A stretch of DNA of 36,003 nucleotides, from the NCBI GenBank assembly GCA_003153775.1, contig PMBI01000094.1, forward strand, positions 34,956 through 70,958. The letters are read 5' to 3'. The translations under genes and the position numbers were made by a program. The notes beneath the pieces are model-generated. The model had not been told where the DNA came from. It did no database searches and saw only the letters and a program-made list of their open reading frames with translations. Source of the DNA: Syntrophaceae bacterium. GTDB taxonomy: Bacteria > Desulfobacterota > Syntrophia > Syntrophales > UBA2185. Of this stretch, positions 1-36,003 are shown one piece after another (position 1 is the first letter of the stretch; every line of letters starts with the position of its first letter).

Positions 1-993
1 AACCCGGCGCAGATCAGGGACGTGCATGTCCTCACTGCCATGATGGTGATCAAGGGGATCTATGCGGAATACGGACTGCGTTCCCTCAACCACGGGATCG
101 GCTTTGCCACAGCGGCGATCGAGTTGCTGCTTCCGACTTACGCCACTGAGCTCGGTCTCAAGGGCAAGATATGCACCCACTGGGCCCTCAATCCCCATCC
201 CACTATGATCCCCGCGATTGAAGCGGGCTTTGTGGAATCAATCCATTCCTTTGGTTCCGAGGTGGGAACAGAGGATTACGTCTCATCCCGGTCCGATATC
301 TTTTTCGTGGGACCGGACGGCAATCTCCGGTCGAACCGGGCCTTCTGCCAGGCCGTCGGGCATTATGCAGTGGACGCCTTTGTAGGCTCCACGCTTCAGA
401 TCGACCGGTACGGAAACAGCTCCACTGCCGTTGCCGACCGCATCGCCGGATTCGGGGGCGCACCCAATATGGGCTGCGACTCGCCCGGCAGGCGCCATTC
501 GAGCGAGGCCTGGGTCAAGGTGGGGAAGGAGAGCGGTATGCGTGCAGGCCTTATCGGAGATATGCCGCGGGGCCGCAAACTCGTCGTCCAGATACTGGAG
601 ACGCGGGGGCCGAAGGGCATACAGTGCTTCGTGGACAAGCTTGACGCCTGGGAGCTGATGAAGCGCGCCGGCCTCAAGGTGCCGCCCGTCATGATATACG
701 GCGACGCAGTTACACAGATAGTCAGCGAGAAGGGAATTGCCCATCTGCACAAATGCGCCACGCTTGCGGAGAGAGAGGCTGCCATAAAGGCCGTTGCCGG
801 CGACACGGACCTCGGCAAGGCGGCGAAAGCGGACGAGACTGCAGAATTGAGAAGGCGCAAGTTAGTCCAGACGCCGGAGGACCTGGGGATCGATATAGCT
901 CAGGCGAATACATCGCTTCTCGCTGCGCGAACCATGGACGATCTTGTGGCCTGGTCAGGCGGCTTGTATAAGGTGCCGGAGCAGTTCCGATAG
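1..993 (+). CDS. mdcA: Malonate decarboxylase alpha subunit, 3' part (acyl-carrier-protein transferase)
   Basis: The reading frame is open from the first base, so the 5' end lies outside the window; about 330 of the roughly 550 residues usual for MdcA are visible. MdcA moves the malonyl group onto the acyl carrier protein subunit in exchange for acetate, the first step of malonate decarboxylation to acetate and CO2 in the cytoplasm. The segment shows the CoA-transferase-like core of the family (THWALNPHPTMIPAI, SNRAFCQAVGHYAVDAFVGS, GFGGAPNMGCDSPGRRHSSEAW) and the characteristic C-terminus (ARTMDDLVAWSGGLY). Unusually, no mdcB/C/D/E gene follows; the next gene is convergent, so any remaining mdc genes must be upstream or elsewhere. 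Family assignment is by recognition and is firm. Confidence 0.9.
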   Translation, partial: NPAQIRDVHVLTAMMVIKGIYAEYGLRSLNHGIGFATAAIELLLPTYATELGLKGKICTHWALNPHPTMIPAIEAGFVESIHSFGSEVGTEDYVSSRSDIFFVGPDGNLRSNRAFCQAVGHYAVDAFVGSTLQIDRYGNSSTAVADRIAGFGGAPNMGCDSPGRRHSSEAWVKVGKESGMRAGLIGDMPRGRKLVVQILETRGPKGIQCFVDKLDAWELMKRAGLKVPPVMIYGDAVTQIVSEKGIAHLHKCATLAEREAAIKAVAGDTDLGKAAKADETAELRRRKLVQTPEDLGIDIAQANTSLLAARTMDDLVAWSGGLYKVPEQFR

Positions 994-1038
994 GCGAAAG
1001 ATAGAATACTTCTTTTGAGACGATGCTCCCTGCGCTTA

Positions 1039-2487
1039 TCAGCGATAGAAGAGATACCAGACGAGCGTGAATATCGGGATCAGGATCGGGATTGAGTACC
1101 TGACCATATAGCCCCCGAAACTCGGCATCTTTACATGGGCCTGTTCTGCGATCGACTTGACCATGAAGTTGGGACCGTTTCCTATGTATGTGCACGCTCC
1201 GAATGTGGCTGAGCCTGCGGCCGTGGCCGCCACATACTTCCATGAGAGACCGTTGAGCAAGCGCGGGGCGTCGGCGGCTATCTGGAGTTTCGCCAGTTCG
1301 TCGACGGGCAAGAGTCCGAGCATGGCCTTCACGTGTATGACATTGTCCACACTCAGGCCGTGAAGCCCGCAGGCGGCGCTCAGGAAGTTCAGATAAGTAG
1401 GGGCGTTATCGAGGAAACTGGATAGAATGCCCGACGCCCAGTAGAACTGGCCCGGCTCGGTAAGCCCGACCTTCCCTGCATTCAGCTCCAGCCAGTCTAA
1501 GACGGGCACCATCGTCGCAAAGATCCCGAAGAACAGGATTCCGACCTCCTTCACGGGGATGAAGTTGAATTCGTTCTCCTTGTGAATTTCTTCCCGCATG
1601 ACAAGGTAACTCAAAAAGCCAGCAGCGATCATTACTATCTCACGGACAGGCGTATCGAGGAATACGGCCGCAAGGATGACTGCAATGAAGACGCTGTGGT
1701 GCCAGCCCTTTATAGAAAAGCGCTCTTTCGTCTTTTTTGCGTCAGGCGCGATTGCGTGCTTGGCCTTATTGTAGAAGTGCCTGTCGATGAGATAGAACAC
1801 TGCGAGGACGAGGGCAGTTTCCAATGCCCAGATAACCCACAAGTGGGCCGTGACCCAGAAAAAAGGCACACCCTTCAAATAACCGAGAAAAAGGGGCGGG
1901 CCTACGGGAGTCAGCAGCCCTCCGATGTTTGATACGGTAAAGATGAAGAAGACAACGTGGTATGCAGAGAGCCGGCCCTTGTTCATTCGGAGGTAGGGTC
2001 TGATAAGGATCATCGATGCGCCCGTATTGCTGAATATGGCCGTGATCGTCGACCCTATGAGCAGCATCAACGTGTTGGACAGGGGCGTCGCCCCCCCGGG
2101 TATCCTTATCAGGATGCCGCCGGACACCACGAATAACGAGCCCGTAATTGCCATGAAGCTGAAATAGTCGAGCGCGGTGACGCACATCCTGGGGCCGTTA
2201 TGAAGGACAAATAAATAATAGATCACAACTACCGCGGCGAGGACGAAGGAAACATGCGGGTAATACCTTGCCCACCAGTCGCTGCTTATAAAAGGTACAA
2301 TGGCTATGGCAAGGAGAAGGAGGATGAAGGGCGCGAGCATATATGTTTCCACGGGTATAACCCGGTGACCCTCTGCCATTCTCTGGAATGCAATGGCAAG
2401 CGCACACGCCAAGATGAGCAGCACGAGAGCTATAATCTTATGAAATCTGCTGCCCTTCGCGCTTCGTTCAGGATGGGCGTCGGTCAT
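1039..2487 (-). CDS. NhaD/ArsB-fold (ion transporter superfamily) membrane transporter
   Basis: A 482-residue polytopic inner-membrane protein with roughly 11-13 hydrophobic segments. The pattern SNTGASMILIRPYLR (about 153-167), SNIGGLLTPVGPPLF (186-200), SSFLDNAPTYLNF (356-368) and a final TYIGNGPNFMVK repeat is typical of the NhaD sodium/proton antiporter and arsenite/citrate permease superfamily, with two inverted halves each carrying an S/N-rich hairpin. Homologues are often labelled sodium:proton antiporter, but several relatives carry organic acids. It faces mdcA tail to tail, so malonate or another carboxylate is a possible substrate; that is inference only. It starts 12 nt after the small membrane protein gene, with GTGAGG upstream of the ATG, so the two are probably one transcript. 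Confidence 0.75.
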   Translation of the reverse strand: MTDAHPERSAKGSRFHKIIALVLLILACALAIAFQRMAEGHRVIPVETYMLAPFILLLLAIAIVPFISSDWWARYYPHVSFVLAAVVVIYYLFVLHNGPRMCVTALDYFSFMAITGSLFVVSGGILIRIPGGATPLSNTLMLLIGSTITAIFSNTGASMILIRPYLRMNKGRLSAYHVVFFIFTVSNIGGLLTPVGPPLFLGYLKGVPFFWVTAHLWVIWALETALVLAVFYLIDRHFYNKAKHAIAPDAKKTKERFSIKGWHHSVFIAVILAAVFLDTPVREIVMIAAGFLSYLVMREEIHKENEFNFIPVKEVGILFFGIFATMVPVLDWLELNAGKVGLTEPGQFYWASGILSSFLDNAPTYLNFLSAACGLHGLSVDNVIHVKAMLGLLPVDELAKLQIAADAPRLLNGLSWKYVAATAAGSATFGACTYIGNGPNFMVKSIAEQAHVKMPSFGGYMVRYSIPILIPIFTLVWYLFYR

Positions 2488-2499
2488 TTGGGCCTCACT

Positions 2500-2778
2500 C
2501 TATCCTCTCTCTTTTTTCCTTAGCTTTACGAGTGCCTTAACGGCTTTTTTCTCGGCCTTGCCCTCGGTATTGGTAGTTTCAGACATTGATGCTTGCGGGG
2601 CTGACTCTGCAGGCGGGCTGACTGCCCCCTCCGGTTTTCCAGAAGCAGCGTGAGATTTCTTTTGTCTTGCCCTCTCAATCAAGTAAGTGGCGAAAGATTT
2701 TCCGAACTGTCCGAGGAAACCGGCGGCTATCACGATGATAACCCACATTATGATCTGCTGATAATCGATGTCATTCAT
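2500..2778 (-). CDS. Small single-helix membrane protein, possible transporter partner
   Basis: A 92-residue protein that I do not recognise as a named family. Residues 9-24 or so (IIMWVIIVIAAGFLGQFG) form one transmembrane helix. It is followed by a basic stretch (ERARQKKS), a Pro/Ala/Ser-rich middle and a Lys-rich end (KAVKALVKLRKKERG). By the positive-inside rule the charged tail should be cytoplasmic. It ends 12 nt before the NhaD-like transporter on the same strand, an arrangement resembling small accessory subunits or anchors of large permeases. That the two proteins bind each other is a guess. Ribosome-binding signal is weak (AAGATAGAG before the ATG). Confidence 0.55.
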   Translation of the reverse strand: MNDIDYQQIIMWVIIVIAAGFLGQFGKSFATYLIERARQKKSHAASGKPEGAVSPPAESAPQASMSETTNTEGKAEKKAVKALVKLRKKERG

Positions 2779-2912
2779 GTCTCTATCTTAACCGGCGGCA
2801 TCTGCTCTATCTCCGACTGCAATTCAAGATAAAGGCTAACATAGAAAGATCGAAATTGCATCAAGTAGCTAATGCGATGATTGGCAGGATATTTCTGCAT
2901 GTCATCCGATGG

Positions 2913-4136
2913 TCAAAAATTCTTAAAGGGGACATCCCGCGTGATCCGCATCAGGAGCATGATTCCCGCAACAATCATGATGATCATGATACCGGAGAAG
3001 ATATAGATGAACCCGAGATGCCATGTATCCTTCACCCAACCGACGAGGTAGATGGAGAGGGAGCCGACTCCGAAAATTAAGACGGATGCGAAACCATAGC
3101 CGGTGCTGCGCCACCGCTGGGGCGTGAATTTGGCGATGAGGCTGTTTTCGATGGGCTGGATGCCCAGGGCAAAAAAGACGTAGGCGGCGGAGGCAACGAA
3201 AAGGAATTGTTCTGTCCCATATGCCATCATGATCACGAAGGGCAGGCTGATGATATTGAAAATGAGATAAAGCCGGCACAGTTCATAGCGGTCCGCCATT
3301 TTCCCGCCGAATAGTTGGCCGCCGATTCCCACTATATAGATAACCGATGTCAGTATACCGGCAGCCATCGTAATTGCCGCCGGCGCCTGGAAATGAAGGA
3401 GATCGGAAAGGAAGGATGCCTTCCATTCGAGGTATGCGGGCAGGACTACGATGTTTATTCGATAGGTGAGACCTCCCAGAGTGACGATCGCGAAAAAAAG
3501 GATGAGGGCGGGGAGGTAAGCTCCATGTCCTCTCTTGAAAGTCGGGTTCTCGTCGTGCGCCTGGATGATCGGGGCTTCATCGATCCTGGCAAACAACAGC
3601 GCCACTCCCCAGAAGATTGCAAATACAGCAGCGGCGAGGTACGCGGCTTTCCATCCCGCCAGCCAGTTGAGCAGGCCCGCAAGAAAAGGTGCGGCCGTGA
3701 GGCCGACACTCCCGGCAATGGCGTTGATCCCCAAGGCCATCCCGCGATTCCGTACGCCAAGGGAGATGAGACCCATGCCTGCGGGGTGACAAATGCCGGC
3801 GAAGACGCCGATCACGGCCAAAGACAACATGATTTGCAGATGAGAGGTTGCAAGAACCGTCATCACGGCGCCTATGCCGGTACCGAAGAAACATATGATA
3901 AGAGCGAGCCGGTTGCCGAAACGGTCGGCAAAAAAGCCCCAAGGCAGGGAAAAGAGGCCGAAACCAAGATACATGGGGAAACCCAGCTGCAAGACCTCTT
4001 CGAGATTCATCTTTAATGAAAGAACAAGAGGAATCGCCAAAGCGGGAAAGGCCAGCTCGTAAAAATGAAACAGGAAATGCGCCATAAAGGTAAATAGGAC
4101 AATTTTTTTTTCGTTGCTGATTGCAATTTGTTTCAT
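2913..4136 (-). CDS. Major facilitator superfamily transporter
   Basis: A 407-residue inner-membrane carrier with about 12 hydrophobic segments in two six-helix halves separated by a hydrophilic loop near residues 190-205. The loop after helix 2 contains the MFS signature as GFFADRFGNRLAL, and the matching region of the second half is GGKMADRYELCRLYL. The N-terminus (MAHFLFHFYELAFPALAIPL) recalls the fosmidomycin-resistance (Fsr) branch of MFS. The substrate cannot be told from sequence. An AGGA sequence lies about nine bases before the ATG (CCAGGATCGCAAATATG). The gene runs away from the SYLF gene, and 134 bp separate its end from the start of the small membrane-protein gene, so cotranscription with the downstream pair is possible but unproven. 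Confidence 0.85.
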   Translation of the reverse strand: MKQIAISNEKKIVLFTFMAHFLFHFYELAFPALAIPLVLSLKMNLEEVLQLGFPMYLGFGLFSLPWGFFADRFGNRLALIICFFGTGIGAVMTVLATSHLQIMLSLAVIGVFAGICHPAGMGLISLGVRNRGMALGINAIAGSVGLTAAPFLAGLLNWLAGWKAAYLAAAVFAIFWGVALLFARIDEAPIIQAHDENPTFKRGHGAYLPALILFFAIVTLGGLTYRINIVVLPAYLEWKASFLSDLLHFQAPAAITMAAGILTSVIYIVGIGGQLFGGKMADRYELCRLYLIFNIISLPFVIMMAYGTEQFLFVASAAYVFFALGIQPIENSLIAKFTPQRWRSTGYGFASVLIFGVGSLSIYLVGWVKDTWHLGFIYIFSGIMIIMIVAGIMLLMRITRDVPFKNF

Positions 4137-4187
4137 ATTTGCGATCCTGGCACAGGAGAGATATTAAGAGATTGTTGATCTACTGCC

Positions 4188-4193
4188 ATTATA
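4188..4193 (-). promoter_or_regulatory. Candidate -10 element for the MFS gene
   Basis: Read on the minus strand this is a perfect TATAAT, which would place transcription start near 4181, 45 nt before the MFS ATG. No good -35 hexamer is visible at 16-18 nt, so the site is tentative. Confidence 0.3.
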
Positions 4194-4301
4194 CGCACGA
4201 AATTTCAAGCCAAAGTTGACACGTTTCTGATAGTCTTTAGGCATCTTTTTCCTGAGCTGGTGCTACGGCATTTCGCACATGCAATTCAGTCTTTTCATGA
4301 A

Positions 4302-4330
4302 TTGCGGAATATCCATAAGAGGGATAATAT
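4302..4330 (+). promoter_or_regulatory. Candidate sigma70-type promoter for the SYLF gene
   Basis: TTGCGG, a 17-nt spacer and TATAAT-like TAATAT lie 66 nt upstream of the SYLF start codon. The predicted transcript begins near 4337. Confidence 0.5.
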
Positions 4331-4395
4331 TCGTCTGTTATAAAAGCACACGGACGTATCTATTTTGAAAATCGATGAGAAAAGGGGGAATAAGA

Positions 4396-4956
4396 ATGAA
4401 GACAAGAATAACAATAAAGATCATGTTTGCCGTGTTCATATTATCGGCCATGGGGCTTCTTCCCGTCCACACCTCTTTTGCCGCCACAGCCAAGGAGATT
4501 GACGTCAGCGCTGATGTGGCGCTCGATCGCTTTGGGCGGGAAGTGAACGGTGCTCAGGAGTTTCTCAAGGCCGCCAAGGGTATTCTTATCATCCCTAATG
4601 TCGTGCAGGCCGGCTTTATCGTCGGCGGCGAATATGGCGAAGGCGCCTTGAGAATCGATGGGAAAACCGTCGTATACTACAACATAGTGGCAGGTTCTCT
4701 TGGCCTTCAGATAGGGGCGCAGCGAAAAGACATTATTCTGCTCTTCATAGATGAGGCTGCCCTGAAGAAATTCCGCACCAGTGACAACTGGCAAGCCGGT
4801 GTTGACGGCACGGTGACGGTGGTCAATGTCGGAGCCGAGGGCTCCGTGGACACGACCAAGATCAATCAGCCCATTGTCGGCTTTGTGTTCGGTCAGAAGG
4901 GGATCATGGCCGGCGCAACTATAGAAGGCGCGAAGATCACCAAGCTGAAAAAATAG
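4396..4956 (+). CDS. Secreted SYLF (YSC84) domain protein, lipid-binding family
   Basis: The product is 186 residues from the chosen ATG, which has AAAGGGGGAA nine bases upstream; an in-frame ATG at 4375 lacks such a site. It begins with a Sec signal peptide (basic MKTRITIKIMF, a hydrophobic core, and likely cleavage after HTSFA), so the mature protein is periplasmic or outer-membrane associated. The remainder is a SYLF/YSC84 domain, recognisable from AKGILIIPNVVQAGFIVGGEYGEGALR-like sequence around residues 60-85 and a glycine-rich end (VGFVFGQKGIMAGATIEG). SYLF domains in eukaryotes bind phosphoinositides and actin; bacterial members are usually secreted with unknown role. It stands alone, between a divergent MFS gene and HU. 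Confidence 0.85.
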   Translation: MKTRITIKIMFAVFILSAMGLLPVHTSFAATAKEIDVSADVALDRFGREVNGAQEFLKAAKGILIIPNVVQAGFIVGGEYGEGALRIDGKTVVYYNIVAGSLGLQIGAQRKDIILLFIDEAALKKFRTSDNWQAGVDGTVTVVNVGAEGSVDTTKINQPIVGFVFGQKGIMAGATIEGAKITKLKK

Positions 4957-5116
4957 TACTGCAGCAGACGGCTACACAGCTTTAGGGAAGCCAAAGACCA
5001 TAAAAAGTCCGCCCAGCGAGATGCGGGAGCGGTGAGTGTCTGAATCGTTTGAGGCGCTCCGGGCACAGACGGTGCATGGGCAGCAAAAAAAATATTAGGA
5101 TTGATGCGATTTAATG

Positions 5117-5145
5117 TTGCTTTTTCCGCGCTCAAAATTTATATA
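5117..5145 (+). promoter_or_regulatory. Candidate sigma70-type promoter for the HU gene
   Basis: TTGCTT, a 17-nt spacer and TATATA give a predicted start near 5152 and a leader of about 80 nt. The leader holds a small hairpin (CCGCC-cat-GGCGG) before the GGGAGG ribosome-binding site. Confidence 0.5.
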
Positions 5146-5230
5146 TACCCCAATAAAAGGTTGTATCGGTCCTGAGGGATCGATGTTGCCGCCCATGGCG
5201 GGTATACAAAAACAAAAGGGAGGATGAAGA

Positions 5231-5500
5231 ATGAATAAGGAAGATCTCGTCAATGTTGTTGCAAAAACGACCTGCAGCAAGGCAGAGGCAGCCAATGTCG
5301 TCAATGCCATCCTAGATGCAATCAAGAAGGGGTTGAAGAAGGGAGGCAAGGTCACTCTCGTCGGTTTCGGTACCTTCTCCGTTTCTAAGAGAGCTGCCAG
5401 AACAGGAAGAAATCCTCAGACCGGCAAACCGATCAAGATTGCCGCTAAGAAGGTTCCCAAGTTTGCGGCGGGCAAGGCATTGAAAGATGCCGTGAAATGA
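5231..5500 (+). CDS. hup: HU-family histone-like DNA-binding protein
   Basis: An 89-residue protein, the usual HU length. It has the N-terminal helical dimerisation body ([20 protein letters not shown]) and the diagnostic segment [21 protein letters not shown] at about 47-67, in which the beta-arm proline of NPQTG intercalates into DNA and bends it. The C-terminus ([16 protein letters not shown]) matches the family. HU dimers compact the nucleoid and help replication, recombination and transcription. GGGAGG lies eight bases before the ATG. The gene is a single-gene transcript bounded by its own promoter and a strong hairpin terminator. IHF-specific features are lacking, so HU is favoured over IHF. 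Confidence 0.95.
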
Positions 5501-5550
5501 TTTGTAGTCATGATAAGAAAACCTGCACGTATTTAGTTACAGATAAGACG

Positions 5551-5588
5551 AGAGAGGGTGGGAGCTGTTCCCCACCCTCTCTTGTTTA
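5551..5588 (+). terminator. Strong hairpin terminator after HU
   Basis: A perfect 12-bp stem (AGAGAGGGTGGG with CCCACCCTCTCT) closes an 8-nt loop and is followed by TGTTTATA. It starts 50 nt after the HU stop codon. The T tract is short, so it may rely partly on stem stability. Confidence 0.8.
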
Positions 5589-5675
5589 TAGCTGAAGTCT
5601 TATTTTAGAATTTGCCTATAGTATATTTAAGACGTATTTGCGCTGCATGAGAATGTAGGAAAGGAGCGCGACAAA

Positions 5676-6068
5676 ATGTTAGTAGCTGCAAAAGATTCGT
5701 TGGATCTGGGTATAGTCGTCAGTGACATAAAGGCCAGCCTCAACTTCTACCAGAATATTCTGGGGCTGGAGTTTGTGGGAATCACGCCTGTATGGTTCGG
5801 AACCATGCACCGGCTGAGATTCGGCACCAGCGACTTCAAATTGCTCGATCCGAAAACTGTTCCCCCCAGGGGAACTATCGGCCTGGAGAATCAATTGGGA
5901 TTTCGCTACGTGACCTTCGTCATAAAGAATATCTCCCAAGTATGTTCTGAACTTAAAGCTAAGGGCATTGAATTTTCGCTTCCGGAGACGGAGATTCGGC
6001 CGGGCATGCGCATCGCCATGGTAAAAGACCCGGATGGAAACATCGTGGAGTTTGTCGAACGAAGCTGA
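5676..6068 (+). CDS. VOC/glyoxalase-fold protein
   Basis: A 130-residue protein with the paired beta-alpha-beta-beta-beta modules of the vicinal oxygen chelate superfamily. The first module starts at DLGIVVSDIKASLNFYQNILGLEF (about 10-33), and the second ends with the common VKDPDGNIVEFVE (116-128), whose final Glu is the usual last metal ligand. The position that is His in glyoxalase I at the first strand is Leu here, while a His occurs in MHRLRFG. Metal binding and reaction are therefore open: a lyase, isomerase, dioxygenase or resistance protein are all possible. AGGAAAGGAG precedes the ATG. It stands alone between terminator-like hairpins. Confidence 0.8.
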   Translation: MLVAAKDSLDLGIVVSDIKASLNFYQNILGLEFVGITPVWFGTMHRLRFGTSDFKLLDPKTVPPRGTIGLENQLGFRYVTFVIKNISQVCSELKAKGIEFSLPETEIRPGMRIAMVKDPDGNIVEFVERS

Positions 6069-6073
6069 AATCG

Positions 6074-6095
6074 CCTATTGAAATAGGGCTTTCGT
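6074..6095 (+). terminator. Weak hairpin after the VOC gene
   Basis: CCTAT-TGAA-ATAGG forms a 5-bp stem with a tetraloop, followed by GCTTTCGTTGTT, just 5 nt after the VOC stop. It is short and only tentatively a terminator. Confidence 0.25.
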
Positions 6096-6227
6096 TGTTA
6101 TAAAATCATCACCAATCCAAAGATTACGGGGAATCGTTAATATACAAATGCGTTGTAAAGTCTCGTGGTGCTTCATCCTCACGGAATTCTATTTATCATA
6201 TCGTATCAGCAACACAAGGAGGCTAAA

Positions 6228-7646
6228 ATGAAATCGCTCATCTGGAAATCCGTATTGCCGCTGCTTCTGGGAGTCGTCATCGCATTGTTCCCGGCGCCGC
6301 AGGGGTTGAGTCTCACTGCCTGGTATTATTTTGCCATCTTTGCGGCTGTTATTCTCGCCCTGATCCTGGAGCCAATGCCCGCCGCAGCAATAGGATTTAT
6401 AGGTGTTTTCCTGGTCGCGACTCTCGGCCTTGCAGGTCCGAAGCCGTCAGATTCAATCAGGTGGGCATTATCCGGTTTTTCCAATACTACGGTCTGGCTC
6501 ATATTCGGGGCATTCATGTTCGCCCTGGGCTATGAGAAGACAGGGCTTGGCAGGCGCATTGCCTTGGTCCTTGTGGAATTTTTAGGCAAGAGGACCCTGG
6601 GTTTAGGGTATGCGGTAGCATTTTCTGATCTGATTCTTGCGCCCTTCACCCCCTCGAACACCGCCCGAAGTGCGGGCACTATTTTCCCCATCATCCGCAA
6701 CATCCCAGGCCTTTACGGTTCTGCTCCGGGGGAGACGAGCCGCAAGATCGGGGCGTATATAATGTGGACTGCCTTTGCAACTACCTGTGTGACCAGTTCT
6801 ATGTTCATCACTGCGTTGGCCCCGAACCTGTTGGCCCTTGAGTTAGTCAATAAGACGGCGAAGATAAGCATTTCCTGGACTGAATGGTTTCTGGGGTTCC
6901 TGCCCGTCGGGATCATTCTGTTTTCCGTTCTGCCCTACCTCATTTACAAGATCTACCCGCCGGAAATCAAAGCGAGCACAGAGGTCCAAGCCTGGGCGAC
7001 TGGGGAACTGGGCAAGATGGGCAAGTTCACCCGTAAGGAACTGGTGATGGCGCTCTTGGCGATTCTCGCCCTGACTCTATGGATATTCGGAGGAAAGATC
7101 GTGGATGCCACGACTGCCGCAGGAGTGGTCATATCTTTGATGGTGATTACCGGAATCGTCACGTGGGACGATATTCTGAGCAACAAAGCCGCCTGGAATG
7201 TGCTTGTCTGGTTTGCCACACTCGTGGCCATGGCAGACGGCCTAAATAAGGTAGGTTTTGTAACCTGGTTTGCCAAGAGCGCATCGGCGCTCCTGACGGG
7301 GATGTCGCCCATAGTTATCATGGTCTGCCTCGTAGCAATATTTTTCTTAGTTCATTACATGTTTGCGAGCATAACAGCGCACGTAACGGCGGTGCTGCCC
7401 GTAATGCTGGCTGCAGGCGCGCTTGTGCCGGGCATTCCCGTCAAGGTTTTTGCGCTTCTTCTCTGCTACAGCCTGGGGATCATGGGTATCATATCTCCCT
7501 ATGCTACCGGTCCCGGCCCGGTCTATTTCGGGAGCGGCTATGTCAACCGCAAGGATTTCTGGACACTCGGACTCATCTTCGGACTGATCTTTCTTGCTGT
7601 GCTCTTAGCGGTGGGTACTCCGTATCTTCTCTCCATCTATCCGTGA
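6228..7646 (+). CDS. DASS-family (SLC13/CitT-like) dicarboxylate or tricarboxylate transporter
   Basis: The product is 472 residues from the ATG at 6228, which has a textbook AAGGAGG site; the frame extends 63 nt further upstream without support. It is an inner-membrane protein with about 12 hydrophobic segments. The signature TPSNTARSAGTIFPI (about 141-155) carries the SNT substrate/sodium motif, and ISPYATGPGPVYFGSGY near the end is the second conserved loop of the bacterial CitT/TtdT/YbhI branch. Members exchange or import succinate, tartrate, citrate, 2-oxoglutarate or malate. The next gene on the same strand encodes a D-malate/tartrate dehydrogenase-family enzyme, so tartrate or malate uptake is the most economical idea; the substrate itself is inferred. 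Confidence 0.88.
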   Translation: MKSLIWKSVLPLLLGVVIALFPAPQGLSLTAWYYFAIFAAVILALILEPMPAAAIGFIGVFLVATLGLAGPKPSDSIRWALSGFSNTTVWLIFGAFMFALGYEKTGLGRRIALVLVEFLGKRTLGLGYAVAFSDLILAPFTPSNTARSAGTIFPIIRNIPGLYGSAPGETSRKIGAYIMWTAFATTCVTSSMFITALAPNLLALELVNKTAKISISWTEWFLGFLPVGIILFSVLPYLIYKIYPPEIKASTEVQAWATGELGKMGKFTRKELVMALLAILALTLWIFGGKIVDATTAAGVVISLMVITGIVTWDDILSNKAAWNVLVWFATLVAMADGLNKVGFVTWFAKSASALLTGMSPIVIMVCLVAIFFLVHYMFASITAHVTAVLPVMLAAGALVPGIPVKVFALLLCYSLGIMGIISPYATGPGPVYFGSGYVNRKDFWTLGLIFGLIFLAVLLAVGTPYLLSIYP

Positions 7647-7651
7647 TATTG

Positions 7652-7729
7652 ATGGGGAAGAGAGACATTGTCTCAAGGTCGTATGAAATGATAGAACCTG
7701 CCAGAGAATGGGAGGAACAATTCGGATAG
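7652..7729 (+). CDS. Possible 25-residue ORF between transporter and dehydrogenase
   Basis: An ATG-to-TAG frame of 25 codons fills most of the 95-nt gap. It starts six bases after the transporter stop and ends 12 bases before the dehydrogenase ATG. The peptide is charged (MGKRDIVSRSYEMIEP, then AREWEEQFG). There is no clear ribosome-binding site, so it may be chance or a translational-coupling device. Confidence 0.2.
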   Translation: MGKRDIVSRSYEMIEPAREWEEQFG

Positions 7730-7741
7730 AAAGGGTAGCAT

Positions 7742-8830
7742 ATGTCGTCTTATCAAATTGCGGTCATCCCGGGGGATGGGGTTGGTGCTGAGGTCGCAGC
7801 GGAAGCCGTAAAGACCCTACGGACAGTTGCCGATAAATATGGCTTCAAAGTGAAGATGGCAAAGTTTGACTGGGGGTGCGACTATTATTTGAGGAATAGA
7901 ATCATGATGCCTGCAAATGCCCTCGAGTTATTGCAGGAATTTGATGCAATTTTTCTGGGCTGCATCGGTGATGCCAATAAGGTCCCTGATCACATATCGC
8001 TTACACTGCTTATCGCAATTCGAAAAGGTTTCGATCAATACATAAATCTGCGTCCGATCAAGCTTTATCCCGGGGTTGAATCGCCGGTGAAAACCGCCAC
8101 ACCTGAAACCGTTGATATGGTGGTAGTCCGCGAGAATACGGAAGGAGAATATGCGGCCGCAGGAGGTTTTTTCAAGCTCGGTACCCCCGATGCGTTTGCC
8201 CTGCAGACCGGCGTTTTCACGCAGAAGGGGTGTGAGAGGGCGATGCGCTACGCCTTTGAGTTTGCCCGAAAGCGGAAGAAGTTTGGGAAAAAAGTCCCCG
8301 TGGGCATGGTCACCAACTGCACGAAATCCAATGCACTCAACTATTCGATGGTATTTTGGGATTCAGTGTATAAGAAAGTGGCGGCAGAATACCCGGACGT
8401 AAAGACCGACATGGCACTGGTCGACGCTATAACCATGTGGTTTGTGAAGAACCCCGAATACTTCGACGTGATCGTGGCCTCCAATCTTTTTGGTGATATC
8501 ATTACCGACCTCGGAGCCATGCTTCAAGGAGGGATGGGGTTTGCCGCCGGCGGCAACATTAATCCGGAAAGAATCTATCCATCCATGTTTGAACCGATTC
8601 ACGGCTCAGCCCCGAAATATGCAGGAAAGGCCATAGTCAATCCTATTGCGGCGATTGAATCGATACGAATGATGCTTGATCATCTCGGAGAGGGGCGGGC
8701 GGCCCTGGACATACAGGAAGCCGTGGTGAAAACCCTGACCCTCGGAAAGGTGAAGACCGCTGATATGGGCGGGAAAAATAGAACTCATGAAATGGGCGAT
8801 GCAATCAGGAAGGCCGTTCTAAGAAAATAA
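7742..8830 (+). CDS. D-malate/tartrate dehydrogenase family (beta-decarboxylating, NAD-dependent)
   Basis: A 362-residue cytoplasmic enzyme of the isocitrate/isopropylmalate dehydrogenase fold. It matches the DmlA/TtuC branch in IPGDGVGAEV (8-17), PDHISLTLL, FDQYINLRPIKLYPGV, VVRENTEGEYAAAGG (substrate loop and catalytic region), TKSNALNYS with the catalytic Lys, and PEYFDVIVASNLFGDIITDLG with the metal-binding Asp residues. FEPIHGSAP binds NAD. The family oxidises D-malate to pyruvate and CO2 and also acts on tartrate or isopropylmalate. Leucine-pathway LeuB is less likely because of the DmlA-type FDQYxNLRP loop and the absence of leu genes. It follows the DASS transporter by 95 nt, so uptake and oxidation of one hydroxy-dicarboxylate is a reasonable reading. 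Confidence 0.85.
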   Translation: MSSYQIAVIPGDGVGAEVAAEAVKTLRTVADKYGFKVKMAKFDWGCDYYLRNRIMMPANALELLQEFDAIFLGCIGDANKVPDHISLTLLIAIRKGFDQYINLRPIKLYPGVESPVKTATPETVDMVVVRENTEGEYAAAGGFFKLGTPDAFALQTGVFTQKGCERAMRYAFEFARKRKKFGKKVPVGMVTNCTKSNALNYSMVFWDSVYKKVAAEYPDVKTDMALVDAITMWFVKNPEYFDVIVASNLFGDIITDLGAMLQGGMGFAAGGNINPERIYPSMFEPIHGSAPKYAGKAIVNPIAAIESIRMMLDHLGEGRAALDIQEAVVKTLTLGKVKTADMGGKNRTHEMGDAIRKAVLRK

Positions 8831-8857
8831 GTCAAGCAAGAAACATCTCTGACAACT

Positions 8858-8892
8858 CTTGCGGGGTCTGAGAATGTGTGGACTCCCGCAAG
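8858..8892. terminator. Hairpin between convergent genes
   Basis: CTTGCGGG and CCCGCAAG form a perfect 8-bp stem that can extend by GTC/GAC around a one-base bulge, with a 12-nt loop. It lies between the dehydrogenase and the convergent TolC gene and could serve either. Neither side has a clear T tract. Confidence 0.4.
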
Positions 8893-8969
8893 ACCGCTTC
8901 AAGCGTTTGGCCCGTCTAAACAGCACAGCCTGTCACTCTTGATGCAGCAGGCCGATTTGAAGAAGAAGG

Positions 8970-10346
8970 TCAGTTGTAAACCTGGCGCAAATCTTCACCC
9001 GCGGCATAATGGGTAGCCGCCTCTGCTTTTCTGTAGTCGTAAACGGACCTGATATAATTTGCCTCCGCATTAGTCAGAAGGGTAACAGCATCAAGAACCT
9101 CCGTTGCCGTGCCCACACCCTCATCGTAGCGCGCTTTATTGATGCGAAGATTTTCCTGCGCCTGGCTCGCGGCATCCCGTGTCACTTGGATGCGCTCATA
9201 TGCATCCTGCAGGTCAAGAATGTACCTCTGGACTTCAATCTTGATCTCATCTGCAAGCTTCGCTCTCTGTTCGACGAGCCGCGATTTTCGATATTTCGTC
9301 TTCTTGAGATCTGCGAGTGAACTTCCGCCTTCGAACAAGTTAATGTCGATACCGAGGATTAGTGACCAGTTGTCGTCATGAAGCGAGTACGTATTCTCCA
9401 TGTAATCATAAGAACCCCTTGCAAAGAGCTTTGGCAGAAACTCTGATTTTCTTGAAACAGTCTCGAGGTCGAGGGATTGCAGTGTCCTGTCGACAATCTG
9501 GATCTCTGGTCGTCCCGCAAGGGCCGTCTGCCAGGCCTTATCGAGATCGAGGCCTCCGGGCGCCGCTATCTCGCGCTGCTGTTCAACCGCTTGAATCCGC
9601 CAGTACAGAGGTCGGAGAAGAAGGTTATTCAGCCGTGAGGCGCGTATAGATTGTATATTCTTGGCGGAAAGGAGCCTCTGACGGGCATCGGACAGCCTGA
9701 CCTGCGCCTGAAGCAGGTCGTTCTTTGTAATCACGCCCGCGCCATACAGGTTTTGCGCATTCTTGAGGTGGGATTCGACACTTTCTACTTCTCTTGCTGC
9801 GACCTCGACCAGCCGCTGCGATTCGAGGAAGTCATAAAACCCGATGGTGAATTCGAGGGCAATGGCGTTCCTGACAGTGACGGTGTTCAACTTTTGAGCC
9901 TCCAGGAGCATGCGGCTCGCTTCATAGCGTGACAGATTGCCCCGGAAGTCGAAAAGAATCTGCCGGATGTTTATGCCGTAGGATTTATAGTACCGGTCAG
10001 ATGTCGGAATCGCCTGTCCAAGATACACGGAAGCGGGCTGGTTTGCGAGAGATGTGTACGAGCCTGATGCGTTAACGCTCGGTAGTAGCCTGGCTCGCGC
10101 AAGCAGGGAGTCCGCTTCGGCGATGGCCTCATCCTGCCTCGCAACCTTGACGACATGGCTTTCGGCAGTCACGGTCTTCAGTCCTTCCGCAAGAGTGACT
10201 ACAGTTGAGTCCTCCGTCATTTTAACATCTGCGACGGCATTATTTTCCTGAATCAACCTGGAAGGTGTCTCCGACACAGCAGGGACGATAGAGGCAATCC
10301 ATGAGAGCCCCGCGGCAAACAGAACAAGCACGTATTTCTTATCCAT
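8970..10346 (-). CDS. TolC-family outer-membrane channel protein
   Basis: About 458 residues with a Sec signal peptide (MDKKYVLVLFAAGLSW, hydrophobic core, likely cleavage near AVS). I prefer the ATG at 10346 because AAGGA then sits nine bases upstream, whereas it abuts the ATG at 10355. The mature part shows the TolC layout of two repeats of long coiled helices: VAREVESVESHLKNAQ...YGAGVITKNDLLQAQVRLSDAR in the first, LRINKARYDEGVGTATEVLDAVTLLTNAE in the second. It would form the trimeric exit duct for a tripartite exporter or type I system. No periplasmic adaptor or inner-membrane pump is present here. It lies 55 nt downstream of the YdcF-like gene. Confidence 0.9.
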   Translation of the reverse strand: MDKKYVLVLFAAGLSWIASIVPAVSETPSRLIQENNAVADVKMTEDSTVVTLAEGLKTVTAESHVVKVARQDEAIAEADSLLARARLLPSVNASGSYTSLANQPASVYLGQAIPTSDRYYKSYGINIRQILFDFRGNLSRYEASRMLLEAQKLNTVTVRNAIALEFTIGFYDFLESQRLVEVAAREVESVESHLKNAQNLYGAGVITKNDLLQAQVRLSDARQRLLSAKNIQSIRASRLNNLLLRPLYWRIQAVEQQREIAAPGGLDLDKAWQTALAGRPEIQIVDRTLQSLDLETVSRKSEFLPKLFARGSYDYMENTYSLHDDNWSLILGIDINLFEGGSSLADLKKTKYRKSRLVEQRAKLADEIKIEVQRYILDLQDAYERIQVTRDAASQAQENLRINKARYDEGVGTATEVLDAVTLLTNAEANYIRSVYDYRKAEAATHYAAGEDLRQVYN

Positions 10347-10401
10347 ATTTCTCATCCTTGGAGATGTTACGTTCTTTCTTAGACAATAATTACATAAGAC
10401 G

Positions 10402-10995
10402 TCAGGTTAACCGGAATGAGGAGTACATCAGAAACCAGATGATCTTGACATACTCTTTTCCCATGCGCCTATAATCGGAGAGCATCGGATCTTGATGTGC
10501 CGGCTCGACTCGAATTGGTACAAAGACGATTCTCACGGCTTCTTCAGGAAATATTCTCTCTGCAATTATCTTTATGCGGCGCATGTGATCAGGTGAACTG
10601 ACAAAAATTGCAGACTTTAATCCGTACTGCTCCAACATGCGTTTTGCTTCGAGTACCTCGACATGTGTATTTTCAAAATATCGTCTGGGTTTCAGACCTG
10701 AAATAATCAGTTCCGGGTTCGCTTTCTTTGCGCCTGCGGGGGATGCCAGGGATGCGGCTTCCGTGATTCTTCCGTAGGCGGGGATGAAGAGATAGCGCGC
10801 ATAACCTTCACTCATGAGCCGATTCGCGTCTTCCTGCCTGGCTTTGTTATCGAGCCCCACAAAAAGCACGAGAGCGTCCGACCTCAGGGGCTTATCCGCA
10901 TAAGTCAGATACCGGGGGCCATAATAAAGTGCGACAAAAAGAATAGCCAGGAATACAAGAAGAAGGTATGTCAGTATCTTTTTTTTTGAAGGCAT
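10402..10995 (-). CDS. YdcF/ElyC-like DUF218 membrane-anchored protein
   Basis: About 197 residues: one N-terminal transmembrane segment (ILTYLLLVFLAILFVALYYG, about 6-25) followed by a DUF218 domain facing the periplasm. Recognisable pieces are DALVLFVGLDNKARQEDANRL near the start and ENTHVEVLEAKRMLEQYGLKS then IFVSSPDHMRRIKIIAERIF in the core, which match the ENTxxN/A...VTSxxHMxRA pattern of YdcF, SanA and ElyC. ElyC and SanA affect envelope and peptidoglycan precursor biogenesis; the chemistry is not settled. The in-frame TTG at 11004 is a weaker start. It lies between galE and the TolC gene, all on the minus strand. Confidence 0.75.
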   Translation of the reverse strand: MPSKKKILTYLLLVFLAILFVALYYGPRYLTYADKPLRSDALVLFVGLDNKARQEDANRLMSEGYARYLFIPAYGRITEAASLASPAGAKKANPELIISGLKPRRYFENTHVEVLEAKRMLEQYGLKSAIFVSSPDHMRRIKIIAERIFPEEAVRIVFVPIRVEPAHQDPMLSDYRRMGKEYVKIIWFLMYSSFRLT

Positions 10996-11017
10996 GGGGA
11001 TCAAATAAATACGCTGG

Positions 11018-12314
<1,297 letters not shown>

Positions 12315-13151
12315 ATGAAAATTGCAGCGACCGGTGATATCCATTATGATCTGATACGAAACTCGGCAGAGCATGATAAATTCCTCGCTTTTATAAGAAG
12401 ATTGGAGAAGGAAAGGCCTGATGTGCTCGTATTGGCGGGCGATATAGCAGGGTTTGGTTCTTCGAAATTGGAAGAATGTCTGAATCTCTTTAAAGGCGTT
12501 GCGCCCGTGAGGCTCAAGGTTCTTGGCAACCATGACTACTGGAGTAGTGAAGGGGACACGTTCGGTCATCTTGAAATCCTGAAGTCAAGAATCAAGGGCA
12601 GCGGATTCAAGCTCTTAGATGAAGAACCGTTAATCATAGATGGGATCGGCTTTGCTGGCAATTGCCTGTGGTATGATTATTCCTTTTCTCCTGCAGAGAC
12701 GCCTCCACGATCATCATATGAAAAGAAGGTATTCGGCGGGCACATCATCTGGAATGACGTCAATTTCGTGAGGCTCGGCAAAACGGATCCTGAATATACC
12801 AGTGAACTCCGGGAAAAACTGGAAGCAGATATACGGACACTGGAAGCCAAGGCAGACCAGATCATAGCCGTTACCCACCACGTCGGATTTATCGAAATGC
12901 TGACTGTGAGGGGGGAGTTTCCAGGCTGGAATTTCTGTAATGCCTTCATGGGAAGCATGACGCTCGGAGAGCTGCTCATCAGTCATCCAAAGGTCAGCTA
13001 CCATATATGCGGCCACACGCACGAACAGAAAGTGGTGAGAAAGGGATCTCTGATATCAATCAACCCTGGTTCCACCTATGAGGAGAAAAGGTTCGTCTCG
13101 TTTGTGATTCCGGAAGACGGTTCCGATGCTTCAATTGAATTCGGCAGCTAA
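12315..13151 (+). CDS. Calcineurin-like metallophosphoesterase
   Basis: A 278-residue protein from the ATG at 12315, where homology begins at once (MKIAATGDIHYD). A GTG 69 nt earlier is in frame but unsupported, and no clear ribosome-binding site precedes either. All five motifs of the dinuclear metallophosphoesterase fold are present: GDIH (7-10), GDIAG (about 57-61), GNHDYW (about 88-93), VTHHVGF (about 191-197) and CGHTHEQ (about 237-243). Substrate could be a phosphoester, nucleotide or lipid headgroup. There is no signal peptide, so it is cytoplasmic. It is followed 57 nt later by the DUF1460 gene on the same strand. Confidence 0.85.
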   Translation: MKIAATGDIHYDLIRNSAEHDKFLAFIRRLEKERPDVLVLAGDIAGFGSSKLEECLNLFKGVAPVRLKVLGNHDYWSSEGDTFGHLEILKSRIKGSGFKLLDEEPLIIDGIGFAGNCLWYDYSFSPAETPPRSSYEKKVFGGHIIWNDVNFVRLGKTDPEYTSELREKLEADIRTLEAKADQIIAVTHHVGFIEMLTVRGEFPGWNFCNAFMGSMTLGELLISHPKVSYHICGHTHEQKVVRKGSLISINPGSTYEEKRFVSFVIPEDGSDASIEFGS

Positions 13152-13208
13152 CGCAAACACCTTCGCTTGCCGCGGAGAGCTTCAACGCAGCGGCCAAGAG
13201 GTTTAATT

Positions 13209-14027
13209 ATGATTTATCAGCCTGAAGACGGCGCCATCTACGATGATCTCGTCAGCTTCTTTCGTGACTACGGGGAGAGATCGAGACCCATAGGCCAACT
13301 GATGCTGGCCGTGGGAAAATATTTTCTGGGATCTCCCTATGCGGGCCGTACGCTGGAGAGGGATGGCAGGGAGGCCCTCGTGATAAATTTAAGGGAATTT
13401 GACTGCTTCACCTTTGTGGAAAATTGCGTGGTCTTGGCGGGGCTGTTAAGCAAAGGCAATTCCCACTTCAAGAGCTATGCTGCGCAGCTGAAGAAAGTCC
13501 GTTACCGCGGCGGCATATTAAAGGGATATTCCTCGCGCCTGCATTATTTTTCCGACTGGCTCTACGACAACGAGAAGAAAGGGATTGTTATAGATGTTAC
13601 AAGCAGGTGCGGCGGGGAACCATTTCGAAAGAATTTCAATTTTATGACAAGGCATAGGGAAGATTATCCCGCCTTGGGCATGGAGAAATCTTATCGAGAT
13701 ATGGCTGCAATTGAAAGACGTCTGTCCAGACGATTGCTGCATAGTATCCCGAAGGCTGCGTTAGGAAAGTCGCAGAGTGCGGTTGAGAACGGGGATTTGA
13801 TTGCGCTTACCACGGGCATCGAGGGACTGGATGTCGTGCACGTCGGCCTCGCCGTCTATCTTAAAGGCAGGATTCATCTCCTGCATGCATCGGAGGTGGA
13901 GAAAATGGTTGTCATCTCCGATCTCACCCTGCATCAATACATTTCGAGACGAAAGATGATGACCGGAATTATGGTTGGACGCGTTATCCCGACTTATCAA
14001 AATGATGGTAGTCCCTCTTCGGCCTGA
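13209..14027 (+). CDS. DUF1460 protein, N-acetylmuramoyl-L-alanine amidase-like (NlpC/P60-type fold)
   Basis: A 272-residue protein; the ATG at 13209 has AAGAGG upstream, and the frame's earlier start is unsupported. It carries the DUF1460 hallmarks: REFDCFTFVEN (63-72) with probable nucleophile Cys66, SSRLHYFSDWLYDN (108-121), ENGDLIALTT, and LDVVHVGLAV with probable catalytic His211, then HLLHAS. Structures of this family led to the annotation as peptidoglycan amidase-like cysteine hydrolases. Members are commonly exported, but this one begins MIYQPEDGAIYDDL with no signal peptide or lipobox, pointing to a cytoplasmic role on imported fragments, unless exported by another route. Its last 44 bases overlap the end of the convergent M15 peptidase gene. 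Confidence 0.8.
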   Translation: MIYQPEDGAIYDDLVSFFRDYGERSRPIGQLMLAVGKYFLGSPYAGRTLERDGREALVINLREFDCFTFVENCVVLAGLLSKGNSHFKSYAAQLKKVRYRGGILKGYSSRLHYFSDWLYDNEKKGIVIDVTSRCGGEPFRKNFNFMTRHREDYPALGMEKSYRDMAAIERRLSRRLLHSIPKAALGKSQSAVENGDLIALTTGIEGLDVVHVGLAVYLKGRIHLLHASEVEKMVVISDLTLHQYISRRKMMTGIMVGRVIPTYQNDGSPSSA

Positions 14028-14535
14028 AATGTCCCCCCCAGCCCCATCCCCGCTTCAGGAATTCTTTCACTACGGGATGTGAATCGTCAAGAGTTCCCGC
14101 ACTCCCTGGAACATAGACGGCGCCAGGAGGATCGAACCGGCCGTCCTCATCTATGACAGGATTGAAATAAGGGTTGATGTCCACGGCCCTTCCGAACGCG
14201 TGGTTTGATAACCTGTTCGTGCCCAGAACAACTCGGTAGTTAAAGGCGGATGTATTATTGTCCGCCATAGAGAGGTCATCAGACCAGTCGTACTTGACGA
14301 TCGGCACAATCTGAAAAACAGGAAATTCCGTCCGCTCCATGAGCGCAAAAATTTCCACGATGTCCGTTTTCACCTCCTGGTGAATCACGAGTTGTCCCTG
14401 ATGCAGCCGGCCGTCGATTGAGCGGTAGCGCACGTCGACGAGGCATAATTTGTCAATTATCTCCCGGGGCGCTTTTGTCCCGGCGGTCGCCTCCGCAAAT
14501 GTCATCCTGCTGTCGATAATGGTTGTCTTTTTCAT
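13984..14535 (-). CDS. M15-family metallopeptidase (Ply500/CwlK-like peptidoglycan peptidase)
   Basis: A 183-residue protein with both zinc motifs of the M15 fold: SNHAFGRAVDIN (110-121, ligands His112 and Asp119) and a C-terminal GWGWGGHFRPKRDYHHFDK with ligand His177 or His178. The GG and HFD arrangement resembles the L-alanyl-D-glutamate peptidase branch (Ply500, CwlK) more than VanY carboxypeptidases. No signal peptide is present (MKKTTIIDSRMTFAEATAG is not hydrophobic). The gene starts 5 nt after the DUF4922 stop with no visible Shine-Dalgarno, suggesting translational coupling. The codons for the active-site HHFD lie within the 44-bp overlap with the DUF1460 gene. Confidence 0.85.
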   Translation of the reverse strand: MKKTTIIDSRMTFAEATAGTKAPREIIDKLCLVDVRYRSIDGRLHQGQLVIHQEVKTDIVEIFALMERTEFPVFQIVPIVKYDWSDDLSMADNNTSAFNYRVVLGTNRLSNHAFGRAVDINPYFNPVIDEDGRFDPPGAVYVPGSAGTLDDSHPVVKEFLKRGWGWGGHFRPKRDYHHFDKSG

Positions 14536-14540
14536 AAGCG

Positions 14541-15548
14541 TCAGAAGGGCAGAGCTGCCGATATTTTTTGCACAGTTTCCTCGTCAACGGAGACTTCCGC
14601 GTAAATTGTCCTGATCAATTCCTCATGGACTCTGTCGAAATCCTTTCCTATTGGTGTTATGATGATGCCTCCCATCTCCACCATTCCGGGTGAGATTAAA
14701 ATCCTTTCGTCGCCGGGCAGGAAATAGACGGAGGGACGATGCCTTTGCCGCGGAAAAATCATAACCTGCCATCTATTTCCGGCATAAGAGCAAAAGAGGT
14801 TCATCCGCGGTTCTGCCGGTGATGCGAGGACGCTTTTCATGGCCGAGACAATGTTTGTCAGGGCGTCACCGATAGTGGTGCAATCCTCTCCTTCCAGAAT
14901 AATTACTTCCCTCCCGAGATGTCTTGCCCTGAAAAGGGAAGTGGAGTGAATGCATTTGACGAATTCCAGCCTTGTCCTGTCTTTGATTTCTTCTTCAATC
15001 GGCAGTACCCCCCGGGAAGTCGCCTGAAAGTGCAGGTGGTCAGGCGCGGAGGCGCCGCTTTCCGGGCCGTTATAAAACACATTGAAATCCGGGCTGAAGT
15101 CCTTTGCCATTTTAAGAAATTTCGATACCATACCTTCAAATGACTGGGGGCAATGCATAATTTGCGCAATAGTAAAGTGCTCCGGACAGATAGGAAAGGG
15201 ATTGCAGAGGACAATGAAATCCCCCCTGTATAAGATGCCGCGCTGCGGCTCGGGGAGATTTTCGAGACAGAGAAAGCAAGGTCTCTTTTCTATGGATTTT
15301 TGATCAAGCGGGGCAGTGGTGCTCTTGATCCTTCCGGGATTATGGTGGAGCCTCACCGAAAAACCGTTGCAGCGGAGTTCCTTTACCTGCACACTTGCCA
15401 GGGCTTTATATCCCAGAGAAAGATCGGGCCATGAGGCCTTTTGCTCTGCGAGGAGATTGTGGCAGAGCGCGGGAAGAGATGGAGCGGGTGTCTTTCCGTC
15501 AAATGACGCCGATATCTTCTTTTGCAGAAGCACATCCATATCCGTCAT
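14541..15548 (-). CDS. DUF4922 protein, HIT/GalT-like nucleotide phosphorylase or transferase
   Basis: A 335-residue cytoplasmic protein. A CFLC pair (91-94) is followed by NPFPICPEHFTI (116-127) and then GASAPDHLHFQA (165-176). The HLHFQ motif closely resembles that of plant and animal GDP-L-galactose/GDP-D-glucose phosphorylases (VTC2/GDPGP) within the HIT/GalT superfamily, where the His forms a nucleotidyl intermediate. A nucleotide-sugar phosphorylase or nucleotidyltransferase is therefore likely; the substrate is unknown. The ATG lies one base after the TGA of the GT2 gene (TGAGATG), so translation is coupled. I recall DUF4922 genes near SpoIID/LytB and AmgK/MurU genes in Bacteroidetes; that is memory, not checked. 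Confidence 0.7.
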   Translation of the reverse strand: MTDMDVLLQKKISASFDGKTPAPSLPALCHNLLAEQKASWPDLSLGYKALASVQVKELRCNGFSVRLHHNPGRIKSTTAPLDQKSIEKRPCFLCLENLPEPQRGILYRGDFIVLCNPFPICPEHFTIAQIMHCPQSFEGMVSKFLKMAKDFSPDFNVFYNGPESGASAPDHLHFQATSRGVLPIEEEIKDRTRLEFVKCIHSTSLFRARHLGREVIILEGEDCTTIGDALTNIVSAMKSVLASPAEPRMNLFCSYAGNRWQVMIFPRQRHRPSVYFLPGDERILISPGMVEMGGIIITPIGKDFDRVHEELIRTIYAEVSVDEETVQKISAALPF

Positions 15549-15549
15549 C

Positions 15550-17031
15550 TCATCTTGCCTTCAGCTTCCGGCGTGCCATGATTTCAACAGTTCTAATCTT
15601 GTCTTTGAACGCATCATGGCGATTCCTCATCTCTATGGAGATGCGGGCGTCCGTATTGCCCGCCCACCGGCGGCACAGATAGAGGCTCTCGTAAATCCTG
15701 CCTATGCGATAGTCTCTTGATAATCTGAGAGCCATTGCATAGTCTTCCCCATAACCCACATTGAGGAAACCGATTTTACGAAGAAGCGCCGTATAAAAGG
15801 CGCGCGGTGCTCCCAGTCCATTGACACGCAAGGCGTTGTTGCGTCCGTTGTCATCCGTCCATTCCCTGTGGTCTATTATGCCGGGTGGAATCGTCTGCAA
15901 AGATTCATTGACGAGTGTGTAAGAACCGATGACCATGGCAAAATCTCCGCTTCTCATCGCGTCGATGAGCTTCTGCAATGTCCCCGGGCTCTCATAAAGA
16001 TCGTCTGAATCCAATTGAACGGCGTAGCGGCCGCAGAGGTCAGAAAAGACTGCTTCGTTCCAGCAACCGCCGATGGTGAGGTCATGTCTTAAAGGGGTAA
16101 TATGCTTCACGGCGGGATTGCTGCCGGCAAGTTCATTCAGGATCGCAGTTGTTCCGTCAGTGGAATGATTGTCCACAACAATCACATTGTACGGGAAGTC
16201 CGTCTCCTGCGCAAGGGCGCTATGCACTGCGTCGGTGATTGTATGCACCCGGTTCCGCACGGGTATTACGACACTTGCCTCAACAGGAAAATCACACTGA
16301 GATCGAGGTAAATATTTAAAGCGCGGTTCCAGGAAGGCGCCGATACGTTTTAAATGCTCTGTTGCGACCAGTTCCATTTCCTTTTGTACCGCTTGGTTCT
16401 CGTGAGCGACATAATTGAACTGATCCTCACCCTCAGATCCGACTGCGTCCGTATTTGCGACTGATTTTTTCTTCGTGTAGAGAAACTCCTGAATGTGGAA
16501 AAGACTGTGGTCGACGGAAACTTTCAAGCGCAGGTCATACAATCCTGCATAAACGACGCCAGGTATAGGGCCATATTTCTTTAATGCCCGTTGTATTGCA
16601 GAGATAGAGAATAGGATCAGGCATCCGAAATCAAATTGGTCACGGATGCTTCCCAGTTGACAGTCATTGACGGGATGTTCCACGAGGTCGCCCTGTCCTC
16701 CTTCCAGGTAGTCCGAGTAGACCATGCCTGAATCTGTAGATTCCGCTACATCAATAAAGCGTTCGAGCGTGGCGGCCGGAATCTCTATTTCCGCGGGCTC
16801 TGTGATTATCATAAGAAAATCTGTCTTCATGTTTTCTATGAGTTTGTTCAAGGCCTCGCCCGAGGCCAGGGATGCGGCGTTTATAAACTTGCACTTCGGC
16901 TGCGGCGGCTTGAAGGCGCCCTTATGGAGGACAATGACTTCCTCAATCAGAGGTGATTGAATGAAGACTTGGAGAGTCTTTTCAAAGCCCGACTGCAAAC
17001 TGAGAGGCATGGCGATGGTCAGCGTGCTCAT
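15550..17031 (-). CDS. Family 2 glycosyltransferase with an extra N-terminal GT-A-like half
   Basis: A 493-residue protein. The C-terminal half (about 250-480) is a clear GT2 domain: VEASVVIPVRNRVHTITDAVHSAL, VIVVDNHSTDGT (283-294), the metal-binding QLDSDD (339-344) and GEDYAMALRLSRDYRIGRI with its acidic ED (429-430). The N-terminal half (1-240) repeats a weaker version of the fold (IEEVIVLHKG, MKTDFLMIITEP, SGMVYSDYLEGG, DFGCLILFSISAIQRAL) and may be a degenerate second GT-A domain. No transmembrane segments are present, so it acts in the cytosol or at the membrane surface. It leads the GT2-DUF4922-M15 minus-strand operon. Donor and acceptor are unknown. Confidence 0.85.
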   Translation of the reverse strand: MSTLTIAMPLSLQSGFEKTLQVFIQSPLIEEVIVLHKGAFKPPQPKCKFINAASLASGEALNKLIENMKTDFLMIITEPAEIEIPAATLERFIDVAESTDSGMVYSDYLEGGQGDLVEHPVNDCQLGSIRDQFDFGCLILFSISAIQRALKKYGPIPGVVYAGLYDLRLKVSVDHSLFHIQEFLYTKKKSVANTDAVGSEGEDQFNYVAHENQAVQKEMELVATEHLKRIGAFLEPRFKYLPRSQCDFPVEASVVIPVRNRVHTITDAVHSALAQETDFPYNVIVVDNHSTDGTTAILNELAGSNPAVKHITPLRHDLTIGGCWNEAVFSDLCGRYAVQLDSDDLYESPGTLQKLIDAMRSGDFAMVIGSYTLVNESLQTIPPGIIDHREWTDDNGRNNALRVNGLGAPRAFYTALLRKIGFLNVGYGEDYAMALRLSRDYRIGRIYESLYLCRRWAGNTDARISIEMRNRHDAFKDKIRTVEIMARRKLKAR

Positions 17032-17226
17032 GAGTTACACCCAAAAGGAACCTATCATGATTATCCTCGCGGCAGACGAAAAACATATATCCCGCATCAG
17101 CTCCTGCTGCCCTTACTGGAACTGTTGACAGAAGGAGCCCAGGGCCGCAACATGTTCATCTTTCGCGGCTCGGATTTTTTAGCATAGAAATCACTGGATA
17201 AAAAGATAAAAATCTTCTTCTTAATC

Positions 17227-17241
17227 ATCTGTCCGACAGAT
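17227..17241. repeat. 15-bp odd palindrome, possible operator
   Basis: ATCTGTC-C-GACAGAT has two perfect 7-base arms around one base, about 190 bp upstream of the GT2 start. The tight centre makes a protein-binding site more likely than an RNA hairpin. Confidence 0.4.
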
Positions 17242-17420
17242 TTATTGTCCTGCCCTGTATAGGGGCGAGTTTGCGAAGTCCGACACCGTACGGGTTGGAT
17301 ATCGCACAACCGTGAAAAATTATCGAAAGGACGGCAACGACCCTGGATCGGGGGGAAGACGGTGCCCCGGCCGTCGTGAAAACTGCAGAAGATTGTCTGA
17401 ATATCTAATCATTGAAGCCT

Positions 17421-17500
17421 AAGCTACGGAGAATCTTCGATTCTTAAGGAATGGACGTTCGTCATTCGCTCGCTTACCGCGCAGCAAGCTACGGGGGAAT
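17421..17500. repeat. Imperfect direct repeat, REP-like
   Basis: AAGCTACGGAGAAT (17421-17434) recurs as AAGCTACGGGGGAAT (17486-17500). Between them lie a hairpin AGAATC-TTC-GATTCT and a CGCTCGCT word that recurs just after. On the minus strand the second copy reads CCCCCGTAGCTTGCTGCGCGG, an imperfect GC-rich stem typical of dispersed intergenic repeats. Confidence 0.35.
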
Positions 17501-17553
17501 GCGCTCGCTATCGAATTCAAGTTTACAGTGTTTATAGGAGCGCAATAACGACA

Positions 17554-17582
17554 TTGACAGTCAGCCCCCTGTGTTCTATATT
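17554..17582 (+). promoter_or_regulatory. Near-consensus sigma70 promoter for clpS-clpA
   Basis: A perfect TTGACA, a 17-nt spacer and TATATT place transcription start near 17589, 50 nt before the clpS ATG. This is one of the two best promoters in the window. Confidence 0.75.
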
Positions 17583-17638
17583 ATGTATACAAAGATAACT
17601 AAAAGGCAAACGGCTGATGTGCAGTTCGAGGGTTTGAT

Positions 17639-17962
17639 ATGTCGAAATATCGTGATCCTGATTCAATGGATGACAGGGATGTCAAGTTAGATCCTGATGC
17701 GGTCCTTCAAGAACCAAAGATGTATCGGGTTCTACTTCATAATGATCATTATACGACAATGGAGTTTGTCGTCGAAGTTCTGATACTTGTGTTCCATAAG
17801 CCGGCGGCGGAGGCCACCAAAATCATGCTCGACGTCCACAAGAAAGGGGCAGGTGCATGTGGTGTTTATACCTACGATATCGCCGCTACGAAGGTAGCCC
17901 AGGTGCATACGATGGCGAAATTAAGAGAATTCCCTCTGAAATGTTCATTGGAAGAGGCCTGA
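17639..17962 (+). CDS. clpS: ClpS, ClpA adaptor / N-degron recognin
   Basis: A 107-residue protein of the usual ClpS length. A flexible N-terminal arm leads into the core KMYRVLLHNDHYTTMEFVVEVL (about 28-49), which carries the conserved Asn-Asp that grips the alpha-amino group of N-degrons and the Met gate. VHKKGAGACGVYTYDIAATKVAQV holds the conserved His of the binding pocket and the family's second half. The position after HND is His instead of the common Asp. ClpS delivers proteins with Leu, Phe, Tyr or Trp at the N-terminus to ClpAP. It is separated by 15 nt from clpA and has its own strong promoter. Confidence 0.95.
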   Translation: MSKYRDPDSMDDRDVKLDPDAVLQEPKMYRVLLHNDHYTTMEFVVEVLILVFHKPAAEATKIMLDVHKKGAGACGVYTYDIAATKVAQVHTMAKLREFPLKCSLEEA

Positions 17963-17977
17963 CCGACAGGGGGAATA

Positions 17978-20257
17978 ATGAAGATAAGTGAAAGTCTGAA
18001 TCAAATCATCATGGCTGCGTATGCCGAGGCCAATACGCGCTCTCATGAGTTTGTAACGCCGGAGCACCTTCTTTATGCCGCGCTTTTCTTTGATGATGGG
18101 TCTGACATCGTACAAAGATGCGGGGGCGATCCGGAACATCTAAAAAGAGTGTTGGCAAAGCATCTGCGTGAGGGCAATCCGGTTGTGGAGGGAGCTCAAT
18201 CCGTCCAGTCGCTGGGTTTTCAAAATGTCTTGGAGCGCGCGGTATGGCATACGACCTCTGCGCAGAAAGATATTGTCGAATTGGGAGATGTTCTGGTTTC
18301 TATTCTTGATGAAAAAGGGTCCTATGCTTCATTCTTCCTGAAGAAAGAGGGCATCACTCGACTTTCCCTGCTTAACTATATCTCTCACGGAGTCTCCGTT
18401 ATTCCCGATACGACGGAAGTGCAAAGGCGGGATAAGAAGCGGGAGGAAAGTGAGACTGAGCAGGAGTCCAAGGAAAAGGATACTGATCAAAGCAAAATAC
18501 TAAAGTCATTCACGATAGAACTGACGGCGAAGGCGAAAGCAGGGGAGATGGATCCCCTGATCGGCAGGGAGGATGTGCTCGAGCGGACCATCCAGGTCCT
18601 TTGCCGGCGATATAAGAACAACCCCGTCCATGTCGGTGAGCCGGGAGTGGGAAAAACGGCCATAACGGAAGGGCTGGCGCAGCTCATTGCCGGCGGGAAT
18701 GTCCCAAAGCGCCTGAAGGATTCGAAGATTTACGCCTTGGACATGGGCGCCATAATTGCCGGCACCAGATTCAGGGGTGATTTCGAAGAGCGCATGAAGC
18801 GCGTAATAGCTGAACTTCAGAGACAGGAAAAAACAATCCTCTTCATTGATGAGATTCATAATATCGTTGGCGCCGGGGCTGTTTCAGGGGGATCCCTCGA
18901 TGCTTCGAATATCCTGAAACCGGCGCTCGCTTCCGGCAAACTCCGGTGTATCGGCTCCACTACATATGACGAGTACCGTAAGTATTTTGAGAAGGATGGA
19001 GCCCTTTCGCGCCGGTTCCAAAAGATCGAGATAATGGAACCGACAACGGACGACACCGTGAAGATTCTTGAGGGCATCAAGAAAAGGTACGAAGAATACC
19101 ATCGCGTATCATATACGGAAGACGCCATCCGCGCGGCAGCGGAATTATCCGATAAGTATATCAATGACCGGAGGCTACCCGATAAGGCTATCGATGTGAT
19201 CGATGAAGCCGGCGCCTTGGCTAATATGAAGGATGCCGATGAGGGTATAGAGAAGGTGGTCGATATTCATAATATCGAAGCGGTGATTGCAAAAATCGCG
19301 AGAATTCCGGAAAAGAGTGTTTCTTCGTCGGAGTTGGACAGGCTTAAGGATCTGGAGGCAAGTCTCAAAAGCAGGATCTTCGGGCAGGATAAGGCGATTG
19401 GGCTGGTCGTGGAGGCAATCAAGCGTTCACGTGCAGGTTTCCGCGAGCCCCACAAACCCATAGCCTCCCTCTTATTTGTGGGACCAACGGGTGTGGGAAA
19501 GACCGAACTGGCGCGGCAGTTGGCGCTGACTCTCGATGTGCCGCTGAACCGCTACGATATGAGTGAATATCAGGAAAAGCACACCGTTGCAAAGTTTGTG
19601 GGAGCGCCCCCGGGGTATGTGGGTTACGAAGAGGGGGGCCTACTCACTGAAGCAATCAGGAAAAATCCCCATTCCGTCCTGCTCCTTGATGAGATCGAGA
19701 AGGCTCATGCCGATATTTTCAATACATTGCTGCAGGTCATGGACTACGCGACATTGACGGATAACAACGGAAAGAAAGCCGATTTTCGCAATGTCGTCGT
19801 ACTAATGACATCTAATGCCGGTGCGCGGGAGATCGGCAGGCAGATGATCGGATTCGAGGCTAAAAGCGTCAACAGCGACGCCGTATTTACGGCCGTGGAC
19901 AAGATCTTTTCGCCTGAGTTCCGAAACCGTCTTGATGGGGTTGTTAACTTCAACGGCCTTACCCACGAGGTCGTGCTTATGATTGTAAAAAAGGCGATCG
20001 GCGAATTCGCAGTTCAATTGCGGGAGAAGAACGTGAATCTTCAGGTTACCGACCTGTGTTACGAATGGCTTGCTGGCAAAGGCTACTCCGAGGAGTTCGG
20101 AGCAAGAGAGATCGCCCGTCTGATTCAGGACAAGGTAAAACGGTTTTTTGTGGACGAGGTGCTTTTCGGGAAACTGCAAAAGGGCGGTATTGCCCTCGTG
20201 GATATGGAATGTGATGACGTCGTCGTCCGTGTCCTTGAAGAATGCGAGGTTGCTTAG
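17978..20257 (+). CDS. clpA: ClpA, ATP-dependent Clp protease ATPase subunit
   Basis: A 759-residue class I Clp/Hsp100 unfoldase, the standard ClpA length. It has the N-terminal Clp repeat domain that docks ClpS (1-140), a charged linker (about 148-173), AAA-1 with Walker A GEPGVGKT (220-227) and Walker B ILFIDEIH (287-294), and AAA-2 with GPTGVGKT near 504 and [10 protein letters not shown]. The IGF tripeptide around 623-625 (RQMIGFEAK) is the loop that docks on ClpP. There is no ClpB-type middle coiled-coil. AGGGGG lies nine bases before the ATG, and it is cotranscribed with clpS. clpP itself is not in the window. Confidence 0.96.
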
Positions 20258-20358
20258 CTGCTGCTCGAAGAACATATTTTCTTTTGCCAAAACCTCAGCG
20301 TCATGGCTTAACGTCTCGTGGTGCCAAAAGTGCTATGGGAGTTCGGTGCTAAAATTCC

Positions 20359-21069
20359 ATGCCGATTTTTCGACTGGTTGACGAAGTAATCTTTCCTCCC
20401 ATTGATCTGACATCGGGAAATGGCATCCTTGCAGTTGGCGGCGACCTTTTGCCGCAGAGACTGATTGCCGCCTACAGTGAGGGCATTTTCCCATGGTATT
20501 CGGAAGGCGAGCCCATCATCTGGTGGTCTCCCGACCCGCGATTCATATTATTCCTAAACGAACTCAGGGTCTCGCGAAGCATGATGAAAGTGCTGCGGCG
20601 GGGGACCTTTCGAATTACGTATGATCAAAAATTTCGTGAAGTCGTTCTGTCGTGTCAAGGATTGCGGAGGAAACAGAAGGGCACCTGGATTACGGATGAC
20701 ATGCTTGAGGCATACTGCAAGCTGCATGAGCTTGGAATTGCCCATTCCGCAGAGGCCTGGCATGAGGGACAACTCGTCGGCGGCATCTACGGCGTTTCGC
20801 TCGGGCGGTGCTTTTTCGGCGAGTCCATGTTTTCCATTATGAGCAACGCATCAAAGGCGGCGTTGATCAATCTGGTTCACAAATTAGAGGAACTCAAATT
20901 TGCGTTCCTGGATTGCCAGGTTTATACGGCCCACATGGAAAGCCTGGGCGCTCGCTTCATTTCCCGCGGTAAGTTCATGGGTCTTCTAAAATCAGGGTTG
21001 GAACATGAGACCATGCAGGGCAATTGGGGAGTCATGCCGGAGTTCAGAGACGGTAAGGCAGTTTCGTAA
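20359..21069 (+). CDS. aat: Leucyl/phenylalanyl-tRNA-protein transferase
   Basis: A 236-residue enzyme with all the family's landmarks: GILAVGGDLLPQRLIAAYSEGIFPW (23-47), IIWWSPDPRFIL, KGTWITDDMLEAY, GGIYGVSLGRCFFGESMFS (about 142-160) and LDCQVYTAHMESLGA (about 190-204). It transfers Leu or Phe from charged tRNA to proteins beginning with Arg or Lys, creating primary N-degrons for ClpS-ClpAP. It lies 101 nt after clpA with no terminator seen between and a weak ribosome-binding region, so it probably shares the clp transcript. The DCQ...SLGA and GIFPW motifs leave little doubt. Confidence 0.96.
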   Translation: MPIFRLVDEVIFPPIDLTSGNGILAVGGDLLPQRLIAAYSEGIFPWYSEGEPIIWWSPDPRFILFLNELRVSRSMMKVLRRGTFRITYDQKFREVVLSCQGLRRKQKGTWITDDMLEAYCKLHELGIAHSAEAWHEGQLVGGIYGVSLGRCFFGESMFSIMSNASKAALINLVHKLEELKFAFLDCQVYTAHMESLGARFISRGKFMGLLKSGLEHETMQGNWGVMPEFRDGKAVS

Positions 21070-21117
21070 AAGCGGCAGTCGCACGTGGAAACTCGCGTTT
21101 CTCGTCGAGCGCCATCA

Positions 21118-22335
21118 TTAACTCTGTTCTTGAATCCTCACTGCTTCCTTCGGTGGTGCGGAACTGCCAGGGTCATCCTTCAGCCAATTCTGGATTATTA
21201 TCCGGCAGTCGTCGCCGGCATCATCATAGAAACAGATGATTTTTCTTTCACGGACGGCATTTTCGACGGAGTCGGATGCATGTGCGGCGTTCTGCAGAAT
21301 GTTCTGGCCGAAATCAGAACGGATAGTGCCTTCTGCGGCTATTGCGGGATCGGTCACGCCCAGGCGCTCGCGGATTGTCTCAACTGCGCTGGGGCCGCGG
21401 TAAAGCAGTGCCAACGCGCGGTGTTCTCCGGGCTTGTTGCGGTCGGAAGGCGACACATTTTCCGGATCAAGACCGGTCATATATTTTACGATCTGGGAAA
21501 ACTCGTACAGAGAATTTTTCTCGTTGATGACTTCAGCCATGGCGTCGTATTCTTCATCTGTTATCTGAAAATTGAACAGGCCCTCCATTCCTTGCTTGAG
21601 CTGGGCTGTGATCCGCGGCTTCAGTTTCTTCTTGAAGACGCCTCGTAGGAAGCCATAGAACTCCTCACCCTGGGCCGCGCTCATGCGGATCATCCGGGCG
21701 CCGACAATCCGAAGGCCGGTCTTGGAAAACATGTCGATCATATTTCCCGGTCGGACGGAATGCTTGAAGAAATTGTCGGGCTTCAGGATGACCAGGGTTG
21801 TTTCTCCTGCGGAGCATTCGTCGTAGATGCCGGAGTCGCTAAATCCGAGCTCAGCAAAAAGCTCGAGATTATTCTTTGCATATTCAAGATTTGTCGGGAG
21901 CAGGACAGCCGGCTCGAAATACCGGACCGTTCCGTCAGGCGTGGTGACGTAGTCGCTGTAGGTCCCGCGAATGGTTCCGCGAATGGCTTCCGATTCTGCC
22001 GCCGTTGTCAGTTCACCAACTACGTCGTAAATGCGCTCCACGGCGTCTTTCCCTTCGAAAAGAAGAAACAGACAGCGATTATCCTGTCTATGAATATTTT
22101 CACGCCGCAGGTTCTGATCGATGTAATCGACGAGGGCTTTACCTACGGCAGGCGAGATGCTCAGACTCTTCACGCGCCTTATATATTCATCTACAAAAGC
22201 ATCGGACGGCCGCATCATGCGAATGCCGACCAGGTCGCAGCCGGAAAGAGACATGAGTCTCGCTATGATGTTGCCGGTTCTTGACTTTATGAGGCTGTAT
22301 GGTGTGATAACTACGTATGTCAATTCGGTTGTCAT
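21118..22335 (-). CDS. Tandem nucleoside diphosphate kinase-like protein
   Basis: A 405-residue protein of two NDK-like domains; ordinary NDK is about 140 residues. The second domain (about 178-370) starts TLVILKPDNFFK and ends EGTIRSDFGQNILQNAAHASDSVENA, with the phospho-accepting His at 352, but carries an insertion of some 50 residues (about 230-305). The first domain (about 5-165) keeps VVITPYSLIK, GKDAVERI and AIRGTIRGTYSDY, but the position of the catalytic His is Leu145 (in EPAVLLP), so it should be inactive. A final disordered tail follows. A regulatory or nucleotide-sensing role is as plausible as NTP synthesis. CAGGAAA precedes the ATG; a strong promoter lies upstream. Confidence 0.8.
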   Translation of the reverse strand: MTTELTYVVITPYSLIKSRTGNIIARLMSLSGCDLVGIRMMRPSDAFVDEYIRRVKSLSISPAVGKALVDYIDQNLRRENIHRQDNRCLFLLFEGKDAVERIYDVVGELTTAAESEAIRGTIRGTYSDYVTTPDGTVRYFEPAVLLPTNLEYAKNNLELFAELGFSDSGIYDECSAGETTLVILKPDNFFKHSVRPGNMIDMFSKTGLRIVGARMIRMSAAQGEEFYGFLRGVFKKKLKPRITAQLKQGMEGLFNFQITDEEYDAMAEVINEKNSLYEFSQIVKYMTGLDPENVSPSDRNKPGEHRALALLYRGPSAVETIRERLGVTDPAIAAEGTIRSDFGQNILQNAAHASDSVENAVRERKIICFYDDAGDDCRIIIQNWLKDDPGSSAPPKEAVRIQEQS

Positions 22336-22376
22336 ATATCGATTTCCTGTATACTTGAGAGAAATCTCCTTTTTTT

Positions 22377-22405
22377 TATATAAAACGATTGCAATCGGAT
22401 GTCAA
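22377..22405 (-). promoter_or_regulatory. Near-consensus sigma70 promoter for the tandem-NDK gene
   Basis: On the minus strand a perfect TTGACA (22405-22400), a 17-nt spacer and TATATA (22382-22377) put the start near 22370, about 35 nt before the ATG. Confidence 0.75.
22386..22397. promoter_or_regulatory. 12-bp palindrome in the promoter spacer, probable operator
   Basis: CGATTGCAATCG is a perfect palindrome lying entirely between the -35 and -10 hexamers of the NDK-gene promoter, the classic position for a repressor or MerR-type regulator. The regulator is unknown. Confidence 0.45.
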
Positions 22406-22430
22406 CGGCAAAGAATTCGAAACAGGGCCG

Positions 22431-22448
22431 AGCTCTCATTAGAGAGCA
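22431..22448 (-). terminator. Hairpin after the amgK-like gene
   Basis: GCTCTC-ATTA-GAGAGC is a perfect 6-bp stem with a 4-nt loop, 42 nt past the amgK stop on the minus strand. Only a weak T-rich stretch follows. It may separate the cell-wall salvage genes from the NDK gene. Confidence 0.35.
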
Positions 22449-22469
22449 TCTATCAGGAGGATTGTCTCT

Positions 22470-22517
22470 ATGAAGGGATTATCCGGTACTCATGATATAC
22501 GGCCGAGAGACCGCTGA
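22470..22517 (+). pseudogene. 15-codon ORF resembling the start of histidyl-tRNA synthetase
   Basis: A strong AGGAGG ribosome-binding site is followed by ATG and the peptide MKGLSGTHDIRPRDR, then stop. The GTHDI motif resembles the conserved N-terminal RGTxDILP of HisS/HisZ. It overlaps the last codons of the amgK-like gene on the other strand. It may be a relic, a leader peptide or chance. Confidence 0.2.
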
Positions 22518-23581
22518 CACTTCATGGCCAGATTTTTCAGCAATGGCAGACGTTTTGCGCGGGAAGCGCTGTCAACGAGATTTGCGACGCCCCTCGGAAT
22601 GTGGGCGAGAAATTCCGCAAGGCCGCTCTTCAACCCGAGGAATCCGTAAGCGCCGAGGGCCTGCATGAGGCGCTGTGACGATGCGTCACGGAATCTATCC
22701 TGAAATCCCGGCCAGTCGGTTCTCAGAATATTCGTCTTAACCTGCGAGCCCGTGATGACCTTATCGCCGGAGGGTGTATAGTTCTGCGACTTATCTGTGT
22801 CGCCGCTAGCCGGAAGCTGGTAGTAATATAAAAGCAGCTCCATACGTTCATTCTCCGGCAGAAGGACATAGGGATCGTAGAGCAGTGATCCGAGGTCGTA
22901 AAATAGATTGCCGAAGCGCATGCCCTGAAAGTCTATGAATACCGGCCGGTCATTGCATATCATCACGTTCTGAGACTGCAGATCTCTGTGCACGAGGGTC
23001 GGTTTTACATCTTCGAGACGCGCCGAGAGGCTCGTTAGTTCGTCCTCTAAATCGTTCGCATCCGATGGATCGAGCTTGATGCGGCAGACGCCGTGTACAA
23101 AATTCTCGAGGAAGTAATCGCGCTCCCATCGGTAAAGGTCGGAACTGAATCCTTCCATTAAGGGTACTTTATCGAAGGGGAAATCTTCGGCCGGAAAGGC
23201 ATGGAGTCTGTATGCGACGGAGAGTGTCGCGCGGTAATAGGCACTTCTTCTTGTCCGCGATTCATTCCAGCAGGAGCGGAGATCTCTGTCTCCCAGGTCT
23301 TCCATGACAATGAAGCCCTTGAGAGGATCGTGTGCCATGATCCGGGGGACGGGGACATGGATTGTGAGGAGGAAGTCGGCAATCGCTGCATAGTAGCCGT
23401 TCTCCTTGCGAGCTTGATCGTAACACATGGAGACGACAGAGCCGTGACCTTCATATCTGATCCGGTGGAAAGACCTGCCTGACCCACGTTTGGCCAAAGG
23501 CATGCTCGTCAGTGCATCTGAGCTTCCAAGCCCGAGTGCCTGGCGCACGAATCTGAGCATTTCATCATTAAGGTGCGTCAT
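22490..23581 (-). CDS. amgK: AmgK-like sugar kinase (N-acetylmuramate anomeric kinase), aminoglycoside phosphotransferase fold
   Basis: A 363-residue cytoplasmic kinase of the APH fold. It shows RGSGRSFHRIRYEG (nucleotide loop, about 32-45), IVMEDLGDRDL (91-101), the catalytic Brenner loop LVHRDLQSQNVM (196-207; Asp200, Asn205) and FIDFQGMRFGNLFYDLGSLLYDP with the metal-binding Asp217, the last stretch being characteristic of AmgK. AmgK phosphorylates MurNAc (and GlcNAc) at C1 in the salvage route that bypasses MurA. A MurU-like nucleotidyltransferase gene lies 87 nt upstream on the same strand, the known partner, which supports the assignment. A segment near 255-275 (SGDTDKSQNYTPSGDK) looks like an extra loop. 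Confidence 0.8.
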   Translation of the reverse strand: MTHLNDEMLRFVRQALGLGSSDALTSMPLAKRGSGRSFHRIRYEGHGSVVSMCYDQARKENGYYAAIADFLLTIHVPVPRIMAHDPLKGFIVMEDLGDRDLRSCWNESRTRRSAYYRATLSVAYRLHAFPAEDFPFDKVPLMEGFSSDLYRWERDYFLENFVHGVCRIKLDPSDANDLEDELTSLSARLEDVKPTLVHRDLQSQNVMICNDRPVFIDFQGMRFGNLFYDLGSLLYDPYVLLPENERMELLLYYYQLPASGDTDKSQNYTPSGDKVITGSQVKTNILRTDWPGFQDRFRDASSQRLMQALGAYGFLGLKSGLAEFLAHIPRGVANLVDSASRAKRLPLLKNLAMKCQRSLGRIS

Positions 23582-23668
23582 TCTTCTCTAAAATACTCCA
23601 TGAGATTTAATTTTTCTGATCCGATTTAGTTCTTCCTGGTCAAATGGTGTTGCGATGAAGGTCCGCCC

Positions 23669-24391
23669 CTACCTCTGTCCCCCGAGCATCGCATTTATTT
23701 TTTCATATTCTGCTACGGATCCGATATCATACCAGCGGCCTTCATCAATGATTATCCCAGCCACCGATCCAGGCTGTTCCTTGATCATGCTGATGAAGAT
23801 AGGGACAACCGATTCCGTGCGGCCCGCTCTCAGGCGTCGGAGAAAGATTTTCTCCACGATATAGATGCCCGTAAAAAGACAGCTCGTAACGCCTTTGTCG
23901 CCCAGTGTATGCCGCAGATCGCATATCTCGCCTTCGGCATTCAGATTGACGTTCAAAGGGGAGCCGCTGCTTCTGAGAGCCAGGGTAACTTCCTTCCTCT
24001 TCGCATAGTGTTCATCGATGAGATGAGCAAGCGGCAGGTCCGTAAAGGTGTCGCCATTGTAAACGAGGATCGTTTCGTCGTCAGCAAGGAGATCTTCGAT
24101 GTTCTTTATGCCGCCTGCGGTATCGAGAAGCACGGGTTCATGGCGGAAAATCATGGGGACTCCCCGCCATTGCCGATCCGGGAATACCTTATTGTATGAC
24201 CCAGCAAAGTAATGGGTATTGATGATGAAGCGTTCTATGCCGGCTGATATGAGATGATCCATGGCATAGGTAATCATCGGACGTCCGCCTGCGGGCAAGA
24301 GCGGTTTCGGACAGTCGTCTGTTAAAGGGCGCAGGCGGGTTCCCAGGCCGGCGCCGAGAATGAAAGCTGTCTTGATAGATGATTTCCGCAT
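23669..24391 (-). CDS. murU: MurU-like sugar-1-phosphate nucleotidyltransferase
   Basis: A 240-residue enzyme with the nucleotidyltransferase signature GAGLGTRLRPLT (13-24), CPKPLLPAGGRPM (28-39) and the metal-binding VYNGDTF (Asp114). The short length, lacking the GlmU or Rfb C-terminal helix domains, matches MurU, which makes UDP-MurNAc from MurNAc-1-phosphate. The neighbouring amgK-like gene supports this over mannose-1-phosphate guanylyltransferase, which cannot be ruled out from sequence alone. Its ATG lies nine bases after the SpoIID-like gene's TGA, implying one transcript in the order spoIID-like, murU, amgK. Confidence 0.8.
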   Translation of the reverse strand: MRKSSIKTAFILGAGLGTRLRPLTDDCPKPLLPAGGRPMITYAMDHLISAGIERFIINTHYFAGSYNKVFPDRQWRGVPMIFRHEPVLLDTAGGIKNIEDLLADDETILVYNGDTFTDLPLAHLIDEHYAKRKEVTLALRSSGSPLNVNLNAEGEICDLRHTLGDKGVTSCLFTGIYIVEKIFLRRLRAGRTESVVPIFISMIKEQPGSVAGIIIDEGRWYDIGSVAEYEKINAMLGGQR

Positions 24392-24400
24392 AGTCTTTCT

Positions 24401-25732
24401 TCAGTAGAGTTTCTGAAGCTCCGCACCACAAAAGTAGTGTTTCAAGATGGATTCGGCGGTGAAGCCTTTAAGAGCCATTACTGCCGCCCCTATCTGGCAT
24501 AAACCGACGCCATGTCCCCATCCGGCGCCGTGCAGGATAAAGCGGACTGGAAAGCCGGATGTATCATTCTCCGCAGATACGACAAAGGCGCTGCTGTACA
24601 GATGGCTCCGGGAAAGCCAGCGGCGGATCTCAAGTTCCTTGCCTATGGTCAGGGTTCTTTTCGATCCGGCGATCTTCAGCCTGACTATGCGGCCGGAGGG
24701 GCCCCGCTCAAGGGGAGTGAGGGAAAGGAGATTGCCGAAGTCCATTCCCGATTTCTCACGGATAATCTCCTCCAGCTCTAAGCGTGTATACGTCACCTTC
24801 CAGCGGAAAAAGTCAGTCGTTTCCTGATCGAAGGACGGGAGAATCCGCCGCAGGGTATTTGCGTCTTTGGTATTGCAGTACGCCTCCTGATATCTGAGAA
24901 TCCATTGCCTGGCTTCTTCTTCCGTGCGGATCGGGTCATGAGCGACGGCAGAGTCCGAAACGGACGTGAGATAAGGAACGGTGATATTCTCCCAAGTATT
25001 TGCGAAATTATCAGTGAGACCGCCGCAGGCCTTATGATAGCGGGCATCGCAGATATTGTTGTCATAGACGAGAAACAGGCCGCGCGTCCTCTCAACTGCC
25101 TCCCGGGCGTTTTCGGAGATCATCCGGGTGATACCCTGATACCTCTGGCAATGATCATCCGCACAGACATCGAAAAGTGTGTGGTCAACCCTATGGTAAT
25201 ACCTGACAAACTCTTCAGCTTGCAAGGCCGGGCCGGGCGATTCATTTTCGGTATGTCCTGCATTTCCGATAGTTCGGAGCGTGGACATAAGCCAGCTACG
25301 TGACGCGACTGCGTGGGCCTTGAGGAATTCCGGCGCCGCTTCAGCGCTCATTTCAGAGGAAACGACGCTCGCCAAATAATCTTCCAAAGGAATTATATTG
25401 ATGGCAGTGAGAGTATCATTTTTGTCGCGGATAAGTTTCAGCTCTCCCCGGAATGTTTGCTCCTGTTTTCTTTCCCAGTGAAAATTTACGCCTATCGTCA
25501 CGTCAAGGAGAGCGAAGGTTGCGTTGTCGAGAGGGGCACAGTGGATTTCCTTATCATGGATTATCTCATTTCCCGCAGCATCGGAAAGAATAATGCGACC
25601 CTTCCCCACGCGCGCACTGAACCCTCCGCTGAAACTTGCGGTGCCATTGAGCAGGAACGGGCCTTTCAACGTCCCTGCGACTTCCCTATATGCCTGCAGG
25701 ATGCCTACTTTGAGTATCGGTTCTTTTTCCAT
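24401..25732 (-). CDS. SpoIID/LytB-domain protein, probably cytosolic glycan-strand hydrolase
   Basis: About 443 residues from the ATG at 25732; an upstream in-frame TTG at 25810 would sit almost on the predicted transcription start and is disfavoured. The SpoIID core is clear: IPLEDYLASVVSSEMS (114-129) with the probable catalytic Glu127, FLKAHAVASRSWLM (136-149), FDVCADDHCQRYQG, RYHKACGGLTDNFANTW and the C-terminal HGAGWGHGVGLCQIGA (about 401-416). SpoIID of Bacillus is a lytic transglycosylase for peptide-free glycan. Unlike most members there is no signal peptide or membrane anchor, so the protein should be cytoplasmic. Its position ahead of murU and amgK suggests it trims recovered wall glycans for salvage. 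Confidence 0.8.
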   Translation of the reverse strand: MEKEPILKVGILQAYREVAGTLKGPFLLNGTASFSGGFSARVGKGRIILSDAAGNEIIHDKEIHCAPLDNATFALLDVTIGVNFHWERKQEQTFRGELKLIRDKNDTLTAINIIPLEDYLASVVSSEMSAEAAPEFLKAHAVASRSWLMSTLRTIGNAGHTENESPGPALQAEEFVRYYHRVDHTLFDVCADDHCQRYQGITRMISENAREAVERTRGLFLVYDNNICDARYHKACGGLTDNFANTWENITVPYLTSVSDSAVAHDPIRTEEEARQWILRYQEAYCNTKDANTLRRILPSFDQETTDFFRWKVTYTRLELEEIIREKSGMDFGNLLSLTPLERGPSGRIVRLKIAGSKRTLTIGKELEIRRWLSRSHLYSSAFVVSAENDTSGFPVRFILHGAGWGHGVGLCQIGAAVMALKGFTAESILKHYFCGAELQKLY

Positions 25733-25819
25733 AGCGCGATGAACAGCGGATCGTGTGCCAGCCCGGCCCCAAGGTAATGATGCCTTCCGTTCCTCAATCC
25801 TGTACCTCAAAAGCGGTTT

Positions 25820-25828
25820 AGTATAACA
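25820..25828 (-). promoter_or_regulatory. Candidate extended -10 promoter for the SpoIID-murU-amgK operon
   Basis: TGTTATACT on the minus strand fits an extended -10 (TGN then TATACT). It would start transcription near 25813 with an 80-nt leader to the preferred SpoIID start. No good -35 is seen. Confidence 0.3.
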
Positions 25829-25866
25829 CGCACGCCCATATCAGAAACAGGGCGATTATTCAATGT

Positions 25867-26250
25867 CTAACCGTTGGTTTGCTTCTTGAAGGTTACAGGC
25901 TTCAACCAAAATGAGAGCAATACCAAAGCCAGAAATGTGATCGTCGCATAGGTAATTTTCTCAAGGGTCAGGTCTTCAACATAGATCAGCTTTTCAATCG
26001 TGTCTATGGTGAACTGGCCGGGGTAGACCCCACGCGATACACCTTTGGCTTTGAGATAAACTTCGAGGTAGGTGAGGGGGCAGATGGTTCCGGTCAATTG
26101 CATGATGACTGTGACGATCAAGGAGAGCAGATGAATCGCCCTCCATTTCTGGAGATTAAAGTACAGGAATACCGGAAATCCCAAAATGACAAAGGCAATC
26201 CACAGGAAATGGACGAAGATCACCAAATCGGCTGCTATCCTGTAAATCAT
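25867..26250 (-). CDS. DUF2784 small membrane protein
   Basis: A 127-residue protein from the ATG at 26250; a longer in-frame start adds 14 polar residues without support. It has four hydrophobic segments: IAADLVIFVHFLWIAFVILG, the region around RAIHLLSLIVTVIMQL, and two near the C-terminus (EKITYATITFLALVLLSFWL). The FxHFLWIxFVxxGxP start and CPLTYLEVYLK in the middle identify DUF2784, an inner-membrane family without known function. GTGGAA lies upstream. It is downstream of the patatin gene (72 nt) and upstream of the SpoIID gene. Confidence 0.8.
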   Translation of the reverse strand: MIYRIAADLVIFVHFLWIAFVILGFPVFLYFNLQKWRAIHLLSLIVTVIMQLTGTICPLTYLEVYLKAKGVSRGVYPGQFTIDTIEKLIYVEDLTLEKITYATITFLALVLLSFWLKPVTFKKQTNG

Positions 26251-26322
26251 ATGCGTTCCACAAAAAGCACTTCCATGGAGGAACGAGTACACTTTCTTGC
26301 GGCTATTAGACAGGACCAGGGG

Positions 26323-27216
26323 CTAAGCCCCGTCCCAGAGTGCGATTGCATGTGCGGCCAAGGCGCGGCCCTGATTATAGCCTTCCTCGAGGATAGAACG
26401 ATTCTGGCTGAGCCGCGATACACGGAACCTTTTGGGTGGACAGATTTCAACGATGGTTACGCCTTCCGGCGGTTTGCGAATCAGATTCACCGATTCATTG
26501 TAGCGTGAAACACGCTTAGTCATCGTCTGTTGCAGCGCAGGATAGCGCCGCATGCTCCAGCGCACGAGGCAGTCAAACGGATCGCGCCGTTTGAGGTAGT
26601 CTCCACTGCGGGAGCGAATTACCATGATCCGGCGGGCTCCCAGACCAATCGCCTTGCCTATGGGAATGGCATCCGCTACCCCGCCGTCCGTCGTTTTGCG
26701 ACCATCGACAATCGGGTGAGACCGGTAGAAAAGAGGCATGGCGCTCGATGCCTTGAGAACATGCTCAAGGTCCTGAGCGCCGGTCTCTTTATATACTGCC
26801 TTCCCGCTTTGCACATCCGTAAGGACGACTATGAAAGGTTTTCCTTTGGTATAGATTCTCTGCAAATCGAGGCGGATTTCCCTAATCGTAGTATCCCAGA
26901 GCCAGTCGAGATCCATCAGATGACCGCCACGGAGGAACCTGACCGGATCAATAAATTTGGGCCGCAGCGAATAGTCCGTATACATTCTCTTGTTGCGGCC
27001 GATCATTTCGGCAAGAAAAGCTGCAAGATTGGATGCTCCGGAAGAAACACCCACATAGAAATCGAAAGGATTGAATCGTTTCTCAAGAAAGCCATCCATG
27101 ATCCCCGTTGAGAAGACTCCACGGAGGGCGCCACCTTCAACAACGAGAGCCTTAGCCATAGATTGATTTGCCGACTTCTCGGTCCGATCACTATGTGAAT
27201 CGGTTGGTATCGCCAT
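26323..27216 (-). CDS. Patatin-like phospholipase
   Basis: About 297 residues from the ATG at 27216. Another ATG at 27159, where homology starts (MAKALVVEGGALRG), and a TTG at 27324 are alternatives; none has a good ribosome-binding site. The patatin fold is complete: oxyanion loop GGALRGVFSTG, nucleophile elbow GVSSGAS (GxSxG) and the DGGVADAIP motif with the catalytic Asp. No signal peptide, so probably cytoplasmic or membrane peripheral. The C-terminal segment after 200 (RYNESVNLI...ICPPKRFRVSRLSQN) matches the YjjU-like branch of bacterial patatins. Substrate is presumably membrane lipid acyl chains. Confidence 0.88.
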   Translation of the reverse strand: MAIPTDSHSDRTEKSANQSMAKALVVEGGALRGVFSTGIMDGFLEKRFNPFDFYVGVSSGASNLAAFLAEMIGRNKRMYTDYSLRPKFIDPVRFLRGGHLMDLDWLWDTTIREIRLDLQRIYTKGKPFIVVLTDVQSGKAVYKETGAQDLEHVLKASSAMPLFYRSHPIVDGRKTTDGGVADAIPIGKAIGLGARRIMVIRSRSGDYLKRRDPFDCLVRWSMRRYPALQQTMTKRVSRYNESVNLIRKPPEGVTIVEICPPKRFRVSRLSQNRSILEEGYNQGRALAAHAIALWDGA

Positions 27217-27630
27217 TTTGTATTTGCTCTCAGAAAGATATTGTTTTACTTGTGTCGGAATCAACGTTCCGTCTCGGCCGCGATACACGGAAAGGAATAT
27301 AAATGCCATAAGAACAAACTGCAATATAAAAAATCATTGACACTTTTTTGTCGGGATCGGATAGTTATCGAAGAGCGCCTCCAATTTTTTCTCGTGGGTC
27401 CTCTGCCATTTGTCTTGAATCTATTTTTCTAATCCTTTTCCCAAGCATAATTAAGGAATTTCGATGGTGCAAAGCGGGGTTACCGGTATTGCAAATCGTA
27501 GGTCGGTCTGATAGTATTTTAGAGCATGAGCGATATCCCAGTGGAAACGGAATGATTGGTTTTTTGCGAGTGATGTTCATCCGAGAGAGAATCAAAATTG
27601 GGGATCGCAAGGAATTATGGAGGTCCTTCC
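27217..27630. other. 414-bp divergent intergenic region patatin / small secreted protein
   Basis: It is AT-rich. Two weak plus-strand promoter candidates are visible: TTGACA-N17-GATAGT at 27337-27365 and TTGCAA-N17-TAGTAT at 27489-27517, the second 114 nt before the GTG of the secreted protein. I see no gene, repeat or RNA element. Confidence 0.4.
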
Positions 27631-27990
27631 GTGAAAAAGCTGACTGTAACAACGCTTATTGCGATCAGTATTGTCATGATTTCAGTGCCCGCTTTCGGGA
27701 ATGATCAGATCTTGGACGCCACTGTGGATATTATCCTCGTCAGGCCGGCGAGTTTGGCTGCAACGGTGGTCGGCACGGCGGTTTTTATTGTTTCACTGCC
27801 GTTTTCGATCCCAAGCCAGAGCGTTGGTGCTACTGCAAAGACACTTGTAGCAGAACCCTTCAATTTTACATTCACGAGACCGATCGGAGACTTCAGTGGT
27901 GACCGTATGCGAAGCAAAGCTCCTACCAGAGAACCGCTGCCTCCAGCGGTTGAAAAAGGTGCTGAGACAGAAGGGTCATCCAATCAATAA
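27631..27990 (+). CDS. Small secreted conserved hypothetical protein
   Basis: A 119-residue product starting at a GTG with GGAGGT seven bases upstream. It has a clear signal peptide (KKLTVTTLIAISIVMISVPAFG, cleaved before Asn). The mature part contains one further hydrophobic stretch (ASLAATVVGTAVFIVSLPFSIPS), then VGATAKTLVAEPFNFTFTRPIGDF and a charged Pro-rich tail. I recall similar short proteins with RPxxLAAT and FTRPxGxF in deltaproteobacteria, but no function. The hydrophobic stretch may hold it in a membrane. Confidence 0.7.
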   Translation: MKKLTVTTLIAISIVMISVPAFGNDQILDATVDIILVRPASLAATVVGTAVFIVSLPFSIPSQSVGATAKTLVAEPFNFTFTRPIGDFSGDRMRSKAPTREPLPPAVEKGAETEGSSNQ

Positions 27991-28021
27991 GAGAAATTGA
28001 GTAAATCGAAAGTTGCTGTCG

Positions 28022-28153
28022 ATGCTTGGGCCTTCTGTGCGCCTTATCATGCATGATCATGCATGGTCTAATACATTGTATATTTGGTTGGCTGATATAG
28101 ACGGAGACATGAGACTGGATGTGGCTGAGCTTGTTGATACACCTGTTGATTAA
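28022..28153 (+). CDS. 43-residue ORF with an EF-hand-like calcium loop
   Basis: The frame ends IDGDMRLDVAELVDTPVD. DIDGDMRLDVAE fits the 12-residue EF-hand loop at positions 1, 3, 5, 8, 9 and 12, with Met where Gly usually sits at 6. Upstream hydrophobics (SNTLYIWLA) could be the entering helix. It has no strong ribosome-binding site, and a stop lies eight codons before the ATG. It could be a real microprotein or the surviving end of a larger calcium-binding or dockerin-type gene. Confidence 0.3.
   Translation: MLGPSVRLIMHDHAWSNTLYIWLADIDGDMRLDVAELVDTPVD
28048..28065. repeat. 18-bp perfect palindrome
   Basis: CATGCATGATCATGCATG reads identically on both strands and is also nearly a tandem repeat of CATGCATGRT. 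It lies inside the EF-hand-like mini-ORF. Confidence 0.6.
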
Positions 28154-28200
28154 TTCACTAAGTATTTGAAAAAAATTGAAACTTAGCGGAGAGAGAATTT

Positions 28201-28251
28201 ATGGCCAAGATGAAGGAAAAGTCAATGGCTGGCGGTTCCGACCTGCTGTAA
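28201..28251 (+). CDS. Possible 16-residue microprotein
   Basis: GGAGAGAG five bases before an ATG opens a frame of 16 codons (MAKMKEKSMAGGSDLL) and stop. The translation signal is better than that of many real genes here, but nothing else supports it. It may be a gene start left by a deletion. Confidence 0.2.
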   Translation: MAKMKEKSMAGGSDLL

Positions 28252-28325
28252 AGCAGCAACGTGGCGGGAATTGAGATATAGAGGAGGCACCGGATTTCCT
28301 GCGGCGGACAAATCTGGCAGGGAGA

Positions 28326-29843
28326 TTATGGTACGCTCATCTTCATACCGACGAGCTTCCTGGCAAGGACTGGAATGCCGGAAAGCAATTCCTCTTCTTG
28401 TCCTGACGAACACTTGAGGGTGCCGAGGCCCAGGGTTCCCATCGTTCTTATGTCCGTCCGCTTCGCCTGGAGAACATATGAATTACCCAGCATGGCAAGT
28501 CTTCCCGTAACGGCTTGATTTGCCGCAAGCCATTTTCCGAGCTCTACGATCTCCTTCTCATCAACCAGACCTGAATGCTGCAGCTTCAGTTCCTGCATGA
28601 CCTGCATCATATTTTCACGATTAACCAGCGAAAAACGGCCCAAGATGAAAAGCTCCTCGCGGAGCGCGTCAGTCAGAATGAGTGCAACAACACTGAGGCG
28701 ATCGACCGTATCAAAATCATAGACGACAAGCTTGGCCTTGTCCGTTGCCGAGGTTTCGGTTAGCACATCCTGTTCGAGTTTCTTCTCAAACTCCTTGCGT
28801 TTCTCGACAGCTTTCACCTCAGGCTGCGGAGCAGAGCCGATTGTTGCGATGACCTTTGGAGCTTCCGTATCTTTCTTCATATCAGGTAGAGGTTGCTTGA
28901 CTGTCGTATCCGGCAGTCTTGCCACTGGGGGCGATGGCAGTACGGATTCCTCAACAAGGGTCTTAGCTTTCGGGCGTTCTATAGGCAAGGCAGGCCCTGC
29001 TGCAGGCGCAGGCGGCTCTATGAGCGGCTGAATGGGTGCTTTTGCCTCCTCTTGTGCTGTGGATACAGGAGGAACTGGTTTTTGTAGCGCTTCGAAAATG
29101 GGAGCGGGATTTTTCCCGATTGCAATTTCGGGCATTGCCGGAACAGGTTGAGATACCGGCGGTGGAGCTAAGGCGATCCTGGTTTCAGCAGGTGCAGGCT
29201 TCGTTATCTTTCCTTCCGGCATAAGCCGCCCTTTGCGAATAGCCGTGGCCAGCAGATCCCCTTTGGCATCATAGAACAATTTCCTGTATAGAGCTTGGAG
29301 CAATATATTAGCGCGTTTAATCATTGGAACTGGCGAAGGAGTAATAAGGAGGGTGTCTGAAGCCGTATATTGCGTGCCTGTCTCAATATTGATCAGTACC
29401 ATTTTGTACGTTGCATTAAACGTGAGACTCCTTATAATGATCATGACATAGTCGGCATATAATGCCTTGCCGGCCTCCTTCAGTAATGCATAGTCTTTTT
29501 TCACCCACCAATACTGTTCGGAACCCGGTGCTCGTGTTCCTAAGACAGGCTCTGTCTCTTCTTTGCTTATCACTTCATATACGCCCGTGGCCTGCAAATA
29601 TTTATCAACAGCAGCAGTCATCATCCTTTCCCATTCATCGCGTGGCATTGCGTAACTCCAGCGGTCTCGTGGCGCTTCTGAAATGAGCTGCACAAAGACC
29701 CGCAGCTTGGCAGTGGGAGGAGGGGGTGGGATTGCGTTCAGGCGCACAGTGCTGCAGGCATTAAGGCAAATGGATGCCATAAGCACTGCGACAAAAGCCC
29801 TCATCAAAAACCTATTACTACTATTTTTACCATCGTTTCGCAT
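28326..29843 (-). CDS. Lipoprotein with Pro-rich linker and C-terminal CsgG/FlgO-like domain
   Basis: A 505-residue protein with a lipoprotein signal (RFLMRAFVAVLMASICLNAC, lipidated Cys30). An alternative ATG at 29804 gives a shorter but still complete signal and has TAGG upstream. Residues 45-200 form an N-terminal domain of unrecognised type (FVQLISEAPRDRWSYAMPRDEW, EQYWWVKKDYALLKEAGKALYADY). Residues about 205-340 are rich in Pro, Ala and Glu, as in periplasm-spanning linkers. Residues 373-505 resemble CsgG/FlgO/LpoB domains (LVVYDFDTVDRL, LTDALREELFILGRFSLVNRENMMQVMQE, QHSGLVDEKEIVELGKWL). It is probably anchored in the outer membrane; partners are unknown. It is transcribed alone. Confidence 0.7.
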   Translation of the reverse strand: MRNDGKNSSNRFLMRAFVAVLMASICLNACSTVRLNAIPPPPPTAKLRVFVQLISEAPRDRWSYAMPRDEWERMMTAAVDKYLQATGVYEVISKEETEPVLGTRAPGSEQYWWVKKDYALLKEAGKALYADYVMIIIRSLTFNATYKMVLINIETGTQYTASDTLLITPSPVPMIKRANILLQALYRKLFYDAKGDLLATAIRKGRLMPEGKITKPAPAETRIALAPPPVSQPVPAMPEIAIGKNPAPIFEALQKPVPPVSTAQEEAKAPIQPLIEPPAPAAGPALPIERPKAKTLVEESVLPSPPVARLPDTTVKQPLPDMKKDTEAPKVIATIGSAPQPEVKAVEKRKEFEKKLEQDVLTETSATDKAKLVVYDFDTVDRLSVVALILTDALREELFILGRFSLVNRENMMQVMQELKLQHSGLVDEKEIVELGKWLAANQAVTGRLAMLGNSYVLQAKRTDIRTMGTLGLGTLKCSSGQEEELLSGIPVLARKLVGMKMSVP

Positions 29844-29910
29844 ATCGGTTTTTTAGCTAACATCAAGCTCGAAAAACTGTCAAGTAATTTCGGTGCTGTC
29901 TTTGGGTCGT

Positions 29911-29931
29911 GCAAGCTGCGAGTAAGCTTGC
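29911..29931. repeat. Hairpin sharing a REP-like word
   Basis: GCAAGCT and AGCTTGC form a perfect 7-bp stem with a 7-nt loop. The opposite strand contains GCAGCAAGCT, the same 10-mer found at 17481-17490 in the other intergenic repeat. Confidence 0.35.
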
Positions 29932-30010
29932 TGCCGCCGGGTTTGTCAGTGGCTTGTTTCATCTACTTCGCCCAATAAAATAGCGATTCCTGAGTTGTGT
30001 TCCAGTCGGA

Positions 30011-30039
30011 AAGAAAGACGGAAAACTAATCCCTTTCTT
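30011..30039. repeat. Inverted repeat
   Basis: AAGAAAG and CTTTCTT can pair across 15 nt. The position, about 170 nt before the lipoprotein start on the other strand, does not suggest a role. Confidence 0.25.
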
Positions 30040-30448
30040 GAGGTCGAGACAGAAAAAATTGCCGCATAAATTTCATCAGCGGAGGACGGTACTTTCACTT
30101 CTTTCTACGGCTGCTGCCTTTTGGCAATTGCGCTGACCGCGGCTATGCGGAGTCGGTTGTTACCGGCAGTTGCAAGAACCCGTTAACAAGAATAGATTTC
30201 GAACCTATATTGTTTCTTATTAATACATTCATAAATCAATATCTTACATCTATAAAAATACTTGGAATAGAACCTCGGCAAATTTGTCTCACAGTGCCGT
30301 ATAATTCGGCTATCATCGCCTTTTCACAGACAATTGAGACGTTGAACCAATGAGAGATGCATTTATGCCCGGCGGAGGTATGCTTCTTGCTTTTATGCGG
30401 GTTGAACCCCCGGACTCTCACGAGAAAGGAAGATTCAACGCAAATTGA

Positions 30449-32599
30449 ATGGTGATTTCAATGTTGGAAGCTGAGACCATAGTTACCCGAGACGAAATTA
30501 ATATTGTACGAGAATTGCGTGAGGATCCGCTTTCAGATCTTATGCTGCAAAAACATTTTCTCGGCAGCTTGATTGATTCCATTCCGGACATTATGTTTTG
30601 CAAGGATGCCGAGGAAATATATTTGGATTGTAATACGGCATTTGCGCTGCACATGGGGCTTGCCAAGGATGAAATAATCGGCAAAACGGACTTTGACATT
30701 TTTCCGCTCGCAGAAGCGGAGCTATATCATCGAAACGACCGGCTGACACTGAACCATGAAAAGCAAAGGTATGATGAAGAGTGGATTGTATGCCCGGATG
30801 GAAGACGCGTATTGATAGAGATGTGCAGAACCCCTTATTATGGGCCGGACGGGAAGCTTCTGGGAGTTATCGGCGTCGGTCGCGATATCACGGATCGTAA
30901 GAATATCGAAGATCAGAGTCAGTATATGACCGCCAAACTCCAGCAAATGGTTGCGGAGCGTACGGTTGAGCTGAGAAAAACAAATCTGGCGCTGCAGCGG
31001 GAAATCAACGAACGAAAGAAAACGGAGGCTGCCCTCAGGGCGAGTGAGGAGCGTTTTCGCTCCCTCGTAGAAACAACCAGCGACTGGGTCTGGGAGGTCA
31101 ACGATAACGCCGTCTTTACCTATGCAAGTCCTAAAGTCAAGGCACTGCTCGGATATGAACCGGATGAAGTATTAGGAAAGAAACCATTCGATTTTATGCC
31201 CCCGGATGAGGCGCAAAGGCTGGCGAAATTAACAGATGCGATAATAATGTCGCACGAGCCTCTTGCAGGATTAGAGAATATAAATCTATGCAAAGACGGG
31301 CGGAAAGTGGTGCTTGAGACGAGCGGTGTGCCAATATTTGACGGGGAAGGGAACCTTCTGAGTTATCGCGGTATCGCCCGCGACATAACGGATCGCAAAC
31401 GGGCGGAGGCAGAACGTCTGCAGCTGGAGCACCGCTTGAACCGCGCGGAAAAGATGGAGGCACTGGGGACACTCGCGGGCGGCGTCGCGCATGATCTCAA
31501 TAATGTTCTGGGTGTTCTTGTCGGTTATTCGGAATTGCTCTTGGAAAGACTACCGGAAGGAAATCCCCTAAGAAGTTACGCTTCCGGCATTCTGCAATCC
31601 AGTGAGAGGGGCGCTACGATCATCCAGGACCTTCTGACGTTGGGTCGGAGGGGGGTTGCGGTGTCCGAAGTTGTCAACCTCAACAGGGTGATTACAGATT
31701 ACTTTGAATCCCCGGAGTTTGAGAGATTGAAGGCATATCATCCGTACGTGACATTTGAGAACGATCTTGAAGAGAACCTGTCGAATGTCAAAGGGTCACC
31801 CGTGCATCTGGAGAAGACCATAATGAATCTTGTCTCCAATGCGTCAGAGGCGATATCCGGTGAGGGAGAAGTGATAGTCCGGACAAAGAACTGCTACGTC
31901 GACAAACCTATCGGGGGATATCATGACGTACGAGAAGGTGACTATGTGGTTCTGACGGTATCCGACAACGGCAGGGGCATCTCGGCTTCTGACATCAAGA
32001 AGATATTCGAGCCATTCTATACGAAGAAGGTCATGGGAAGAAGCGGGACAGGTCTGGGACTTGCGGTCGTGTGGGGAACAGTGAAGGATCATGACGGATA
32101 CATAGATGCGCAGAGCGAGGACGGTAACGGGAGCACTTTCACGATCTACCTGCCGGCCACGAGAGAGGAGCTGACGGGGGATGAGCAGAGGACATCTCCC
32201 GAGCATTATACCGGCGGGGGCGAGACGATTCTGGTGGTGGATGACGTGAAGGAGCAGCGCGAGGTGGCAGGGAGCATGCTGACGAGGCTGTGCTACAAGG
32301 TAGAGGCAGTTTCGAGCGGAGAGGAGGCGATAGCCTACCTCAAGGCCGGCAGGGCCGATGTCATCGTCCTGGACATGATCATGGACCCCGGGATGGATGG
32401 TCTGGAGACCTACCGGCGGGTACTAGCCGTCAACCCGAAGCAGAAGGCAATAATAGTGAGTGGTTTTTCGGAGACGGATCGTGTAAAGAAGGCCCTGGAG
32501 CTCGGTGCAGGCGCCTATGTCAGAAAGCCCTATTTGCTGGAAAGGATTGGTCTGGCTATAAAGGGGGAGCTCGCGAAAGTGGAAGCCCCTGATTCCTGA
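30449..32599 (+). CDS. Hybrid sensor histidine kinase PAS-PAS-HisKA-HATPase-REC
   Basis: A 716-residue soluble protein. PAS 1 is about 35-150 (ending GVIGVGRDITDRK), a coiled coil 155-200 (TAKLQQMVAERTVELRK), PAS 2 about 200-325, HisKA with phospho-acceptor His348 in VAHDLNN, HATPase with N box around 449-469 and DNGRGIS at 506, TGLGLAVV, and a C-terminal receiver from about 590 with Asp642 (VIVLDMIMD). The VAHDLNN box and receiver tail are typical of NtrB-like hybrid kinases. No transmembrane segment exists, so the signal is cytosolic. It is an orphan with no response regulator beside it. A second ATG at 30461 has GGTGA at good spacing and may be the true start. The receiver part is visibly richer in G and C codons than the first PAS. 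Confidence 0.92.
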   Translation: MVISMLEAETIVTRDEINIVRELREDPLSDLMLQKHFLGSLIDSIPDIMFCKDAEEIYLDCNTAFALHMGLAKDEIIGKTDFDIFPLAEAELYHRNDRLTLNHEKQRYDEEWIVCPDGRRVLIEMCRTPYYGPDGKLLGVIGVGRDITDRKNIEDQSQYMTAKLQQMVAERTVELRKTNLALQREINERKKTEAALRASEERFRSLVETTSDWVWEVNDNAVFTYASPKVKALLGYEPDEVLGKKPFDFMPPDEAQRLAKLTDAIIMSHEPLAGLENINLCKDGRKVVLETSGVPIFDGEGNLLSYRGIARDITDRKRAEAERLQLEHRLNRAEKMEALGTLAGGVAHDLNNVLGVLVGYSELLLERLPEGNPLRSYASGILQSSERGATIIQDLLTLGRRGVAVSEVVNLNRVITDYFESPEFERLKAYHPYVTFENDLEENLSNVKGSPVHLEKTIMNLVSNASEAISGEGEVIVRTKNCYVDKPIGGYHDVREGDYVVLTVSDNGRGISASDIKKIFEPFYTKKVMGRSGTGLGLAVVWGTVKDHDGYIDAQSEDGNGSTFTIYLPATREELTGDEQRTSPEHYTGGGETILVVDDVKEQREVAGSMLTRLCYKVEAVSSGEEAIAYLKAGRADVIVLDMIMDPGMDGLETYRRVLAVNPKQKAIIVSGFSETDRVKKALELGAGAYVRKPYLLERIGLAIKGELAKVEAPDS

Positions 32600-32805
32600 A
32601 GCTGAGCGTCCTGATGAACATGATAACTTTGGGGACGAAATTAGATCAACGATTTGGTCATAAAGGAATTGGTTCCTTCAAAGTGTCGCAGCGATCTGAG
32701 AAATGATCATTGCCGCTCGTTAATTTTCCCGTCCGCAGTCAATGCATCCTGGTCCACTAATATCGGCAACGTCCTCCTTCGTATTCCAGGCAAGAAATCT
32801 GCACA

Positions 32806-32834
32806 TAGACACCCCTGTAATTTTATGGTAGAAA
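32806..32834 (+). promoter_or_regulatory. Candidate promoter for nadK-recN-argA
   Basis: TAGACA, a 17-nt spacer and TAGAAA give a predicted start near 32841, 22 nt before the nadK ATG. That start would exclude the upstream in-frame TTG. The 263-bp gap after the kinase gene supports a separate transcript. Confidence 0.4.
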
Positions 32835-32862
32835 ATTGCAAAATCGCATGCAAGGGATTTCC

Positions 32863-33744
32863 ATGAGCATTGAGAAGATCGGTATAATTGCAAATATCGA
32901 AAAAGAGCGATCAGGTGAGTGTGCCATAGAGTTGAGAGACTGGGCCGCGAAGAAAGGGATCCAAGTCTTTTTGGAAGAAGGAATTGCCCGAAAGATCGGT
33001 GCGGGTAAGGGTCTGGATAGAAGGAAACTGGCGGCCCAAGTTGATCTCTTAGTTGTCCTGGGCGGTGACGGAACCCTCCTTAGGACAGTGCGTTTTGTCA
33101 GCGAATATGACATCCCCATAGTCGGCATTAACTTAGGAGAGTTCGGCTATTTGACGGAGGTCAATCTGAGTGAGATGACGAGCGCGCTGGAATTGATCGT
33201 CAAAGGCGATTACCAGATCGAAAAGCGGATGATGCTCGATATAACGATTTCTTTGGGAAGGGAAACGATCCGGGAACAGGGCATTTTGAATGACGTGGTG
33301 ATTACCCGCGGGAATCTTTCACGCATTCTCAACCTGGAAACAACAGTTAATAACAAATATCTGACTACCTTCAGGGCCGATGGTATCATCATTTCCACCC
33401 CGACGGGCTCCACCGCATATTCTTTGTCTGCAGGGGGCCCCATCGTTTTTCCTGAACAGGACTCCTTTATCGTAAATCCCATATGTCCTTTTACACTGAC
33501 GAATCGTCCGATCATTATTCCCAACGATGTGGAAATAAAGGTAATCATGTGGACGAAGGGGGAGGGTGCGACAGTAACCCTTGATGGACAGGTTCCGCAT
33601 ACCATGAAATCAGGCGATAGTGTGGTAATTAGGAAGTCCCCGTACGTGACTAATCTTGTGTCGTCGCCTCACAGGGACTACATGGAGATCCTGCGAACGA
33701 AGCTGGGATGGGGCGGGTCGCCGACGGGAACAAATAATCTGTGA
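32863..33744 (+). CDS. nadK: NAD kinase
   Basis: A 293-residue enzyme from the ATG at 32863, which has AAGGGA six bases upstream; a TTG 27 nt earlier is unlikely. It has GGDGT (67-71), GINLGEFGYLTE, LNDVVITRG and DGIIISTPTGSTAYSLSAGGP, the complete signature of ATP-NAD kinase. It phosphorylates NAD to NADP in the cytoplasm. It leads the nadK-recN-argA run; the nadK-recN pairing is common in Gram-negative bacteria. Its stop codon is one base from the recN ATG (TGATATG), so the two are translationally coupled. Confidence 0.96.
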   Translation: MSIEKIGIIANIEKERSGECAIELRDWAAKKGIQVFLEEGIARKIGAGKGLDRRKLAAQVDLLVVLGGDGTLLRTVRFVSEYDIPIVGINLGEFGYLTEVNLSEMTSALELIVKGDYQIEKRMMLDITISLGRETIREQGILNDVVITRGNLSRILNLETTVNNKYLTTFRADGIIISTPTGSTAYSLSAGGPIVFPEQDSFIVNPICPFTLTNRPIIIPNDVEIKVIMWTKGEGATVTLDGQVPHTMKSGDSVVIRKSPYVTNLVSSPHRDYMEILRTKLGWGGSPTGTNNL

Positions 33745-33745
33745 T

Positions 33746-35428
33746 ATGTTAACGGAACTCAGCATCAGAAATTTTGCCATCATCGATGAAATGAAGGTTT
33801 CTTTCGGCGATGGTCTCAATGTGATTACCGGTGAGACGGGGGCCGGGAAGTCTATTATCATAGGGGCCGTGAGCCTCCTTCTCGGGGAACGGGCATCTGC
33901 CGACATGATCAGGTCTTTCGAAGAATCGGCGACGGTTGAGGCCCTCTTTGACATTGGCGAAAAAGATGCCCTGAAGAAAAAAATACGGGAAATGGGCTTC
34001 CACGTGGGGAAGGAACTGATCCTGAAGAGGATCGTTACGCGCACGGGGAAGAACCGCGTATATATAGACGGACAGTTGGCCACCTTAGGCATGCTTTCCG
34101 CCATCAGTGAATCGCTCATCAACATCTGCGGCCAGCACGAGCACCAGGTAATTTTGAATGCGGATAACCACATCGATATCCTGGATGAGTTTGGCGATCT
34201 TGTTCCCCTCAGGCAGGAATATGCGGAAATGTACGGGCAATATCTGTCTCTAAAGGAGAAAATCAGAGAGCTCCTGTCCGTCAAGAGGACCAGGGGCGAG
34301 AAGGACGATCTTCTCCGGTTTCAACTTAAGGATATTGACGACGCAGGAATTCGCCCGGGAGAGGACGCAACTCTCCTTGAGGAAAAGAAGGTTTTAAACA
34401 ATGTGCAGAAATTGGTGGACTACGCGACAGGAGCCCATGATGTACTGTATGGAAGAGAAGGTTCTGTCCTCGGAGAATTTCGAGGCGCAATCGCAAACAT
34501 AAGGGAGATCAAGAAGATTGATTCAGGATTGAGACTGTCTGACGGGGATTTGGATAATATATATTATCAGCTTGAAGAGACTGCCTTAACGCTCAGGGAC
34601 TACATGAAGAACCTGTCATACGACCCTGCGAGGCTTGATGTTATCGATGATCGCCTGGAGGTCGTGGGCAGGCTGAAGCGAAAGTACGGCCGCTCCTTGG
34701 AAGAGGTCCTTGAGAAGAGAGTGCAAATCGAGGAGGAACTGAAGGCGATTTCGTCCGTTGACGATGAGATTGAGCGGATGTCGAAAGACTTGGAAGCGCT
34801 GAGCCCGAGATTGCTCGAGAAGGCGCACGGCTTGTCGGAGAAACGCCGGGAAACCGCCGCCGTTCTGAAAAAGGCCATAGAGGGGGAGATTCATTCATTG
34901 AGGATGGAGAATGCCGCCTTTGAGGTTACCTTCAAGGCACCTGATGATCACCAGGGAGCGGCGCCGTTTAATCCGAGAGGAATCGATGAAGTTGAGTTCT
35001 TTCTTGCTACGAATGTGGGAGAGTCCTTGAAACCTCTGAACCGTATTGCCTCCGGCGGCGAGCTTTCGCGCATCATGCTCGCCGTGAAGAATATCCTGGC
35101 AAAGACCGGTTCGGTGGGAACAATAATCTTTGATGAGGTGGACAGCGGCATCGGTGGAGCGACGGCGGAGGATGTGGGCAAGAAGCTCAAAGGAGTCGCG
35201 AAGAATCACCAGATCCTGTGCATAACCCATCTTCCGCAGATTGCCTGCTTCGGGGACACGCATTACCGCGTCGTGAAAGCCATCTCCGGTGAGAGGACAA
35301 TTGCATCCGTAGATGTCCTTTCTGACAAAGACAGGCTCGATGAAATTACGAGGATGCTCGGCGGCACGGAGCTCACAAAGAAAACCAGGGAACATGCCCG
35401 GGAGATGATCGAGCTCTCCCGCAAGTGA
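33746..35428 (+). CDS. recN: DNA repair protein RecN
   Basis: A 560-residue SMC-like ATPase of standard RecN length starting MLTELSIRNFAIID, where homology begins. It has Walker A GETGAGKS (29-36), the conserved NICGQHEHQ following it, a long coiled-coil centre (about 150-370, for example KRVQIEEELKAISSVDDEIERM), the ABC signature ASGGELSRIMLAVK, Walker B TIIFDEVDSGIGG and the HLPQIA switch. RecN binds broken DNA ends and supports recombinational repair. It overlaps nadK functionally only by operon; argA follows after 12 nt. No LexA-type box was recognised upstream. Confidence 0.96.
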   Translation: MLTELSIRNFAIIDEMKVSFGDGLNVITGETGAGKSIIIGAVSLLLGERASADMIRSFEESATVEALFDIGEKDALKKKIREMGFHVGKELILKRIVTRTGKNRVYIDGQLATLGMLSAISESLINICGQHEHQVILNADNHIDILDEFGDLVPLRQEYAEMYGQYLSLKEKIRELLSVKRTRGEKDDLLRFQLKDIDDAGIRPGEDATLLEEKKVLNNVQKLVDYATGAHDVLYGREGSVLGEFRGAIANIREIKKIDSGLRLSDGDLDNIYYQLEETALTLRDYMKNLSYDPARLDVIDDRLEVVGRLKRKYGRSLEEVLEKRVQIEEELKAISSVDDEIERMSKDLEALSPRLLEKAHGLSEKRRETAAVLKKAIEGEIHSLRMENAAFEVTFKAPDDHQGAAPFNPRGIDEVEFFLATNVGESLKPLNRIASGGELSRIMLAVKNILAKTGSVGTIIFDEVDSGIGGATAEDVGKKLKGVAKNHQILCITHLPQIACFGDTHYRVVKAISGERTIASVDVLSDKDRLDEITRMLGGTELTKKTREHAREMIELSRK

Positions 35429-35440
35429 AAGGGCAAAAGC

Positions 35441-35899
35441 ATGCTGAGAAAAGCGCGGGTCGGTGATGTAAAGACGATCCACAGGATGATCAATGTGTCA
35501 TCAGGCAAAGGGGAGATACTTCCACGCTCCCTGATGGACATCTACGGCAGCCTGAGAGATTTCTTTATCTATTTTGATGAAAATGAGAATGCCGTTGCAG
35601 GCATCTGTGCCATGAACATCATCTGGGATAACCTGGCGGAGATCCGTTCTCTCTATGTAGAGGAAAAATACAGAAAGCAGGGAATCGCGAGGAAACTCGT
35701 CGAAGGATGCATCTCCGAGGCCATTACCCTCGGTTTTTACAGGATGTTTACGCTTACAAACAGGCCGGAATTCTTTAAGCGTCTCGGATTCAAAGAGGTT
35801 GAGCGGTCGACCCTTTCCGAGAAGATATGGTCGGACTGCTTCAGATGTTCCAAATATCCGGACTACTGTGATGAAGCGGCAATGATCGTTGAGCTTTGA
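35441..35899 (+). CDS. argA: Single-domain N-acetylglutamate synthase (GNAT)
   Basis: A 152-residue GNAT acetyltransferase. It begins MLRKARVGDVKTIHRMI and shows LPRSLMDIYGSLRDFFIY, LAEIRSLYVEEKYRKQGIARKLVEGC (acetyl-CoA loop), LTNRPEFFKRLGFKEV and the Cys-containing SDCFRCSKYPDYCDEAAMI at the end. This is the pattern of short, kinase-domain-free ArgA proteins found in deltaproteobacteria and others, which acetylate glutamate for arginine synthesis. The CxxCxxxxxC cluster at the end could bind metal. It follows recN after 12 nt with AAAGGG before its ATG. Confidence 0.85.
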   Translation: MLRKARVGDVKTIHRMINVSSGKGEILPRSLMDIYGSLRDFFIYFDENENAVAGICAMNIIWDNLAEIRSLYVEEKYRKQGIARKLVEGCISEAITLGFYRMFTLTNRPEFFKRLGFKEVERSTLSEKIWSDCFRCSKYPDYCDEAAMIVEL

Positions 35900-35900
35900 G

Positions 35901-36003
35901 GTGCATGTGGGACCAGTTCGTATTCTCTGCCTTCTCTTGATTTTCTTCTTGGCGGTCGGCTGCACGGCGGGAATTGGAAAACCTCGGGAAAAAATCCTAC
36001 CCG
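35901..36003 (+). CDS. Lipoprotein gene, 5' end only
   Basis: A GTG-initiated frame starts one base after the argA stop (a second GTG at 35907 has GAGG five bases upstream and is preferred). It is open to the window end. It encodes a lipoprotein signal: VGPVRILCLLLIFFLAVGC, with lipobox LAVGC, then TAGIGKPREKILP. Function cannot be told from the visible 30 or so residues. It is the fourth gene of the nadK operon. Confidence 0.55.
   Translation, partial: MHVGPVRILCLLLIFFLAVGCTAGIGKPREKILP

Follow-up and report, generated by a model that had tools for sequence, protein, structure and literature searches.

A conserved glycosyltransferase-DUF4922 gene pair in probable peptidoglycan-salvage loci of Syntrophaceae and distant bacteria

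Results

The GT2 glycosyltransferase and DUF4922 genes analyzed here very probably belong to the machinery of cell-wall sugar salvage. The analysis shows that they are linked and sometimes fused, that salvage genes surround them, and that their predicted folds and catalytic residues are those of nucleotidyl- and glycosyl-transferring enzymes. The window, that is, the whole 36,003-nt stretch of DNA under analysis, comes from a Syntrophaceae bacterium (GCA_003153775.1, contig PMBI01000094.1, 34,956-70,958, forward strand). Both open reading frames of the preliminary description, GT2 (15550..17031, minus strand, 493 aa) and DUF4922 (14541..15548, minus strand, 335 aa), are present in it, and the one-base gap reported between them can be read directly: the GT2 stop codon TGA occupies 15552-15550, a single base follows at 15549 and the DUF4922 ATG spans 15548-15546, a spacing that suggests translational coupling. 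The third gene of the run begins 5 bp beyond the DUF4922 stop and encodes an M15 peptidase (13984..14535, minus strand; PF13539, 9.5e-17) with no signal peptide by hydropathy. The gene for an AmiA-like amidase-type protein (13167..14027, plus strand; PF07313, 4.9e-48) is convergent with it and overlaps it by 44 bp.

Three further minus-strand genes of the window lie 5 kb from the pair. The predicted MurNAc/GlcNAc 1-kinase (22490..23581; APH, PF01636) is AmgK-like only, since its best NCBIfam model, AmgK (NF045759), scores 64.3 bits against a cut-off of 550, and the nucleotidyltransferase (23669..24391; PF00483) is likewise MurU-like only, with 121.7 bits for its best model, MurU (NF045761), against 250. 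The SpoIID/LytB-domain protein (24401..25810; PF08486, 8.4e-24) scores above the cut-off of TIGR02669 (170.6 versus 83.3 bits) and under that of the stage II sporulation protein D equivalog, TIGR02870 (132.9 versus 234.75 bits); hydropathy reveals no signal peptide, and the protein is on this basis predicted to be cytosolic.

Predicted structures and active sites

In a profile search, the only Pfam match of the DUF4922 product is DUF4922 itself (PF16269, 178.5 bits versus a curated cut-off of 23.6; 9.4e-53). The solved structure nearest to its AF2 model (pLDDT 96.7) is that of Apa2, the yeast Ap4A phosphorylase (4i5t; VIA Z 22.7, 271 aligned residues, rmsd 3.2; also 4i5v and 4i5w). The two have a whole-chain fold in common and align along a YN-x-GP-x-SG-x-S and DH-x-H-x-Q stretch, in which HLHFQ falls against DHKHLQ of Apa2, but they are only 14% identical, and the DUF4922 protein is bacterial and has a CxxC pair and a GT2 partner. 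ADP-glucose phosphorylase At5g18200 (Z 10.3) and GalT (Z 8.6-9.3) come next, with the same HIT-superfamily fold (Z 8.6-10.3) but a weaker overall match than Apa2. Both possess an HxHxQ site, and we know of no link of either to glycosyltransferases or wall salvage. Among these fold relatives, Apa2 and ADP-glucose phosphorylase are nucleotide phosphorylases.

The HLHFQ motif noted previously occupies residues 171-175 (15024..15038, minus strand), and its H171, H173 and Q175 are identical in 68/68 aligned relatives. The structure prediction and GalT comparison proposed earlier have thus found the nucleotidyl-histidine site present and not lost, and the Apa2/GalT fold agrees with the assignment of the protein to the nucleotidyl-transfer enzymes of the HIT/GalT superfamily, H173 being, by analogy, the predicted nucleophile. 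Residues C91, C94, H124 and H132 are kept in the same 68/68 relatives. The two cysteines, in the sequence CFLC (15267..15278, minus strand), form a candidate zinc pair as in GalT, and the CxxC together with histidine could match the zinc site of that enzyme.

The earlier label of VTC2-like is only partly right, its backing being at the level of the superfamily. In excerpts of the plant literature, GDP-L-galactose phosphorylase (PLN03103) and the DUF4922 superfamily are assigned to one and the same superfamily, cl14728 (PMC9871823), or plant GGP proteins are counted among the members of the DUF4922 superfamily (PMC11047344). Structurally, however, Apa2 is closest, ahead of ADP-glucose phosphorylase and GalT, and no GDPGP structure is among the PDB matches listed. 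VTC2/GDPGP, which shares cl14728 with DUF4922 by the cited placement, belongs to the eukaryotic ascorbate pathway.

The GT2 protein (PF00535, 74.2 bits versus a cut-off of 23.3; 1.5e-20) is matched by Pfam within residues 253-397 only, and its model (pLDDT 91.8) has two GT-A-like lobes. Chondroitin polymerase K4CP (2z86/2z87), with two GT-A domains per chain, is the best match by both sequence and Foldseek, and aligns across both lobes (residues 1-493, 400 aligned, rmsd 21.6), the high rmsd perhaps arising from a different lobe orientation. Judged on this whole-chain predicted model, the double GT-A architecture first suggested for the protein appears to hold. K4CP is a polymer synthase, whereas the GT2 of the window has a DUF4922 partner and an N-terminal lobe that Pfam GT2 models do not recognize. 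TarP/TarS, 6p61 and WrtF are also among the nearest structures, which include UDP-sugar enzymes. The C-terminal lobe presents the full residue set of an inverting GT2 (DSDD, ED), comprising the metal/donor motif DSDD at residues 341-344 (16000..16011, minus strand), and D341, D343, D344, E429 and D430 are kept in 62/62 relatives.

Conservation and gene context of the pair

Stretch counts were taken from tblastn instead of ORF picking, because the latter mislabels some high-GC loci. GT2 is present in 76/80 distant DUF4922 stretches and in all 30 fetched same-order DUF4922 loci, and hence its adjacency to DUF4922 is not due to chance; the two genes are fused in 10/110 loci, two of which (L006 and L031) look like one genome. 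The neighborhood survey suggested in the preliminary description has thus revealed a conserved linkage. This bears on the notion that DUF4922 is a housekeeping nucleotide phosphorylase, breaking down Ap4A or, like VTC2/GDPGP, stray GDP/ADP-sugars, and that its position among salvage genes is incidental. Although Apa2 is its nearest solved structure by both profile and fold, such a role is highly improbable, because the linkage to GT2 and salvage genes spans Deltaproteobacteria-labelled, Ignavibacteria, Bacteroidota and Acidobacteria-type contigs and extends to gene fusion.

Genes near DUF4922 in the 80 stretches code for SpoIID (40), AmpG (39), BadF kinase (25), MurQ (14), NamZ (14), M15 (13, in all of which it adjoins DUF4922), AmiA-like (12), AmgK-like (6) and MurU-like (6) proteins. 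This recurring context, in which AmpG, MurQ, NamZ, amidases and GlcNAc/MurNAc kinases accompany a SpoIID that lacks a signal peptide, is one of cytosolic peptidoglycan salvage and fits the initial guess that the pair recovers sugars for cell-wall salvage; control of nucleotide-sugar supply, proposed alongside it, finds no support in this analysis. A role in capsule or S-layer glycans was rejected, as no export or polymerization gene recurs beside the pair. Full-text searching for DUF4922 returned plant GGP papers only, and among the papers listed none assigns a function to either member of the pair in such salvage operons.

Two other readings were weighed. In the first, DUF4922 would act like GalT, swapping uridylyl groups between UDP-GlcNAc and MurNAc-1-P so that UDP-MurNAc becomes available to wall synthesis, while GT2 would catalyze a connected step. 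The fold relation to GalT, the HxHxQ site and the nearby AmgK-like genes are consistent with this exchange, but MurU-like genes of the same loci (6/80) would carry out the UDP-MurNAc step and the closest fold is that of a phosphorylase, not GalT (Z 22.7 versus about 9), which makes it a very remote prospect. In the second, both enzymes would work in the synthetic direction, DUF4922 forming an NDP-sugar from salvaged sugar-1-phosphate and NDP, and GT2 consuming it to make, as part of the salvage regulon, a signal molecule or a soluble glycoside. GT2 does keep the usual donor and base residues, NDP cycling works equally in the forward direction, and an AmgK-like kinase, which would supply sugar-1-phosphate, adjoins GT2 in L044 and L070. 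We nonetheless deem synthesis unlikely: no acceptor-making, export or membrane polymerization gene recurs beside the pair, and the Bacteroidota and Ignavibacteria clusters, having BadF-type kinases, would lack a local source of 1-phosphate, since MurK of Tannerella forsythia is described in excerpts of PMC10465942 as yielding a 6-phosphate.

Distribution of AmpG, GH3 and AnmK

The genome of the window has no match to GH3 (PF00933), the canonical NagZ route, and encodes outside the window (G000:C77) an AmpG (TIGR00901, 498.4 bits versus a cut-off of 350), the importer of GlcNAc-(anh)MurNAc. Among 60 relatives, those with and without DUF4922 differ in the presence of AmpG (30/33 versus 8/27), AmgK-like (32/33 versus 7/27) and GH3 (0/33 versus 10/27) proteins. 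The glycosidase searches, which covered GH3 and GH20, detected GH3 (NagZ) in 0/38 relatives carrying AmpG and GH20 in 0/60, and AnmK is above cut-off in 0/60. In four of the eight AmpG-positive, DUF4922-negative genomes the contig breaks off within GT2, and in G048 the order SpoIID-AmpG-MurU-AmgK-GT2 is followed by no DUF4922. The 10 GH3-bearing relatives, spread over four families, are also devoid of AmpG, so that the mutual exclusion of GH3 and DUF4922/AmpG may mirror which lineages use AmpG import and which do not.

The AnmK and cytosolic-SpoIID surveys of distant genomes covered 50 of the 80 loci (leaving out L056, L060, L089, L104, L106, L095, L102 and the Deltaproteobacteria-labelled loci), with cytosolic and exported SpoIID told apart by hit length and not by N-termini. 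AnmK is above cut-off in 25/50 of these DUF4922 genomes, which weakens the idea of the pair as an AnmK substitute everywhere. In L067, L080 and L049 (truncated), a GH3 without signal peptide lies 34-812 bp past DUF4922 (182.8 in L067, against a NagZ cut-off of 207). With a NagZ-like cytosolic GH3 beside it, the pair cannot be the sole NagZ in these two or three distant loci, and its role as a strict NagZ substitute everywhere is likewise weakened. The ORF cluster labelled GH3 is a mixture of GH3 and serine hydrolases; most other intact GH3 proteins near the pair look exported by their N-termini and were not counted as NagZ.

No clear cytosolic SpoIID is present in the genomes of L067, L080 and L049, so it may be SpoIID, and not the pair, that stands in for NagZ and splits the imported disaccharide. 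The pair would then open anhMurNAc, GT2 in reverse using UDP to give UDP-MurNAc and DUF4922 converting this to MurNAc-1-P. Three observations speak for this scheme: a cytosolic GH3 occupies the position of SpoIID in L067, L080 and, probably, L049; AnmK is not above cut-off in any of the 60 relatives; and T. forsythia uses GlcNAc-anhMurNAc without a predicted AnmK (excerpts of PMC7670621). The scheme seems improbable, however, because the 25/50 distant genomes with AnmK include all three with the GH3 swap, and because known SpoIID is described in excerpts of PMC9928106 as a lytic transglycosylase/muramidase, cutting MurNAc-GlcNAc rather than GlcNAc-MurNAc bonds.

Discussion

The loci described here share AmpG, AmgK-like, MurU-like, amidase and peptidase genes with the AmpG/NagZ/AnmK and AmgK/MurU recycling systems. 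In contrast to canonical AmpG/NagZ/AnmK recycling, genomes with AmpG in the taxonomic order of the window have neither NagZ nor AnmK, and carry a cytosolic SpoIID and GT2-DUF4922 instead. In the scheme that we favor, GlcNAc-(anh)MurNAc would enter through AmpG, amidase and peptidase would strip off the peptides, and the inverting GT2, acting in reverse, would convert GlcNAc-beta-MurNAc and UDP to UDP-alpha-GlcNAc and MurNAc or anhMurNAc. Run backwards alone, a GT2 works uphill, and this, like the G048 locus without DUF4922 and the GH3 genes beside the pair in L067, L080 and L049, speaks against the scheme. DUF4922, via a covalent H173-UMP, would turn UDP-GlcNAc and Pi into GlcNAc-1-P and UDP and, because UDP would cycle between both enzymes, the net reaction would be phosphorolysis of the wall disaccharide, the job of NagZ, with the bond energy kept as GlcNAc-1-P. 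The cytosolic SpoIID would afterwards act on the anhydro-MurNAc end, opening or trimming it, and MurNAc would be taken by AmgK/MurU-like or BadF kinase/MurQ enzymes.

In this scheme the direction of the reaction and the involvement of UDP, of GlcNAc and of the disaccharide as substrate are all inferred. That GT2 and DUF4922 act together in the cytosol to salvage peptidoglycan sugars by these steps as a whole falls somewhat short of being probable, and the exact chemistry, in which reverse GT2 and UDP-GlcNAc phosphorolysis by DUF4922 together replace NagZ, is put forward more tentatively. The most far-reaching version, a UDP-shuttled phosphorylase of anaerobes in which two enzymes, a reverse Leloir GT2 and an NDP-sugar phosphorylase of the HIT superfamily, fused in some loci, would use UDP catalytically and replace NagZ, is rather doubtful.

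The best-described counterpart is found in T. forsythia, whose order Tanf_08345-08385 (GT2, next gene, lytB/SpoIID, ampG, ybbC/NamZ, murTKQ) is that of the Bacteroidota clusters analyzed here. According to excerpts of PMC5388701, ampG is cotranscribed as one of nine genes and directly preceded by 'gtf, gtf, lytB', and both gtf genes are given without function there; from its position, Tanf_08355 ('gtf') would be DUF4922. Excerpts of PMC7670621 report that growth on GlcNAc-MurNAc and GlcNAc-anhMurNAc requires AmpG, that no AnmK is predicted, and that in Tris cell extract GlcNAc-MurNAc builds up over 20 h and MurNAc is also produced, the latter of which could come from NamZ.

The DUF4922 family thereby gains a context that it previously lacked, a widespread cell-wall salvage island common to Syntrophales-type bacteria, Ignavibacteria, and gut and oral Bacteroidota. 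In AnmK-less organisms such as T. forsythia, the pair provides named candidates for the intracellular breakdown of GlcNAc-MurNAc and GlcNAc-anhMurNAc and, if the reverse-glycosyltransferase reading is true, it would represent a new route for glycoside phosphorolysis without a dedicated phosphorylase.

Organization and conservation of the GT2-DUF4922 pair

The GT2 gene (15550-17031), the DUF4922 gene (14541-15548; PF16269, 9.4e-53) and an M15 peptidase gene (13984-14535; PF13539) form a minus-strand run, spaced 1 and 5 bp apart, and a convergent plus-strand AmiA-like gene (13167-14027; PF07313) overlaps the M15 gene by 44 bp. A second minus-strand group, encoding SpoIID (24401-25810) and MurU-like (23669-24391) and AmgK-like (22490-23581) proteins, the latter two so termed because their scores fall below the NCBIfam equivalog cut-offs, lies about 5 kb away. 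Between the two groups we place a row of what are presumably the ClpS, ClpA and Aat genes of the N-degron pathway (17639-21069). A 405-aa protein encoded at 21118-22335 matches nucleoside diphosphate kinase (PF00334) in three segments. Since a simple hydropathy test detected no signal-like N-terminal stretch in any salvage-set protein of the window, the set reads as cytosolic from its sequences; the genome encodes AmpG, scoring over the cut-off, on another contig.

PF16269 is present in 33 of 60 relatives (own genome counted), and all 30 fetched loci have a GT2 homologue in the corresponding position. A contig scan, with at least 572 relatives confirmed, yielded 80 further DUF4922 loci from Syntrophales and other Deltaproteobacteria-labelled contigs, Ignavibacteria, Bacteroidota and Acidobacteria-type records. 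By tblastn, GT2 was found in 76 of these 80 stretches, lying at most 400 bp upstream of DUF4922 on the same strand in 60; no GT2 was detected in two (L093, L103), and in L041 and L104 no more than about 500 bp separate the DUF4922 match from the start of the contig or stretch. ORF calling placed DUF4922 directly after GT2 in 56 cases (gap of 30 bp or less in 39), and in 10 of 110 loci both share one uninterrupted frame, fusions that argue for a working pair. Two fused loci, L006 and L031, have the same junction and equally long contigs and are probably one genome. An AmiA-like gene is inserted between GT2 and DUF4922 in L062 and L086. In L032, L037, L038 and L041 a gene that ORF clustering labelled as a possible glycosyltransferase immediately precedes DUF4922; it separates the pair in the first three, and in L038 it is a GNAT acetyltransferase.

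Association with peptidoglycan salvage

The gene neighbourhood of the pair is firmly one of peptidoglycan salvage. The 80 stretches contain SpoIID (40), AmpG (39), a BadF-type kinase (25), MurQ (14), NamZ (14), M15 (13), AmiA-like (12), AmgK-like (6) and MurU-like (6) genes. The order is SpoIID, MurU-like, AmgK-like, GT2, DUF4922 in L044, and in Bacteroides ihuae (L087) golvesin/xanthan-lyase-like, metallophosphoesterase, GT2, DUF4922, SpoIID, AmpG, NamZ, GlcD-like FAD oxidoreductase, DUF5009-like, BadF kinase and MurQ, where the DUF5009-like and MurQ names are our presumption. The GlcD/D-2-hydroxyacid dehydrogenase-like FAD and Fe-S protein (L087:14877-17744; also L075, L085, L090, L102 and L110) clusters with MurQ, and may oxidise the D-lactate that MurQ frees.

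SpoIID lacks a signal peptide, with 1 of 36 cluster members above the hydropathy threshold versus 17 of 18 for NamZ. Such SpoIID/LytB proteins, encoded in the window (24401-25810) and in L032-L110, form a family associated with AmpG, and a cytosolic location is unexpected for a lytic transglycosylase-type enzyme.

The genes xanthan lyase, gtf, gtf, lytB, ampG, ybbC and murTKQ of Tannerella forsythia are reported to form one transcript (PMC5388701), in the same gene order as the Bacteroidota clusters compared here; by this likeness, we infer that the second gtf is DUF4922. Another study states that AnmK was not predicted in this species, that its anhMurNAc strategy 'remains to be explored', and that soluble extract kept 20 h in Tris accumulated GlcNAc-MurNAc as main disaccharide, plus MurNAc (PMC7670621). 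This build-up fits, and does not prove, a disaccharide-splitting enzyme short of a scarce cofactor.

Among the 60 relatives, with p-values that ignore relatedness, AmpG occurs in 30/33 genomes with DUF4922 versus 8/27 without (Fisher, 1.6e-6; only 18 of 38 AmpG matches score above the TIGR00901 cut-off), AmgK-like in 32/33 versus 7/27 (3.7e-9) and GH3 in 0/33 versus 10/27 (1.1e-4), the GH3 genomes comprising four families, one with both kinds. GH3 is likewise found in 0/38 AmpG genomes versus 10/22 others (8.6e-6), and neither GH20 nor AnmK over cut-off was detected in any of the 60. Hence, in this order AmpG import accompanies the pair in most genomes sampled and never occurs alongside a GH3 or GH20 hexosaminidase. 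Eight AmpG genomes lack DUF4922: in four (G002, G005, G007, G057) GT2 is broken at a contig end, and three show no GT2 gene of the pair type. G048 carries the run SpoIID-AmpG-MurU-AmgK-GT2 with no DUF4922 behind it (L192, G048:C14:12000-22972), the next gene being, we assume, PolX-like.

Predicted activities and proposed mechanism

The DUF4922 model (AF2, pLDDT 96.7) finds its best solved match in yeast Apa2 (profile 4.5e-5, Foldseek 2.5e-11, VIA Z 22.7), followed in VIA Z by DUF4931 (11.6), ADP-glucose phosphorylase (10.3) and GalT (8.6-9.3); all 68 aligned sequences share C91, C94, H124, H132, H171, H173, Q175, R267 and R271. For GT2 (pLDDT 91.8), whose PF00535 match is limited to residues 253-397, the nearest structures are K4CP, TarP/TarS, 6p61, WrtF and heparosan synthase, and D341, D343, D344, E429 and D430 are invariant in 62 sequences. 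Given these intact conserved sites and fold matches, both enzymes look active, GT2 apparently forming or using NDP-sugars and DUF4922 seemingly acting on nucleotidyl groups through phosphorolysis or transfer.

Reversal of a glycosyltransferase is by itself uphill, and net glycoside phosphorolysis is about thermoneutral. We propose that the inverting GT2 might run in reverse, converting beta-linked GlcNAc to UDP-alpha-GlcNAc, and that the phosphorylase would pull the reaction by making GlcNAc-1-P and giving back UDP; shuttling of UDP between the sites would make sense of the fusions and gene overlap. As a guess, SpoIID could open the anhydro end, yielding free MurNAc for the kinases that need it; a studied relative is described as a lytic transglycosylase/muramidase (PMC9928106).

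Against this chemistry, a GH3 gene without signal peptide directly follows DUF4922 in L067 (10991-12064) and L080 (11054-12133), and a truncated one in L049 (5509-5874), so that in these genomes the pair cannot be alone in splitting the disaccharide. These three genomes carry AnmK and showed no clear cytosolic SpoIID, and the exchange suggests that it may be SpoIID and NagZ that substitute for each other. AnmK also occurs in 25 of 50 distant DUF4922 genomes. In light of these loci and the AnmK occurrence, we regard the salvage role as firm and the specific chemistry as tentative. Among the papers listed by full-text literature searches, none assigned a function to bacterial DUF4922. The setting of the pair is a variant of known recycling, and its proposed chemistry would be new.
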